The notes below the pieces were generated by a model. The model was not told the origin of the DNA. It was given only the letters and a program-made list of their open reading frames with translations, and made no database searches. Below are positions 1-42,454 of a stretch of 42,454 bases of DNA, piece after piece (position 1 is the stretch's first letter; each line of letters opens with the position of its first letter). The stretch covers positions 1 to 42,454 of the forward strand of contig DASUHM010000064.1 in NCBI GenBank assembly GCA_036273515.1. The letters are read 5' to 3'. The position numbers and the translations under genes are program-made. This stretch comes from Gaiellales bacterium. Its GTDB lineage: Bacteria; Actinomycetota; Thermoleophilia; Gaiellales; JAICJC01.

Positions 1-2
1 TC

Positions 3-128
3 GTCCCGGTCGCCAACCACAAGCGCGACTCCGAGCGCGAGCTCCAGCTCCAGGGCAAGCTCGAGCAAGAGCTCCCCTTCGAGGCCGAGCTGGAGCGCTG
101 GTACCCCCTCTGGGACGCCCCGGTCTGA
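3..128 (+). CDS. C-terminal end of an unknown protein (partial)
   Basis: An open frame runs in from the left edge and stops at TGA 126-128, giving 41 residues rich in Glu, Lys, Leu and Arg and ending in a Trp/Tyr-rich tail (ERWYPLWDAPV). The strong codon bias (C or G in nearly every third position) supports a real coding end. Too little is visible to assign a family. Confidence 0.5.
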   Translation, partial: VPVANHKRDSERELQLQGKLEQELPFEAELERWYPLWDAPV

Positions 129-180
129 CGCGTTAGCCGGCCGGAGCGCGGCCGCGATCCCCGAGTTGTAGGGTCTCCGG

Positions 181-1038
181 ATGGAGAGCCCTCTTCTCCG
201 GAGGGTGTGTCGCGAAGCCGGCGTGCCCGACCTTCTCGAGCGCCTTTCCGAACGGATCTCGCCGAGCGACCTGCAGAGCCTCTTGCCGGTCGGGTCGAAC
301 TCGCAGCTCGGAGGGATCGACCAGAACAACGTGCTCGCGACGGTCCGCGGGACGGAGGTCGTAGCGGACCCGACCGTCCCGCTCGCCCTCGAAGCAACAC
401 GGCGACGCCGCGACGGCGTGGACGTCGCTCGGATGTGCGCGACACACCGGGTTCTCCGGCAGCAGCCCTTCGAGCCGCCGGCGGCCCAGCACTTCCTCCT
501 GTTCGCCATGGTCACCGGCGGCCGGACGCGACCCGACCACGCGTCAGAGGTCGGAGCTCTCGTGGAGCACGTGCGTGCTCATCTTGCGATCGTCGCGGCG
601 GCGCGCGAGCTCGGCGCACCGATCGAGCAGGCCGTGGTGCGCGTCTCGGACACGGTCGTGCACACGGCCGCGATGGAAGCCGGCGCGGCTCTCACGGCCG
701 GCGTCTCGACGCCTCGTGAAGCTCTCTCCGCTGATATTGCCCGCCGGCTGGGCCGCCGCCTACGCCGCCTGGAACTCGCAGCCGAAGCGCTGGAGCCCGT
801 CGTTGCGGAGTTCAACGGCACGCTCCTCATCGACCTCACCCGGACGCACGCCGTCGGCTACTACGACGGGTTGCAGCTGCGCATCGACGGAATCAGCGCC
901 GGAGAGCCACTCGAGCTCGCCGACGGTGGATCCGTCGACTGGGCCGCGCGGCTGCTCTCCGATCGCCGAGAGCACCTGTTCACCAGCGGGCTGGGCGTGG
1001 AGCGCTTGCTGCCGGACGGCGACCGAACGGCACGGTAG
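181..1038 (+). CDS. HisRS/HisZ-like class II synthetase-fold protein
   Basis: A 285-residue protein. ATG 181 is the first possible start because TAG 169-171 is in frame just upstream. TAGGGT (169-174) lies 6 nt before the ATG, so the mRNA is probably leaderless. The C-terminal third recalls the histidyl-tRNA synthetase core: LIDLTRTHAVGYYDG (216-230) is placed like the HisRS R-G-x-D-Y-Y segment, DGG (248-250) like the GGRYD turn, and FTSGLGVERLL (267-277) like motif 3 (GxGxERL). IDQNNVLATVRGTEVVADP (46-64) is another conserved-looking block. Between LQSLL (31-35) and that block the text jumps abruptly, as if an internal segment were deleted. It may be a HisZ-like regulator, an amino-acid-binding paralogue or a decaying gene; the true function is unknown. 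Confidence 0.5.
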   Translation: MESPLLRRVCREAGVPDLLERLSERISPSDLQSLLPVGSNSQLGGIDQNNVLATVRGTEVVADPTVPLALEATRRRRDGVDVARMCATHRVLRQQPFEPPAAQHFLLFAMVTGGRTRPDHASEVGALVEHVRAHLAIVAAARELGAPIEQAVVRVSDTVVHTAAMEAGAALTAGVSTPREALSADIARRLGRRLRRLELAAEALEPVVAEFNGTLLIDLTRTHAVGYYDGLQLRIDGISAGEPLELADGGSVDWAARLLSDRREHLFTSGLGVERLLPDGDRTAR

Positions 1039-1504
1039 CGCGCGCTGCGGATCTGGCGGTTGGCGGTGTCGGCATGTGTCATTTGCAGTTCCCCGACACC
1101 CCTGCGACAGCTCGACACACATCGGTGACACCGAGTCGGTCAGACTCCTCGGGGCGATGTACGCCCTCCCCAACCGCCGAGCGCCGCCGGCTTACCCACC
1201 CGCCGCCGCAATCCCTTACGGGATCAATACCCGTCCATAACGCCTCACCAGTAGCCTTGCCCGCGGCAGCACACGCCAAACGGTCGCGCCATATTTGCGG
1301 CTCGGGACGCGCCACGCCCAGGCATCGTCCGCCGCCGAGCGCACCGCAACGTCTCCTCGGGCCGGTGAGAGGGTCACCGGCCCGGGAGGCTTGCCGTTTT
1401 TCGGCCCGGTTTAGCCGGTTGTACACCGTTTCGTTTCCGTCCGATCACGGCTGGGAAGGTACGCTGGCGTAACGGTTTCTCCGAGCCACTTGGGGGTGGG
1501 CAGA
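1039..1504 (+). other. 466-bp intergenic region
   Basis: No convincing gene is present. The one open frame (1074-1472) is rich in Pro, Arg and Ser and reads like non-coding DNA. The region contains a GC-rich hairpin at 1359-1385 and probably the promoter of the secreted enzyme downstream; a possible -10 TACGCT is at 1460-1465. Confidence 0.5.
1359..1402 (+). terminator. Hairpin, possible weak terminator
   Basis: CGGGCCGGTGA (1359-1369) pairs perfectly with TCACCGGCCCG (1375-1385) across a 5-nt loop. Five T residues follow at 1398-1402, but 12 nt after the stem, which is far for an intrinsic terminator. It could end the gene at 181-1038 or be a 5' leader structure of the next gene. Confidence 0.3.
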
Positions 1505-3754
1505 ATGGTCTTGAGAATCTCCGTGACCGCGCTCATGGCAGCCGCTGCGCTGACCGTCGGCGGGGCTACCGCCGTCGGCGCGACGCCGCACAAGAGCCAT
1601 GCGCGGTCCGCACCCGCCGCCGCGCCGGCCGCGGCGACGCCGGTCGCCGACACGACCCTTTCGCCGCTGGCGGTGCCCGGCGGGCTGGGCGCGATGCCCT
1701 GCGCAGGCGGGTCGAGTCCGATCAAGCACGTGATCTACCTGCAGTTCGACAACACGCACCTGCGCCGCGACCGGGCGGGCGTGCAGTCCGATCTCGAGCA
1801 GATGCCGCACCTGCTGAACTTCCTGCGCGGGAACGGCACGCTGCTCGCGAACGACCACACGCAGCTCATCTCGCACACGGCCAACGGCATCCTGACCTCG
1901 CTGACGGGCGTCTATCCCGACCGCCACGGTCAGGCCGTCGCCAACAGCTTCAGGTACTTCCACCCCGACGGCACCACGGGCACGGGCGTCTCGTTCGCGT
2001 ACTGGACGGACGGGATCTTCGACCCCACCACCTCGACGCCCTCGGACACCGCACCGAACATGATCACCGACACGGGCAAGCAGGCCCCGGCGCCGTGGGT
2101 GCCGTACACGCGGGCGGGCTGCGACTTCGGCGCGACCGGCCTCGCCAACGTCGAGCTCGAGAACACGGGCCCGGACGTGCCGAAGGTCTTCGGCCCCAAC
2201 TCTCCCGAGGCCCAGGAGGCCGCGGCCGATCCCGCCAAGGCGGCAGCCGACTTCGTCGGCATCGCCGTCCACTGCGCGCAGGGCTCGGCGGTCTGCACCA
2301 ACTCGCCCAACGCGCGGCCCGACCTCCTGCCGGACGAGCCCGGCGGCTACACCGGCTTCGACGGCCTCTTCGGCAACAAGTACGTCGCGCCGGTGATCAG
2401 CCCGAACGGGCCGATGCAGACGCTGAGCGGGAAGACGATCGAGGACACCAACGGCAACGTCGGCTTCCCCGGCTTCGACGGGATGACGCCGGACGTCTCG
2501 CTGGCGTACGTCGCGGCGATGCAGGAGCACGGCATCCCGATCACCTACGCGTACCTGTCCGACGCGCACGACAACCATTCGACCGGCGTCGACACGGGCC
2601 CGTTCGGCCCGGGCGAGGCCGGCTACGTGAACCAGCTCCACGACTACGACCAGGCGTTCGCGCGCTTCTTCGCCCGCCTCCAGGCAGACGGCATCGACCG
2701 CTCGAACACGCTGTTCGTGGTCACCGTCGAGGAGGGCGACCACTTCGCCGGCGGCCCGCCGTCGAACCCCTCGTGCGACGGCGTCACAACGCCGTGCCAG
2801 TACTCGCACGTGACCTGCCCGAGCGCAACGATGGCGACCTGCCCGGAGAACGCGGTCGGCGAGGTGAACGTGAACCTGCGCGGCCTGCTGGCCACGCAGC
2901 GCAACGACACGACGCCGTTCGACGTCCATAGCGACATGGCGCCGGCCTTCTACCTGACCGGCGACCCGGCCCGCGACGCGGCGGTCACCCGCACGTTCGA
3001 GCACGACGTGGCGGCGCTCAAGGCGGCCAACCCGTACGTCGGCCACGACGTCGCGGTCAGCCGGCAGATGATCGACCCGGTCGGGATGCGCCTGCTGCAC
3101 ATGGTGACCGGCGATCCGCTGCGCACGCCGACGTTCATCAGCTTCCTCGACCCGGACATGTTCGGCTACGCCGGCGGGACGACCTGCACGGCCGCGAGCC
3201 CCTGCTCGCAGGTCCAGCCCGGGTTTGCCTGGAACCACGGCGGCCTCGTGCCCGAGGTCGCGAACACGTGGATCGGGATGGTCGGGCCGGGCGTCCGCCA
3301 CCTCGGTGAGACGCACCGGCCGTGGACCGACCACACCGACCTGCGGCCGACGATGCTCGCGCTGACCGGCCTGCAGGACGACTACGGCCACGACGGCCGG
3401 GCGATCATCCCGGTGCTGACCAAGGGAGCCCTGCCCGCCGGCCTGCGCACCCACACGGCCCTGGCCGCGCGGCTCGGTGCCGTCCTCAAGCAGATCGACG
3501 CGCCGTTCGGCGTCGTCGGCCGGAACGGCATCGCGGCCTCGACGACGGCGATGGAGGGCTCGGACGCGGTCTACGCCCGCATCGAGGCCCGCATCGCCGC
3601 ACTGACCGTGCGCCGAAACGCGCTGGCCGACAAGATCGCGCCGGCGCTCGACGCCGCCACGTTCAACGGCGACCCGGTCGGCGCGGCCCAGGCCCGGGCC
3701 TGGATCGCCCGGGCGGAGGCGATCATCCGCGCCTCCCACCGGCTGGCGCGGTAG
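1505..3754 (+). CDS. Secreted alkaline-phosphatase-superfamily protein
   Basis: About 749 residues. ATG 1505 is preferred over TTG 1490 because GGGGGTGGGC lies just upstream. The N-terminus is a signal peptide (basic start, then an Ala/Val-rich core to about residue 28), followed by an Ala/Pro-rich linker. The body has the layout of metal-dependent alkaline-phosphatase/phosphodiesterase-fold enzymes: HVIYLQFDNTH as the first metal-ligand strand, SHTANGILTSLTG in the nucleophile region, VTVEEGDHF as a metal-binding Asp-His pair, WNHGG, and a late DHTDLRPTMLALTG. The last hundred residues are helical and Ala/Arg-rich. It probably hydrolyses a phosphoester outside the cell; the substrate cannot be told. 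It appears monocistronic and is followed at once by a strong palindrome. Confidence 0.75.
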   Translation: MVLRISVTALMAAAALTVGGATAVGATPHKSHARSAPAAAPAAATPVADTTLSPLAVPGGLGAMPCAGGSSPIKHVIYLQFDNTHLRRDRAGVQSDLEQMPHLLNFLRGNGTLLANDHTQLISHTANGILTSLTGVYPDRHGQAVANSFRYFHPDGTTGTGVSFAYWTDGIFDPTTSTPSDTAPNMITDTGKQAPAPWVPYTRAGCDFGATGLANVELENTGPDVPKVFGPNSPEAQEAAADPAKAAADFVGIAVHCAQGSAVCTNSPNARPDLLPDEPGGYTGFDGLFGNKYVAPVISPNGPMQTLSGKTIEDTNGNVGFPGFDGMTPDVSLAYVAAMQEHGIPITYAYLSDAHDNHSTGVDTGPFGPGEAGYVNQLHDYDQAFARFFARLQADGIDRSNTLFVVTVEEGDHFAGGPPSNPSCDGVTTPCQYSHVTCPSATMATCPENAVGEVNVNLRGLLATQRNDTTPFDVHSDMAPAFYLTGDPARDAAVTRTFEHDVAALKAANPYVGHDVAVSRQMIDPVGMRLLHMVTGDPLRTPTFISFLDPDMFGYAGGTTCTAASPCSQVQPGFAWNHGGLVPEVANTWIGMVGPGVRHLGETHRPWTDHTDLRPTMLALTGLQDDYGHDGRAIIPVLTKGALPAGLRTHTALAARLGAVLKQIDAPFGVVGRNGIAASTTAMEGSDAVYARIEARIAALTVRRNALADKIAPALDAATFNGDPVGAAQARAWIARAEAIIRASHRLAR

Positions 3755-3761
3755 CGGTCCC

Positions 3762-3796
3762 GGTGCCTGGCACCGCCTCGCGCGGTGCCAGGCACC
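3762..3796. repeat. Perfect 14-bp palindromic repeat (GGTGCCTGGCACC type)
   Basis: GGTGCCTGGCACCG (3762-3775) and CGGTGCCAGGCACC (3783-3796) form a perfect 14-bp inverted repeat around CCTCGCG. Each arm itself contains the near-palindrome GGTGCCTGGCACC, so the unit is a palindrome of palindromes, as in REP/BIME-type extragenic elements. It lies 7 bp after the stop of the secreted enzyme and could also act as a terminator. Confidence 0.65.
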
Positions 3797-3823
3797 CTGA
3801 CGCTCGGGGTACGATCGCAGCGC

Positions 3824-4312
3824 GTGCATTTGGCCATGCGACCCGCACCGGTTGTCGTCGTCCTGAGCGCGATCGCGGCGGTGATGGCCGCCTCGGCCGC
3901 CTATCACGCCGCGCTCGCGCTCGGCCTGACCGAGTACTCCGCCCGGGGCGAGCCTCCGCCAGGAAACGGCCTCGTCCCGGCCGGGCTCGTGGCGATCTGG
4001 CTTGCGGCAGCGGTTCTCGTGGGCGCCGCTGTCGGGAATGCGCGGATCGGCGGCTGGCCGGCGATCGCCGTCCTGACCGCGCTCGCGGTCACGATGGCGG
4101 CGGCTCGCTACTACTCGCCCGACACGTACTACCTGAACACCAACGACCGTATCGCCGACCACTACCCGGGAGGCCGCATCGCGGTGCTGGTCGTCCTGGC
4201 CGCCGTTGCGACCGCGATCGCCCGGAGCCGACCGCGCGTCGGCGCGCCGATCGCCGCCGCGGTCATGGTGCTCTGCGCCGCCACCCTCGCGGACGAGGGC
4301 TACAACAACTAG
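3824..4312 (+). CDS. Small multi-pass membrane protein, unknown function
   Basis: The start is GTG 3824 (162 residues) or ATG 3836 (158 residues); a TACGAT box at 3810-3815 fits a near-leaderless start at GTG. Four to five hydrophobic segments are visible: VVVVLSAIAAVMAASAAYHA, a Val/Ala-rich stretch after GNGLVPAG, AIAVLTALAVTMAAA, IAVLVVLAAVATAIA and IAAAVMVLCAATLA. A polar loop (YSPDTYYLNTNDRIADHYPG) lies between the third and fourth. The family is not recognised. The gene sits alone between two unrelated palindromic repeats. Confidence 0.6.
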   Translation: MHLAMRPAPVVVVLSAIAAVMAASAAYHAALALGLTEYSARGEPPPGNGLVPAGLVAIWLAAAVLVGAAVGNARIGGWPAIAVLTALAVTMAAARYYSPDTYYLNTNDRIADHYPGGRIAVLVVLAAVATAIARSRPRVGAPIAAAVMVLCAATLADEGYNN

Positions 4313-4399
4313 CTGATCGGGGTCAGGCTGATCGGGGTCAGACCCCGAACGGAAGTGCAACAAAACTGCAACGGCGACCGTTCGGGGTCTGACCCCGAT
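4313..4399. repeat. Inverted-repeat element with GGGGTCAGACCCC cores
   Basis: A 22-bp arm (4331-4352) has a perfect inverted partner at 4378-4399. Both contain the palindromic core CGGGGTCAGACCCCG. Between them lies a 25-nt AT-richer spacer with a TGCAAC direct repeat. A tandem partial copy of the left end (CTGATCGGGGTCAG at 4313 and again at 4328) suggests slippage or repeated insertion. GGGGTC(A/T)GACCCC palindromes of this kind occur as REP-like elements in many genomes and are often linked to RAYT (TnpA-REP) transposases. No such transposase is in this window. Confidence 0.7.
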
Positions 4400-4401
4400 T
4401 G

Positions 4402-4680
4402 TCAGCCCGGGATCGCGCCCTCGCCGGCGAAGGCCTCGCGGGCCTCTTGCAGCGTGGTGTCGGCGTGCGGGAGCACGTGGTCGGACGTGACCAGCTGGTC
4501 GTCCGGCACCGGCTTGCCCTCGCCCTCGACCATCCCGATCAGCTCGCCGAACGCCCGGCTGAACCCGCTCGCGTCGCCGGCGGCGACCGCCGCCGCGACG
4601 GCGTTGTCGAGCTCGTTCAGGCGGCCGAGCAGGGCGTCGTCCAGTTCGAACTGGCCCCTGCCCAGGATGCGCACGATCAT
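4402..4680 (-). CDS. pspAA: PspA-associated protein PspAA
   Basis: A 92-residue acidic protein starting MIVRILGRGQFELDD and ending with ADTTLQEAREAF. It matches the small partner found next to PspA in actinobacteria, with the typical pattern of a short beta-strand start, a helical middle (LNELDNAVAAAV) and PDDQL...SDHVLP. Its ATG overlaps the pspA stop by 4 nt (ATGA), so the two are translationally coupled. It probably helps PspA sense or respond to membrane stress. The gene is complete and ends just before the inverted-repeat element. Confidence 0.85.
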   Translation of the reverse strand: MIVRILGRGQFELDDALLGRLNELDNAVAAAVAAGDASGFSRAFGELIGMVEGEGKPVPDDQLVTSDHVLPHADTTLQEAREAFAGEGAIPG

Positions 4681-5474
4681 GGCTTCGGCTCCTCCGCGGG
4701 CGCGGCGTCGGCCTCGGCCGGCGCGGACTCGGTGGGCGTGCCCGTCGCGAGCTCCCCGGCCGCCGCGCCGCCGGTGCCCAGCTCGGCCTTCATCTTCGCC
4801 AGCTCGGCGTCGACCTGGTTTCCGGCGGTGAGCGCCGCGATCTGCTGGTCGAGGTCGGAGCCGGCCGGCTGGGTCAGGTCGTCGATCGCGCCCGTTTCCA
4901 CGAGCTCGTTCACGGCGGCGGCGCGGGCCTGCATCTGGTCGGTCTTGTCCTGCGCGCGCGTGAGCGCCAGGCCGACGTCCGACATCTCCTCGCCGAGGCC
5001 GGTCGTCGCCTCGCCGATGCGCACCTGCGCCTCGGCGGCGGAGTACTGGGCCTTGACGACCTCCTTCTGCGTGCGGAAGGACTCGACCTTGGCCGAGAGC
5101 CGCCGTTCCTGGTCGATCAGCGCCTGCTGCTGCTGCTCGAGCTGGGCGATCTGCGAGTCGAGGCCCTGCAGCTGGCCCTGGATGAGCGTCTTGCGCTCGA
5201 GGGCCGTGCGGGCGAGGTCCTCGCGGTTCGCGGCGAGTGCCTGCCGGGCCTGGCCGTCGAGCTTCACGATGCTCTCCTCGAGCTTCGCGGTCTGAAGCTG
5301 CAGCCGCTTCTTCGACGTGACGACGTCGGCAACGCCGCGCTTCACCTTCTGCAGCATCTCGAGCTGCTTCTGATAGCTGTAGTCGAGCGTCTCGCCCGGG
5401 TCTTCGGCGCGGTCGAGCGCCTTGTTCGCCTTGACCTTGAAGAGCGTCGTGAATCGGGACATCAAACCGGCCAT
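4677..5474 (-). CDS. pspA: PspA/IM30 (ESCRT-III-like) membrane-stress protein
   Basis: A 265-residue, almost wholly helical coiled-coil protein. The amphipathic N-terminus (MAGLMSRFTTLFKVKANKALD) and the following EDPGETLDYSYQKQ are typical of PspA/Vipp1 proteins, which coat and repair the inner face of the membrane. Long heptads rich in Gln, Glu, Leu and Lys run from about 30 to 180. The C-terminus is an extra Ala/Glu/Pro-rich tail (after residue about 235). GAGGAGG lies a few bases before the ATG. It is third from the start of a cytochrome-c-maturation operon, suggesting membrane integrity and cytochrome assembly are co-expressed. Confidence 0.93.
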   Translation of the reverse strand: MAGLMSRFTTLFKVKANKALDRAEDPGETLDYSYQKQLEMLQKVKRGVADVVTSKKRLQLQTAKLEESIVKLDGQARQALAANREDLARTALERKTLIQGQLQGLDSQIAQLEQQQQALIDQERRLSAKVESFRTQKEVVKAQYSAAEAQVRIGEATTGLGEEMSDVGLALTRAQDKTDQMQARAAAVNELVETGAIDDLTQPAGSDLDQQIAALTAGNQVDAELAKMKAELGTGGAAAGELATGTPTESAPAEADAAPAEEPKP

Positions 5475-5496
5475 TTATCCTCCTCGCGCAGTCCGG

Positions 5497-5808
5497 CTAG
5501 CGTAGCGGATCCGGCTCGGAAAGCCCGTCGAGCTCGCGGAGCGCCGCGGCCGCCTCGGCCCGCAGGCGACCGCGCTCGAGCTCGTAGTCGGCCGGTGTGA
5601 TCTTGCCCGTGTGGAGCTCCTGCTCCAGGTCTTGCAGGCCCTGGTAGGCCTCGTCGCGGCGCTCGCGCAGCTCGAGCACGCGCCGGTCGCGGTCGCTCAG
5701 CACCTGCTCCGGCGGCCCGGCGTCGGGCGAGGCGAACGGCCAGGCCACGAACAGCACCGCGCCGGTGACCAGGAGGGCCACCGCCACGACCAGTGCCGCG
5801 GTGCTCAT
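5497..5808 (-). CDS. Small CcmI-like cytochrome c biogenesis protein
   Basis: The 103-residue product begins at ATG 5808, which overlaps the ccmF stop by 4 nt; a longer upstream frame exists but would run back into ccmF. One N-terminal TM helix (ALVVAVALLVTGAVLFVAW) is followed by a soluble helical part (LRERRDEAYQGLQDLEQEL, then TGKITPADYELERGRLR). This resembles the N-terminal segment of CcmI/CycH, which helps present apocytochrome c to the haem ligation machinery. The TPR part of full-size CcmI is absent. Assignment rests on this motif and the position directly after ccmF. Confidence 0.7.
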   Translation of the reverse strand: MSTAALVVAVALLVTGAVLFVAWPFASPDAGPPEQVLSDRDRRVLELRERRDEAYQGLQDLEQELHTGKITPADYELERGRLRAEAAAALRELDGLSEPDPLR

Positions 5809-7805
5809 GCTTCGCTGCGGGCGAGCAGCTCCCCGTAGCGGCGGGCCAGCTGACGGGCCTCCCGGGGATCGGGCCAGATCGTGATGAGCGCGCCGAGCGC
5901 GAACACCACGCCGGCCAGCCACACGAGGCCGACCGCCGGGTTCACCAGCACCTTCACCGACACCCCGGAGCCGTTGCGGTCGGGCGCCTGCAGGATCGAG
6001 TAGAGGTCGGTGCCGGTCAGCAGGCTCGAGCGGATGTCCACCTCGTTACCGACCTGGCCGGTGTCGTACTGGCGCAGGCCGGGCTCGAGGATGCCCTCCG
6101 GCTTGCCGCCCTTGTAGACCTGGAGGCGCACGTACTCGAGCCGGTAGTTCGGCCCCCTGCGCTGGAAGAGCCCGGTGTTCTTGAGCGTGTAGCCATCGAT
6201 CCGCATCGACTGGCCGACGCCGAGGTTGGCCTCGTCGACCGACGAGTAGGCGCTCGAGGCGGTGACGCCCACGACGAGCAGCACGATGGCCAGGTGGACG
6301 ACGTAGCCCCCGTAGCGGCGGCGGTTGCGATTGACGAGATCGCGCAGCGCCCGCGGCCACGACCCGCCGGCAATCGCACGCCGCGCCGCCGTCCCGCGCG
6401 CGAACTCCATGCCGATCGTCACGGTGACGAAGACGCACAGCGAGAGCGCCGTCAGGCCGGCCGGGCTCGACCCGAGCCCCAGCAGCGCCAGGAACGCCCC
6501 GCCCGCCAGGCCGGAAATCACCGGCCAGCGGAAGGTGCGCCAGAGGCTGCCCGGCGAGGCTCGCCGCCAGGCGATCAGCGGCCCGATCCCGGTCAGGGCG
6601 AGCAGCGGCAGGCCGAAGATGACGAGGAAGAAGTCGTAGTACGGCGTCGCCACCGTCGCCCGCACGCCGCGGGCGGCCTCGCTCAGGATCGGGAACACGA
6701 CCCCCCAGAGCACGGCGAAGGCGAGCGCGAGCAGGAGCAGGTTGTTGAAGAGGAACGTCGCCTCGCGCGAGACGACCGACTCGAGCTTGTGGTCGGCCCG
6801 GAGGGTCGGCAGGCGCACGATCAGGAGGCTGATCGAGGCCGCCAGCACCAGGGCGAGGAAGCCGAGCAGCCACGGCCCGACCGCCGACTGCACGAACGAG
6901 TGCACCGACTGGACGACGCCGCTTCGGGTCAGGAAGTCGCCGAAGATGCACAGCGAGAACGCGGCGATCACGAGCACCATGTTCCAGACCTTCAGCATCC
7001 CCTTCTTCTCCTGCACCATCACGGAGTGCAGGAACGCGGTCGCGGCCAGCCACGGCATCAGCGCGGCGCTCTCGACCGGATCCCAGGCCCAGTAGCCGCC
7101 CCAGCCGATCTCGACGTAGGCCCAGTGGGCACCGAGCAGCATGCCGATCCCGAGCGCCGTCCAGGAGACCAGCGTCCAGCGCCGCACCGAGACCAGCCAG
7201 CGGGCGTCCGTCCGGCGCGTGATCAGCGCCGCCATCGCGAACGCGAACGGCACCGCCATCGAGACGTAGCCCAGGTAGAGCATCGGCGGGTGGGCCGCCA
7301 TGTACGGGTTCTGGAGCGACGGATCGAGGCCCGAGCCGTCGCCCGGCACCCCGCCGGGCACGTGGGCGAACGGCGAGGAGACGAACGCCGCCAGGCCGGC
7401 GAAGAAGACGGCGATCCCGCCCAGCACCGCCGCCACCCACGGCACCAGCTCACGGTTGCGATGCCGGTTCTGGTACATGACGATCCCGGCCGCGCCGGTG
7501 AGGACGGTCAGCCACAGGAGCAGCGAGCCCTCCTGGCTGGCCCAGAGCGACGTCATCTTGTAGACCAGGGGCAGGTTGCGGCTCGTGTGCTCGAAGACGA
7601 CGCTCAGCGAGTAGTCGTTCGTGACGAGGCCGTACTCGAGCGCCGCGATCGCGACGAGGGCGGACACGAAGGCGGCCGCGAAGGCGTTCTGGACGCTGCG
7701 CATGACCCGGCGGTCGCGGCGCAGTCCGGCCACCACCGCCCCGACCGCCGCGTAGGCCGCGAGCGCGAAGACGAGGTAGACGGCGACGCGGCCGAGAGTG
7801 GTCAG
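5805..7805 (-). CDS. ccmF: Cytochrome c haem lyase subunit CcmF
   Basis: A polytopic protein of about 666 residues that transfers haem to apocytochrome c in System I. The tryptophan-rich WWD motif is clear (GWGGYWAWDPVESAALMPW), with HPPMLYLGY and WASQEGSLLLWL as further family marks. ATG, GTG or TTG starts give no earlier codon than GTG 7739/7736, which would remove the first TM helix. Reading back from there, the frame continues as a good helix (LGRVAVYLVFALAAYAAVG) to a CTG at 7803-7805, preceded by AGGAG at 7813-7817 with 7-nt spacing. I therefore place the start at CTG. It begins 10 nt after the ccmE stop. The periplasmic loop and final TM helix near the C-terminus are intact. Confidence 0.9.
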   Translation of the reverse strand: MTTLGRVAVYLVFALAAYAAVGAVVAGLRRDRRVMRSVQNAFAAAFVSALVAIAALEYGLVTNDYSLSVVFEHTSRNLPLVYKMTSLWASQEGSLLLWLTVLTGAAGIVMYQNRHRNRELVPWVAAVLGGIAVFFAGLAAFVSSPFAHVPGGVPGDGSGLDPSLQNPYMAAHPPMLYLGYVSMAVPFAFAMAALITRRTDARWLVSVRRWTLVSWTALGIGMLLGAHWAYVEIGWGGYWAWDPVESAALMPWLAATAFLHSVMVQEKKGMLKVWNMVLVIAAFSLCIFGDFLTRSGVVQSVHSFVQSAVGPWLLGFLALVLAASISLLIVRLPTLRADHKLESVVSREATFLFNNLLLLALAFAVLWGVVFPILSEAARGVRATVATPYYDFFLVIFGLPLLALTGIGPLIAWRRASPGSLWRTFRWPVISGLAGGAFLALLGLGSSPAGLTALSLCVFVTVTIGMEFARGTAARRAIAGGSWPRALRDLVNRNRRRYGGYVVHLAIVLLVVGVTASSAYSSVDEANLGVGQSMRIDGYTLKNTGLFQRRGPNYRLEYVRLQVYKGGKPEGILEPGLRQYDTGQVGNEVDIRSSLLTGTDLYSILQAPDRNGSGVSVKVLVNPAVGLVWLAGVVFALGALITIWPDPREARQLARRYGELLARSEA

Positions 7806-7815
7806 GCCGACGCTC

Positions 7816-8205
7816 CTACGATCCGCCGGACGAGTACTTGCTCGGGCACTTCGTGAGCAGCGAGTCGGGCTGCGCCACGAACACCCCCTTCTCGAGCCGG
7901 CCGGTGACGATCACGCGGCGCGAGGTCTTGAAGGCGTCCGGAACCGAACCCCGGTACGACACGTCCACCGTCTGGGCGGACGACTCGTCGCGGAGCACGA
8001 ACCGCATCGGGTCGGAGGTGCGCGATGCACGCACGACCGTGCCGGTCAGGGTGACCTGCTTCTGGGCGGCTCCGTCGGTGTCGCTGCGGAGCTGCGCGAC
8101 GCTGACGAGCAGCGTCCCCGAGTTGAAGAGCGCCTGGTAGGCAAGGAAGACGGCGAGAAGCGATCCCACCACGAGTGCGACGACCAGGCGCGGACGCGGG
8201 GACAT
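7816..8205 (-). CDS. ccmE: Haem chaperone CcmE, CXXXY type
   Basis: A 129-residue protein with one N-terminal TM anchor (LVVALVVGSLLAVFLAYQAL) and an OB-fold periplasmic domain (QVTLTGTVVRASR, RFVLRDESSAQTVDVSYRG, VIVTGRLEKGVFVA). CcmE holds haem covalently before CcmF attaches it to apocytochrome c. In most bacteria the haem-binding residue is His in an HxxxY motif; here the site reads KCPSKY, a Cys in CXXXY, as reported for archaeal and Desulfovibrio System I* proteins. TAACCT lies 7 nt before the ATG, so the operon transcript is probably leaderless. It is the first gene of ccmE-ccmF-ccmI-like-pspA-pspAA. Confidence 0.9.
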   Translation of the reverse strand: MSPRPRLVVALVVGSLLAVFLAYQALFNSGTLLVSVAQLRSDTDGAAQKQVTLTGTVVRASRTSDPMRFVLRDESSAQTVDVSYRGSVPDAFKTSRRVIVTGRLEKGVFVAQPDSLLTKCPSKYSSGGS

Positions 8206-8251
8206 GCGAATCAGGTTACCACCGGCCCGTTGCAGACCAGGCTGGCTGGGG

Positions 8252-8359
8252 AGACGGTTGCTTCCACGCCCCCGCGCGCCGGGACGTCAGGCCGTTGATG
8301 GAGGTTCGGGTCGCCGGTGGGGCTGCGGTTGCCCCACAGGGGCGTGGAAGCAATCGTCT
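8252..8359. repeat. Short inverted-repeat element, copy A
   Basis: The 21-bp ends (8252-8272 and 8339-8359) are inverted copies with one mismatch, sharing TTGCTTCCACGCCCC. The 66-bp interior is GC-rich. The right end reaches into the stop codon of the gene at 8358-8579. A second, diverged copy lies at 11001-11089, with similar ends and a shared GGTTCGG(A/G)TCG inside. The size and ends fit a MITE- or REP-like element or a long bidirectional terminator hairpin. No transposase is present. Confidence 0.6.
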
Positions 8360-8579
8360 ACGCGGCGCGATCGGGGACGCGGTAGCCCAGATCGAGGCAG
8401 AGCTGGCCACGGCGGGTCTCACGAAGTGCATCGGTGTAGCCCTGCCCATAGGCCGCGCGCAGGAACCAGCCCAGAAGCTCGGGATCGACCCGTGAGGGGT
8501 CGACCTCGAAGATCTCTGCCCAAAGATCGGCCAGGCGAAGGTCGATGGCCATCGCCAGCTCGTGCTTGCGTTCATCCAT
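8358..8579 (-). CDS. Small conserved-looking protein, unknown function
   Basis: A 73-residue acidic/helical protein starting MDERKHELAMAIDLRLADLW, with an aromatic middle (LLGWFLRAAYGQGYTDAL) and ending RVPDRAA. ATG 8579 has GGGGGA just upstream. Its TAG stop (8358-8360) lies at the edge of inverted-repeat element A, so the element may have supplied the present end of the gene. No known family is recognised. Longer frames upstream of this ATG are probably non-coding because they run antisense to the SIMPL gene. Confidence 0.6.
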   Translation of the reverse strand: MDERKHELAMAIDLRLADLWAEIFEVDPSRVDPELLGWFLRAAYGQGYTDALRETRRGQLCLDLGYRVPDRAA

Positions 8580-8684
8580 TCCCCCAAATGCTAGGACCGG
8601 GGTCGGACGGACAACGGGAACCGGCGGACCTTGGCGGTGGTCAAACCCGGTGCAAATGCCATGAATCGGCTCGAGGAGACCGCC

Positions 8685-9413
8685 ATGACCGACCCCCGCC
8701 AGCTCATCGTGACCGCCGCCGTCGCCGTGCTCGCGATCGCCGGCTACCAGGCCCTGCACGATACGTCGCGTGCCCCCGCCGCCCCCGCCGCCCACACCCC
8801 GGGCGGCGTCCTGCAGCCGTACATGCGCTTCACCGGCAGCGGCAACGTCACCATGCACCCCGACCGCGGCACGATCTCGTTCTCGACCCACGGCACCGGC
8901 GCCACGCTCGCCGATGCCCAGGCCGCCGCCAGCAGGACGATGAACCTCCTGATCGCGAAGCTGCGCTCGGACGGTGTCGCCCGCAGCGACATGCGCACCG
9001 ACGGCGTCGGCGGCGACGCGCAGCCGGTGAACGGCGACTTCAGTGCCGACCAGAGCCTGACGGTCACGGTGCGCAACCTGTCCACGACCGGGCGCCTGCT
9101 GGCCGACGGGGCGGCGACGGGCGCGCAATCGGACTACGGGGTCGACTTCTCGATCGGAAACCAGCACCACGCCTACGACGCGGCGCTGCGCTCCGCCATC
9201 GCCGACGCCCGGTCGAAGGCCGACGCGGCGGCCGCGGCCGCCGGCCTGCACGTGAGCGGAGTGGTCTCGGTCGACGAGTCACAGCAGCAGCCGTTCTACG
9301 ACCGTGAGCTGAGCTACGCGCCGGCCGCCGTCAAGGCACTCGGGGTGCCGATCAGGCGCGGCACGCAGAAGGTGAGCGCCCAGGTGACGGTCGTCTTCTC
9401 GTACTCCGGGTGA
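8685..9413 (+). CDS. Secreted or anchored SIMPL-domain (DUF541) protein
   Basis: A 242-residue protein. GAGGAG lies 8 nt before ATG 8685, so this start is preferred over upstream ATG 8661. An N-terminal hydrophobic helix (LIVTAAVAVLAIAGYQAL) serves as signal or anchor, then an Ala/Pro linker. The domain begins FTGSGNVTMHPDRGTISFS and includes the SKADAAAAAAGLHVSGVVSV helix-strand found in SIMPL proteins, ending in a beta strand (QVTVVFSY). SIMPL proteins form oligomeric channel-like shells in the cell envelope; the role here is unknown. Confidence 0.8.
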   Translation: MTDPRQLIVTAAVAVLAIAGYQALHDTSRAPAAPAAHTPGGVLQPYMRFTGSGNVTMHPDRGTISFSTHGTGATLADAQAAASRTMNLLIAKLRSDGVARSDMRTDGVGGDAQPVNGDFSADQSLTVTVRNLSTTGRLLADGAATGAQSDYGVDFSIGNQHHAYDAALRSAIADARSKADAAAAAAGLHVSGVVSVDESQQQPFYDRELSYAPAAVKALGVPIRRGTQKVSAQVTVVFSYSG

Positions 9414-9422
9414 GGGCGGATG

Positions 9423-9653
9423 TCAGCGCGGCGCGTCGCTCTCGGCGGCGCGCCGGCGGGCTTCCGCCGCGCAGCCGGGGCACAGGTACTGCTCCTCGTC
9501 GCCGTCGATCGGGTCGCGCTCCCACCGCTCCGGCGGCGTCGCCGAGTCGCCGCCGTGGCGCACCTCGACTCCGCCGCACACGCAGCGGTAAACCGCGCAC
9601 AGGTACGGATACGGGGCGTCGATCAGCTCGTACGTCACTCCCATCACGAACAT
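9423..9653 (-). CDS. Small putative zinc-ribbon protein
   Basis: About 76 residues starting MFVMGVTYELIDAPYPYLC (ATG 9653; ATG 9644 is also possible). Four to five cysteines appear as C-x6-C-x-C and a late CPGC (YLCPGCAAEARRR), suggesting one bound zinc. No family is recognised. It is convergent with the SIMPL gene, 9 bp apart. Confidence 0.55.
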   Translation of the reverse strand: MFVMGVTYELIDAPYPYLCAVYRCVCGGVEVRHGGDSATPPERWERDPIDGDEEQYLCPGCAAEARRRAAESDAPR

Positions 9654-9857
9654 GGTCGCACCCCGGGCGGCCGGCGGCAAGCCCTGCGATCACGGTGAAC
9701 CGATCCGCCCGCGCGAGCGAACCCGGTGTAAGGGGCAAGGTGCACAAGGATGTCTCCAGATCGTTACCTGTCCCTAACCGGAAGCTGATGGCGTCCTGTC
9801 ACAATGTGGGAAATCCCGTGTAGACGCCGACCGGCGTATGGGGTACGTTGCGGTGGT

Positions 9858-9887
9858 ATGGAGGTGCGGTGGAGCAGGTGCAGATGA
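9858..9887 (+). CDS. Possible 9-codon leader ORF coupled to the next gene
   Basis: ATG 9858 opens a short frame (MEVRWSRCR) whose TGA overlaps ATG 9884 as ATGA. TACGTT at 9844-9849 is 8 nt before it, placing a plausible transcript start near the ATG. This would be a leaderless leader peptide translationally coupled to the basic protein at 9884. The evidence is spacing only. Confidence 0.3.
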   Translation: MEVRWSRCR

Positions 9888-10039
9888 AAGAGGATTTGAC
9901 AGCGCTCCGGCAGCGCGTCGTCAGTGAGCTCGCGGCCATCGACGTCGTGGTGTGGCCCCGCCGCAAGCGCACGCGGAGGGAGCGGATCACCCGCTTCCTG
10001 ACCCACCGCGCCCGCAAGGCGCGCCGCATCATCTCCTGA
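9884..10039 (+). CDS. Small very basic protein, unknown function
   Basis: Fifty-one residues from ATG 9884 (GGAG at 9871-9874), or 56 from GTG 9869. The first half is helical and amphipathic (MKEDLTALRQRVVSELAAI). The second half is Arg/Lys-rich (PRRKRTRRERITRFLTHRARKARR), suggesting nucleic-acid or membrane binding. No family is recognised. It is convergent with the methyltransferase gene. Confidence 0.5.
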   Translation: MKEDLTALRQRVVSELAAIDVVVWPRRKRTRRERITRFLTHRARKARRIIS

Positions 10040-10045
10040 CGGGCA

Positions 10046-10813
10046 TCAGCGCCGCGCGCTGACGATCACCATCGCCCGCGGCAGCCGCAGGCCGGTCTCG
10101 GCGTGGAACGGCGCGAGCCGGCGGGCGAGGACGTCCACCACCCGCGCGCGCTCGTCGGGCGTGATCGCGGCGTCGAGCCGGGTGTAGTGCCCGATCCTCG
10201 CGACCAGCCCGCGCCAGTGGGCCTCGGCGTCGGCGGCGGGCACATCGTCCCGTAGGACCTGGCCCCGGACGCCGGCCAGCCCGGCACCCCGGTGCAGGTC
10301 GGCGAGCTCCGCGGCGTCGCCGAGCCGCCCGAACGCCCGCGCGAACGCCGCCCGCTCGGAGCCGAGCGCCTCCGCCACCGCCGCCCGCGGCTCCCCGAAC
10401 CACGGGTTCTCCTCGATCCGCGCCCAGACGGCGGTGACGACGGGCCCGCCGGGAGCCGTCACCCGGGCCGCCTCGCGCAGGGTCGCGAGCGGATCGTGGG
10501 CGATCATCAGCGACAGGCGGCTCGTAACCGCCCCGAACGCCGCGTCGGCGAACGCGAAGGGCTCGTTCATGTCGCCGCGAACGAATGTCAGCCCGACCCC
10601 CGCCTCGGCGGCCCGCTCACGCGCGGCGGCGAGCTGTCGCTCGTTCGTGTCGATCCCGGCCGCGGCCGCCCCGCGGCGCGCGAGCTCGATCGTCAGCCGG
10701 CCGCTGCCGCAGCCGACATCGAGGGCCGATTCCGGCCTTCCGGCGGCTTCCAGCACCTCGGCGACGCCGAACGGCAGCCCGGTCGCCACATCTTCACCAC
10801 CCCGACACCGCAA
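10046..10813 (-). CDS. Class I SAM-dependent methyltransferase
   Basis: A 255-residue product when started at TTG 10813, which has AGGAGG exactly 7 nt upstream. GTG 10819 is too close to that site, and the longer frame upstream is antisense to other features. Motif I is LDVGCGSGRLTIELARRG, followed by the acidic residue at the end of strand 2 (GIDTNERQL), FVRGDM for motif II, and a motif III/IV region with HDPLATLREAARVTAPGG. This fits a ubiquinone/menaquinone-type or UbiE-like small-molecule methyltransferase; the substrate is unknown. Confidence 0.8.
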   Translation of the reverse strand: MRCRGGEDVATGLPFGVAEVLEAAGRPESALDVGCGSGRLTIELARRGAAAAGIDTNERQLAAARERAAEAGVGLTFVRGDMNEPFAFADAAFGAVTSRLSLMIAHDPLATLREAARVTAPGGPVVTAVWARIEENPWFGEPRAAVAEALGSERAAFARAFGRLGDAAELADLHRGAGLAGVRGQVLRDDVPAADAEAHWRGLVARIGHYTRLDAAITPDERARVVDVLARRLAPFHAETGLRLPRAMVIVSARR

Positions 10814-10875
10814 TTTCACCCCTCCTGGCGCGGTCGCCCGCCATCCTAGGGGTGACGCACGGAAGAGGGGGACGA

Positions 10876-11001
10876 ATGTTCCTGGTGTGGATCGCAGGAG
10901 CCTGGCTGGGCGCGAACGTCGCCGTGGTCGCACTGCTGGTCGCGCTCTCCGAGCGCGGGCGGCGGCGCCACCCGGCGCTTCCGCCCACCACGGCGAGCTA
11001 A
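10876..11001 (+). CDS. Single-pass membrane microprotein
   Basis: Forty-one residues: one TM helix (VWIAGAWLGANVAVVALLVAL) and a short basic tail (SERGRRRHPALPPTTAS). AGAGGGGG precedes the ATG by about 5 nt. The stop codon TAA (10999-11001) touches inverted-repeat element B. No homology is recognised, but the start signal and the helix make it credible. Confidence 0.5.
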   Translation: MFLVWIAGAWLGANVAVVALLVALSERGRRRHPALPPTTAS

Positions 11002-11089
11002 GGCGATTGATTCCACGCCCCCGCCGGCCTGGCCGCCATGCCGCTGGGCGGGGGTTCGGATCGTGGTGGTGCCGTGGGATCAATCACCT
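11001..11089. repeat. Short inverted-repeat element, copy B
   Basis: The ends (11001-11019 and 11071-11089) are 19-bp inverted copies with three mismatches. They share GATTGATTCCACGCC with the ends of the element at 8252-8359. Like copy A, it begins exactly at the stop codon of a small gene. Its other end abuts a truncated antiporter reading frame. Confidence 0.55.
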
Positions 11090-11214
11090 GCCTCGCCCGC
11101 GCATCCTCTATCTCGGTCGTCGTGCTCTCGGCCATCATGCCGACGGCGATCGCCCAGCGCCTCTTCTCGCCGCGCGAGCCGGCCATGCCCGCGGCGGTCG
11201 CGCAGGAGACGTAG
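11089..11214 (+). pseudogene. C-terminal remnant of a cation:proton antiporter
   Basis: An open frame ending at TAG 11212-11214 reads ISVVVLSAIMPTAIAQRLF followed by SPREPAMPAAVAQET. This closely recalls the last TM helix and tail of CPA2-type Na+(K+)/H+ antiporters. Upstream the frame enters inverted-repeat element B with no start or further TM segments, so only the 3' end of the gene survives. Confidence 0.45.
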
Positions 11215-11221
11215 CGGGCGC

Positions 11222-11866
11222 TCAGCCGGGCGGCGGGCAGCGCTCGGCGCGGTAGCGCCCGGCCAGCTCGCGGTCGCCGGCCGGCACGAGCTCGGCCAGC
11301 TGGACGAGGAGCGTGTCGAGCTCCGGCAGCATCGAGCTCCCGGGCATCCGGTCGTGGAAGAGGTCGATCATGCGGCCGTAGTACCAGAGCTGGCTGGCCG
11401 CGCCGTGCTTGAACACCATCCAGAAGCGCTCGTCGCCGCGGACGGCGTCGCGGACGGTCGCGCGCAGGTTCGAGAGCTTGTCGGCCATCGAGACGCGCAG
11501 GAGCGGCTCGCGCAGGTCACCGTCGGCCTCGGCGAGATGCTCGAGGTGCGCGCACTTGCGCCCCCACCAGTCGCCCTTCGGCTCACCGTCCTCGGAGATC
11601 GCGTCGCTGCAGCCCTCGACGATCGTTGCGACGCGCATGCCGAACCGCTGGCGGATGTCGTTCAGCCGCGGCCGGCCGCCGCGATCCTCGACGGCGTCGT
11701 GGAGCAGCGCCGCGATCGCCTCGTCCTCGTCCCCGCCGCCTTCGAGCACGAGCGACGCGACGCCGAGCAGGTGGGCCATGTACGGGACGCCCGAGCCCTT
11801 GCGCACCTGATCGGCGTGCACCACCCGCGCATACGCCATCGCCTCGTCGAACCTGGGGCCGAGCAT
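11222..11866 (-). CDS. HD-domain phosphohydrolase, RelA/SpoT-hydrolase (MESH1)-like
   Basis: A 214-residue protein built on an HD domain: HADQVRKGSGVPYMAHLLGVA supplies the first metal His, ALLHDAVED is the HD pair plus the ED motif of ppGpp hydrolases, and SMADKLSNLRA is the downstream Asp segment. No synthetase, TGS or ACT domains follow, so it is at most a stand-alone hydrolase of (p)ppGpp or a similar nucleotide. TAGCGT stands 7 nt before the ATG, suggesting a leaderless transcript. Catalytic residues appear intact; the true substrate is inferred. Confidence 0.8.
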   Translation of the reverse strand: MLGPRFDEAMAYARVVHADQVRKGSGVPYMAHLLGVASLVLEGGGDEDEAIAALLHDAVEDRGGRPRLNDIRQRFGMRVATIVEGCSDAISEDGEPKGDWWGRKCAHLEHLAEADGDLREPLLRVSMADKLSNLRATVRDAVRGDERFWMVFKHGAASQLWYYGRMIDLFHDRMPGSSMLPELDTLLVQLAELVPAGDRELAGRYRAERCPPPG

Positions 11867-11892
11867 GACGGGAACGCTAGATGACCGCGCGG

Positions 11893-12183
11893 TCAGCGCG
11901 TGCGCGCGAACCGCTGCACGGCCTGGAGCAGCTCGCGCGTCTTCTCCTCGGCCTCCTCGCGGCTGCCGGAGGCCAGGGCGCCGGCCACGCAGTGGTTCGC
12001 GTGCTCCTCGAGCAGCTTCTGGGCGACGGTCTCGAGCGCGGTCGAGACGGCGCCGATCTGCGTCAGGATGTCGATGCAGTAGCGCTCGTCCTCGACCATC
12101 TTCTCGATCCCCCGCACCTGCCCCTCGATCCGGTGCAGGCGCGTGATCAGCGCATCCTTGTCGCTCACGTAGCCGTAGGTCAC
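11893..12183 (-). CDS. csoR: Copper-sensing repressor CsoR
   Basis: A 96-residue all-helical protein of the CsoR/RcnR family. The Cu(I) ligands are visible as Cys in [12 protein letters not shown] and His/Cys in [12 protein letters not shown] (the C-H-C set). [14 protein letters not shown] is the conserved DNA-facing helix. Its start overlaps the copA stop by 4 nt, so repressor and pump come from one transcript. It very likely binds the palindrome at 14307-14323 and releases it when copper is bound. Confidence 0.93.
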
Positions 12184-14315
12184 GCGCCTGCCTCCCCCGG
12201 GCGGGCCGCGCGGACGCCGCGATAGCGGCGCAGGCGCAGCGAGTTGCCGACGACGAACAGGCTCGACATCGCCATCGCCGCAGCGGCGATCACGGGGCTC
12301 AGCAGCCCGGCCGCGGCCAGTGGGATCGCGGCGACGTTGTAGGCGAACGCCCAGAAAAGGTTCGACCGGATGGTGCGCAGCGTGCGGCGGGCCAGGCCGA
12401 TCGCATCGACGGCGCTGCGCAGGTCGCCGGACACGAGCGTCAGGTCGCTCGCCTCGATCGCGACGTCCGTGCCCGTGCCGATGGCCAGACCGAGGTCGGC
12501 CTGGGCCAGGGCCGGCGCGTCGTTCACGCCGTCGCCCACCATGGCGACGACCTCGCCGGCCGCCTGGAGGCGGCGGATCTCCGAGACCTTCCCCTCCGGG
12601 GAGACGCCGGCGACGACCCGGTCGATGCCGACGTCACGGGCGACCCGCTGGGCCGCATCCTCCGTGTCGCCCGTCAGCAGGACGGGCACGAGGCCCATGC
12701 GGCGCAGCTGCGCCACCGCCTCGGCGCTGGTCGGCTTCACGGCGTCACGGACGGCCAGCTCGGCGCGAGGCTCGCCGTCCCACGAGACGGTGATCGCGCT
12801 CGCGCCGCGTCCGACCTCGACGGCGTGGCCCTCCACGGTGCCGCGCACGCCCGTGCCCGGGACGTTCAGGAAGTCGCGCACCGGCGGCAGGTCGCCCGTC
12901 TCGGCCCGGGCCGCCGCGGCGACCGCGCGCCCGATCGGGTGCTCGGATGCCGCCTCGACCGCGCCGGCGAGTCGCAGGACGTCGGCCCGGCCGGCCCCGT
13001 TCAGCAGCGACACGCCGGCGAGCTCGATGCGGCCCTGGGTGACGGTGCCCGTCTTGTCGAGCACGATCGTGCCGATGCGGCGGGTGCGCTCGAGGATCTC
13101 GGGGCCCCGGATGAGGACGCCGAGCTGTGCACCACGGCCGGTTCCCACCATCAGCGCGGTCGGCGTCGCCAGGCCGAGCGCGCACGGGCAGGCGATGATC
13201 AGGACGGCGACCGCGGCGGTGAACGCGTCGGAGGGCGATGCGCCGGCGAGCAGCCAGCCGGCCAGGGTCGCGACGGCGATGACCATGACGACCGGCACGA
13301 AGATTGCGGAGACGCGGTCGGCCAGCCGCTGCGCCGGCGCCTTGCCCGACTGGGCCTCGTCGACCAGCGCGGCGATGCGAGCGAGCGCCGTGTCGGCGCC
13401 GACGCGGGTCGCGCGGACGACCAGGCGTCCGTGCGCGTTCACCGTGGCGCCGGTGACGCCGTCGCCCGGGCCGACCTCGACCGGGATCGGCTCGCCCGTC
13501 AGCATCGAGATGTCGACGGCAGAGCGGCCGTCCTCGACCACGCCGTCGGTCGCCACCTTCTCCCCCGGCCCGACCACGAACCGGTCGCCGAGGGCGAGCG
13601 CCTCGATCGGGACGAGCTCCTCGCGGCCGTCGCGCAGGACGCGGACGTCGTGCGCGCCGAGCTCGAGCAGGCGCCGGATGGCGTCGCCCGAACGCCGCTT
13701 GGCGCCGGCCTCGAGCAGTCGGCCGACCAGGATGAACGTCGTAACGACGGCGGCGACCTCGAAGTACGTGTCGGCGGCGAGCCCGGCGACGAGGACGACG
13801 ACCGACCACGACCAGGCCGCCAGCGTGCCAAGGGTGATCAGGGTGTCCATCTGGGCGACGCCGTGGCGGGCGCTCTGAAGCGTCGAGCGGTGGATGCCCC
13901 ATCCCGAGTAGAAGACGACGGGCGTCGAGAGCGCGAGCGCGACCCACTCCCAGCCCGAGAAGTGCAGCGCGGAGATCATGCCGATCAGCGCGACGGGAAC
14001 GGTCAGCGCGACGGCGACGGCCAGACGGCGGCGCAGGACGGCGGCCGGCTCGTCGTCGTGGTGGTGATGGCCGCCGGCGTGCTCATGCGCCGCCTCGTGG
14101 GCGGCGTAGCCGGCCGACTCGACGGCGCCGACCAGTCGCTCGACCTCGACGTCGGGCGGGCAGCGCACGGTCGCCTGCTCGGTCAGGTAGTTGACGCTGG
14201 CGGAGACGCCTTCGACCTTGTTCAGGCCGCGCTCGACGCGGGCCGCGCACGAGGCGCAGTGCATCCCGTCGATGCGGAGGCGTACCTCACGCTCGGTGTC
14301 CGCTGAATACCCCAC
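12180..14315 (-). CDS. copA: Cu(I)-exporting P1B-type ATPase CopA
   Basis: A 711-residue copper pump. In order: one heavy-metal-associated domain (GMHCASC), a His-rich linker ([13 protein letters not shown]), TM helices, the actuator loop (MLTGEP), CPC in [15 protein letters not shown], the phosphorylation site DKTGT, SEHPIG in the nucleotide domain, and [14 protein letters not shown]. All catalytic motifs are intact. GTG 14315 is the only usable start that keeps the whole HMA domain. It lies inside the operator palindrome, 6 nt after the -10 box TAGCAT, so the mRNA should be leaderless. csoR follows in the same operon. Confidence 0.95.
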
Positions 14316-14327
14316 AGGGGTATGCTA
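14307..14327 (-). promoter_or_regulatory. copA-csoR promoter and CsoR-type operator
   Basis: ATACCCCACAGGGGTAT (14307-14323) is a perfect 7-bp palindrome around ACA, matching the G/C-run palindromes bound by CsoR proteins. On the minus strand TAGCAT (14327-14322) is the -10 box, and GTG (14315-14313) lies 6 nt downstream. Repressor binding would cover both the transcription start and the start codon. Confidence 0.8.
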
Positions 14328-14348
14328 GCACCCGCTCGCCCAACCGTC

Positions 14349-15350
14349 TCACGCCGGATCGCGCACGAGCTCCATCGTCGAGCAGTGGATTCCGCCGCCG
14401 CCCTTCTGGATCTCGTCGTAGGGGATGGCGATGGCCTCCATGCCGCGCCGCTCGAGCAGCTCCCGGGTGCGCGGGTAGCGGTCGCACATGAGGATCCGGC
14501 CCGGGGCGAGCGCGAGCGAGTTGATCGCCCACTCCTCGCCCTCGGGGCACGGGATCGGCTCGATCCCGAGCGCGCGCATGCGGTCGAGGAACCAGTACGG
14601 CAGGCCGTTCACCTCGACGAGCGCCGCCTCGGGCGAGAGCATCCCCAGGTGGCCGTCGAGGTGGATCGACCAACCCACCATCGGGACGACGATCAGCTCG
14701 ATGCCGAGGTCGGCGAGCGCCTCGCGCGGCTGCCGCGCCCCCTCGTCGTTGCACCGGATCGACGTGCCGTAGGCGGCGACGCCGGGGCGCAGCTTGACCA
14801 GGCTGCCGCCCTCGACGAGGCCGGTGCCCGTGATCGTGCGCAGGATCGGCATGCCCGCCGCGGCGACTGCACGGGTGACGAGCGGCTCTTCGCCGCGCCG
14901 CATCGCCGGCGCCATCCGCCCGATGATCGCCCCGCCGGGAACGGTCATGAGCGGGTCGCGGGTGTAGATCGGCCGGGTCAGGTGCGGCGGCCCGTCGCCC
15001 TCGACGAAGACCACCTCGACGCCCTCGGCACGGAGCGCGTCGATGAGCCCGCGGTGCTGCGTGGCAGCCTTGTCGAGATCGGGCTCCTCGCGCGACTCCC
15101 AATACCAGCCGCCGTCCGGGTCGACGAGAGCTCCGGCCGCCTCGTTCCAGGCGTCGCCGCGGACTCGAGCCCACTCGCCGCGCGGTTCGCGGACGAGCAC
15201 CACGCGCAGGCGGCCGACCTCGTCGCTCGCGCCCCAGCGCCGGCCCCACACCCGCTCGAGCTCGCCCGGATCGTCGAACGGCGGCTCGGGCACGGCCGGA
15301 CACAGGCTCAGGTGGTAGCCGAACGGCTGGCGAACGGTGGTGTCGGACAC
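14349..15350 (-). CDS. Arginine deiminase/amidinotransferase-family protein (DDAH-like)
   Basis: A 333-residue protein of the guanidino-group-modifying fold. Conserved elements: TRDPLMTVPGGAIIGRM, EGGSLVKLRPG, the catalytic-His region SIHLDGHLGML, and the C-terminal nucleophile in GGGGIHCSTMEL. This suggests an arginine deiminase, dimethylarginine hydrolase or amidinotransferase. The N-terminal part (REPRGEWARVR) is less typical. GTG 15350 has GGAGGGAGC upstream. No other arginine genes are nearby, so the substrate is uncertain. Confidence 0.8.
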   Translation of the reverse strand: MSDTTVRQPFGYHLSLCPAVPEPPFDDPGELERVWGRRWGASDEVGRLRVVLVREPRGEWARVRGDAWNEAAGALVDPDGGWYWESREEPDLDKAATQHRGLIDALRAEGVEVVFVEGDGPPHLTRPIYTRDPLMTVPGGAIIGRMAPAMRRGEEPLVTRAVAAAGMPILRTITGTGLVEGGSLVKLRPGVAAYGTSIRCNDEGARQPREALADLGIELIVVPMVGWSIHLDGHLGMLSPEAALVEVNGLPYWFLDRMRALGIEPIPCPEGEEWAINSLALAPGRILMCDRYPRTRELLERRGMEAIAIPYDEIQKGGGGIHCSTMELVRDPA

Positions 15351-15433
15351 GGACAGCTCCCTCCTCGACGGCGGGTCGAGGATCGCCCCGGGTGCCGCCC
15401 GGTGTCAAGCTGGTAGGGTGTTCCGACCGCCGC

Positions 15434-15506
15434 GCGGACGTAGCTCAGCTGGTAGAGCGTTGGCTTCCCAAGCCAAAGGTCGCGGGTTCGAGACCCGTCG
15501 TCCGCT
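15434..15506 (+). tRNA. tRNA-Gly (anticodon CCC)
   Basis: The acceptor stem GCGGACG/CGTCCGC, a D arm (GCTCAGCTGGTAGAGC), an anticodon stem TTGGC/GCCAA with loop TTCCCAA, and a T arm with GGTTCGAGACC all fold. The discriminator is T 15506; CCA is not encoded. The anticodon CCC reads GGG. Confidence 0.95.
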
Positions 15507-15550
15507 CCTCCTCGCCGTTCCGTCCGACCGCACGGAGCCTGCACCGCCGG

Positions 15551-16774
15551 ATGCGCATGCCCGATTCCCTCGCGCCGCTGCGGTCGGTGACGTACCGGCG
15601 CTTCTTCGTGAGCCAGCTGACGTCGGCGTTCGGCGACGGAATGGTGGCCGTCGCGCTGGCCTTCGCGGTGCTCGACGTGACCGGGTCGTCGGCGGCGCTC
15701 GGGTGGGTGCTGGGCACCCGCACGGCGTTCACGATCGCCGCGCTCCTGCTCGGCGGCGCGGTGGCGGACCGCTTCTCCCAACGGCCCGTGATGCTGGCCG
15801 CGGACGTCGTGCGGTTCGTCAGCCAGGCGGTGCTCGCCGCCCTGCTCTTCACCGGCAACGCGCAGCTGTGGCAGATCCTCGCCCTCTACGCGATCCACGG
15901 CATGTGCAGCGGGTTCTTCTACCCGGCCGTCTCCGCGCTGGCGCCGCAGCTGGTGCCGGAGTCGCAGCTCCAGCAGGCAAATGCGCTGCGCTGGGCGGCG
16001 GACGCGGCGGGCGGCGTCTTCGGGCCGGCGGTCGCGGGCATCGTGCTGGCTGCGGCATCCCCGGCGTGGGCGATCGCGGTGGACAGCGTCACCTTCGCCT
16101 GCAGCGCGGCCGCGCTCGCGCTGCTGGTGCTGCCCCGAACGGAACGCGCCCGCGAGGCGCCGCTGCTGCGCCAGCTGATCGAGGGCTGGAACGAGTTCAG
16201 ATCCCGCTCGTGGCTCTGGATCTCGACCATCCAGGCGGCGGCGACGAACGCGCTCTTGGGCGCGCCGTTCTTCGTCGCGGGGCCGATCATCGCCCGCGAG
16301 CACCTCGGCGGGGCGGCCGCATGGGGGCTGATCGTCGCGGCCGGCGGGGTCGGCAACCTCGCCGGCGGCGTCGCAGCGCTCCACCACCGCCCGCGCCGGC
16401 CGATGTTCGTCGCCACGCTGCTGTTCGCGACCTTCGCCGTCCCCGGCGCATTGCTCGCACTCGCCGTGCCGGCCTGGCTCGTCGCGGTTGCGTACCTGGC
16501 GGCGTCCGCGGGCGGGATCGCCGGGAACGTCTTCTGGGAGACGACGCTTCAGGCGCAGGTGCCGAACGACGTCCTGTCCCGCGTCACCGCCTACGACTGG
16601 TTCTCGTCGCTGGTGGCCGACCCGGCCGGCTACGCCGTCACCGGGATCCTCGTCGCGGATGTCGGGGCGACGCGGGGCCTCGCGACCATGATCGCCGCGG
16701 GCACCGTCATCAGCCTCGTCATCCCGTTCCTCGGGCCGGTGCGGCGGCTGGAGGCGGCGCAGCCGCGCTCATAG
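15551..16774 (+). CDS. MFS transporter
   Basis: A 407-residue protein with about 12 TM helices. The frame extends upstream into the tRNA, so the start is taken at ATG 15551 (15557 also possible). Typical MFS signs: FFVSQLTSAFGDGMVAVALAF, the loop 2-3 motif GGAVADRFSQRPVML (GxxxDRxxRR-like), and the helix 4 region (FYPAVSALAPQLVPESQLQQANAL). It resembles the MFS_3/enterobactin-exporter-like group, often drug or siderophore exporters. The substrate is unknown. It overlaps the converging decayed gene by 6 bp. Confidence 0.88.
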   Translation: MRMPDSLAPLRSVTYRRFFVSQLTSAFGDGMVAVALAFAVLDVTGSSAALGWVLGTRTAFTIAALLLGGAVADRFSQRPVMLAADVVRFVSQAVLAALLFTGNAQLWQILALYAIHGMCSGFFYPAVSALAPQLVPESQLQQANALRWAADAAGGVFGPAVAGIVLAAASPAWAIAVDSVTFACSAAALALLVLPRTERAREAPLLRQLIEGWNEFRSRSWLWISTIQAAATNALLGAPFFVAGPIIAREHLGGAAAWGLIVAAGGVGNLAGGVAALHHRPRRPMFVATLLFATFAVPGALLALAVPAWLVAVAYLAASAGGIAGNVFWETTLQAQVPNDVLSRVTAYDWFSSLVADPAGYAVTGILVADVGATRGLATMIAAGTVISLVIPFLGPVRRLEAAQPRS

Positions 16775-17303
16775 GCCGGCCTCGACGTCCCGGAAGGCCA
16801 TGGTGGCCCAGATCGCCCAGCTGTAGGTGCCGCACGATGCGAGCTCGCGATGGAACGCCTGCCAGGCATCGCGGGCTCCGGCGCCGACCAGGAAAGTGGA
16901 ACTCGGCGCCCTCACCCACCCGCGGGTTGGTGACGACCGTCCACGGGAAGCGCATCGGGTCGCTGATCGGCGCGACGGTCGCCGCATCGTCCCGGAAGGT
17001 CGGCCGCGACGGCGCGCGCAGACGCGAGTGCGAATCGACCGCCGGCTCGTCCATCGGAAGCACGGGCTGGTTGGGCGCCGGCGGGTCGTCTGACTCCTCC
17101 CAGAACGTTGAGATCCCGACCCAACGCACCCGCAGGTAGCGACCACCCGCCCGAAGCTCGGTGCAACGTCGCTGCCACGCCGGTCGATCGCCGTCGACGA
17201 CGTGCAGGTCGGCTCCATCCGGGGTGAGGCCGATGATGGCCCACGGCAGGCATGCCGGGCCCGAGATCGGCACGGTCAGGTGACGGGGTCCGCTGACGCT
17301 CAT
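16769..17303 (-). pseudogene. Hypothetical gene split by a one-base frameshift
   Basis: From ATG 17303 a credible protein (MSVSGPRHLTVPISGPACLP, then FPWTVVTNPRVGEGAEFHF) runs to about 16895. A second frame then continues smoothly (FLVGAGARDAWQAFHREL, ending AFRDVEAGL at 16769). Removing one T from the TTT at 16893-16895 (minus strand) joins them. About 178 residues in total; the family is not recognised. It may be a true pseudogene or a sequencing/assembly error. Confidence 0.55.
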
Positions 17304-17369
17304 CACCACAACGTCGGCGAGCCCGGACCGTGCGTCGACTCAGTCTCACCGCACCGGCATGCCGTGACT

Positions 17370-17679
17370 ATGGTTGCGCGGTTCACGGTCTCGACTCCGC
17401 AGGCCGGAGACACGGTCTGCTTCGGCGAGACCACCGACCTTGCCAGGCGGATGTACGGCTACCGCAACCCGGGATCGTCGCAGCGTGGCGGTTGCCGAGA
17501 CGGCGGAGATGTTCGTCGCCGGGCAGCCGCGGACGGCCACGCTCGAGAGCGTGTTCGTGCGGCGTCTGCTCGAGAACGCGAGCGTTCATCAGGCACGGCA
17601 TGCGGGCTCTCAGACACTGAACGCCGCCGCACGGGCGTCGGGTCGTGTGCGACGAGCTCCGGAGCCGCCCGACAGCTAG
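17370..17679 (+). pseudogene. Decayed GIY-YIG endonuclease-like domain
   Basis: From ATG 17370, VCFGETTDLARRMYGYRNPG recalls the GIY-YIG core (VYVGET-x-LxxR). Around 17480-17490 the reading shifts by one base, after which AEMFVAGQPRTATLES and VFVRRLLENASVHQARHAG continue to TAG 17677-17679. The first Tyr of the YVG motif is Phe here. With the frameshift and the shortened N-terminus it is unlikely to be active. Confidence 0.55.
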
Positions 17680-17737
17680 CTCGCACCGGGTGGCCGCTTC
17701 TCAATGCGGCTCTCCGGCAACCGATTACCTGTCGGCA

Positions 17738-20092
17738 ATGGCCGACGAGCACCACGAATCCCATCTGACCGATCTGGCGGTCGCGCTGCACGCGCGGCGG
17801 AGCCCTGACGCGGTCATCGCCGCCTTCGCGGAGGCCGTCCCGGAGGCGGCCGCGATCGCGGGCATCGAGCTCGTCGACGGGGTGCTCACATTCGCGCCCG
17901 ACTCGCTCGCGCCGGACGAGGTGGAGCTGTGGACGCGGCGGGCGGAGATCCTGCGGTCGGCTGTCGAGAACGCTGACGCGCACGAGGCCCTGACGCGGGC
18001 CGAGGCGATGCTGCGATCCCTGATCGAGCAGCTCCCCGCCGTCTCGTACGCCGCCACGCCCATCAAGGGCGATCCGATCTACATCAGCCCGCAGCTCGAG
18101 CAGCTCTTCGGCTCGACGGTCAGCGACTGGATGCAGGGCCTGGACGGCTGGGCCGGCCAGATCCACCCCGACGACCGCGATGAGGTCTTACGAACGTACA
18201 CCGCCGCCGTCGCGGCCGCCGCCCCGTACGAGGGCGAATATCGCCTGATCGACACGGCCGGCCAGGTGCGCTGGGTGTGGGACACCGCGGTGACCGTCTT
18301 CGACGCCGACGGTACCCCGCAGGCCGTCCATGGCGTCATCTTCGAGGTGACGAAGCGCAAGCTGGCCGAGCAGGCGCTCACGAGCTCGCAGGCGCTGCTG
18401 CGCGAGGCCGAGGGCCGCTATCGCAACCTGGTCGAGCGACTCCCGCTCGCGATCTACATCGACGCCCTCGACGCCAACGCGACGTCGATCTACAACAGCC
18501 CCAAGAACGCCGAGATCACCGGATACACCCACGAGCAGTGGGTCGCCGATCCCGACCTCTTTGCGCGCATCGTCCACCCGGACGACCGCGAGCGGGTCAT
18601 GTCCGACCTCGCCGCCGCGCACGAGGAGCAGGCCGAGTTCTGCTGCGAGTACCGCATCGTCCGCCCCGACGGCAGCCTGCGCTGGCTGCGCGACGAGTCG
18701 GTGATCGTCGCGGACGACGGGGGCGTGCCCCTCTACCGCCAGGGCTACCTGCTCGACATCACCGACCGGCGTGAGGCCGAGGAGCGGTTCGCCCACCTCG
18801 CCTACCACGACGCGCTCACCGGACTGCCGAACCGCACCCTCTTCCGGGAGCGGCTGGAGCTCGAGCTCGAGCGGGCTTCGCGCGACCGGGCCGGGCTCGT
18901 CGTCCTCTACGTCGACCTCGACGACTTCAAGCTGGTCAACGACAACCTCGGGCACGGCGCCGGCGACGAGCTGCTCTGCGCCGTGGCCGAGCGGCTGCAG
19001 CGGGCCATCCGGCCCGGCGACCTGGTCGCCCGCCAGGGCGGCGACGAGTTCCTCGTCCTGCTCGCCGACGTCGACCCGGACGCGAACGCCAGCCTGTCCG
19101 AGACCGGCGAGCGGATCGGGCAGCAGCTGCTCGCAGCGCTCGCCACGCCCTTCGCTGTCGCGGGCACCGAGGTGTACTGCTCCGCCAGCGTGGGCGTCAG
19201 CCTCTACCCGACCGACGCGAAGAGCGCCGAGACCCTCCTGAAGCACGCCGACGTGGCCATGTACCGGGCCAAGGACTCCGGCCGCCACGCCTGCCACGTC
19301 TACTCGACCGGCGCCGGGGCCGGCGCGGGCACGATCGCGACCGCCGCCCGGCTCGCGCGCGCCATCGAGGGCGGCGACCTGATCCTGCACTACCAGCCGA
19401 TCGTCGACCTCGCGACCGGTGCCACCGTCGGCTGCGAGGCGCTCGTGCGCTGGCAGGACGGTGCCGAGCTCGTCCCGCCGGGCAAGTTCATCCCGCTCGC
19501 GGAGCGCACCGGCCTGATCTCGCCCCTTTCGGACTGGGTCATCGCCGAGGCCTGCCGCCAGAGCCGGGCCTGGCAGGGACGCGGCCTCGAGCTGCCCATC
19601 TCGGTGAACTTCCCCGGCGCGCTGTGGGATCTGGCGGCCGTGCGCCGGTTCCTCGTCGCGCTGGCCGGGTGCGAGCTCCCCGCGGGCCGGATCACGGTCG
19701 AGCTGACCGAGTCGACCGCCATGGCCAACCCCGCCGAGACCCGCCGGATCATGGCCGAGCTACGACGACACGCCGTGCCGATCGCAATCGACGACTTCGG
19801 CACCGGCCACTCGTCGCTCGGCCGCCTCCAGGAGATGTCGGTCTCGACCCTCAAGATCGACCGCTCCTTCATCGCGAACCTCGGCCGGGAGCAGGGCCGG
19901 GTGCTGGTGACGACGATGGTCGGCCTGGCCCAGGGACTCGGCCTGCAGGCGCTCGCCGAGGGGATCGAGACCGAGGCCCAGCTCGAGTTCCTGCGCGCGG
20001 CGGGCTGCCCGCTGGGGCAGGGCTACCTGTGGAGCGGGGCCCTCCCCGCTGCCGCGCTCGAGGCCCGCTGCCTCGGCCGCCGCGCGGCCTGA
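17738..20092 (+). CDS. PAS-PAS-GGDEF-EAL cyclic-di-GMP enzyme
   Basis: A 784-residue cytoplasmic protein starting MADEHHESH (the frame is open further upstream but overlaps the decayed gene). After a helical N-terminus come two PAS domains (LIEQLPAVSYAATPI at about 93; NLVERLPLAIYIDAL at about 230), each ending in the PAC pattern. The GGDEF domain has an intact RQGGDEFLVLL and an RPGD I-site five residues before it. The EAL domain has CEALVRW, ELTES, DDFGTGHSS, KIDRSFI and EGIETEAQ, so both synthesis and hydrolysis of c-di-GMP look possible. No TM helices are visible. Signal input is probably by the PAS domains. Confidence 0.93.
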   Translation: MADEHHESHLTDLAVALHARRSPDAVIAAFAEAVPEAAAIAGIELVDGVLTFAPDSLAPDEVELWTRRAEILRSAVENADAHEALTRAEAMLRSLIEQLPAVSYAATPIKGDPIYISPQLEQLFGSTVSDWMQGLDGWAGQIHPDDRDEVLRTYTAAVAAAAPYEGEYRLIDTAGQVRWVWDTAVTVFDADGTPQAVHGVIFEVTKRKLAEQALTSSQALLREAEGRYRNLVERLPLAIYIDALDANATSIYNSPKNAEITGYTHEQWVADPDLFARIVHPDDRERVMSDLAAAHEEQAEFCCEYRIVRPDGSLRWLRDESVIVADDGGVPLYRQGYLLDITDRREAEERFAHLAYHDALTGLPNRTLFRERLELELERASRDRAGLVVLYVDLDDFKLVNDNLGHGAGDELLCAVAERLQRAIRPGDLVARQGGDEFLVLLADVDPDANASLSETGERIGQQLLAALATPFAVAGTEVYCSASVGVSLYPTDAKSAETLLKHADVAMYRAKDSGRHACHVYSTGAGAGAGTIATAARLARAIEGGDLILHYQPIVDLATGATVGCEALVRWQDGAELVPPGKFIPLAERTGLISPLSDWVIAEACRQSRAWQGRGLELPISVNFPGALWDLAAVRRFLVALAGCELPAGRITVELTESTAMANPAETRRIMAELRRHAVPIAIDDFGTGHSSLGRLQEMSVSTLKIDRSFIANLGREQGRVLVTTMVGLAQGLGLQALAEGIETEAQLEFLRAAGCPLGQGYLWSGALPAAALEARCLGRRAA

Positions 20093-20167
20093 GCAGGCCT
20101 AAACATCCCTTGTGCCGAGCATCACAGAGAGGAGATCTGACCGCACCCGGGTCTCGTATCTCCTCAT

Positions 20168-20302
20168 ATGCGAGACCACACGACACAAGACCACGGCCGG
20201 CGAGGCCTGTGGATCGCTGCAGGCCTGATCGCCCTGGTCGTGATCATCGCGCTGATCGCCCTCTCGGGCGGCGGCGGCGGTGGCGGCGGGGGCGGCTACT
20301 AA
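20168..20302 (+). CDS. Membrane microprotein with a polyglycine tail
   Basis: Forty-four residues: a polar start (MRDHTTQDHGRRG), one TM helix (LWIAAGLIALVVIIALIAL), then SGGGGGGGGGGY. No good ribosome-binding site lies close to the ATG; instead GAGGAGAT (20129-20136) can pair with ATCTCCTC (20158-20165) immediately upstream. Gly-rich tails on single-TM microproteins recur in actinobacteria, but no family name is known to me. Confidence 0.5.
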   Translation: MRDHTTQDHGRRGLWIAAGLIALVVIIALIALSGGGGGGGGGGY

Positions 20303-20315
20303 CGGTCCCCGCCCC

Positions 20316-20344
20316 GGGCGGCGCCGCGGACCGCGGCGCCGCCC
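20316..20344 (+). terminator. Very strong GC hairpin after the microprotein gene
   Basis: GGGCGGCGCCGCGG (20316-20329) and CCGCGGCGCCGCCC (20331-20344) are perfect inverted copies around a single A. There is no T run. It starts 14 bp after the stop codon and probably ends or stabilises the upstream transcript. Confidence 0.45.
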
Positions 20345-20390
20345 TACCCATCCCGGAGCCGGAGCGAGGCCGAGCCACTAGTCTCGGCCG

Positions 20391-21179
20391 GTGCGCCACG
20401 GCCTCTCGCTCGCGCCCTTCGGGGAGCTCGCCGACCCGCGCGTCGTCGCCGACCTGGCGGCCGACGCCGAGCGAGCCAGGTTCGACGGGTTCTTCGTCTG
20501 GGATCACATGTACCGCGCGGAGCCGTTCCGGCCGGTGGCGGATCCCTGGATCGTGCTCGCGGCCGTGGCGACTGCGACCGAGAGGATGCGTCTCGGGCCG
20601 CTCGTCACGCCCGTCGCCCGGCGACGGCCGCAGAAGCTCGCGCGGGAGACGACCAGCCTCGACCAGCTGAGCGGCGGCCGGCTCGTGCTCGGCGTGGGCC
20701 TCGGCGTGAACACCGGCGGCGAGCTCACCCGCTTCGCCGAGGAGGACGAACCGCGCGCCCGCGGCGACCGGCTCGACGAGGGTCTCGAGCTCCTGTGCCG
20801 GCTGTGGAGCGGGGACCCCGTCGCGCACCACGGCGCCCACTTCACCGCCGCCGATGTGCGCTTCGAGCCGCGGCCGCTGCAGCGGCCGCGCATCCCGATC
20901 TGGGTCGCCGCGCCCACCGGCCGGCCCCGCCCCGTCCGCCGCGCCGCCCGCTACGACGGCATCTGCACCGACGCGACGCCGGAGGAGGCGCCCGCGCTGC
21001 TCGACCGCATCCGCCGCGAACGCGGCAGCCTCGACGGATTCGATGTCGTCGTCTCGGGCCGTCCCGGCCGCAAGCCCGGCGGCTGGGAGGCGGCCGGCGC
21101 CACCTGGTGGATCACCGCGTTCCCCGACCCGGTCGATCCCGAGGTCGTCGCCGGCGTCATCGCCGACGGCCCCGCCTGA
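20391..21179 (+). CDS. LLM-class (luciferase-like) flavin-dependent oxidoreductase
   Basis: A 262-residue TIM-barrel-type protein. HGLSLAPFGELADPR, GFFVWDHM, and MRLGPLVTPVARRRPQKLARE with LDQLSGGRLVLGVGLG are characteristic of the bacterial luciferase/F420-dependent family. It lacks some C-terminal length compared with typical 280-330-residue members. TAGTCT is 6 nt before GTG 20391, indicating a leaderless transcript. The cofactor (FMN or F420) and substrate cannot be told. Confidence 0.85.
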   Translation: MRHGLSLAPFGELADPRVVADLAADAERARFDGFFVWDHMYRAEPFRPVADPWIVLAAVATATERMRLGPLVTPVARRRPQKLARETTSLDQLSGGRLVLGVGLGVNTGGELTRFAEEDEPRARGDRLDEGLELLCRLWSGDPVAHHGAHFTAADVRFEPRPLQRPRIPIWVAAPTGRPRPVRRAARYDGICTDATPEEAPALLDRIRRERGSLDGFDVVVSGRPGRKPGGWEAAGATWWITAFPDPVDPEVVAGVIADGPA

Positions 21180-21197
21180 GCCGGCGCGGGCTGCGGC

Positions 21198-21536
21198 TCA
21201 GCTCGCCTTCTTGACCCCGTGCACCGGCCGGCCCAAGGCGCGCCACTGGAACAGGGTCATGGTGGGCAGCGTGTCGTCGTAGCGGACGATGCGGGGGTTG
21301 CGGCCGACCTGCGCCGCCCGGGCGGCGTGGTCGATCAGGTCGTCGCGATCGGGCGCGACGATGACGTGATGGCAGGCGGTGACGTACGAGAACTCCTCGC
21401 TGCACGCCGGGCACGGCCACGGGTCGGTGTGGATCGCGTACCAGTCACCCTCGTCGGTGCCGGCGTCCTCGCCGGCGAGGATCTCCTCGAGCTCCTCGAC
21501 CTCGTAGACGGTGGGTGCGGTCGGCAGGTTGGCCAT
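21198..21536 (-). CDS. Hypothetical protein with a CPAC cysteine pair
   Basis: A 112-residue acidic protein: helical start (VYEVEELEEILAGED), then DPWPCPACSEEFSYVTACHH, which offers three Cys and two His for a zinc site, and a Leu/Asp-rich C-terminal half. TACCCT lies 6 nt before the ATG (leaderless). It is convergent with the LLM gene (18 bp) and lies 31 bp downstream of argS. No known family is recognised. Confidence 0.65.
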   Translation of the reverse strand: MANLPTAPTVYEVEELEEILAGEDAGTDEGDWYAIHTDPWPCPACSEEFSYVTACHHVIVAPDRDDLIDHAARAAQVGRNPRIVRYDDTLPTMTLFQWRALGRPVHGVKKAS

Positions 21537-21567
21537 TCGGTCAGGGTAGCGCAGCGCTCGAAAGGCG

Positions 21568-23148
21568 CTACATGGACTCGGGCGCGGCCACGCCGACGAG
21601 GTCGAGCGCGGTCGCCATCACCTGCGCCGTCGCCCGGCAGAGCGCCAGCCGGCTGCGCTCGACGGGCGGCTCCACGCCGATCACCTGGCACTGCTTGTAG
21701 AACTGGTGGAAGGCCTTGGCGGTGTCCTGCGCGTAGCCCGCGATCCGGTGCGGCCCGCGGCGCTCCGCGGCCTCGGCGACGAGCCCCGGGAACTCGGCCA
21801 GCGCCTTCACGAGCTCGGCCTCGGCGGGCTCGGGCTGCCACGACGGGTCGGGAAGGGCCTCGTCGCCGCCGTCGGCGCGGCGCAGGATCGCGGCGATGCG
21901 AGCATGGGCGTACTGGCAGTAGTAGACCGGATTCTCGGCGTTCTGGGCGGTGAGCAGATCGAGGTCGAGGTCGATCGGCTGGTCGTGCCCGCGCTGCACG
22001 AGCGCGTAGCGGGCCGCGTCGACGCCGATCGCGTCCAGCAGGTCGTCGAGCGTCACGATCCGCCCCGCCCGCTTTGACATCTTGCCCTCGCTCAGGCGCA
22101 CGAGCTGGTAGATCTGGACGTCGACCCGGGCCGGGTCGTAGCCGAGCGTCTGCCCGGCGGCCTTGAGCCGGCCGATGTAGCCGTGGTGGTCGGCGCCGAG
22201 CACGTAGACGGCGGTGTCGAATCCGCGCTCGAGCTTGTCCGCGACGTAGGCCAGGTCGCCGGCGACGTACGTGAAGGTGCCGTCCGAGCGGACGAGGACG
22301 CGATCCTTGTCGTCGCCGAGGGCGGACGAGCGCAGCCACACCGCGCCGTCGGCGTCGTAGACATGGCCCTCGGCGCGGGCGCGGTCGATCGCCCGCTGCA
22401 CCGCCCCGCTCTCGTACAGCGACCGCTCCAGGAACCAGGTGTCGAAGGAGCACCGGAACCGGCCGAGCGTCGCCCGGATGCGGCCGATCATCGCGTCGGT
22501 GCCGGCCCGCGCCCAGGCGGCGACGTCGGCGTCCGGCCCGAGCGCGAGCTCGGCGGCCACCTCGGTCACGTACGCGCCCTGGTAGCCGTCCGCCGGCGGC
22601 TCCTCCCCGGCGGCGCGCGCCTTCAGGGACTCGCCGAACAGGTCGATCTGGCGGCCGGCGTCGTTGAAGTAGTACTCGCGGCCGACGTCGTGTCCCGCGA
22701 ACGCGAAGAGCCGCGCCAGGCTGTCGCCGTACGCGGCGTTCCGGGCCGTCGCGACCGTGACCGGGCCGGTGGGGTTGCCGGACACGTACTCGACCTGGAT
22801 GCGCTGCGGCGCCGCGATCGCGCCCGCGCCGTAGCGCTCCCCCTGCTCGAGGACGCGGCCGACCGTGTGCCGGTACCAGGACGGCGACACGCGCAGGTTG
22901 AGGAAGCCGGGGCCGGCGATCTCGACCGAGTCGATGTACTCCGACTCGAGCCCGGCGGCGATCCGGCCGGCGATGTCGCGGGGCGCGGAGCGAAGCGGCT
23001 TCGCCAGCTGGAGCGCGATCGCGGTGGCGTAGTCGCCGTGGCCCGGGTCGGCCGGCCGCTCGAGCCCGACCGGCACGCCGTCGCCGCCGACCGCGGTCAC
23101 GGCCTTCTCGACGGCCGCGGAGAGCTCGGAGACGGGGCTGGCGCTCAT
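21568..23148 (-). CDS. argS: Arginyl-tRNA synthetase with an altered HIGH motif
   Basis: A 526-residue class I synthetase. Start ATG 23148 is 6 nt after TACGAT. The N-terminal tRNA-recognition domain (DYATAIALQLAKPLR) and the YVSGNPTGP lead-in are typical. The next residues read VTVATARNAAYGDSLARL (130-147), where the family normally has HVGH at 131-134, so both catalytic histidines are replaced by Thr. The second signature is normal (EGKMSKRAGR), as are REYYFNDAG, YVLGADHHGYI and the C-terminal DALR domain with NPVYYCQYAHARI. Length and codon use are normal. It is probably the cell's ArgRS unless a second copy exists. Confidence 0.92.
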   Translation of the reverse strand: MSASPVSELSAAVEKAVTAVGGDGVPVGLERPADPGHGDYATAIALQLAKPLRSAPRDIAGRIAAGLESEYIDSVEIAGPGFLNLRVSPSWYRHTVGRVLEQGERYGAGAIAAPQRIQVEYVSGNPTGPVTVATARNAAYGDSLARLFAFAGHDVGREYYFNDAGRQIDLFGESLKARAAGEEPPADGYQGAYVTEVAAELALGPDADVAAWARAGTDAMIGRIRATLGRFRCSFDTWFLERSLYESGAVQRAIDRARAEGHVYDADGAVWLRSSALGDDKDRVLVRSDGTFTYVAGDLAYVADKLERGFDTAVYVLGADHHGYIGRLKAAGQTLGYDPARVDVQIYQLVRLSEGKMSKRAGRIVTLDDLLDAIGVDAARYALVQRGHDQPIDLDLDLLTAQNAENPVYYCQYAHARIAAILRRADGGDEALPDPSWQPEPAEAELVKALAEFPGLVAEAAERRGPHRIAGYAQDTAKAFHQFYKQCQVIGVEPPVERSRLALCRATAQVMATALDLVGVAAPESM

Positions 23149-23154
23149 GCACGG

Positions 23155-23193
23155 ATCGTAAACCCTGCGACCCGGCGCCTCTGCGGGTAGGGT
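23155..23193. promoter_or_regulatory. Back-to-back leaderless promoters of argS and the DUF3467 gene
   Basis: In the 51-bp divergent gap, TACGAT (minus strand, 23160-23155) is 6 nt before argS ATG 23148, and TAGGGT (plus strand, 23188-23193) is 6 nt before ATG 23200. No ribosome-binding sites are present for either gene. No clear -35 boxes are seen. Confidence 0.6.
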
Positions 23194-23199
23194 GCCCCC

Positions 23200-23508
23200 A
23201 TGGACGAGGACGAAGACGGCCCTCCCGAGCGCCACCTGAACATCCACTTCTCGCCGGAGATCATGGCGGGCGTCTACGCCAACTTCGCCAACGTCAGCCA
23301 CTCCGATTACGAGTTCACCGTCACCTTCGCACGCGTCGACCACGAGGTCGAAGACGAGGAGGTGCCCGGCGTCGTCGTCTCCCGGGTGAACCTCTCGCCG
23401 CGCTTCATGAAGGAGCTCATCGACGCGATGAGCGACAACTACTCGAAGTGGCAGACCAAGGAGGGCATCAAGAACCTCCCGGAGTTCGACGGCCCGGAAG
23501 AGACCTAG
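23200..23508 (+). CDS. DUF3467 family protein
   Basis: A 102-residue acidic protein with the family's core: YANFANVSHSDYEFTVTFARVDHE, then VVSRVNLSPRFMKELIDAMSDNYSKW. DUF3467 proteins are small cytoplasmic beta-rich proteins of unknown function. The start is supported by a TAGGGT box 6 nt upstream. Confidence 0.85.
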   Translation: MDEDEDGPPERHLNIHFSPEIMAGVYANFANVSHSDYEFTVTFARVDHEVEDEEVPGVVVSRVNLSPRFMKELIDAMSDNYSKWQTKEGIKNLPEFDGPEET

Positions 23509-23535
23509 CACCGCCGCGATCGGTAGATTGCGCCG

Positions 23536-24264
23536 GTGAAGGTCGCGGTCATCTCGGACGTCCACGCGAACCTGGCGGCGCTCGAGGCCGTTCTCGCCGC
23601 GATCGATTCCGCCGGCACGGACGAGCTGTGGTGCCTCGGCGACCTGACCGGCTACGGCGCCGACCCGGCCCGCTGCACCCAGACCGTGCTCGAGCGGGCC
23701 GACGTCTGCCTGGCCGGCAATCACGACATGGTCATCACGGGCGAGATCGGCCTCGAGGCGTTCTCGTCGGACGCCCGCACCGCAGCCGAGTGGACGATGG
23801 GAGTGCTGGCGGCCGACGATCTCGAGCGGCTCCGCAGCCTCGAGCCGAAGGGCGAACGCGAGAGCGTCGAGCTCTACCACGGCAGCATCCGCGACCCGGT
23901 CTGGGAGTACGTGATCGACGACCGCACCGCCGCCGTCTGCCTCGAGCTCCAGGGCACGCGGCTCTCGCTGGTCGGCCACAGCCACGTCCCGCTCGCCTAC
24001 GGGTACGCCGGGGACAAGTTCCTGGGCGGCCTGGCCGGCGCCGGGACGCGCCTCGAGACGCGACCGGGGCCGTTCCTGCTCAATCCCGGATCGGTGGGCC
24101 AGCCCCGCGACGGCGACCCTCGGGCCGCCTACATGACGCTCGACCTCGAGCACGGGGCGGCGGAGTGGCACCGGGTCGACTACGACGTGCGCGCCGCCCA
24201 GACCGCGATCCGCGAGGCGGGCCTGCCGCTGCGGCTGGGCGCGAGGCTGGCGGAGGGTCGCTAG
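23536..24264 (+). CDS. Calcineurin-like metallophosphoesterase (YfcE/MJ0936-like)
   Basis: A 242-residue enzyme with all metal-binding blocks: ISDVHANLAAL, CLGDLTGYG, AGNHDMV, an unconserved YHGS segment, and GHSHVPLA near the C-terminus with LLNPGSVGQPRD. Such proteins hydrolyse phosphodiesters; the substrate here is unknown. TAGATT lies 6 nt before GTG 23536 (leaderless). Its stop shares the palindrome CTAG (24261-24264) with the stop of the converging sigma-factor gene. Confidence 0.88.
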   Translation: MKVAVISDVHANLAALEAVLAAIDSAGTDELWCLGDLTGYGADPARCTQTVLERADVCLAGNHDMVITGEIGLEAFSSDARTAAEWTMGVLAADDLERLRSLEPKGERESVELYHGSIRDPVWEYVIDDRTAAVCLELQGTRLSLVGHSHVPLAYGYAGDKFLGGLAGAGTRLETRPGPFLLNPGSVGQPRDGDPRAAYMTLDLEHGAAEWHRVDYDVRAAQTAIREAGLPLRLGARLAEGR

Positions 24265-24854
24265 GCCGAGGCGGTCGTCGCGGCCCGGCCGCGACCCCGG
24301 CCGACGTGGTAGCCGCCGCGCACGAGCTCGGCGACGACGGTCTCACGAGCCTTGTAGATGCGCCACTTGACGGTCGCGAGCGTCGTCTCGAGCGCCTCGG
24401 CGATCTCGGCGTAGCTGAGGCCGACCACGTCGCGCAGGAGGAGCGCCATCTTCAGGTCGAGACTCAGGCCCGCGATCGCCTCCCATAGCGCCTCCATGCT
24501 CTCGATCGGCTCGGCCGGGGCGACGGACAGGTGCAGCTGCGGCGCAGAGCTGAGCTCGATGGTCGGGCGGCCGCGGCGCTCGCGCGCCCGCAGCTCGTCG
24601 ACGACCCGGTGCTTCGCCACCTGGAACAGCCAGGTCGTGAACTGGCAGCGGTTATCAAAGCCGGGTAGTGCCTGGTACACGCGCAGGAACACCTCCTGGC
24701 AGACGTCCTCGGCCAGCGCCCGGTCACCGCCCAGGATGCGGGCGATGTAGTTGTAGAGCGGCGTCTGGTACTGGCGGACGATCAGCGCGAAGGCGCGCTC
24801 ATCGCCGCGTCGGGCCAGTCGGAGAACGTTTGGATCAGGCTGCGGAAGGGCCAA
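24261..24854 (-). CDS. ECF-family RNA polymerase sigma factor
   Basis: A 197-residue group 4 sigma factor. Region 2 is RGDERAFALIVRQYQTPLYN to QFTTWLFQVAKHRVVDELR (with DVCQEVFLRVYQ as region 2.2); region 4 is LSYAEIAEALETTLATVKWR. The start is TTG 24854, the first possible codon after an in-frame TAA, and there is no ribosome-binding site. A good -10 TATACT lies upstream at 24892-24887. No anti-sigma gene is adjacent. It lies 94 bp downstream of gpmI and may be transcribed separately. Confidence 0.9.
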   Translation of the reverse strand: MALPQPDPNVLRLARRGDERAFALIVRQYQTPLYNYIARILGGDRALAEDVCQEVFLRVYQALPGFDNRCQFTTWLFQVAKHRVVDELRARERRGRPTIELSSAPQLHLSVAPAEPIESMEALWEAIAGLSLDLKMALLLRDVVGLSYAEIAEALETTLATVKWRIYKARETVVAELVRGGYHVGRGRGRAATTASA

Positions 24855-24882
24855 GAGGTGAAGCGTTGGTTACGAGAACCAT
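24835..24882 (-). CDS. Possible 15-codon leader ORF overlapping the sigma-factor start
   Basis: ATG 24882, 4 nt after TATACT, opens MVLVTNASPLGPSAA and stops at TGA 24837-24835, beyond the TTG start of the sigma gene in another frame. It could be a leader peptide coupling translation, or the true N-terminus of the sigma factor if a one-base frameshift is present. Confidence 0.3.
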   Translation of the reverse strand: MVLVTNASPLGPSAA

Positions 24883-24948
24883 GTCGAGTATAGACATTCA
24901 CCCACTTCGAGCCCGTGTTGACGGGCACCTTCCTACAACGGCCGTTCG

Positions 24949-26439
24949 CTATGCGAAAAGTGACGTGCCGCGCATGATGGCCGGCTGCTCGACTCCGAGC
25001 AGCTCGAGCACGGTCGGCGCGACGTCGGCGAGCCGGCCGCCGTCGCGCAGCTCGAGGCCGGTCCGGGTGGCGATGAACGGCACGGGGTTCGTCGTGTGCG
25101 CCGTGTTCGGGCTGCCGTCCGGGTTCAGCATCAGCTCGGCGTTGCCGTGGTCGGCGGTGATGAGGCAGATGCCGCCCCGCGCCTCCGCCGCCTCGACGAC
25201 CCGGGCCAGACAGCTGTCGACCGTCTCGACGGCGGTGACGGCGGCCGGGATCACGCCGGTGTGCCCCACCATGTCCGGGTTCGCGAAGTTGACCAGCCCG
25301 AAGCGGACGCGCGGATCCGCAATGCCGGCGCAGAAGCGCTCGGCCACGCCCTCGGCGCTCATCGCCGGCGCCTCGTCGTAGGTGGCGACGTCGCGGCGCG
25401 AGTCGACGAGCTCCCACTGCTCGCCGCGCTGGCGGTGCTCGGAGCCGCCGTCGAAGAAGTAGGTGACATGGGCGTACTTCTCGGTCTCGGCGGCGTGCAC
25501 CTGCTCCACCCCGGCGGCCGCGAGCGCCGCGGCAAGGACGTCGGTCAGCGGCTCGCCCGGGAATGCCACCGGCGCGTCGATGTCGTCGGCGTACTCGGTC
25601 ATCTGCACCAGGAACGGCAGCGGCGGCGACGGGCCGCGGTCGAACTCGGCGAACCCGGGGTCGACCAGGGCGCGCGTCAGCTCGCGGGCGCGGTCGGGCC
25701 GGAAGTTGAAGAAAATCGCCGCTTCGCCCTCGCGGATGCGGCCGGCGGCCGGGTCGCCGATCACGATCGGCTGGATGAACTCGTCGGTCTCGCCCGCCTC
25801 ATAGCGGGCCTTCACCGCCGCGACGGCGTCGTCGGACCGGTCGCCCTTCCCGTGCACGATCGCGTCGTAGGCGCGCGCGACCCGGTCCCAGCGCCGGTCG
25901 CGGTCCATCGCGTAGTACCGGCCGCAGACCGTCGCGATGCCGGGGATGCCCTCCAGATAGCCGGCCGCGCCGGTCGGCGACGTGTCGCGGCCGTCGGTGA
26001 ACGCGTGCACGTGCACCTGCTCGACGTCCTGCCGGGAGGCCAGCTCGATCAGCCCGCGTAGGTGGCGGACGTGGCTGTGGACGCCGCCGTCGGAGACGAG
26101 GCCGAGCAGGTGCAGGCCAGATCCGCGGGCGCGGCGGCAGGCGTCGACCAGCACGGGGTTCTCGTAGAAGGCACCCGACTCGAGGTCGTCGTCGATGCGG
26201 ACGAGGTCCTGGCGCACGATCCGCCCGGCGCCGAGGTTGGTGTGGCCGACCTCGGAGTTCCCCATCTGCCCGTCGGGCAGCCCGACCGCGCGGCCCGAGG
26301 CGGCCAGCTGCGTGTGCGGGTAGCGCACCCACAGGTCGTCGAAGGTCGGCGTCGCGGCCAGCTCGACGGCGTTTCCCGGCCCCGGCGGCGCCATCCCCCA
26401 GCCGTCGAGGACGACGAGGCAGACGAGCGGCTCGCTCAT
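24949..26439 (-). CDS. gpmI: 2,3-bisphosphoglycerate-independent phosphoglycerate mutase
   Basis: A 496-residue alkaline-phosphatase-fold enzyme interconverting 3- and 2-phosphoglycerate. Metal and catalytic blocks: LDGWGMAPPGPGNA, the nucleophile Ser in GQMGNSEVGHTNLGAGR, SDGGVHSH, DGRDTSP, FNFRPDRARELTRAL, and NPDMVGHTG with ITADHGNAE at the end. It is complete. Its ATG overlaps the tpiA stop by 4 nt, so it is the last gene of gap-pgk-tpiA-gpmI. Confidence 0.97.
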   Translation of the reverse strand: MSEPLVCLVVLDGWGMAPPGPGNAVELAATPTFDDLWVRYPHTQLAASGRAVGLPDGQMGNSEVGHTNLGAGRIVRQDLVRIDDDLESGAFYENPVLVDACRRARGSGLHLLGLVSDGGVHSHVRHLRGLIELASRQDVEQVHVHAFTDGRDTSPTGAAGYLEGIPGIATVCGRYYAMDRDRRWDRVARAYDAIVHGKGDRSDDAVAAVKARYEAGETDEFIQPIVIGDPAAGRIREGEAAIFFNFRPDRARELTRALVDPGFAEFDRGPSPPLPFLVQMTEYADDIDAPVAFPGEPLTDVLAAALAAAGVEQVHAAETEKYAHVTYFFDGGSEHRQRGEQWELVDSRRDVATYDEAPAMSAEGVAERFCAGIADPRVRFGLVNFANPDMVGHTGVIPAAVTAVETVDSCLARVVEAAEARGGICLITADHGNAELMLNPDGSPNTAHTTNPVPFIATRTGLELRDGGRLADVAPTVLELLGVEQPAIMRGTSLFA

Positions 26440-27182
26440 CCCGCCGCGGCGGCGATGGCTGCCAGATCGGCGGGATCGAGGCTCGCGCCCCCGATCAGGC
26501 CGCCGTCGATGTCGGGCTGGGCGAAGAGCTCCGCCGCGTTGCCCGGCTTGACGCTGCCGCCGTACTGGATCCGCATCCGCTCCCCCACGCCGTCAAGTCC
26601 CTCGACCAGGCCACGGATGAACGCGTGCGCGGCCTGGGCGATCTCGGGCGTGGCGGTGAGGCCGGTGCCGATCGCCCAGACGGGCTCGTAGGCGATCGTC
26701 GTCGTCGCCACCTGCTCGGGCGTGAGGCCGTCGAGCCCGGCCCGCACCTGGCGCTCGAGCACGATCTCGGTCAGCGCCGCCTCGCGCTCCTCGGCGGTCT
26801 CGCCCACCGCCAGGATCACCCGCAGGCCGTTCGCGTGCGCGACGGCCGCCTTCTCGTTCACGCCCTCGTCGGTCTCGCCGAAGAGCTGGCGCCGCTCGGA
26901 GTGCCCGATCAGGACGCCGTCGACGCCGGCGTCGAGCAGCATGCCGGCCGAGACCTCGCCGGTGAAGGCGCCCGACTCCGCCTGGTGCATGTTCTGGGCG
27001 TAGATGGCCACGGGCGTGCCCCGCGCCGCCTCGACCGCCGCGGCGAGCGCGGTGAACGGCGGGCACACGGCCACGTCCACACCGTCCGGGAGGTCGGCCG
27101 CGAACGCGGACACGAAGGCGGCGGCCTCGGAGGCCGTCTTGTGCATCTTCCAGTTGCCCGCGACGAACGGCCGCCCGCTCAC
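26436..27182 (-). CDS. tpiA: Triosephosphate isomerase
   Basis: A 248-residue TIM barrel. N-terminal FVAGNWKMHK supplies Asn and Lys; the catalytic His is in IGHSERRQLFGE; the catalytic Glu and the flexible loop are in AYEPVWAIGTG; IQYGGSVKPGN and GGLIGGASL bind phosphate. The start is GTG 27182, overlapping the pgk stop by 4 nt. Confidence 0.97.
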   Translation of the reverse strand: MSGRPFVAGNWKMHKTASEAAAFVSAFAADLPDGVDVAVCPPFTALAAAVEAARGTPVAIYAQNMHQAESGAFTGEVSAGMLLDAGVDGVLIGHSERRQLFGETDEGVNEKAAVAHANGLRVILAVGETAEEREAALTEIVLERQVRAGLDGLTPEQVATTTIAYEPVWAIGTGLTATPEIAQAAHAFIRGLVEGLDGVGERMRIQYGGSVKPGNAAELFAQPDIDGGLIGGASLDPADLAAIAAAAG

Positions 27183-28321
27183 ACCGCCGCCCCTTCGAGC
27201 GCTGCGACACCCGGGAGCGTCTTGCCCTCGACCAGCTCGAGCGCCGCCCCGCCGCCGGTCGAGACGTGCGTGATCCGGTCGGCCACCCGGGCCACGTTCA
27301 CCGCCGCGACCGAGTCCCCGCCGCCGACGACGGACACCGCGTCCGACTCGGCGACCGCCTCCGCGACGGCCAGCGTGCCGCGGGCGAACGGCTCGAACTC
27401 GAACACGCCCATCGGCCCGTTCCAGAAGATCGTGCGCGCGCCGCGCAGCCGCTCCGCGTAGCTCGCGACGGTCTCGGGCCCGATGTCGAGCCCCATCCAG
27501 CCGTCCGGGATCGCGTCGGCGGCCACCGTGCGAATCGCGGCGTCCGCGGCGAACCGGTCGGCGCAGACGACGTCGGCCGGCAGCACGAGCTCGCAGCCGC
27601 GCTCGGCGGCGTCCGCGAGCGCCCGCCGAGCGGTCTCCTGACCCTCGGCGTCCTCGTGCCGCGAGGCGCCGACGCCCTTGCCCTGCGCGGCGAAGAACGT
27701 GAACGCCATCGCGCCGCCGATCAGGATCGCGTCGGCCAGGTGCGTGAAGCGGTCGATCACGCCGATCTTGTCCGCCACCTTGACGCCGCCGATGACGACG
27801 ACGAACGGGTGATCGGGCGCGTCCAGCAGGCGCCCGAACGCGGTCAGCTCGGCCTCGAGCAAGAGGCCGGCGGCGGACGGCAGCAGGTGCGCGACCGCCT
27901 CGGTCGAGGCGTGGGCGCGATGGGCGGCGCCGAAGGCGTCGTTCACGTAGAGGTCGGCGAGCGAAGCCAGCTCCGCAGCCATCTCGGGATCGTTCTTCGT
28001 CTCGCGGGGGTCGAAGCGCAGGTTCTCGAGCAGGCGCAGCGGCCCCTCCTCGTCGCCGAAGGCGACCGGCTCGCCCAGCAGCTGGGACAGCCGCACGGCC
28101 ACCGGGCGCAGCGACAGCGCCCGGTCCGGCGCGCCCTTCGGCCGGCCCAGGTGGGAGCAGACGACCACGTCGGCCGAGCGCTCCCGCAGGTAGCGGATCG
28201 TCGGCAGTGCCGCCCGGATCCGGGAGTCGTCGGCGATGCGGGTGCCGTCGAGGGGCACGTTCAGGTCGGCGCGCACGAGCACCCGCGCGCCCTCGACGGG
28301 CAGATCGCGGACCGTCCTCAC
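27179..28321 (-). CDS. pgk: Phosphoglycerate kinase
   Basis: A 380-residue two-domain kinase making ATP from 1,3-bisphosphoglycerate. VLVRADLNVPLDG, SHLGRPKG, LLENLRF, VNDAFGAAHRAHAST, IGGVKVADK and the nucleotide-binding WNGPMGVFE are present. GTG 28321 (VRTVRDLPVEG) is chosen over a 15-residue-longer frame because it overlaps the gap stop as GTGA, like all other junctions of this operon. Confidence 0.97.
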   Translation of the reverse strand: MRTVRDLPVEGARVLVRADLNVPLDGTRIADDSRIRAALPTIRYLRERSADVVVCSHLGRPKGAPDRALSLRPVAVRLSQLLGEPVAFGDEEGPLRLLENLRFDPRETKNDPEMAAELASLADLYVNDAFGAAHRAHASTEAVAHLLPSAAGLLLEAELTAFGRLLDAPDHPFVVVIGGVKVADKIGVIDRFTHLADAILIGGAMAFTFFAAQGKGVGASRHEDAEGQETARRALADAAERGCELVLPADVVCADRFAADAAIRTVAADAIPDGWMGLDIGPETVASYAERLRGARTIFWNGPMGVFEFEPFARGTLAVAEAVAESDAVSVVGGGDSVAAVNVARVADRITHVSTGGGAALELVEGKTLPGVAALEGAAV

Positions 28322-29316
28322 GCCACCTTCTGGATCAGGTCGGCCACCCGGCACGAGTATCCCCACTCGTTGTCGTACCAGGAGACCACCTTGACCAAGT
28401 TCCCGTTCACCATGGTCAGCGGCGAGTCGAAGATCGAGCTGTACGACTCGCCGACGATGTCGCTCGAGACCAGCGGGTCGTCGCCATAGCGCAGGATGCC
28501 GGTCAGCGCGCCCTTGTCCGCGGCGGCTGCGAACGCGGCGTTCACCTCGTCCTTGCTCGTCTCCCGGCCCACCTGGGCGACGAGGTCGGTCACCGAGCCG
28601 TCGGTCACCGGCACGCGCATCGAGATGCCGTCCAGGCGCCCCTGCATCTCCGGGATGACGAGGCCGATCGCCGCGGCGGCACCGGTCGACGTCGGGATGA
28701 CGTTGGCGGCGGCCGCGCGGGCGCGGCGGTAGTCACGGTGCACGGCGTCCAGGATCTGCTGGTCCTGGGTGTAGGCGTGCGTCGTCGTCATGAACCCGCG
28801 CTCGATACCGAACTCCTCGTGGAGCACCTTCACCAGCGGCGCCAGGCAGTTCGTCGTGCACGACGCGTTGGAGATGATGTGGTGCCGGCCGGCGTCGTAC
28901 TTGTCGTCGTTCACGCCGATGCAGATCGTGATGTCGGGCTCCGTGGCGGGCGCGCTGATGATCACCTTGCGGGCGCCCGCGTCCAGGTGCTTCGACGCGG
29001 CGTCGCGCTTCGTGAAGAGCCCGGTCGACTCGACGACGACCTCGACGCCCATGTCCTTCCACGGCAGGTTGGCCGGGTCGCGCTCGGACAGGACGCGCAC
29101 GTCCTTCCCGTCGACCACCAGCTTGCCGTCGCCCGGCTCCACCGTGCCGGCGAAGCGGCCGTGCACCGTGTCGTAGCGCAGCAGGTGGGCCGCGATCTTC
29201 GGCTCCATCAGGTCGTTGACGGCGACGATCTCGTATCCGGAACCGCGCTCACGAGCGGCGCGAAAGACGTTTCGGCCGATGCGGCCAAACCCGTTGATGC
29301 CAACGCGTACGCTCAT
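28318..29316 (-). CDS. gap: Glyceraldehyde-3-phosphate dehydrogenase, type I
   Basis: A 332-residue tetrameric dehydrogenase. The Rossmann start is GINGFGRIGRNVFRAA, the acidic residue after strand 2 (AVNDLMEP) indicates NAD preference, the catalytic Cys is in SNASCTTNCLAP, and the C-terminus WYDNEWGYSCRV is conserved. GAGGGAG lies 4 nt before the ATG. It heads the gap-pgk-tpiA-gpmI operon. Upstream lies a long inverted repeat that may regulate it. Confidence 0.97.
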   Translation of the reverse strand: MSVRVGINGFGRIGRNVFRAARERGSGYEIVAVNDLMEPKIAAHLLRYDTVHGRFAGTVEPGDGKLVVDGKDVRVLSERDPANLPWKDMGVEVVVESTGLFTKRDAASKHLDAGARKVIISAPATEPDITICIGVNDDKYDAGRHHIISNASCTTNCLAPLVKVLHEEFGIERGFMTTTHAYTQDQQILDAVHRDYRRARAAAANVIPTSTGAAAAIGLVIPEMQGRLDGISMRVPVTDGSVTDLVAQVGRETSKDEVNAAFAAAADKGALTGILRYGDDPLVSSDIVGESYSSIFDSPLTMVNGNLVKVVSWYDNEWGYSCRVADLIQKVA

Positions 29317-29635
29317 TGAACTCCCTCGTCGGTTCCCGGAATCGGGGACATCTTACCGACCGCGTTGCATCCCGCCGGGCGCGTTCGGCCCGGCGCCGAG
29401 GCGCCGAACCGGAGGGGGAGTCATCGCGGGTGACCGGCAGAATCGGGCAGCGTCAGATGGGGTCTGGATCCGTCGCGCGGGGGATGCCGGTCACCCGCGA
29501 ACACTCTCTCAATGATCGGTGGCACCCCGATTTCGAGCCACCCCCGAACGGGGGAGATGTTTAGGAACTGTTAGGGAAACATGACGAGGTCCTCGGAGGC
29601 TGGGCAGCGCAGCCGGTGGTAGGGTGCCGCGCCAG
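29317..29635. other. 319-bp divergent intergenic region between gap and a methyltransferase gene
   Basis: No gene is seen. Besides the 15-bp inverted repeat at 29425-29499 it has a small perfect hairpin CCCCCGAACGGGGG in 29536-29555 and an AT-richer stretch around 29555-29585, which is probably promoter DNA. Confidence 0.5.
29425..29499. promoter_or_regulatory. Widely spaced 15-bp inverted repeat upstream of gap
   Basis: CGCGGGTGACCGGCA (29425-29439) recurs exactly inverted as TGCCGGTCACCCGCG (29485-29499), with 45 nt between. Each arm contains the near-palindrome CGGGTGACCG, suggesting two binding sites for one regulator, or a long RNA stem. It sits 110-185 bp upstream of gap. Confidence 0.45.
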
Positions 29636-30355
29636 ATGAGCGTCGAAACCGGCCATCACAACGGGAACCCGGCCTCGGCCGGGCGATTCCGGCACCCCAA
29701 CGAGAGCGCCAAGAACCGGCTCGTCTACCGCACCTTCGAGGCCGCTTTGCGCGGGGCTGCCGAGCGCTACGCCCGCGGGCGCATGATCGACGTCGGCGGC
29801 GGCCGCAAGCCGTGGCAGCCGGTCTTCGCGGCGTACGTCTCCGAGCACGTATGCGTCGACCACGTCGAGAAGGACGACGAGCGCGGCCAGGTCGTCGACG
29901 TGATCGCGACCGCGTACTCGATCCCGCTGCCCGACGCCGGCGCGCAGACGATCCTCCTGACCGAGGTGCTCGAGCACCTGGAGCGGCCGGGCGACGCGGT
30001 CGCCGAGTGCCTGCGGCTGCTCGAGCCGGGCGGCCACCTGATCGCCACCACCCCGCTCTTCTGGCCAGTTCACGACGCGCGCGACTTCTACCGCTACACG
30101 CCCCAGGGGCTGCGCTACCTGCTCGAGACCGCCGGCTTCGAGGTGGTCGAACTGGAGCCGCTCGGCGGCCTCTGGTCGACCGTGGCGGTCGAGCTCAGCT
30201 ACGGCCTCCAGCGCTACCGGCGGCCGTGGTCGGCGCCGGCGGTGGACGCCACCTGCCGCTCGATGCAGTGGCTGGCCTCGCGCTGGGAGCGCGTCGACCG
30301 CCAGCCCAAGTTCAGCTGGAACCACCTGGTCGTCGGCCGCCGGCCGCTCGCGTAA
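29636..30355 (+). CDS. Class I SAM-dependent methyltransferase
   Basis: A 239-residue protein starting MSVETGHHNGN. Motif I is MIDVGGGRKPWQPVF (G-rich but atypical), then VCVDHVEKDD, TILLTEVLEHLERP as motif II, and LRLLEPGGHLIATTPLFWPVHDARDFYRYTPQGLR, which is typical of Methyltransf_11/23 proteins in glycan or quinone pathways. The start lacks a clear ribosome-binding site. Its last 44 bp overlap the end of whiA on the other strand. Confidence 0.8.
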   Translation: MSVETGHHNGNPASAGRFRHPNESAKNRLVYRTFEAALRGAAERYARGRMIDVGGGRKPWQPVFAAYVSEHVCVDHVEKDDERGQVVDVIATAYSIPLPDAGAQTILLTEVLEHLERPGDAVAECLRLLEPGGHLIATTPLFWPVHDARDFYRYTPQGLRYLLETAGFEVVELEPLGGLWSTVAVELSYGLQRYRRPWSAPAVDATCRSMQWLASRWERVDRQPKFSWNHLVVGRRPLA

Positions 30356-31247
30356 GCACGCGCATCCGCCCTGCCACCGTCGACTTCGGCAGCGGCGGAC
30401 GGGCGCGACTGCCGATCTCGGCCAGCGACAGGTCGGGATGGCGCAGGCGCAGCCGCGCCACCTGGCGCAGGCCCGCGTCGAGGCCGTCGAGGTCGAGCGT
30501 CGCGATCGCCTCCGCCTGCGCCCGGGCGGCGGCGCCCTGGCGGGCGAGGTTGGCCTCGTCGCAGTTCGTGGCCCGGTTCGCCCGCTCGCGCGTGCGGCTG
30601 ATGATCTCGGCCTCGTCCAGGCTGAGCACGGCGTCGTGCGCGCCCATGTGGGCAAGCAGCTCGCGGATCGTCGGCTTGCTCTTCGTGTAGGCGATCGCGT
30701 GGCCGCGGCGGGCGGCGACGCGCAGGTCGATGTCGTCGGCACGGGCGACGCGACGGACGATCTGCGCCCCCTCCGGCTCGGCGACGCGGATCTCGAGGTG
30801 CCCGGGCGCGCGCGGCGCCGAGACGGACCCGGCGGCCACGAACGAGCCGCGCAGGTAGGCCGCCCGGCAGCAGCGCCGCTGGAGCACCCGCCGCGGCGGC
30901 TCGTCCAGCGGCACGAGGGCCGTGGAGAGCAGCCCCGCCTCGTGCAGCAGCTGCAGGCTGCGGTCGCCGTCGAGCCGGACGACGACGCGCGTGCCGCGGG
31001 CGAAGCGCGGCTCCCGGAACGACGCCAGGCTGCCGTCGCCGCCGAGGTCGCGGACGACCGAGAACGCGAGCCGGGCCGCCGCCGCGTCGGCCAGCTCGGC
31101 GCGCACCGCCACCTCGCGGGAGGACAGCTCGAGCGTCCCGGCGTGGCGAAAGATCCCGCACAGCAGTGCGCGGGAGCAGCATGATCGCCGCGGCGGCCGC
31201 TCGGTCAGCTCGCGGCGGACCGCCTCGCCGAAGGCCACCCGGCTCAC
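30312..31247 (-). CDS. whiA: WhiA, LAGLIDADG-derived transcription/division regulator
   Basis: A 311-residue DNA-binding regulator conserved in Gram-positive bacteria. It has the homing-endonuclease-like N-terminal part (CCSRALLCGIFRHAGTLELS, then CCRAAYLRGSFVAAGSVSAP) and the C-terminal helix-turn-helix (LRLRHPDLSLAEIGSRA, PPLPKSTVAGRMRVL). NRATNCDEANLARQGAAA is the typical linker. It controls sporulation or cell-cycle genes in actinobacteria. GTG 31247 overlaps the yvcK stop (GTGA). Confidence 0.95.
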   Translation of the reverse strand: MSRVAFGEAVRRELTERPPRRSCCSRALLCGIFRHAGTLELSSREVAVRAELADAAAARLAFSVVRDLGGDGSLASFREPRFARGTRVVVRLDGDRSLQLLHEAGLLSTALVPLDEPPRRVLQRRCCRAAYLRGSFVAAGSVSAPRAPGHLEIRVAEPEGAQIVRRVARADDIDLRVAARRGHAIAYTKSKPTIRELLAHMGAHDAVLSLDEAEIISRTRERANRATNCDEANLARQGAAARAQAEAIATLDLDGLDAGLRQVARLRLRHPDLSLAEIGSRARPPLPKSTVAGRMRVLTRAAGGRRPGGSS

Positions 31248-32215
31248 GCCGGCACCGGCCGCCGCCGCCGCGCCAGCCGCACCAGCAGGCGGGCGAGCCG
31301 GTCGGGGTCATGCTGCCACTCACCGGCCAGGCGGCCGCCCACGACCTGCATGCCCAGCCGCCGCAGGCCGCCCCGGTCGACGGGCACCGGCGTCCCGAAC
31401 TCGGCCCGGTTGCGGCTGACGACCACCGTGTCGACCAGCCCTGGCCCCACGTGGTCGAAGATGCGGCTGACGTGGTCGGAGGCGCGGTAGCCGTCCGTCT
31501 CGCCGGGCTGTTGGAGCAGGTTGCACACGTAGATGCGGGGCACGGTCGCCGCACGCACCGCCTCGGCGATGCCGGGCACGAGCAGCGGCGGGAGCGTGCT
31601 CGTGAAGAGGCTGCCCGGCCCCATCACGATCGCCTCGGCGCGGGCGATCGCCTGGAGCGCGCGCGGGTGCGCCGAGGGATCGGGCGGGTCGAGCCGGACA
31701 TGCTGGCACTGGGCGCCGTCGGCGGCGAGCGCCGTCTCGCCGTGCACCTCGCGGCCGTCGGCGAACCGCGCCACGAGCTCGACCATGTCGACGGTGCTCG
31801 GCACCACCCGGCCGGCGACGGCCAGCACGCGGGCCGACTCGGACACTGCCCGGTCGAAGCTCCCGAACATGTCCGTGAGCCCGGCGAGGAACAGGTTGCC
31901 GAAGCTGTGCCCCGCCAGCTCGCCGGTCGTGAACCGGTGCTGGAAGAGCTGGCCGACCAGCGACTCGTCCTCGGCCAGCGCCACCAGGCAGCTGCGCAGG
32001 TCGCCCGGCGCGGGCATCGCGAAGTCGCGCCGCAGGCGGCCGCTCGACCCGCCGTCGTCGGTCGTCGTCACGACGGCCGTGACGTCGGCGACCCGCTTCA
32101 GGCCGCGCAGGATCATGCTGAGGCCGGTACCTCCGCCGAGACAGACGACGCGGGGGCCGCGGCGGCGATTGTGCAGGGCCGTGGATTCGGCCGTCCGATC
32201 GGGGATCTGCGGCAC
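31244..32215 (-). CDS. yvcK: YvcK/CofD-like gluconeogenesis factor
   Basis: A 323-residue UDP-sugar-binding regulator. VVCLGGGTGLSMILRGLK, VVTTTDDGGSSGRLRRDF, GDLRSCLVALA, GHSFGNLFL, IVMGPGSLFTSTLPPLLV and YVCNLLQQPGETDGY are all family hallmarks. The start is GTG 32215 with no ribosome-binding site, but TAACCT lies 6 nt upstream, so it is probably leaderless and has its own promoter. It is followed by whiA. Its usual neighbour rapZ is absent. Confidence 0.95.
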   Translation of the reverse strand: MPQIPDRTAESTALHNRRRGPRVVCLGGGTGLSMILRGLKRVADVTAVVTTTDDGGSSGRLRRDFAMPAPGDLRSCLVALAEDESLVGQLFQHRFTTGELAGHSFGNLFLAGLTDMFGSFDRAVSESARVLAVAGRVVPSTVDMVELVARFADGREVHGETALAADGAQCQHVRLDPPDPSAHPRALQAIARAEAIVMGPGSLFTSTLPPLLVPGIAEAVRAATVPRIYVCNLLQQPGETDGYRASDHVSRIFDHVGPGLVDTVVVSRNRAEFGTPVPVDRGGLRRLGMQVVGGRLAGEWQHDPDRLARLLVRLARRRRPVPA

Positions 32216-32224
32216 CCGGTGAGG

Positions 32225-32977
32225 TTAGCTCCGGTGCGGTGCCCCCGGGCGGCGGCGCAGGACGAGCACGCCGCCCGCGACGGCGGCGGTAACGGCCGCG
32301 ACGCCCGCCGTCACCCAGCCGTGGCGGCGGGCCGATGTCTCGATGCTCGGGCCGCCCCGCCAGTCCGCACCGAGGATGTCCTCGGCGGTCGTCTCGGGCA
32401 CGATGCGGCCGGCTGGAACGATCCGGCGCGCCAGGAGCTCCCGGCCGCAGTGGACAGCGTCGATCCGCACCCGCTGGCCCTCGCCGATATACGGCACGCC
32501 ATGGCGCGAAAGGCCTGTGATGTGGGTGTCGGCGTCGACGAACACGTCGACCGCCTGCCCGCCCGACGAGTGGACCACCGTGAAAAACCCCAGCGCCGGG
32601 TGCGCGCGTGCCGTCAAGGCCACCGGGCCGGTGATCCTGCACGACTCGGTGTGTCGCACCCGTGGGAAGTACCCGCTTGCGACGAGGATCCTGTGGCCGT
32701 AGAGCAGGGCAGCCGCGGGCGAGAGGCCCTCGATCGCGCGAGCCGCGACCCGCGTCGGCGACGGCGGGTCTCCGCCGGTGTCGTTACAGCCAGGAGCGAC
32801 GGCGCCGGAGAGAGGCCTCCCTGGTGACGGCCTGAGCACCGAAGGGACGTAGTCGAAGTAGGCCGTGTCGTGCCACACCACGACGAGGGCGCAAGACGCC
32901 GCGGCCGGCGCCGGCGCGGCGACGCTCCATCCGGTTGCTGCCGCCGCCGTTGCCAGGAGTGCGACTGCTCGTCTCAC
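32225..32977 (-). CDS. Secreted, membrane-anchored protein of unknown function
   Basis: A 250-residue protein. GTG 32977 overlaps the upstream small gene's stop (GTGA), which fixes the start. It has an N-terminal signal peptide (ALLATAAAATGWSVAAPAPAAAS), an external domain with four Cys that could form two disulfides (ASCAL, PGCNDT, TESCRI, VHCGRE), and a C-terminal TM helix (AGVAAVTAAVAGGVLVL) followed by RRRPG. No family is recognised. It occupies the position of rapZ between uvrC and yvcK. Confidence 0.65.
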   Translation of the reverse strand: MRRAVALLATAAAATGWSVAAPAPAAASCALVVVWHDTAYFDYVPSVLRPSPGRPLSGAVAPGCNDTGGDPPSPTRVAARAIEGLSPAAALLYGHRILVASGYFPRVRHTESCRITGPVALTARAHPALGFFTVVHSSGGQAVDVFVDADTHITGLSRHGVPYIGEGQRVRIDAVHCGRELLARRIVPAGRIVPETTAEDILGADWRGGPSIETSARRHGWVTAGVAAVTAAVAGGVLVLRRRPGAPHRS

Positions 32978-33195
32978 ACAGGCTTTGACCGCGGCGATGG
33001 CGTACGGGTTCCCCCGGTACGCATCAGGCTCCCGAGCTTGGCACCGACCCCCCACCCGAGCAGGTTCGCGAGAGAGCCCAGCACGACCAGCTCAAGCCCG
33101 ACCGCCGGGGTCAGCATGAGCGTGTCGTCAGCGTAGGCCTGCCAGAGCAGTCCAACGATCAACGCAGCGATACCCACGGCGCCAGTGATGAGCAC
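32974..33195 (-). CDS. Small membrane protein, possibly N-terminally frameshifted
   Basis: Seventy-three residues from GTG 33195 with two TM segments (TGAVGIAALIVGLLWQA and LELVVLGSLANLLGWGVGA) and a basic tail. Upstream the same frame stays open (ACGAWLAHGGRRYVG), and an adjacent frame from GTG 33299 gives another TM-like run (RVVVGAIVVAC). The original gene may thus have begun at 33299 with a one-base shift near 33235. No family is recognised. Confidence 0.5.
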   Translation of the reverse strand: MLITGAVGIAALIVGLLWQAYADDTLMLTPAVGLELVVLGSLANLLGWGVGAKLGSLMRTGGTRTPSPRSKPV

Positions 33196-33344
33196 GCCGA
33201 CGTACCGCCGCCCGCCGTGGGCGAGCCAGGCTCCACAGGCGAGCAGGCGACGACGATCGCTCCGACGACCACGCGCGTTCGTGTCGATCGAGACCTCACA
33301 CCCCGATTGTCGTGCGGCCTGCGCCCGCGTCCATCGGCGCCGGG

Positions 33345-35213
33345 CTACCCGGTGCGGTGCAGCGCGTCGTACACGCCGCGGCCGACCTTCGCCGGCAAGC
33401 CCGGGACGGCCTCGAGCTCGTCGCGGGTCGCGTTCACGAGGGCGTCGGCCGTGGTGAACCGCTGCATCAGCAGGCGCCGCCGGGCCGGGCCGACGCCCGG
33501 CAGGCTGTCGAAGATCGAGTCGATGCTCGAGCGGCTGCGGCGCTGGCGGTGGAAGCCGAGCGCGAAGCGGTGCGCCTCGTCACGCAGTCGCTGCAGCAGC
33601 TGGAGTCCGGCCGAGGCCCGGTCGAGCACGATCGGCGCCGAGCGGCCGGGAATGAAGACCTCCTCCTCGCGCTTCGCCAGCGAGATGACGGCGACGCGCG
33701 GGAGCTCGAAGCCGGCCATGGCCTCGACGGCCGCGCTCAGCTGGCCCTTGCCGCCGTCGATCACGACCAGGTTCGGGGCGGTGGCGAAGCTGCGATCATA
33801 GTCGTCGGCCTCGACCGACGTCATCCGCGCGAACCGGCGGCCGACCGCCTCGGCGATCATCGCGAAGTCGTCCTGGCCGCCGCTGTGGCGGATCCCGAAC
33901 TTGCGGTAGTCCGACTTCTTGGCGACGGCGTCCTCGAAGACGACCATCGACGCGACCGGGTCGCTCGTGCCCAGGTTGGAGATGTCGAAGCACTCCATCC
34001 GCACCGGCAGGACCTCGAGGTTGAGGCCCTCGCGGAGCTCCTCGAGCGCCTCGATCCGGCGTGCCCGCGTGCGCTCGCGCATGAGCGTGTCGTGCTCGAG
34101 GGCCAGGTCGGCGTTGCGCGCGGCCATGTCGGCCAGCCGTCGCTTCTCGCCGCGCTGGGCCGAGCGCACCTCGACGCTCGCCCCACGCCGCTCGCCCAGG
34201 AACGTCTCCAGGAGGTCGGGATCCTCGAACCCCTTCGGCACGACCACCTGGCCCGGGATCGCAACCTGGCCGCCGTAGTACTCGAGCGCGAACCCCCACA
34301 GCACGTCCGACGGGCTGCTCTCGGCGACGTTCTCGAGGTAGAAGCCGTGGCGGTCGGACAGCCTGCCGTCGCGCAGGTGGAAGAGCTGGACGTTGGCGGT
34401 GTCGCCGCTGCAGGCGATGCCGAGGATGTCGGCGGAGCCGAGGCTGCGGCGGTCGGCGACCTGGCGCTCGGACAGATGGCGCACCGCCATCAGCCGGTTG
34501 CGGTAGCGGGCCGCGTCCTCGAACTCATGCTCCTTGGCAGCGCGCTTCATCTCGGTCTCGAGCCGCCGCTCCAGCGGCCGCACCCGGCCGGAGAGGAACT
34601 CGACCACGCTGTCGATCACCGCCCGGTAGTCGTCCGGGCCGATGTAGCCGACGCACGGGGCCGCGCAGCGGCCGATGTGGTAGTCGAGGCAGGGCACGCC
34701 CGAGCGGCGGCCCGGCTGCGGCCCCTCGCACGGCCGGTACGGGAAGACGCGGTTCAGCACGTCGAGCGTCTCGCGCACCTTCTTCGCGCTCGCGTACGGC
34801 CCGAAGTAGAGGACGCCCTTGCGATGCCGCTCGCGCGTGAACATCACGCGCGGGTATTCGTCGCCCACCGTGACCGCGATGTACGGGTACGACTTGTCGT
34901 CGCGCAGGCGGATGTTGAAGGCCGGCCGGTGGCGCTTGATCAGGTTCTGCTCGAGCAGGAGCGCCTCGGTCTCGGACGCGGCCGCGACGAACTCGATCTC
35001 GTCGATCCGCTCCACCAGCCCCGCGGTCTTCACCGTCGCGTGCAGATCACGGCGGAAGTACGAGGTGACCCGCTTCCGCAGCGACTTGGCCTTGCCGACG
35101 TAGATGACGTCGCCGTCCTCGCTCCGGAACATGTACACCCCGGGCTGGTCGGGGAGGGCGCGGAGCTGGGCGTCGAGGCGCTGGGAGCGCTCGCTGCGGG
35201 CGACGGCGGACAT
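33345..35213 (-). CDS. uvrC: Excinuclease ABC subunit C (UvrC)
   Basis: About 622 residues making both incisions in nucleotide excision repair. In order: GIY-YIG domain (PGVYMFRSEDGDVIYVGKAK), YFGPYASAKKVRETL, the Cys cluster (PCLDYHIGRCAAPCVGYI), UVR helix pair (AAKEHEFEDAARYRNRL), the RNase-H-like C-terminal nuclease (MECFDISNLG, VVIDGGKGQL) and a tandem HhH domain (SLPGVGPARRRLL). ATG 35213 is preferred over 35222 because TACGAT lies 7 nt upstream, while ATG 35222 overlaps that box. Complete. Confidence 0.97.
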   Translation of the reverse strand: MSAVARSERSQRLDAQLRALPDQPGVYMFRSEDGDVIYVGKAKSLRKRVTSYFRRDLHATVKTAGLVERIDEIEFVAAASETEALLLEQNLIKRHRPAFNIRLRDDKSYPYIAVTVGDEYPRVMFTRERHRKGVLYFGPYASAKKVRETLDVLNRVFPYRPCEGPQPGRRSGVPCLDYHIGRCAAPCVGYIGPDDYRAVIDSVVEFLSGRVRPLERRLETEMKRAAKEHEFEDAARYRNRLMAVRHLSERQVADRRSLGSADILGIACSGDTANVQLFHLRDGRLSDRHGFYLENVAESSPSDVLWGFALEYYGGQVAIPGQVVVPKGFEDPDLLETFLGERRGASVEVRSAQRGEKRRLADMAARNADLALEHDTLMRERTRARRIEALEELREGLNLEVLPVRMECFDISNLGTSDPVASMVVFEDAVAKKSDYRKFGIRHSGGQDDFAMIAEAVGRRFARMTSVEADDYDRSFATAPNLVVIDGGKGQLSAAVEAMAGFELPRVAVISLAKREEEVFIPGRSAPIVLDRASAGLQLLQRLRDEAHRFALGFHRQRRSRSSIDSIFDSLPGVGPARRRLLMQRFTTADALVNATRDELEAVPGLPAKVGRGVYDALHRTG

Positions 35214-35265
35214 CCCGACCATCGTAGCCTCGAGCCGCTTGCAGCCCTGCCAAGATCACCGCGAC

Positions 35266-35288
35266 CTTGGATCCAAGACTGCTAGGAT
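35266..35288 (+). promoter_or_regulatory. Promoter of the carbonic anhydrase gene with a 12-bp palindrome
   Basis: CTTGGATCCAAG (35266-35277) is a perfect palindrome directly before a -10 box TAGGAT (35283-35288). It would cover the -35/-10 spacer and could be an operator. The 5' leader to GTG 35316 is about 20 nt and carries the ribosome-binding site. Confidence 0.4.
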
Positions 35289-35315
35289 CGCATCCAGTCT
35301 ACCCAGGAGGGTCCC

Positions 35316-35837
35316 GTGTCAGAGCTCAAGGGCATGCTCACGGCGAACCAGGAGTTCCAGCAGACCTTCAGCCACGGCGACAAGCCGACGCCGCCGGCGA
35401 AGAAGGTGGCCATCATCACCTGCATGGACGCCCGCATCCACCCCGAGAAGGCGCTCGGGCTCGAGATCGGCGACGCCCATATGATCCGCAACGCCGGCGG
35501 CCGCGCCTCCGACGACGCGCTGCGCTCGCTGGTGATCTCGTCGCGGCTGCTGGGGACGACCGAGTTCGCGGTCATCCACCACACCGAGTGCGGCATGCTG
35601 ACCTTCACGAACGACGATCTGCACGCGAAGCTGCACGACGAGACCGGTACGGACGCGTCGCACATCGACTTCCTGACGTTCTCCGACCTCGAGCAGAGCG
35701 TGCGCGACGACGTCTCCGCGATCCTGGCGTCGCCGTTCATCGACGACTCGATCACGGTGTCGGGCTACATCTACGACGTCAAGACCGGCGCCGTCACGCA
35801 GGTCGTCGCGCCGACGAGCGCGATCGTCAGCGCCTAA
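35316..35837 (+). CDS. Beta-class carbonic anhydrase
   Basis: A 173-residue zinc enzyme for CO2/bicarbonate conversion. The zinc ligands are in ITCMDARIHPEKA (CxDxR) and IHHTECGM (HxxC), and RNAGGRASDDALRSLVIS is the conserved dimer segment. The size and sequence resemble the small actinobacterial beta enzymes (Rv1284-like). AGGAGG is 6 nt before GTG 35316. Confidence 0.93.
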   Translation: MSELKGMLTANQEFQQTFSHGDKPTPPAKKVAIITCMDARIHPEKALGLEIGDAHMIRNAGGRASDDALRSLVISSRLLGTTEFAVIHHTECGMLTFTNDDLHAKLHDETGTDASHIDFLTFSDLEQSVRDDVSAILASPFIDDSITVSGYIYDVKTGAVTQVVAPTSAIVSA

Positions 35838-35840
35838 GAC

Positions 35841-37595
35841 CTAGAACGGGTTCAAGGCATCCGCGAGCGAGCGGCCGGCGTCCGCGACGGCACCGGCCGC
35901 CCGCGCCGCGCCCGCCGCCAGCCAGTGCCGCTCGCGGTAGACACACGCCGCGGCGAGGATCGTGACGCCCGCGAGCATGAGGGCCGCGCCGACCGGCGGC
36001 ACCTCCGCAGACCCGGCGCCGAGCATGATGAGATCGGTCCCGGCGGTCATCGCCCCGGCCGCGGTGAGCGCGCTGCTGGCGGCCTGGGCGCCGTACCAGA
36101 TCCGGTCGTCGCGCCGCCGGGCGGTCCAGGCCTGGTAGGCGAAGAGCGCGCTGAACCCGATCCCGAGCGGCGTCGTCAGCCGGGTCGCCCACAATGACGG
36201 GCCGGCCAGCTCGACGCCGCCCCGGGTCATCGCGAGGCCGCTCTCCACTCCGTCCCAGGTCGCACCGGCGAGCGTCGAGAGGTCGCGCAGATGCGGGTTC
36301 GGCACGAACGTGGCCGCGGCCGTCAGGCCGAACCGCGTCAGGTTCTTGAACCCGGCCGCCGCCTGGAGAGACAGCCGGCTGCCGAGATGGTCGCTCTGCT
36401 CCACCCCGCGCTCGACCGCCTTCTCGCCGGTCTCGAGCACGCTCGTCGACTCCGGCCCGTCCGCGTCGGCCGGCGGAGCCGCCGTCGCGGCGGCCGCGCG
36501 AACGGCCGCCGCGGCCAGCGGAAGCAGGCGCACGACGCCGGAGAAGCCGTGCAGCCCGGCGCCCGACGCCGATCGCAGCACGAGCGCCGCCGCGGAGCGA
36601 TCGCCGAGGGCCTCCCCCAGCGCGGCCGCGAGATCGCCCGGATGCGTCCGCATCGCGGCCGCGAGCGCGGTCGCCGCCGTGTCGGGATCGGTCGCGAGCC
36701 CGAGGCGCATCTCGGCGGCCAGCGCGTGTGTCGGCACCTGGTGGGCGCGGGCGGCGGCCTCGACCGCGGGTTCGCCCTCGGCGGCGACCGGTGCGCCGGC
36801 GAGGAGCCGGCCGAACCCGTCCCAGCCGCCGGCCGCCAACGGCTCGAAGCGCACGTCTGCGCCGGTGTGCGGCGCGACCACCATCATCCCGCCGCCGACG
36901 TACATGCCGACGTGGTGCGGCGCGCCGGAGGCGGTACCGACGAACGCGAGGTCGCCGGGCAGGAGCTCGCCGGCCGTGACCGGACGGGCGTCGTGCCACA
37001 GGTCGGCGGCCGTCGGCCGGCCCGGCAGCGGATCGCCGGCAGCGGCATAGGCGTAGTCGACCAGGCCGGAGCAGTCGAAGCCGCCCTCCGCTCGGCTCTC
37101 GCCGCCCCAGACGTACGGCCAGCCCACCTGGGCCTCGGCCGCTGCCACGGCCGCGAACGGGCCGCGACCGCCGTGCAGGTCGACGGGCCGGAAGGAATCG
37201 GCCGGGAGCGATGCCGAATAGGCGACACCGGCACGCGCGCGGGCGTCCACTGGCTGCGACTGCCGGCCGGCGACGGGGACCGTCCCGTCGACCGGGAGCG
37301 CCACGGCGACGTCCACCGCGCGCGGCACCGGCCCGTCGCGGACGAGATCGAAGGACACCAGCCGGGCGCCGTTCCGGCGGGCGGCGTCGGCGGCGAGCTC
37401 GCGCAGAGCGGCGGGCGTCGCGTCGGGGTCGGCCGCGAGACGCGTCGCCGCGGCGACGGCGGCGAGGTCGGCCGCGCGCTGCGCGTGTCCGCCGCCTGCG
37501 GCCACCATGCTCAGGTAGCCGAGCAGCACCGCCCCGAGCAGGACGACGGCGATCGCCCCGACGGCCGCGACCGAGATCTGGCCCCGCTCGCTCAC
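35841..37595 (-). CDS. TadG-like membrane anchor fused to an NlpC/P60 peptidase
   Basis: A 584-residue protein. Residues 1-50 (SERGQISVAAVGAIAVVLLG, then HAQRAADLAAVAAATRLA) are the N-terminal module of TadE/TadG pseudopilin-like proteins. At about 140-250 lies an NlpC/P60 domain: GWPYVWGGESRAEGGFDCSGLVDYAYAAAG (split here over the catalytic Cys in DCSG) and the catalytic His in HHVGMYVGGG. The C-terminal 300 residues are Ala-rich and end with three hydrophobic segments (GIGFSALFAYQAW, ALTAAGAMTAGTDLIML, GAALMLAGVTILAAACV). GTG 37595 overlaps the previous gene by 4 nt. It probably cuts cell-wall peptides outside the membrane; the fusion is unusual. Confidence 0.8.
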   Translation of the reverse strand: MSERGQISVAAVGAIAVVLLGAVLLGYLSMVAAGGGHAQRAADLAAVAAATRLAADPDATPAALRELAADAARRNGARLVSFDLVRDGPVPRAVDVAVALPVDGTVPVAGRQSQPVDARARAGVAYSASLPADSFRPVDLHGGRGPFAAVAAAEAQVGWPYVWGGESRAEGGFDCSGLVDYAYAAAGDPLPGRPTAADLWHDARPVTAGELLPGDLAFVGTASGAPHHVGMYVGGGMMVVAPHTGADVRFEPLAAGGWDGFGRLLAGAPVAAEGEPAVEAAARAHQVPTHALAAEMRLGLATDPDTAATALAAAMRTHPGDLAAALGEALGDRSAAALVLRSASGAGLHGFSGVVRLLPLAAAAVRAAAATAAPPADADGPESTSVLETGEKAVERGVEQSDHLGSRLSLQAAAGFKNLTRFGLTAAATFVPNPHLRDLSTLAGATWDGVESGLAMTRGGVELAGPSLWATRLTTPLGIGFSALFAYQAWTARRRDDRIWYGAQAASSALTAAGAMTAGTDLIMLGAGSAEVPPVGAALMLAGVTILAAACVYRERHWLAAGAARAAGAVADAGRSLADALNPF

Positions 37596-37882
37596 GGGAG
37601 CGCCGCCCGGGCCACGGCGCTCGTGTGGGCAAGCCCGCCGGCGAGGCGCACCGGCACGGTGACCACGAGCGTGTGCGCCTGCACCCGGATCGTGGCGCCG
37701 CGACGCAGGTCGGCCGGCACGGGCCGGCCCTCGGCGACCACGACGGCGGCCTGGTCGGCGATCCCCTGGGCGCGGCCCTGCGCCGCCCACGCGACGAGCA
37801 CCGCCTGGATCCCGACCGCGACGATCGCCGCCAGACCAGCGCAGACGACCAGCTCGATCGTCGCCTGCCCGCGCTCGCTCAC
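37592..37882 (-). CDS. TadE-like pseudopilin protein
   Basis: A 96-residue protein whose start SERGQATIELVVCAGLAAIVAVG has the class III prepilin pattern: a short basic leader, Glu at position 5 after the presumed cut, and one TM helix. The rest is a small beta-rich external domain (RGATIRVQAHTLVVTVPVRL). GTG 37882 and the stop each overlap neighbours by 4 nt. The longer upstream frame is antisense-like and not supported. Confidence 0.75.
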   Translation of the reverse strand: MSERGQATIELVVCAGLAAIVAVGIQAVLVAWAAQGRAQGIADQAAVVVAEGRPVPADLRRGATIRVQAHTLVVTVPVRLAGGLAHTSAVARAALP

Positions 37883-38214
37883 GAGCGCACCTCGGCCGCC
37901 GAAGCCGACAGATCGGCGTCGAACCCGGGCAGCACGGCCGGGATGCGCACGCGCACCGTGACCGTGCCGCCGGTCTCGTCGATCCGCGCGCCCCGCCGCA
38001 TCGACTCTGGCAGCGCCGCCAGCGCGGCGGGCCGGGTCGGCGATCCGGCCAGCGCGGCCCGGGCCGCCGCCCGCGCGGCGCTCTCGGCCGACACGAGCGT
38101 CCACCCGGCCAGCGCCGCCTGCCACACCGCGAAGGTGACGGCGACCAGCACCGGCAGCAGGACGACGGTCTCGATGCTGGCCTGGCCACGCTCCGTGTCG
38201 GAGGCTCGTTCCAC
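37879..38214 (-). CDS. TadE/TadF-like pseudopilin protein
   Basis: A 111-residue protein with DTERGQASIETVVLLPVLVAV as N-terminal pseudopilin segment and LVSAESAARAAARAALAG as following helix, then an external beta part ending VRIPAVLPGFDADLSAS. It is first in the three-gene operon. TACCTT lies 7 nt before GTG 38214 (leaderless). No tad ATPase, platform or flp pilin genes are in the window. Confidence 0.75.
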   Translation of the reverse strand: MERASDTERGQASIETVVLLPVLVAVTFAVWQAALAGWTLVSAESAARAAARAALAGSPTRPAALAALPESMRRGARIDETGGTVTVRVRIPAVLPGFDADLSASAAEVRS

Positions 38215-38303
38215 GCGCTCCAAGGTACGGCCCGCGCCTGTCACGGAACAACGCCCGGAGCGTTGCGGGAGTGTCAGGAATCCCCTGCTACGATCGAGGC
38301 AGG

Positions 38304-39068
38304 ATGAGCGACGACGGCAGCACCGAGAACGGCGGGACGCCGAACAACTCCGCCGGCGAGGACCGCCAGTTCGTCCACTTCTCGTTCTACCAGCTCGACC
38401 CCGCCTGGCGCCGCCTCCCGGAGGCCGAGCAGGAGTCCTCGCGGGCCGAGCTGGCGGCAACGATCGAGTCGTTCGGCGAGCGCTTCGCCCTTCGCTCCTA
38501 CACGATCGCCGGTCTGCGCCCGGATGCCGACTTCATGCTCTGGAAGGTCTCGGAGCGGCTGGAGGACTTCCAGGAGATCGGCACGGCCATCATGTCGACC
38601 GCGATGGGCTCGTACCTCGTGACCCCGTATGCGTACCTGTCGATGACGCGGCGGTCGCAGTACGTGAAGGGCGAGGGCCGCTCGATGCACAAGCGCGGCC
38701 GGATCATGTGGAACCCCGACTCGCGCTACCTGCTCATCTACCCCATGGTGAAGACGCGCGCCTGGTACCAGCTGTCCAAGCCGGCCCGGCAGGGGATCAT
38801 GAACGAGCACATCGCCACCGGCCACCAGTTCCCGACGGTGAAGATCAACACGACGTACTCGTACGGGATCGACGACCAGGAGTTCGTGGTCGCGTTCGAG
38901 ACGGACTACGTCGGCGACTTCCTCGACCTGATGATGCGCCTGCGCGAGACCGAGGCCAGCCGCTACACCGAGCGCGACACGCCGATCTTCACGTGCATCT
39001 CGTGCTCGGTGCCCGAGGCGCTGCGCTCGCTCGGCGGCGCGGCGCACGCGCTGCTCGCCACGGACTGA
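38304..39068 (+). CDS. hemQ: Coproheme decarboxylase / HemQ (chlorite-dismutase family)
   Basis: A 254-residue protein that makes haem b from coproheme in Gram-positive bacteria. FVHFSFYQLDPAWRRL, DADFMLWKVSERLEDFQ, the SYLVTPYAYLSMTRRSQY region, YPMVKTRAWYQL, and MNEHIATGHQFPTVKINTTYSYGIDDQEFVVAFE match the family, with His in NEHIATGH a likely proximal ligand. GAGG before ATG 38304 serves as ribosome-binding site. It is divergent from the Tad-like operon. Confidence 0.92.
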   Translation: MSDDGSTENGGTPNNSAGEDRQFVHFSFYQLDPAWRRLPEAEQESSRAELAATIESFGERFALRSYTIAGLRPDADFMLWKVSERLEDFQEIGTAIMSTAMGSYLVTPYAYLSMTRRSQYVKGEGRSMHKRGRIMWNPDSRYLLIYPMVKTRAWYQLSKPARQGIMNEHIATGHQFPTVKINTTYSYGIDDQEFVVAFETDYVGDFLDLMMRLRETEASRYTERDTPIFTCISCSVPEALRSLGGAAHALLATD

Positions 39069-39093
39069 GCGTCGCCACGCGCTGACCGTGCGG

Positions 39094-39886
39094 ATGCACG
39101 TCGACGAGCTCGACATCGGCGACGGGCTCGCCCGCGGCGGCCTGAGGTTGCTGCAGTCGGAGCGAGCCTAGGACGGCATGGACACGGATCGGAAACGCGG
39201 GCGCCGTCTGGCCGACCACGGCGTCCCGATCGCCGCCCCGGCACTCGGCTCGATCGCCGGGCCCCATCACGCACCCGGCGTCGTCGCTCACGTTCTGGTG
39301 GTATATCGAGCCGGGGCCAAAGCCGGACGGCGGCGAGCGCCGACTCGGAGAGGCCATGCGAGCGTTCCACTCCGCGCTGGCCGACGTGGCCGGCGGCCTG
39401 CCGCAACTGACTGAGAGGATCGACGTCGCAACCGGGCTGCTGCAGGACGCGGCGGCAACGCCGGGACTGACCGTGGCTGACCGCGCGCTCGCAGGGTCGG
39501 CTCGTGATCGGCTGGTTCCGTACGTGTGCTCGCTCGCCGAGACGACAGCGCTTCACGCGGAGCCGCACGAGGACAACGTCCTGTGGACGCGGGGTGGGCC
39601 TGTGCTGATCGATTTCGAAGCTGCCTGTCGGGGGCCCGTGGAATGGGACCTTGCGTATCTGCCACAACCGGCGCTCGTTGCCTTTCCCGACCGTGACGAC
39701 GAGGCGATCGCAAGGTTTCGAGCCGGCGTCAGCTTCTGCGTCGCCGCCTGGTGTCTCGCGAATCCGGACCCCACGCCGGCGGTCGCCGAGGCGGCCACGG
39801 TTCACTGGAAGGCGATGCGCGGAAGCTGGCTCGCGCAGACGAGCTCGCGCCTGACACGCCACAGCCACCGCCGTCACAGGTGGTAG
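39094..39886 (+). pseudogene. Decayed aminoglycoside-phosphotransferase-family gene
   Basis: Pieces of one APH-type kinase are found in order. MHVDELDIGDGLARGGL (from 39094) resembles an APH N-terminus and ends in an in-frame TAG (39169-39171). The same frame goes on with RLADHGVPIAAPALG. After a frameshift near 39290, LTFWWYIEPGPKPDGG leads into MRAFHSALADVAGG, the catalytic HAEPHEDNVLW (usually HGDxxxxN) and LIDFEAACRGPVEWDLAYL. Part of the N-terminal ATP-binding lobe is lost. The open 3' part (ATG 39356 on) lacks a kinase N-lobe. Its end overlaps the next gene by 13 bp. Confidence 0.65.
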
Positions 39887-40251
39887 CGCTTCGACTCCTC
39901 CCACGCCCACAGCATCGCGAAGCCGCCCGCCAGGGCGACCAGCACCAGCGGGAGCGTGAAGCCGCCCAGCGCGACCAGCCCGAACTGCGAGAGCGAGTAC
40001 GCGCCGGCCGCGACCGTGACGGCGCCCATGCCGGCGTAGAGCGCCTGGCGCTGGCGGTCGGGCATGAGCGAGATCGTCATCCGGTTCGAGCGGTACCAGG
40101 CGTAGCCGAAGTACCACATGAGCACGATGAAGATCAGGCCGATGGTCCCCAGCAGGATGTCGAAGATGCGCGTCGAGACGCTGAAGAACACCGTCGCGAT
40201 CAGCGCGATGCCGATCACGATCAGGAAGCCGCGGACGGATTCCTTCGTCAT
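39874..40251 (-). CDS. Small four-helix membrane protein
   Basis: A 125-residue protein with TM segments FLIVIGIALIATVFFSV, LLGTIGLIFIVLMWYFGYAWY, ALYAGMGAVTVAAGAYSL and FTLPLVLVALAGGFAML, ending WEESKRYHL. ATG 40251 overlaps the upstream gene's stop by one base (TGATG), so it is the second gene of a two-gene membrane operon. The family is not recognised. Confidence 0.7.
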   Translation of the reverse strand: MTKESVRGFLIVIGIALIATVFFSVSTRIFDILLGTIGLIFIVLMWYFGYAWYRSNRMTISLMPDRQRQALYAGMGAVTVAAGAYSLSQFGLVALGGFTLPLVLVALAGGFAMLWAWEESKRYHL

Positions 40252-40610
40252 CAGTGCGGCCCGGTCATGAACGCGCGGATCCCGAGCGCGGCCACCAGGG
40301 CCGAGCCGATCGTGAACACCAGCAGGTTGCGCCGCCCATCCTCACCCCGCAAAGCATAGGGGTAGGCCACGCACAGGAGCGGTAGCAGGCCGTACGCGAA
40401 GTGCAGCTGGTCGCCCGGCTCGCGTCCCTGGGAGATCAGGACCAGCCCGAGGAACGCCTGCGCGATGACCAGCGTCTGCGCCAGCGCGAGCGCCTGCCGG
40501 TAGATGTCGCCGGGCGGGCTGTTGCGCCGGTAGGCCACGAACCCCCACACGGCGACGAGGGTGTTCATGGCGATCAGGAGCGACCCGACGATCGCGTGCA
40601 CGACCGGCAT
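40251..40610 (-). CDS. Small membrane protein
   Basis: A 119-residue protein from ATG 40610 with about four TM helices (AIVGSLLIAMNTLVAVWGFVA, LALAQTLVIAQAFLGLVLI, YGLLPLLCVAYPYAL, LLVFTIGSALVAALGIRAFM) and polar loops SQGREPGDQLHFA and RGEDGRRN. TAGCGT is 8 nt upstream. It is divergent from the peroxiredoxin gene. The family is unknown. Confidence 0.7.
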   Translation of the reverse strand: MPVVHAIVGSLLIAMNTLVAVWGFVAYRRNSPPGDIYRQALALAQTLVIAQAFLGLVLISQGREPGDQLHFAYGLLPLLCVAYPYALRGEDGRRNLLVFTIGSALVAALGIRAFMTGPH

Positions 40611-40676
40611 GGGCGGGCACGCTATCAGCAGCGCTGGTGGCCGGCCGCCGCGAGCGGCCCGACTACGCTCCGCGGC

Positions 40677-41144
40677 ATGGTCGAGACAGGAAAGCCCGCA
40701 CCCGATTTCACCCTCCGCTCGGACTCCGGCGACACGGTTCATCTCGCCGATCTGCGCGGCAAGCCGGTCGTCGTCTACTTCTATCCCAAGGACGACACGC
40801 CCGGCTGTACGACCCAGGCCTGCGCGATCCGCGACAGCTGGGGCCAGTTCGAGAAGGCCGGCGCGACGGTGCTCGGGATCAGCCCCGACTCCGCCGAGTC
40901 GCACGAGAAGTTCAAGAGCAAGTACTCGCTCCCGTTCCCGCTGCTGGCCGACGAGGATCACGCCGTCGCCGAGGCCTACGGCGCCTGGGGCAAGAAGAAG
41001 AACTACGGCAAGGACTACATGGGCCTGATCCGCTCGGGCTTCGTCATCGACCGCGACGGGAACGTGGCCGCGGCGAAGGTGAACGTCAAGGCGGACAAGC
41101 ACCGCGAGTGGGCCCTGGCCGAGCTCGCCAAGCTCGACGGCTGA
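40677..41144 (+). CDS. bcp: Peroxiredoxin, BCP/PrxQ type
   Basis: A 155-residue thiol peroxidase reducing peroxides. [37 protein letters not shown] with peroxidatic Cys in PGCT and resolving Cys four residues on (QAC), then [12 protein letters not shown] and [16 protein letters not shown] lies 7 nt before ATG 40677 (leaderless). Complete and typical in length. Confidence 0.95.
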
Positions 41145-41166
41145 CGACCAACTAGGATCGCGGGCC

Positions 41167-42354
41167 GTGCCCGACCTGCCCCTCGCCGACGTCCGGGTGC
41201 TCGACCTGACCCAGATCCTGGCCGGGCCGTTCTGCACCATGATGCTCGCCGATCTCGGCGCCGACGTCGTCAAGGTGGAACGGCCGGGAGGCGGCGACGG
41301 CAGCCGCCACTGGGGGCCGCCGTTCGTGGCCGGCGAGAGCGCCTACTTCCTCCAGGTCAACCGCAACAAGCGCTCGATCACGATCGACCTGAAGCACCCC
41401 GACGGCGCGGCCGTCGCCCGCCGCATGGCCGCCCAGGCGGATGTCGTGATCGAGAACTTCCTGCCCCACGCCGGCGAGCGCTTCGGGCTGGACGCCGCAT
41501 CGGTGCGGGGCGAGCATCCCGCCGTCGTCCACTGCGCGATCCGCGGCTATCCGACCGGGCACCCCGAGGCCGCCCGCCCCGGCTACGACTTCGTCATGCA
41601 GGGGATCGGCGGGATCATGAGCATGCAGGGCGACCCCGACGGCGAGCCGATGAAGGTGGCCGTCGCGATCTCGGACATCGTGGCCGGCCAATTCGCGAGC
41701 TCGGCGATCCTGGCGGCGCTGCTGCGGCGCGGGCGGACGGGCGAGGGCGCGACGCTCGAGGTGTCGCTGCTCGACGCGCAGGTGGCCTGGCTCGCCAACC
41801 GCGGCGGCGACTGGCTGATCGGCGAGATCGAGCCGGTGCGGCTCGGGAACGCCCACCCGTCGATCGTTCCCTACGAGACGTTCCGGGCGGCCGACGGCTA
41901 CGTGAACCTGGCCGTCGGCACCGACGAGCAGTTCGCCCGGTTCTGCCGCGAGGCCGGGCTCGACGAGCTGGCCGACGACCCCGACCTCACGACGAACCGG
42001 CTCCGCGTCGTCAACCGCGACCGGCTCGTCCCCGCGCTCCAGCGCGCGTTCGCCGGGCGCCCGGTCGCCCACTGGCTGGGGGTTCTCGACCGCGCCGGCG
42101 TCCCCGGCGGCCCGGTGCTCTCGGTGCCCGAGACGCTGGCCGGGCCCGCGGCGCACGCCGTCGAGTCGATCGAGCACCCCACCGCCGGGCCGCTCAAGCT
42201 GATCGCCTCGCCGATGCAGATCGACGGCGAGCGGCCGTCGGCGCGCATCCCGCCGCCACGCCTGGGCGAGCACACGGCCGAGGTCCTCGCGGAGGCGGGG
42301 TACGGCGAGGACGAGATCGCCGGGCTCCTCACCGGCCCCTGCGCGCCCGGGTAA
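41167..42354 (+). CDS. CaiB/BaiF family class III CoA transferase
   Basis: A 395-residue enzyme moving CoA between acids. [60 protein letters not shown], and the catalytic Asp in [13 protein letters not shown], followed by [19 protein letters not shown]. The start is GTG 41167, 8 nt after TAGGAT. The C-terminal LPP-type closing segment is [18 protein letters not shown]. The acid substrate is unknown. Confidence 0.92.
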
Positions 42355-42367
42355 ACTGCGCGCTCCC

Positions 42368-42451
42368 GCGGATGTGGCGGAATTGGTAGACGCGCACGGT
42401 TCAGGTCCGTGTGACCGCAAGGTCGTGGAGGTTCAAGTCCTCTCATCCGCA
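42368..42451 (+). tRNA. tRNA-Leu (anticodon CAG)
   Basis: An 84-nt class II tRNA: acceptor GCGGATG/CATCCGC, D arm with TGGCGGAATTGGTAGACG, anticodon stem CACGG/CCGTG with loop containing TTCAGGT, a long variable arm, and T arm GAGGTTCAAGTCCTC. The discriminator is A 42451; CCA is not encoded. Confidence 0.95.
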
Positions 42452-42454
42452 TAG

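Follow-up and report, generated by a model that had tools for sequence, protein, structure and literature searches.

An NlpC/P60-bearing TadE-TadF-TadG-type operon of a Gaiellales bacterium as a candidate wall-opening complex of a Tad pilus

What is the task of three pilin-like genes that end in a cell wall peptidase domain and lie apart from any pilus machinery? The question is raised by an operon of a Gaiellales bacterium, located on contig C64 of its draft genome (4.07 Mb); this contig, analysed over its whole length of 42,454 nucleotides, is referred to as the window. Three minus-strand ORFs follow each other with successive 4-nt overlaps of the GTGA type: ORF1 (38214-37879, 111 aa), ORF2 (37882-37592, 96 aa) and ORF3 (P0003; 37595-35841, 584 aa). 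All three start with an ERGQ segment that runs into a hydrophobic helix, a motif absent from every other gene among the 43 called in the window. Genes for a tad ATPase, a platform protein, an A24 prepilin peptidase or an Flp pilin were not present in the window. Thus, the original prediction for this DNA was correct in describing three overlapping genes, each with a pseudopilin start, and no tad core, peptidase or flp gene nearby. The wider locus consists of housekeeping genes. Conserved neighbours outside the system are uvrC (33345..35222, minus strand) and, in divergent orientation, a gene assigned as HemQ-like (38304..39068, plus strand); both occupy the same place in all five genomes of the bacterial family (f1). 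Scans for promoters, terminators and RNA families revealed nothing for the operon.

The two small proteins are assigned as minor pilins on different lines of evidence. ORF1 matched the Pfam family TadE with 35 bits (cutoff 22.9) and, under the cutoff, the NCBIfam model for Rv3655c-type TadE with 28 bits. A class III signal, defined by Gly, Glu at position +5 and a hydrophobic helix, was present in ORF1 (ERG/QASIE) and ORF2 (ERG/QATIE). ORF2 stayed under every family profile cutoff; its assignment as a second, TadE/F-type minor pilin is backed by its position, the 4-nt overlap, the GQATIE motif, the hydrophobic helix and orthologues in 5/5 genomes of the family, a distribution shared by ORF1. 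Substitutions among the orthologues were biased to third codon positions in all three ORFs.

ORF3 combines a TadG-type minor pilin with an NlpC/P60 domain and a long C-terminal region. Its head (residues 1-130; 37206..37595, minus strand) matched TIGR03816, the Rv3654c/TadG model, over residues 3-123 with 36.7 bits, a weak score below the cutoff; the signal segment GQISVA lacks the Glu5 of ORF1 and ORF2, as is usual for TadG. The head was modelled as two helices (3-55 and 61-74) followed by strands (78-125), with pLDDT values of 67-89 over residues 41-100. The AlphaFold model of the full-length protein was poor overall (50.5), so this model could serve a fold search of the P60 domain only. This domain (residues 148-264; 36804..37154, minus strand) reached 70.9 bits against NLPC_P60 over residues 158-258 (cutoff 23) and is the best conserved portion of ORF3, with 73-91% identity among the orthologues. 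The predicted intact Cys-His peptidase stood in part: Cys175 and His228 are invariant in the orthologues (n=5), but the third catalytic position, residue 240, where RipC has an aligned His, is occupied by Val, Ala or Ser, and an invariant His243 follows three residues later. About 320 residues lie C-terminal of the P60 domain. They include a five-helix bundle (residues 275-345; 36561..36773, minus strand; AlphaFold2 pLDDT mostly 89-97), for which Pfam, PDB sequence and fold searches revealed no relative; an identity as lytic transglycosylase was dropped, as none of these searches supported it. A colicin B match over residues 340-546 (17 bits, E 0.017) fell into an Ala-rich region and was discounted as evidence. 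The length of this region agrees with the roughly 300 residues first described; the three transmembrane segments placed there were not borne out: on a 19-residue hydropathy scan, the sole strong hydrophobic segment recurring in 5/5 orthologues lies at about residues 535-553 (feature set at 534-553; 35937..35996, minus strand), and the other helices are weakly hydrophobic.

Within the class, full-length ORF3 is confined to its family. Full-length orthologues of ORF3 were found in 5/5 genomes of f1 and nowhere else among 399 genomes of the class; they scored 896-1002 bits, and the next matches, at most 202 bits, were stand-alone P60 proteins of the same genomes. In all five genomes, the trio is flanked by uvrC and hemQ, and none of them has a tad core in the vicinity. 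Family f3 has P60 genes close to hemQ, which were considered as ancestral versions and turned out to encode ordinary secreted P60 proteins. Other P60 matches from the contig scan (L015-L043) were likewise ordinary, mostly CwlO-like and without a pilin segment. In one relative, G002, a lone Flp pilin gene (L011:3182-3424) adjoins a transketolase gene at a distance of about 6 kb from the trio; the corresponding position falls past the end of the window.

Elsewhere in the genome, three tad cores were present, on contigs C7, C9 and C49. The C7 core comprises Flp, TadE, TadG, CpaB, TadZ, TadA, a vWA-TadB fusion and TadC; the C9 core two Flp pilins, TadE, CpaB, TadZ, TadA, vWA-TadB and TadC, with no clear TadF or TadG. 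The TadB proteins of both carry an N-terminal von Willebrand A domain and have 600-630 aa (C9, L081:13948-15837; C7, L082:15415-17220). The C49 core consists of a response regulator, a histidine kinase, SAF/CpaB, TadZ, TadA, TadB, TadC and a short pilin (MHRGQATIEY...), and none of its genes encodes TadE, TadF or TadG. Between its histidine kinase and the CpaB-like gene lies a gene for a 237-aa protein (L087:7121-7834) with a zinc-ribbon-like CxxC pair at the end and no significant Pfam match. The only A24 prepilin peptidase of the genome is encoded on C43 (51 bits). Since C49 lacks TadE/F/G and the trio lacks a core, each supplies what the other misses, and we infer that the two belong together. 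This pairing is not certain. Genes for TadE-like and TadG-like proteins occur as orphans, with no tad core nearby, at C62:44263, C59:37444 and C97:23605 and could serve any core. The link is made by elimination and by co-occurrence within one clade of five genomes, and is therefore confounded by descent. That the trio locus has no core, while a core without TadE/F/G exists elsewhere, lowers the certainty of the pairing only.

The sister family f2 holds the same type of core. In the TadA tree, C49-type proteins formed one clade (100/100) of five sequences from f1 and ten from f2, distinct from the clades of the C7 and C9 types, which extend over other families. Among the 399 class genomes, C49-type TadA was limited to five of f1 and 13 of f2 (500-575 bits; next match 486). 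The f2 core is syntenic with C49: a DUF192-like gene, response regulator, kinase, SAF, TadZ, TadA, TadB and TadC. In 10/10 f2 loci read (L124-L133), the gene directly after tadC encodes a pilin segment (RGQATVEW...) that continues into a CHAP domain scoring 33-44 bits (cutoff 26), in which Cys, His and Glu/Asn are invariant. The class-wide search found this fusion in 14 f2 genomes and nothing comparable elsewhere in the class; weaker CHAP matches, examined as further fusions, had no pilin segment. Altogether, 17 of the 18 genomes with a C49-type core have a pilin-hydrolase fusion; in the lone exception, G040, the contig ends exactly at the position of the fusion. The f2 tad loci also encode two more pilin-like proteins of about 230-270 aa (L125:776-2228; L132 and L133, ~3700-4630), whose C-terminal parts have no assigned identity.

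When the TadG head plus P60 was used as query across the phylum, proteins with this domain order were found in families f32, f77 and f52. These fusions have about 265-280 aa, end directly after P60, exceed the Pfam cutoffs for Tad (TadG) and NLPC_P60 where scanned, and retain the third catalytic His. Locus L257 has the gene order tadZ-tadA-tadB-tadC-tadV-tadE-tadG(P60). L254, L256, L258 and L260 show the matching locus end, with TadG-P60 beside TadE and a prepilin peptidase; in L255 and L259 the fusion has no visible partner gene. A seeming full-length match in G734 was a coiled-coil P60 protein. In the P60 tree, the domains of the f32/f52/f77 fusions formed one clade (99/99). The window P60 clustered with stand-alone P60 proteins of its own genomes (100/99), apart from the other fusions, and a constraint of all fusions to one clade was rejected (p-AU 5.9e-5). 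Together with the pilin-CHAP fusion, the rejected single origin of the P60 fusions implies that wall hydrolases were attached to Tad pilins at least three times independently. The occurrence of the fusion in standard tad loci, which the original prediction had held to speak against its proposal, was looked for and found in the tadZ-A-B-C-V-E-G loci of these other families. Of that proposal, a pseudopilus-like complex delivering a wall endopeptidase, the TadE/TadG-type pseudopilins apart from the tad core and joined to a wall endopeptidase domain stand; its reading as a structure distinct from a Tad pilus finds no support in view of a C49 core without TadE/F/G, the pilin-CHAP of f2 and the fusions inside standard tad loci.

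Tad pili start from complexes of the TadE/F/G type. We consider it reasonably probable that the trio is a minor-pilin tip complex of this kind, supplying its own pilus with a peptidoglycan hydrolase for the crossing of the wall. The trio would form a TadE-TadF-TadG tip-type complex, with motor and major pilin supplied from C49. The pilins would be cleaved by the single A24 prepilin peptidase and then be seated in the membrane, heads facing outwards. There, the TadG subunit may press the NlpC/P60 endopeptidase onto the peptidoglycan at the start of the pilus; cutting of stem peptides would open or loosen the thick wall and let the filament pass. The C-terminal region with its hydrophobic segment probably tethers the enzyme at the base, so that it would not be exported on the filament; such a segment argues for tethering and against extrusion or a location at the tip. 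The P60 domain of the window is presumably catalytic, with the own wall as its likely substrate and the pilus base as its likely place. Its catalysis is less certain than that of the other fusions because of the altered third catalytic residue, and the C-terminal part of about 320 residues, absent from the other TadG-P60 fusions, counts against the favoured reading. In Myxococcus, TadE/F/G-like trios form the pilus tips, and their genes may lie apart from the core (PMC12075869). Piliation of M. luteus required TadE and TadF, yet neither was found in sheared pili, and a position at the base or spanning the wall has been suggested for them (PMC4322843). To the wider statement, that Tad pili of thick-walled actinomycetes bear their own peptidoglycan-opening enzyme, grafted on a minor pilin in at least three independent lineages (TadG-P60 twice, pilin-CHAP once), we give an even chance.

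The altered catalytic position could also mean that the P60-derived module binds or anchors peptidoglycan with little or no catalysis and fixes the Tad base in the wall. Val, Ala or Ser in 5/5 orthologues would suit this role, TadG has been suggested earlier as pilus anchor (PMC4322843), and an inactive NlpC/P60, RipD, exists as a named NCBIfam family. However, the invariance of Cys175 and His228, the conservation of P60 above all other parts of ORF3 and the full catalytic sets retained by pilin-CHAP and by the remaining TadG-P60 fusions make mere anchoring unlikely. A second alternative directs the enzyme outwards: in contact-dependent killing or feeding, the pilus would present P60 to the walls of neighbouring cells, comparable to the Kil Tad pilus of Myxococcus with its variable tips. 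The trios that form the Kil tips are TadE/F/G-like and have a modular third member, a layout shared by the window trio, and prey peptidoglycan is degraded at the contacts (PMC12075869, PMC8460266). Near the set, however, neither an immunity gene nor FHA proteins nor needleless type III genes were seen, the fusion has been inherited vertically in a stable place next to uvrC and hemQ without evident diversification of the tip, and the hydrophobic C-terminus favours tethering. We regard killing as rather unlikely. The view of the original prediction, a stand-alone pseudopilus or membrane-anchored complex for wall remodelling without pilus motor, agrees with the absence of a tad core from the locus in 5/5 genomes and with its housekeeping surroundings; it is improbable in the light of a C49 core in the same genome that lacks exactly TadE/F/G, of equivalent fusions inside complete tad loci and of the motor required for TadE/F/G assembly in known systems. 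Service to the C7 or C9 core, or to several cores, is the least probable alternative, for although two distant tad loci are needed together in M. luteus (PMC4322843) and C9 lacks a clear TadF and TadG, many f3 and f4 genomes have cores of the C7 and C9 types and no TadG-P60 fusion.

The preferred reading, a Tad minor-pilin complex with its own wall hydrolase, can be set against known systems. The trio resembles TadE/TadF/TadG of Tad (type IVc) systems, including the mycobacterial Rv3655c/Rv3654c, in gene order, class III signals and TadE/TadG homology; it differs in its detachment from the core and in a TadG that bears NlpC/P60 and a C-terminal region of 320 residues. With RipA, RipC, CwlO and LytE it shares the NlpC/P60 family and the Cys and His. 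Those enzymes are secreted, have coiled-coil or LysM parts and possess the full catalytic triad. The TadG-P60 proteins of f32, f52 and f77 have the same succession of head and P60 and adjoin TadE and a prepilin peptidase; unlike the window fusion, they reside in standard tad loci, end after P60 and derive from a separate P60 origin. KilL/KilM/KilN of Myxococcus (PMC12075869) are likewise three minor pilins with a large modular third one, in clusters that may lie off the core, but the KilN module has no known relative, whereas the window trio carries a wall-peptidase domain and belongs to an actinomycete. In the modular pilins PilB and PilC of S. sanguinis (PMC8179133), too, a functional module is grafted on a pilin; these are ligand binders, and the sections considered of that article, whose survey relied on the T4a pilin motif, mention S74 and M26 peptidases and no peptidoglycan hydrolase. 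Full-text searches of open-licence papers revealed none that names such a fusion. Tad minor pilins and modular pilins were thus known before, and the grafting of a wall hydrolase is new within the open-licence literature as far as it could be searched. A structural paper of 2025 stated that neither a peptidoglycan hydrolase nor a lytic transglycosylase had been described in connection with a Tad pilus (PMC12307814), and the passage of type IV and Tad pili through the thick monoderm wall is listed as an open question (PMC6916266). The recurrent fusions suggest how Tad filaments may get past a thick wall: with two hydrolase families, P60 and CHAP, they offer concrete candidates for the crossing and pose a testable question, whether piliation depends on the catalytic cysteine.
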